A stretch of DNA of 9,969 nucleotides from Nitrospira sp. (GTDB lineage Bacteria; Nitrospirota; Nitrospiria; Nitrospirales; Nitrospiraceae). Under the pieces are notes generated by a model, which searched no databases, had not been told where the DNA came from, and saw only the letters and a program-made list of their open reading frames with translations. Numbering within the stretch: the first letter of the stretch is position 1; each line of letters begins with the position of its first letter. Positions 1 through 9,969 of the stretch are shown here, piece by piece. Made by a program: the position numbers and the translations under genes. The stretch is from NCBI GenBank assembly GCA_015904045.1, contig JABMDG010000004.1:49000-58968 (forward strand), read 5' to 3'.

Positions 1-68
1 GGTCTATCTGGTTCCGACCAGCGCAAAACACTAGAGGAACCAGACAAACCACATAGACCAAATAAACC
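1..68. repeat. Inverted, 9-nt periodic intergenic repeat upstream of lysS
   Basis: On the plus strand the trinucleotide ACC starts at 39, 48, 57 and 66, exactly every 9 bases, with AT-rich hexamers between (AGACAA, ACATAG, AAATAA). Read on the minus strand the unit is about GGTYTRTYT. The opposite orientation is at the left edge, where GGT occurs at 1 and 10. The two arrays face each other: bases 1-15 can pair with 36-50 at 13 of 15 positions, leaving a 20-nt loop (16-35). An alternative register pairs bases 1-7 with 53-59. The left array probably continues outside the window. The last unit runs into the lysS start codon, so if transcribed this would be a hairpin in the lysS leader. The periodicity and pairing are seen directly; any function (RNA structure, protein binding, mobile-repeat remnant) is unknown. 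Confidence 0.7.
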
Positions 69-72
69 GATT

Positions 73-1554
73 ATGGATGAACTGAACGAACAGCGACAGC
101 AGCGGATCAAGAAGCTCGACCAACTCCGCCAGGCCGGCGTAGCCCCGTACGGGTCTCGCTTCGAGGTAAAGGACCGGGCCGGGCAGCTCATCACGCTGCA
201 CGGGGAGAAGACCAAGGAGGTCCTCGAACAAGAACGCATCCCCTGCACCATCGCGGGCCGCGTCGTGGCCCTACGCCGTTTCGGCAAGGCCGGTTTCGCC
301 GTGCTCCAAGACGGGTCCGACCGGCTCCAAGTCTATCTGAAGAAGGATCTGCTCTCGGAACAGGCCTACACTGTGACCGAACAACTCGACCTCGGTGACT
401 GGATCGGTGTCACGGGAGTCCTGTTCCGCACCAAGACGAATGAGTTTACGGTCGAAGTCCATCAACTGACGTTTCTCAGTAAAGCGCTTCGACCCCTCCC
501 GGAAAAGTGGCACGGGCTCACCGACGTGGAAACCCGCTACCGGCAGCGCTACGTCGATCTCATCGCGAACCCGCAGGTGCATCAGATTTTCGCAGCCAGA
601 AGCCGGATCATCGCCGGCATCCGCGCGTTTTTGATCGAACGGGGCTTCCTCGAAGTCGAAACGCCGATGATGCATCCGATTCCCGGCGGCGCGACGGCCA
701 AGCCCTTCGTCACGCACCACAACGCGCTCGGCGTCGACCTGTATCTGCGCATCGCCCCGGAACTCTATTTGAAACGCCTGATTGTCGGAGGATTCCCGCG
801 GGTGTTCGAGATCAACCGGAACTTCCGGAACGAGGGCATCTCGACGATTCACAATCCCGAATTTACCATGCTGGAGTTCTACGTCTCTTACGCCGATTAC
901 CACGACCTGATCAGGCTGACCGAGGAGATGATTTCGACCCTCGCACGACAGATTCTCGGAAATACCGTCATCCCGTATCAGGGCAAAGAGATCATTCTGA
1001 CGCCCCCGTGGAGGCGCTGGTCCTATCACGAGGCTATTTGTGAAGTGAACGCACTTGACCCGTCCGTCCTGCACGATCGAAACAAGGCGCTGGCTGCGGC
1101 CAAACAGCTGAACGTGCCGGTGGATCCCAAGGCGTCGCTGTTCAACATCGTCAACGAGATGTTCGAGGAGACCGTCGAGCCCAACCTCCAACAACCCACG
1201 TTCATTACGGACTACCCCATCGAAATCTCGCCGCTGGCCCGGCGTAAGGATTCGGACCCCACCTTGACCGACCGGTTCGAACTGTATATCGCCGGACGGG
1301 AGATCGCCAACGCCTTTTCCGAGTTGAACGACCCGCTGGACCAACGCGAGCGGTTCGAGGGCCAGGCAGCCCAGCGGGAAGCCGGCGACGAAGAAGCCCA
1401 CCTGGTCGATGAGGACTTTCTCCGTGCATTGGAGTTCGGCATGCCGCCGACGGCAGGCGAAGGCATCGGCATCGACCGCCTGATCATGCTCTTTACCGAT
1501 CAAGCGTCCATCCGCGACGTCGTGCTCTTCCCCCAGTTAAGGCCGGAGAAATAG
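73..1554 (+). CDS. lysS: Lysyl-tRNA synthetase, class II
   Basis: Cytoplasmic enzyme that charges tRNA-Lys with lysine using ATP. The 493-residue product is a normal length for bacterial class II LysRS. It has an N-terminal helix, an OB-fold anticodon-binding domain at about residues 57-136, and a class II catalytic core from about 155 to the end. Motif 1 ends in FLEVETPMM (192-200). Motif 2 is RVFEINRNFRNEG (243-255), followed by HNPEFTMLEFY. Motif 3 is GEGIGIDRL (462-470). The stretch ELYIAGREIANAFSELNDP (403-421) is typical of LysRS. The ATG at 73 gives the family's usual N-terminus, but no Shine-Dalgarno sequence precedes it; the leader is instead the 9-nt periodic repeat. The next gene starts two bases after the stop, so it probably heads an operon with the Lol genes. 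Identification is secure; the exact start is slightly less so. Confidence 0.97.
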   Translation: MDELNEQRQQRIKKLDQLRQAGVAPYGSRFEVKDRAGQLITLHGEKTKEVLEQERIPCTIAGRVVALRRFGKAGFAVLQDGSDRLQVYLKKDLLSEQAYTVTEQLDLGDWIGVTGVLFRTKTNEFTVEVHQLTFLSKALRPLPEKWHGLTDVETRYRQRYVDLIANPQVHQIFAARSRIIAGIRAFLIERGFLEVETPMMHPIPGGATAKPFVTHHNALGVDLYLRIAPELYLKRLIVGGFPRVFEINRNFRNEGISTIHNPEFTMLEFYVSYADYHDLIRLTEEMISTLARQILGNTVIPYQGKEIILTPPWRRWSYHEAICEVNALDPSVLHDRNKALAAAKQLNVPVDPKASLFNIVNEMFEETVEPNLQQPTFITDYPIEISPLARRKDSDPTLTDRFELYIAGREIANAFSELNDPLDQRERFEGQAAQREAGDEEAHLVDEDFLRALEFGMPPTAGEGIGIDRLIMLFTDQASIRDVVLFPQLRPEK

Positions 1555-1556
1555 CG

Positions 1557-2834
1557 ATGGCCCTCCCCTATGAGATTTTCGTCGGCCTCCGGTACTTGCG
1601 CGCCAAACGCCGTAACCGGACGATCTCGCTGAACACCTTCGTGTCAATTGCCGGCATCACGCTGGGCGTGGCGGCCTTGATCGGAACAGTCGGCATCATG
1701 ACGGGATTCAAGGAAGACATTCAGGCCAAAATTCTGGGCACCACTGCGCACGTCATCGTCCAGGAGCGGATGAAAGAAAATGTCACGGACTATGATCCGC
1801 TGATTGAGAGAATACGCACCGTACCCGAGGTCGTGGCGGCCACGCCGTTCGTGCTCCGGCAAGTCCTTCTGACCACCCAATCAGGTGTACAGGGTATCGT
1901 CCTGCGCGGCATCGACCCGCAGCGCGAGGCGAACGTCACCGAACTGGCCAAGAACATGTCGGCAGGGCAGCTGACCGACCTGCTCACACCGGTCAAGGTC
2001 AGACAGGCTCCGGTCGACGACCCGCAGGGAGAGCCCCAGGTGGTCGACAAGCCCGGCATCATCCTCGGCAAGGAACTGGCCATGCGCCTGGGTGTATTTC
2101 CCGGTGATACGCTCAACGTGGTATCACCGGTCGGCCCGATCAGCGCGATGGGTATGGTCCCCAAAATCAGGACCTTCGCCGTCGTCGGACTGTTCCATTC
2201 AGGCATGTACGAATACGATTCCTCGCTCGCCTATATTGAACTTAGGGAGGCGCAGAAATTCTTCAACATGGGTGACGGCGTCTCCGGCATCGAAGTGAAA
2301 GTGACGGATGTGTTCCGCGCGGACGAAATCGCCCATACCATCGAACAGGTACTAGGGTTCAGCCACGGGGCCAGGGACTGGATGCAGATGAACCGCAATC
2401 TCTTCTCGGCCTTGAAACTCGAAAAAACCATGATGTTTCTGCTGCTTGTTCTCATCACCATCGTCGCATCGTTCAACATTGTGAGCACCCTCACGATGAT
2501 CGTGACGGAAAAGCAAAAGGAAATCGCGATTCTTAAGGCAATGGGAGCCACCAGGCGCAGCATCCGGCGGATCTTCATGCTGAACGGCTTGATCATCGGG
2601 CTGTCCGGCACGGCTATCGGCATTCCGCTGGGGTATGCCTTTCTGTGGCTGATCGAGAGGTTTTGGACCTTCGATGCAACGGTGTACTACATCTCAAAAA
2701 TTCCCGTGCACGTCCTGGCCGAGGACGTACTGCTTGTGGCCGGATCAGCGATTCTGATCAGCTTCGCCGCCACCGTGTACCCGGCCAACCAAGCCGCCAA
2801 ACTCGAGCCCGTTGCGGCGCTGCGGTACGAATGA
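1557..2834 (+). CDS. lolC: LolC/LolE-type lipoprotein-releasing ABC transporter permease
   Basis: Inner-membrane permease that, with the ATPase LolD, extracts outer-membrane lipoproteins from the inner membrane for delivery to the outer membrane. The 425 residues match the family's usual length (about 400-415) and its FtsX/MacB-like layout. One membrane helix lies at about 28-50, a large periplasmic domain at about 51-288, then three helices at about 291-316, 340-366 and 390-410. The cytoplasmic coupling segment EKQKEIAILKAMGATRRSIRR (318-338) is a hallmark. HSGMYEYDSSLAYI (214-227) is also typical. GGAG at 1545-1548, inside the end of lysS, is a good ribosome binding site 8 nt before the ATG. 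The stop overlaps the natural ATG of lolD as ATGA. Only one permease gene is seen, as in many non-proteobacteria where a single LolC/E-like protein may form a homodimer; calling it LolC rather than LolE is arbitrary. Confidence 0.93.
   Translation: MALPYEIFVGLRYLRAKRRNRTISLNTFVSIAGITLGVAALIGTVGIMTGFKEDIQAKILGTTAHVIVQERMKENVTDYDPLIERIRTVPEVVAATPFVLRQVLLTTQSGVQGIVLRGIDPQREANVTELAKNMSAGQLTDLLTPVKVRQAPVDDPQGEPQVVDKPGIILGKELAMRLGVFPGDTLNVVSPVGPISAMGMVPKIRTFAVVGLFHSGMYEYDSSLAYIELREAQKFFNMGDGVSGIEVKVTDVFRADEIAHTIEQVLGFSHGARDWMQMNRNLFSALKLEKTMMFLLLVLITIVASFNIVSTLTMIVTEKQKEIAILKAMGATRRSIRRIFMLNGLIIGLSGTAIGIPLGYAFLWLIERFWTFDATVYYISKIPVHVLAEDVLLVAGSAILISFAATVYPANQAAKLEPVAALRYE
2101..2130. repeat. Perfect 10-bp inverted repeat inside lolC
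   Basis: CCGGTGATAC at 2101-2110 is repeated in exact reverse complement at 2121-2130, with a 10-nt spacer. It lies in codons for about residues 182-191 of the permease, in the periplasmic domain. It could form a stable hairpin in the mRNA or act as a palindromic binding site, but no T-run follows, so it is not a standard terminator. It may be chance. Confidence 0.55.
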
Positions 2835-3154
2835 TCAAAGTCACCGACCTCCATAAGTCTTTCTCGATGGGTTCCTACGACCTGCCGGTGCTCAAAGGCA
2901 TAAATCTGGAGATTCACCGCGGCGAGCTCATTGCAAGCGTCGGCGCGTCCGGAGCTGGCAAAAGCACCTTATCAAAGTCACCGACCTCCATAAGTCTTTC
3001 TCGATGGGTTCTTACGACCTGCCGGTGCTCAAAGGCATCAATCTGGAGATCCAGCGCGGCGAGCTCATTGCAATCGTCGGCGCGTCCGGAGCTGGCAAGA
3101 GCACATTGCTCCACATCATCGGGACGCTCGACAAGCCCACCAGAGGCACCGTGA
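2831..3154 (+). pseudogene. lolD: Natural start of lolD, frameshifted by a tandem duplication
   Basis: The ATG at 2831 overlaps the lolC stop (ATGA), which is the expected start of the ATPase partner gene. From it the frame reads MIKVTDLHKSFSMGSYDLP and onward through a complete Walker A (GASGAGKST, near residues 41-49). It then enters the second copy of a 137-bp duplication in the wrong frame, reads unrelated sequence (SKSPTSISLSRW...) and stops at TGA 3152-3154. The product would be 107 residues with only the first 47 or so LolD-like, lacking the Q-loop, ABC signature and Walker B, so it cannot be a working ATPase. In copy 1 a Ser replaces the hydrophobic residue before Walker A that copy 2 keeps as Ile. 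Joining the ATG directly to copy 2 at 2971 restores an uninterrupted 220-residue LolD. This is a broken 5' end of one gene rather than an independent gene. Confidence 0.85.
2834..3107 (+). repeat. 137-bp imperfect tandem duplication of the lolD 5' end
   Basis: Copy 1 (2834-2970) and copy 2 (2971-3107) abut directly and match at 130 of 137 positions (about 95%) with no gaps. The differences are at 2875/3012, 2902/3039, 2914/3051, 2917/3054, 2937/3074, 2962/3099 and 2968/3105. In the LolD frame five are silent; two change the protein (His to Gln, Ser to Ile). As 137 is not a multiple of three, the duplication shifts the frame. No insertion-sequence ends or other mobile-element signs flank it. 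The mostly silent differences suggest that both copies diverged while part of intact genes, as expected for two strain haplotypes joined in assembly. A genuine duplication followed by divergence is the alternative. Confidence 0.95.
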
Positions 3155-3630
3155 CGTTCGACGGCCAAGACCTGTTCCAGTTGACAGAGAGCCAGCAAGC
3201 GGAGTTCCGCAACACACGCATCGGTTTCGTATTCCAGTTTCACCATTTGCTGCCGGAGTTCACGGCCCTGGAGAACGCCGGCATGCCGGCCTTGGTGCAA
3301 CGGCGCGACGCCGCCTCCGTCGAAGCCGACGCCAAAGCCCTGCTCACGGAAGTCGGCCTCGGCAAGCGGCTTCACCACAAGCCGGGAGAGCTGTCCGGAG
3401 GAGAGCAACAGCGGGTCGCGATGGCGCGGGCGCTGATGCAGAAGCCGGATTTGGTATTGGCCGACGAACCGACCGGCAATCTCGACACCCATAGCGGCGA
3501 CGCCCTGTTCGGGCTGATGCGCGACCTGAATAAATCCCGTGGCACGACGTTCGTCATCGTGACCCACAACGACAAACTGTCTGCCCAGTCGGACCGTATT
3601 GTTTACATGCAGGACGGGTTGGTCGTCTAA
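3004..3630 (+). CDS. lolD: LolD-type lipoprotein-release ABC transporter ATPase (5' end disrupted)
   Basis: ATPase that would power the LolC/E permease encoded just upstream. The frame is open from 2857 (after TAA at 2854-2856), but the first ATG is at 3004, giving 208 residues. The complete nucleotide-binding core is present: Walker A GASGAGKS (26-33), Q-loop with Q78, signature LSGGEQQRVAMARAL (130-144), Walker B LVLADEP (150-156) with D-loop GNLD (158-161), and H-loop His188. These match the LolD/MacB/FtsE class, and FQFHHLLPEFTALEN is typical of LolD. This start lacks a ribosome binding site and omits the 12 N-terminal residues, including the Phe of KSF that likely serves as the A-loop stacking the adenine. 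In the intact gene translation would begin at the ATG now at 2831 and give 220 residues. No ATG, GTG or TTG lies in this frame between 2857 and 3004. Family is certain; whether a functional protein is made from this exact sequence is doubtful. Confidence 0.85.
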   Translation: MGSYDLPVLKGINLEIQRGELIAIVGASGAGKSTLLHIIGTLDKPTRGTVTFDGQDLFQLTESQQAEFRNTRIGFVFQFHHLLPEFTALENAGMPALVQRRDAASVEADAKALLTEVGLGKRLHHKPGELSGGEQQRVAMARALMQKPDLVLADEPTGNLDTHSGDALFGLMRDLNKSRGTTFVIVTHNDKLSAQSDRIVYMQDGLVV

Positions 3631-3641
3631 TTACGAAGATT

Positions 3642-3656
3642 GCCTCGTGGCGAGGC
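3642..3656. other. Small perfect palindrome after lolD
   Basis: GCCTCG (3642-3647) and CGAGGC (3651-3656) are exact reverse complements around a TGG loop, starting 11 bases after the lolD stop. A 6-bp, GC-rich hairpin could form in RNA, but the following sequence is GGATTCTCGG with no T-run, so it is a poor intrinsic terminator. It could be a weak attenuator or mRNA-processing point between the Lol genes and the barrel gene, or a binding site over the putative promoter. Confidence 0.4.
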
Positions 3657-3667
3657 GGATTCTCGGT

Positions 3668-3673
3668 TACAAT
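3668..3673 (+). promoter_or_regulatory. Possible -10 element for the barrel-protein gene
   Basis: TACAAT at 3668-3673 resembles a sigma-70 -10 box, and lies 18 nt before the chosen ATG. The only -35-like hexamer, TTGCCT at 3640-3645, is 22 nt away, which is too far. This would be a weak promoter at best, with a very short leader. Confidence 0.22.
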
Positions 3674-3691
3674 ACCTCCGGCTCGCGAAAT

Positions 3692-4831
3692 ATGGTGAAC
3701 ATGAACCGAACGCTTTCCTACGTGCTCCTGTCGGCTGCACTCGTCGGAGTCCCAGCCCAGGCGCTAGCGCTGGAATTTGTGATAGCCGGGCCGCGAGCGA
3801 GCGGCATGGGAGGCGCCGGCGTCGCAGTGACCACCGACTCCCTCGCCACTTATTGGAACCCGGCCGGCCTGGCAATGACGCAGACGGTGGATATCCGTAT
3901 CCAGGGCAGCGGCCTCGCGATCGACCGCCGAGGCCTGGGTGAGGCCATCCGGGATTTGGAGGACTTCAATCCCAATGCGGCGTCAGCGGCCAATATCGCA
4001 CATGCACAGGATATTGCCGCCCGGCTCAACCAGCCCGGTGCCACCTTGTCGGTCAATGGAACAGCAGGCCTCTATCTCAAAGGTCACCTCGGCGAACATG
4101 CCTTCGGAATCAATGTCTCGGATGTGGCGACCGGGGGCGGCTATATCAGCTCGCCGATTCAAGTTTCCGGCGTGGCTCCAATCACCCTCACCGGCACAAT
4201 GGCCTTGCGCGGATTTGAAGCCAGGCAATTGGCTTTTTCCTACGCCTATGCCTTTTCAGACAAAACGTTTGCGATCGGCGTCACCGCGAAGGTCATCCAG
4301 GGGGCGGCATACTCCGGATCGGTCAATCTTCAGGGCGGCAGCGGCGTGACGATCACGAACCACTTCGGCAAGCCGGAGATTTCCACCACATATGGGATCG
4401 ACCTGGGCGCTATTTATAAGCCCATGTCATGGATTCGGTTCGGCGTCGTGGCAAAGGATATCAACAAACCGGTGTTCGACGACACCGGCGGCGGAGAGAT
4501 TAAGCTGGAACCGCAAGTTCGTGGAGGTCTGGCCCTGAATCCCTGGTCGACCCTGACGCTCACCGCCGATGTAGACATCACCAAGAACAAGACCCTGGTA
4601 CCCGGCGTCAAAAGCCAGCTCTTGAGTTTGGGGGCGGAACAAACATTCCTCTCCGAATTCCTCTCGCTGCGAATCGGCACGTTCAAGAATATGCAAGATG
4701 CCACCACGCCGTTCATCCCCACGGCGGGCTTGGGCTTGCGATTATTCTTCTTGCGCGCCGACGTAGGGGGCGGTTATGACTTCCGCGAACAAGGTGCGCT
4801 CGTGTCCGGCTCGATCTCCGCAACGTTCTGA
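3692..4831 (+). CDS. Exported outer-membrane beta-barrel protein (TraF_2/PorV/FadL-like)
   Basis: A predicted outer-membrane beta-barrel of 379 residues. Residues 1-27 look like a Sec signal peptide: Arg in the n-region, hydrophobic LSYVLLSAALVGV, and a likely cleavage after AQA or ALA before LEF. The mature N-terminus carries GPRASGMGGAGVAVTTDSLA (33-52) followed by TYWNPAGLA, the signature shared by PorV/UPF0164 proteins and those annotated as TraF-like (PF13729). The rest alternates hydrophobic and polar residues in beta-strand fashion with many Gly and Thr, and the last residue is Phe, as in many outer-membrane proteins recognised by the BAM complex. TraF-like names do not imply conjugation here; no transfer genes are nearby. 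An alternative start at 3701 gives 376 residues; neither start has a good ribosome binding site. It lies 61 nt after lolD and 19 nt before a lipoprotein gene. Substrate or partner is unknown. Confidence 0.82.
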   Translation: MVNMNRTLSYVLLSAALVGVPAQALALEFVIAGPRASGMGGAGVAVTTDSLATYWNPAGLAMTQTVDIRIQGSGLAIDRRGLGEAIRDLEDFNPNAASAANIAHAQDIAARLNQPGATLSVNGTAGLYLKGHLGEHAFGINVSDVATGGGYISSPIQVSGVAPITLTGTMALRGFEARQLAFSYAYAFSDKTFAIGVTAKVIQGAAYSGSVNLQGGSGVTITNHFGKPEISTTYGIDLGAIYKPMSWIRFGVVAKDINKPVFDDTGGGEIKLEPQVRGGLALNPWSTLTLTADVDITKNKTLVPGVKSQLLSLGAEQTFLSEFLSLRIGTFKNMQDATTPFIPTAGLGLRLFFLRADVGGGYDFREQGALVSGSISATF

Positions 4832-4850
4832 CATGGTATACTGGAGTCCC

Positions 4851-5456
4851 ATGTTACGCTCGGCACACAGACCACTCGGTTGGACCTTCGTCGCCCTCTT
4901 GCTGCTCGCCGGATGCAGCGGTTTGCAGGAAGCATGGGAAGGTCCGGGCGCCAAGGGGTTCGCCCCTCAGGCCATCGCCGTGCTGCCTCCCATGGCCAGC
5001 CAATACGACAGCGCGCGTGAAGACATCCAAGAAGTCCTTGCCGTGGCGCTGCGGAGGCATGGGCACATCGAACGTGTCATGCTGCCCGAGAGTGTGACGG
5101 ATATTTTTCAGAGTTCGAAACCTGCGTTTGATTCGCTTGTTTTCTACTTCTCACGCTTGGAAATGACCGGCCAGTCCGACAAAGATTCGGCCATGGCGCT
5201 CGGCAAGGCACTCAGTGTCGATGCGTTTTTGGTGGTGCGGGTCAACTCGTGGGAATATGTCCGCAAGGAAGGCGATAACGTGGGCCGGGTGGGATTGAGT
5301 CTGCGCCTCGTGGATGCGACAACCGGCACCACGGTGTGGAAAGCGCGCCACGAACGGTCCAGCAGTTACATGTTCTTCAAGCCGAACCTCAAAGACATCG
5401 CCAAGGAACTCGCCCTGGAAATGATCTCCTACATGCCCCCCCAGCCGAAGCAGTGA
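4851..5456 (+). CDS. Small lipoprotein, CsgG/LpoB/GNA1162-like
   Basis: A 201-residue predicted lipoprotein. The N-terminus has Arg residues, a hydrophobic stretch and the lipobox LLAGC with Cys22 as the lipidated residue; Ser follows the Cys, which by E. coli rules (no Asp at +2) directs sorting to the outer membrane through Lol. The mature part begins strand-like with AIAVLPPMAS (41-50). Later come VDAFLVVRVNSWEY (123-136) and a strand pair ending LRLVDATTGTTVWKARHE (151-168). This layout recalls the CsgG/TolB-N/LpoB/GNA1162 (DUF799) group of periplasmic domains; that link is by pattern, not by a decisive motif. The ATG at 4851 is chosen because GGAG lies at 4843-4846 and the signal peptide starts directly; an in-frame ATG at 4833 would add MVYWSP. 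It is 19 nt after the barrel gene, suggesting co-expression and perhaps a shared complex. Exact function unknown. Confidence 0.8.
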   Translation: MLRSAHRPLGWTFVALLLLAGCSGLQEAWEGPGAKGFAPQAIAVLPPMASQYDSAREDIQEVLAVALRRHGHIERVMLPESVTDIFQSSKPAFDSLVFYFSRLEMTGQSDKDSAMALGKALSVDAFLVVRVNSWEYVRKEGDNVGRVGLSLRLVDATTGTTVWKARHERSSSYMFFKPNLKDIAKELALEMISYMPPQPKQ

Positions 5457-5468
5457 TTTCCTTCTTCC

Positions 5469-5493
5469 CCGGTTAATGGCGCGGCAGAACCGG
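5469..5493. terminator. Weak hairpin between convergent genes
   Basis: CCGGTT (5469-5474) and AACCGG (5488-5493) are exact reverse complements around a 13-nt loop, in the 37-bp gap between the lipoprotein gene and the end of trpA. The position suits a shared bidirectional terminator, but no T-run follows the stem on either strand (TCAACGC on plus, GGGGAAGAAGG on minus), so a canonical intrinsic terminator is not supported. Rho-dependent termination is possible. Confidence 0.3.
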
Positions 5494-6303
5494 TCAACGC
5501 ACCGCCTCCCCCATGGCGGTTTTCAACGACCGCACAAACTCGGCGACATGCCCGACCATTCCGGGATCCTGCTGGTGGGATGCGATGCGTTTCACGATAG
5601 CACTGCCAACAATGACCCCATCGGCCATTTTGGAGACCTGTGCGGCATCCTCCGGCGTCGCCACGCCAAAGCCGACGGCGACCGGAGAGGCGGAGACTTT
5701 CTTCAGTTTCTGAATATTCTGCTGGATATCCGTCACATTGCTGAGCTTGGCCCCGGTAATGCCGGTCAACGAGACGTAATAGACAAATCCGTGCGATTCT
5801 TCCGCTACCAGCCTTCGCCGACTTGGCGTGCTGGTCGGTGCCAATAGAAAAATGAGCGGCAAGCCGGCAGCATCGGCTGGACCCTTGAGGGGGCCAGCTT
5901 CATCCGGCGGCATATCGGGGACAATCAGTCCATCCACTCCGGCTGCCTTCGCAGCTGTGCAGAATTTTTCATACCCCATGGCGTGGATCGAGTTGTAGTA
6001 CAGCATGAGGACGATCGGGATCTCTGTGCGCCGCCTAAGGGACTTCACAGAATCCAGGATCTTGCGTAGCGATGTGCCGCTCTTCAGCGCCCGCTCGGCG
6101 GCCTGCTGAATCACCGGCCCATCCGCAATTGGATCGGAGAACGGCACACCTAGCTCAATGATATCGGCGCCTGCCTGTTCTAAGGCCACGACCAGCTGTT
6201 CTGTCTCAGCCAATCCAGGGTCCCCCGCCATGAGATAGGCGATGAGGGCTTTCTCTCTCTTATCACGCAACCGCTGAAACGTGGTTTCCAGCCGCCCGCT
6301 CAT
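5494..6303 (-). CDS. trpA: Tryptophan synthase alpha subunit
   Basis: Cytoplasmic TIM-barrel enzyme that cleaves indole-3-glycerol phosphate to indole and glyceraldehyde 3-phosphate and passes indole to TrpB through the alpha2beta2 tunnel. The 269 residues match the family (E. coli 268). The catalytic pair is visible: Glu50 in [11 protein letters not shown] and Asp61 in ADGP. Other family landmarks are LMAGDPG (24-30), the YYN segment near 102-104, [11 protein letters not shown], the loop with SLTGITGA, the phosphate-binding GFGVATPED, and GVIVGSAIV. The start ATG overlaps the trpB stop as ATGA, a classic coupled trpB-trpA junction, with GAGGGG a few bases upstream inside trpB. It is the last gene of the trp operon here and converges on the lipoprotein gene 37 bp away. 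Nothing looks damaged. Confidence 0.97.
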
Positions 6304-7493
6304 AACTCCACCCCTCGCATCCTCGCCACTTGCTGGACGTCTTTATCCCCACGACCGGACAGGTTGGCGATGATCACTTGTGATTTCTTGAGTTGTGGGG
6401 CTAGCTTGATGACCTGTGCAATGGCATGGGCGCTTTCTAACGCGGGAACAATGCCTTCTTCACGAGCGAGGAGATCAAAGGCGGCCAATGCTTCAGTATC
6501 TGTTGCATAGGTGTAGTCGATGCGCCCCTGATCATGATAGAGGCTATGTTCAGGGCCAACCGCTGCATAGTCTAATCCGGCCGACACGGAATGGGTCAAA
6601 TTGATCTGCCCATTGTCATCCTGCAGCAGATAGGTCATGGTCCCTTGTAAAACACCCGGTTTTCCGCCAGAAAACCGCGCGGCATGCTTCCCGCTCACAA
6701 TCCCGCTCCCTCCGGCTTCGACACCCACCATCTTCACCTTGCGATCACCAAGGAATGCATGGAACAGCCCGATGGAATTGCTCCCACCCCCAACACAGGC
6801 GACGAGATAATCCGGCAGCCTCCCCTCCGCAGCCAGAATCTGTTTCCGTGCCTCTTTGCCAATGATCGCCTGAAAATCTCGGATCATCATGGGATAGGGA
6901 TGCGCCCCGAGAACCGAACCGAGGATGTAATGGGTCGTGCGAACATTTGTGGTCCAATCCCGCATCGCTTCACTGATGGCATCTTTCAACGTCCGGCTTC
7001 CGGCATCGACGCCTGTCACTTTCGCGCCGAGCAACCGCATGCGGAAGACATTCAAGGCCTGGCGCTGCATGTCCTCCGTGCCCATGTAGACTTCACAGTC
7101 CAGCCCGAACATCGCGGCTGCCGTGGCAGTTGCCACCCCATGCTGGCCGGCCCCGGTCTCGGCGATAATTCGTCGCTTTTTCATGCGCATCGCCAGCAGC
7201 ACTTGACCGATCGCGTTGTTGATCTTATGCGCGCCGGTATGACACAGGTCTTCCCGCTTCAGATAGATCTTGGCCCCGCCCAATTTCTTGGTCAGTCGAT
7301 CGGCACGGTAGAGACTCGTCGGACGCCCGACGTACTGTTTCAGATAGTAGGCGAGATCAGCCTGGAACCGGCGGTCTTTCTTGGCTTTGGCGTATTCCTC
7401 TTCCAGTTCCAGCAATGCTGGCATCAGGGTTTCCGGCACATACCGTCCCCCATAGGGTCCGAACCGGCCATGGCTATCTGGAAGTATTGGCAT
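6300..7493 (-). CDS. trpB: Tryptophan synthase beta subunit
   Basis: PLP-dependent enzyme that condenses indole with L-serine to make tryptophan, in complex with TrpA. The 397 residues equal the E. coli length. The N-terminus [20 protein letters not shown] is typical of the TrpB1 type that pairs with TrpA. The PLP Schiff-base lysine is Lys90 in HTGAHKINN, the catalytic glutamate is Glu112 in AETGAGQHG, the phosphate-binding loop is GGGSNS (235-240), and the pyridine-nitrogen serine is Ser379 in LSGRGDKD. The frame is open well upstream into trpF (to 7742), but the ATG at 7493 is chosen because it gives the family N-terminus and is preceded by an excellent ribosome binding site (GGGGAGGAG, 8 nt away). 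It sits 44 nt after trpF and overlaps trpA by 4 nt. Confidence 0.97.
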
Positions 7494-7501
7494 GTAAACA
7501 A

Positions 7502-7510
7502 CTCCTCCCC
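7502..7510 (-). promoter_or_regulatory. Strong ribosome binding site for trpB
   Basis: On the minus strand GGGGAGGAG ends 8 nt before the trpB ATG. It is the strongest Shine-Dalgarno sequence in the window and fixes the trpB start; the other trp genes have weak ones. It may raise TrpB (and coupled TrpA) output relative to TrpD, TrpC and TrpF. Confidence 0.8.
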
Positions 7511-7524
7511 AATAAATCGACCGC

Positions 7525-7554
7525 AGTATAGTCGTCCTTATTTGACCGGAACAA
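7525..7554 (-). promoter_or_regulatory. Possible internal promoter for trpBA
   Basis: On the minus strand TTGTTC (7554-7549) and TATACT (7530-7525) are separated by 18 nt, just before trpB and overlapping the end of trpF. The -10 matches consensus at five of six positions, the -35 at only three. It lies in the only sizeable gap (44 nt) between the trp genes, so a secondary promoter is plausible but unproven. Confidence 0.3.
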
Positions 7555-8170
7555 GCCTGGCCGCTTCGATGAAGGCTCTGACTTTCTCCGGATCCTTCTT
7601 GCCCGGACTCTTTTCCACCCCGCTGCTGACGTCGACTCCGTAGGGCTGCACCAGCCGAACCGCCTCGGCCACATTCGACGGCGTCAGGCCGCCGGCCAAC
7701 AGAATCGGCACAGATCGGGCCGCCTCCGCCGCCAACGTCCAATCAACCGTGTGTCCCGTGCCACCGTAGGCGCCTTCCGAAAACGCGTCGATGAGAACCC
7801 CTCGAACACCTGCCCGTCCTTGGAATTCGGCGAGAGCGAGGAACGACCCGCGATCTTTCACCCGCAGGGCCTTCAGCACCGGACGGCCGAGCTGTTGGCA
7901 ATAGGCCGCGGATTCGTCTCCATGCAGTTGGGCCAACGCGAATCCGCATTCGTCCATCAATCTCCGCACGGCGGCGGCATCTTCGTTGACGAAGACACCG
8001 ACCGGCAACACAAAGGGAGGAAGGTCTGCAATGATGGCGCGCGCTACGGACGGCTCCACCCAGCGAGGGCTTTTCCGGTACATTACAAAGCCCAGTGCGT
8101 CCGCGCCTGCTGCCACGGCAACCTGGGCATCGTCACGGGTGGTAATCCCGCAAATTTTGACTTTGATCAT
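7538..8170 (-). CDS. trpF: Phosphoribosylanthranilate isomerase
   Basis: Cytoplasmic TIM-barrel isomerase that converts N-(5'-phosphoribosyl)anthranilate to the carboxyphenylamino-deoxyribulose phosphate used by TrpC. The 210 residues match free-standing TrpF proteins. The N-terminus [15 protein letters not shown] carries the catalytic base Cys7; the general acid is Asp128 in [16 protein letters not shown]. Other landmarks are [26 protein letters not shown] (81-86), and the phosphate-binding [10 protein letters not shown] and [16 protein letters not shown]. The ATG at 8170 is chosen because it puts the conserved KICGIT at its usual distance. A GTG at 8185, only 2 nt after the trpC stop, would add five residues (MWDDD) and cannot be excluded. 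Neither start has a strong ribosome binding site, so translation may be coupled to trpC. Confidence 0.95.
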
Positions 8171-8187
8171 ATCGTCGTCCCACACAT

Positions 8188-9015
8188 CTATGCCGATTGC
8201 CGCTTGCCGGCTTCGACTCCGAGCAGCTCGCGCACCTTGTCACCGGTGTGGTTGGCGCGAATGAGCGACTCCCCGATCAGCATCGCATGGACACCGGCTT
8301 GGACTAACTGCTTCACATGGTCACGCGTGTGAATCCCGCTCTCACTGACAATGAGCTTCTCGGCTGGAATCCGCTTGGCCAATCGAAAGGTCACGCTTAA
8401 GTCGGTCGTGAATGTCTTCAGATCGCGATTATTGATCCCGATCAGCCTCGCGGTGGGCACCCATTCCAACACCAGGTCCAGTTCCCGTTCATGATGCGTT
8501 TCAAAGAGGACGTCCATCCCAAGTTCACCGGCCAGCGCATGGAAATCTACCAGCTGCCGCCGCTCTAACGCCGCGACGATCAGCAGTACCGCATCGGCGC
8601 CGTGGGCCCGCGCTTCATAAAATTGGAGGTCCTCGACCATGAATTCCTTATTCAGTGCAGGTAGCGGCACAGCCTTTTTGATCTCCGCCAAATAGCGCAG
8701 GTCGCCCTGAAAAAAATCCTTGTCCGTCAGGACGGACACGGCTGACGCACCATGTTCGTGATATGCGCGGGCAATGGCCAGATGATCGAACTGCTCGGCG
8801 AATTCCGGCCGCAAGAGCCCCAAGCTAGGTGAGGCCTTCTTGACTTCCGCAATCAGGGCCGGGCTCATTGCGGTCCTGGTGGCGTCGAGCGTCACGGCAA
8901 ACCCCAATGGCGGCGCCAGATCCCGAATAGCCGACTTCAACTCGGCGAGATAGCCGCGGCTCTGCTTGTGTCGCAGCTCGGCTTTCTTATGTTCGAGAAT
9001 GCGATCAAGAATCAT
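8188..9015 (-). CDS. trpC: Indole-3-glycerol-phosphate synthase
   Basis: TIM-barrel enzyme that closes the indole ring, turning the TrpF product into indole-3-glycerol phosphate with loss of CO2 and water. It is a single-domain form of 275 residues, not fused to TrpF as in E. coli. Residues matching the Sulfolobus enzyme's active site are present: Glu57 and Lys59 in IAEVKKASPS, Lys123 in LNKEF, Glu172 in FETHHE, Asn195 in GINNRDL, and Ser226 in VSESGI. The lysine segment reads NKEF where the family usually has RKDF, a mild variant that keeps the catalytic Lys. The N-terminus MILDRILEHKKAEL is typical. The ATG lies 6 nt after the trpD stop and the gene ends 17 nt before trpF, so it is an inner gene of the operon. 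Confidence 0.96.
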   Translation of the reverse strand: MILDRILEHKKAELRHKQSRGYLAELKSAIRDLAPPLGFAVTLDATRTAMSPALIAEVKKASPSLGLLRPEFAEQFDHLAIARAYHEHGASAVSVLTDKDFFQGDLRYLAEIKKAVPLPALNKEFMVEDLQFYEARAHGADAVLLIVAALERRQLVDFHALAGELGMDVLFETHHERELDLVLEWVPTARLIGINNRDLKTFTTDLSVTFRLAKRIPAEKLIVSESGIHTRDHVKQLVQAGVHAMLIGESLIRANHTGDKVRELLGVEAGKRQSA

Positions 9016-9021
9016 CGGCGG

Positions 9022-9969
9022 TTAGGCCTTGTTCGTGTAGGCAATGAGCCGCTCCAGTTTCTCGGCTGCGGCACCCGAATCGATAGTCTGTTGCGCGAGG
9101 CGGAACCCGTCTTTTAACGTCTTTGCCTTGCCCCCAACGACCATCGCGGCGGCCGCGTTGAGACAGACGATGTCTCGCTTCGGACCTTTTCTTCCCCGCA
9201 AGATGTCGTGTGCAATGCGCGCATTGTCCTCAGGCAGGCCGCCGGCGACCTCTTTTCGCGGCGTGCGCGGCAGATCGAACTCTTCCGGAGCGATGAAATA
9301 GCTCGAGACGACGCCACCCTTGCCTTCGGAAATTTTCGTCCGATCTGAGATCGTAATCTCGTCCAGCCCATCCATGCCATGGGTCACGAGGCAATGTTGC
9401 GCCCCCAGCTCCAGCAGCACCCGCCCGAGAATCTCGGTCAAGTTCGCATCGTAGACACCCAACACTTGATGTGTGGCCCCGGCCGGGTTCGCCAGCGGAC
9501 CCAAGATATTGAGCAGCGTTCTGATGCCCATCTCCTGCCTCGGCCCGGCGCAATGTTTCATTGCCCCGTGATAAAGCGGAGCGAACAAAAATCCAATGCC
9601 CACTTCATCAATGCAGTCCGCCACCCGGTCGGGCGACAGATCGATCTTAACGCCAAGAGCCGTCAGCACATCGGCGCTGCCGGACTTGGATGAAATCGAC
9701 CGATTGCCGTGCTTGGCCACGGTGATGCCGGCTCCGGCGGCCACAAAGGCCGCCGTGGTGGAGATGTTGAACGTGTGGGCGCCGTCGCCGCCGGTCCCAC
9801 AGGTATCCACGACGACTTTGGCGCCGACTCGGATCCGAACGGCGCGCGACCGCATCGCCTTGACCGATCCGACGATTTCCTCGACCGTTTCGCCTTTTTG
9901 TCGGAGGCCCATAAGATAAGCCGCAATCTGCGCCGGCGTCGCCGCCCCGTCCATCATTTCGGCCATGAC
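9022..9969 (-). CDS. trpD: Anthranilate phosphoribosyltransferase (5' end outside window)
   Basis: Transfers phosphoribose from PRPP to anthranilate. The stop is TAA at 9024-9022. The frame is still open at the right edge: a Val codon (9969-9967) precedes the first visible Met (9966), and the family normally has roughly 20-30 further N-terminal residues, so this Met is probably internal and the gene is partial. Counting from it, the PRPP/Mg site appears as DTCGTGGDG (54-62) followed by FNIST (66-70), the anthranilate/PRPP region as KHGNRSISSKSGSADVL (85-101), then RTLLNILGPLANP (149-161) and the second metal motif DGLDE (199-203). All are intact. It is a stand-alone TrpD without a fused TrpG domain in the visible part. 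It would be the first trp gene seen here, and trpG/trpE may lie upstream beyond the edge. Confidence 0.96.
   Translation of the reverse strand, partial: VMAEMMDGAATPAQIAAYLMGLRQKGETVEEIVGSVKAMRSRAVRIRVGAKVVVDTCGTGGDGAHTFNISTTAAFVAAGAGITVAKHGNRSISSKSGSADVLTALGVKIDLSPDRVADCIDEVGIGFLFAPLYHGAMKHCAGPRQEMGIRTLLNILGPLANPAGATHQVLGVYDANLTEILGRVLLELGAQHCLVTHGMDGLDEITISDRTKISEGKGGVVSSYFIAPEEFDLPRTPRKEVAGGLPEDNARIAHDILRGRKGPKRDIVCLNAAAAMVVGGKAKTLKDGFRLAQQTIDSGAAAEKLERLIAYTNKA

Follow-up and report, generated by a model that had tools for sequence, protein, structure and literature searches.

A tandemly doubled lolD start in a Nitrospira contig, probably a chimeric join of two close lineages

The 5' end of lolD occurs twice in direct tandem in a contig of Nitrospira sp. 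(JABMDG010000004.1), and the doubling breaks the gene. Most probably, no single living genome carries the repeat. The account we favor, with a probability of about 0.6, is a chimeric join of sequence from two close lineages, in which the tail of the first copy would be poor or divergent. The window referred to below is the whole stretch of DNA that was analysed, 9,969 nucleotides in length, and coordinates without a prefix are those of the window. The repeat itself, the break in the gene, the absence of the join in relatives and the uneven spread of changes between the copies were all observed directly.

The doubled gene start and its reading frames

Copy 1 (2834-2970, plus strand) and copy 2 (2971-3107, plus strand) are 137 bases long each, and 130 of the 137 bases are identical in exact register, with no insertion or deletion. 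This doubling was the starting point of the original prediction, and the same coordinates and identity were found on recheck. Tandem Repeats Finder gave the 137-base repeat a score of 500 and found no second array in the window, so the repeat is far beyond chance. The unit begins at lolD codon 2, and its breakpoints share zero bases, with no microhomology. Seven sites differ (copy 1/copy 2: 2875/3012, 2902/3039, 2914/3051, 2917/3054, 2937/3074, 2962/3099 and 2968/3105). Five of these differences are silent and two change the amino acid, His/Gln and Ser/Ile.

Upstream lies an intact lolC/lolE/lolF-type permease gene of 425 amino acids (1557-2834, plus strand), an open reading frame that scored 389 bits against TIGR02212, above the cut-off of 362.45, and which represents the permease neighbor looked for beside a LolD gene. 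Among the matches of a LolC search is the 100% identical P0144, given for one contig; the contig counts of that search do not agree with those of the LolD entries named below. The stop of lolC overlaps the natural ATG of lolD (2831-2833, plus strand) in an ATGA at 2831-2834. From this ATG the frame runs through copy 1, crosses into copy 2 out of frame and ends at a stop at 3152-3154 (2831-3154, plus strand, 107 codons); the LolD profile was matched by residues 1-47 only. The claim that the natural frame is closed and lolD broken is thereby confirmed.

The reading frame of the ATPase core has its first start codon at 3004, an ATG (3004-3630, plus strand; open reading frame and profile match) that is codon 13 of LolD in relatives, and yields 208 residues versus 220 in relatives, leaving out codons 1-12. 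Window codons 13-220 differ by one residue from the LolD of the nearest relative (P0025). It had also been claimed that the core frame has no good start. This holds upstream of 3004, where zero ATG, GTG or TTG codons were found in that frame back to the stop at 2854-2856, and no ATG precedes copy 2, but an ATG does exist at 3004. No purine-rich ribosome site was visible by eye ahead of it, and a promoter and terminator search of 2600-3200 found none. Ribosomal frameshifting into the core frame was considered and rejected, as no X XXY YYZ heptamer and three plain A runs only were present from 2831 to the stop.

Against the TIGR02211 equivalog profile the core scored 282.9 bits (profile positions 15-219 of 221), under the curated whole-protein cut-off of 307.75. 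Three intact Nitrospira relatives (positions 1-219) scored 292.4-294.5 bits, likewise under the cut-off, so the shortfall of the core is not due to the break alone. The window core resembles LolD (TIGR02211, NF008639; lipoprotein-releasing ABC transporter ATPase) in being a LolD-like ATPase gene directly after a lolC/E/F-type permease gene, and departs from it in the doubled start region, the closed natural frame and an open core without codons 1-12. The order lolF-lolD is given as usual in the part of PMC11784454 considered here. LolD powers the lipoprotein-releasing transporter, which published titles and abstracts on E. coli call essential. The genes in the window run lysS, lolC, lolD, a protein with a weak PorV-family match (below cut-offs) and a protein without an NCBIfam match, followed on the other strand by trpA, trpB, trpF and trpC and then a putative trpD, assigned by position.

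The join and its surroundings in related genomes

The original prediction had proposed comparing the lolC-lolD junction with that of close relatives. The nearest sequences compared, L033 (YR-XLJ-2) and L034 (UBA2082), are both Nitrospira, as is the window, and each carries one intact lolD; the LolD of relatives is 220 residues long. When a 148-base query across the join was searched against 79 genomes of the genus, no match spanned the join in the 48 genomes with matches; the 31 without a match say nothing, and for some genomes the best 10 candidates were scored. Each of the matches listed breaks off no more than one base from the join, at query position 71/72. Neighboring pieces within one genome overlap on one gene, and G055 and G012 also show a second lolD place. 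The two places lie ~17 kb apart in G012 (G012:C1:1219398-1220021 and 1236152-1236775) and ~2.6 kb apart in G055 (G055:C58:139664 and 142260).

A tandem copy of the first 100 bases of the unit, sought at shifts of 30-399 bases with a threshold of 70/100, was found in 0 of 91 distinct relative loci. Of 117 loci matching LolD at 60% identity or more, 26 were set aside because of a truncated unit or a stretch counted before, which left these 91. lolD codons 1-13 were in frame and stop-free in 91/91; codon 1 was M or V in 85 and F or L in six more distant loci. Among 80 relative loci (1,116,346 bases), tandem arrays with a period of at least 60 were found only in L043 and L045, with at least three copies and periods divisible by three. 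These arrays, at L043:12658-13430 and L045:13837-14283, have periods of 129 (or 258) and 138 bases. A protein search with the 107-residue broken frame gave 22 matches, and the seven inspected (P0001-P0006, P0008) were without the join. Query coverage was 44% in 18 of the matches and 40%, 46%, 50% and 76% (the last at 38% identity) in the others.

Both flanks of the join are closer to L033 than to L034, with no switch in affinity, although two very close strains would show none. No other net frameshifts versus L033 were seen in the window, which indicates that base quality is otherwise good.

Intergenic sequence around lolC varies among these relatives. In L033 a spacer of 101 bases separates lolC from lolD, and L034 has the ATGA overlap seen in the window; across 80 relative loci the interval ranged from a 4-base overlap (9 rows) up to 121 bases, with the outlier L053 left aside. 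ATGA stands at both ends of the L033 spacer (L033:7613-7715) and once in L034 (9275) and the window (2831), a pattern that loss or gain of the spacer between short repeats would leave. Between lysS and lolC, L034 (7832-8001) and L040 (7713-8001) carry ~170 and ~290 bases, respectively, of partly similar sequence that is absent in the window (1540-1557) and in L033. The end of this sequence resembles the end of lysS, a hint that the element between the genes is repeated or mobile.

Divergence of the copies and selection

The 7 differences in 137 bases exceed the 1.8-1.9 expected from the local window-to-L033 rate (P = 0.003-0.004) and are near the 3.9-5.2 expected from the window-to-L034 rate (P = 0.10-0.26), the distance that alleles from two lineages would show. 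With the lolC rate of 17/1275, the expectation from L033 is 1.83. Read literally as a clock, this divergence would place a duplication before the split from L033, which is without the repeat; alleles of separate lineages fit better. The age argument is soft: copy 2 itself has 5 differences from L033, which makes the unit locally fast-changing, and at 4%, the rate across the whole window, seven differences would be nothing out of the ordinary (P = 0.31). At unit position 123 the copies share a base absent in L033, L034, L078 and L037, and at position 87 one absent in L033, L034 and L037, hinting that the copies may be each other's nearest kin. A tree of the unit left copy 1, copy 2, L033 and L034 unresolved, and the longer copy-1 branch (0.039 versus 0.0079) is its sole informative point.

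The differences were polarised with L033, L034, L078 and L037 as outgroups. Five changes were private to copy 1 (unit positions 69, 84, 104, 129 and 135) and two to copy 2 (42 and 81), position 42 being variable among the outgroups and assigned to copy 2 on L033 and L034. Both replacements, Gln29His and Ile36Ser, are in copy 1, and both private changes of copy 2 are silent. At position 104, T was found in 91/91 loci and G in copy 1, and the copy-1 base at position 69 (A) was found in 0/91. Positions 129 and 135 speak against simple error, since 23/91 and 43/91 loci, respectively, have the copy-1 base there. The copy-1 Ser36 and His29 motifs were in none of 120 LolD proteins, among the matches listed, and copy 1 is for this reason not supported as part of a working gene.

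Five silent changes of seven would be uncommon under neutrality (P = 0.013-0.027), and the original prediction had taken this as a sign that both copies were under selection as parts of working genes. The silent majority stands, but the argument is weak: both replacements fall in copy 1, one of them at a site invariant in 91/91 loci. Copy 1 alone (3/5 silent) is indistinguishable from neutral (P = 0.10-0.16). Its replacement:silent ratio of 2:3 differs from the 0:17 of lolC versus L033 (P = 0.04) and shows no clear difference from the rest of lolD (1:6 and 2:13; P = 0.36 and 0.25). All five changes private to copy 1 fall within the 69 bases at its end (P = 0.03, a pattern noticed after looking), and such crowding toward the join is as would be expected of a poor or foreign tail beside a false join.

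Origin of the repeat

Under the chimeric account, the lolC-lolD start of one Nitrospira lineage, its last ~70 bases divergent or error-laden, would form the left side; the right side would be the lolD of a second close lineage, entered at codon 2. Each real genome would presumably hold a single intact 220-codon lolD feeding the lipoprotein-releasing transporter. We infer that the join arose in assembly or in library making. The chimeric account is favored because every relative in which the junction could be assessed lacks the join and because the private changes of copy 1 crowd toward it. The original prediction had already proposed that two haplotypes were joined in a mixed assembly, and this is still the best account, though the reasoning from silent changes is weak and affinity stays the same on both sides. 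An assembler usually requires overlapping ends before it joins sequences, so the lack of overlap at the break counts against a join made in assembly. The unchanged affinity, the bases shared at positions 123 and 87 and the otherwise good base quality also count against a chimera, and Ser36 together with His29 do not look like a working allele. Chimeric contigs are reported for the assemblers tested in a metagenome benchmark (PMC11261854), and the window would resemble them in joining sequence of related strains; a short tandem doubling like that in the window is not described in the part of that source considered here.

A real tandem duplication within one genome, which broke lolD and left copy 1 decaying while a second lolD or minority carriers kept the cells alive, is unlikely. 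The states shared at positions 123 and 87 count in its favor, the replacements at conserved sites in copy 1 are what a decaying copy would give, and some Nitrospira (G012, G055) do have second lolD loci. Against this, the duplication is missing from every relative that could be assessed, the copies diverge beyond the local distance to the repeat-free L033, and the breakpoints lack microhomology. A second full-length match above 50% identity was listed in just 1 of 23 same-genus genomes (G012); lolD redundancy in Nitrospira exists and is uncommon.

Less probable again is real recombination between strains that left the two alleles next to each other in the same genome. The copies diverge about as lineages do, and identity to L033 and L034 shifts stretch by stretch along the window, as in recombining populations; yet the breakpoints show no homology, lolD would be broken by the event, and the join is not seen elsewhere in the genus genomes or loci searched.

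We consider it similarly improbable that the duplication is real and harmless, with translation from the ATG at 3004 giving a working LolD of 208 residues. That ATG is in frame, codons 13-220 are nearly identical to relatives, and 208-residue database entries begin at the same methionine (P0064, P0069, P0099, P0119). These may be start-calling choices or cut contigs. The first 12 codons are kept in frame in 91/91 loci, solved LolD chains align from query residue 2 or 4, which makes the N-terminal segment part of the fold, and the ribosome site was not visible. The short protein would also lose an aromatic residue that we take to stack on the nucleotide. The entries starting at the codon-13 methionine also include P0058 (208 residues), which is identical to the window core. 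The differences from the window core listed for P0119 (9 contigs) are also those of the 220-residue P0062, and P0024 (220 residues, 12 contigs) has a core identical to that of the window, with Glu6 instead of Asp6. That a real repeat serves as a reversible switch, recombination between the copies turning the gene off in some cells of a population and on again, is very improbable.

If the repeat is an assembly fault, it exemplifies how a doubled gene start can make a probably essential gene look broken in a metagenome contig, and how comparison with relatives exposes the fault. If it is real, the ATPase gene for lipoprotein export would be disrupted in a Nitrospira strain that lives in nature, and the need for the Lol route in the phylum would become testable.
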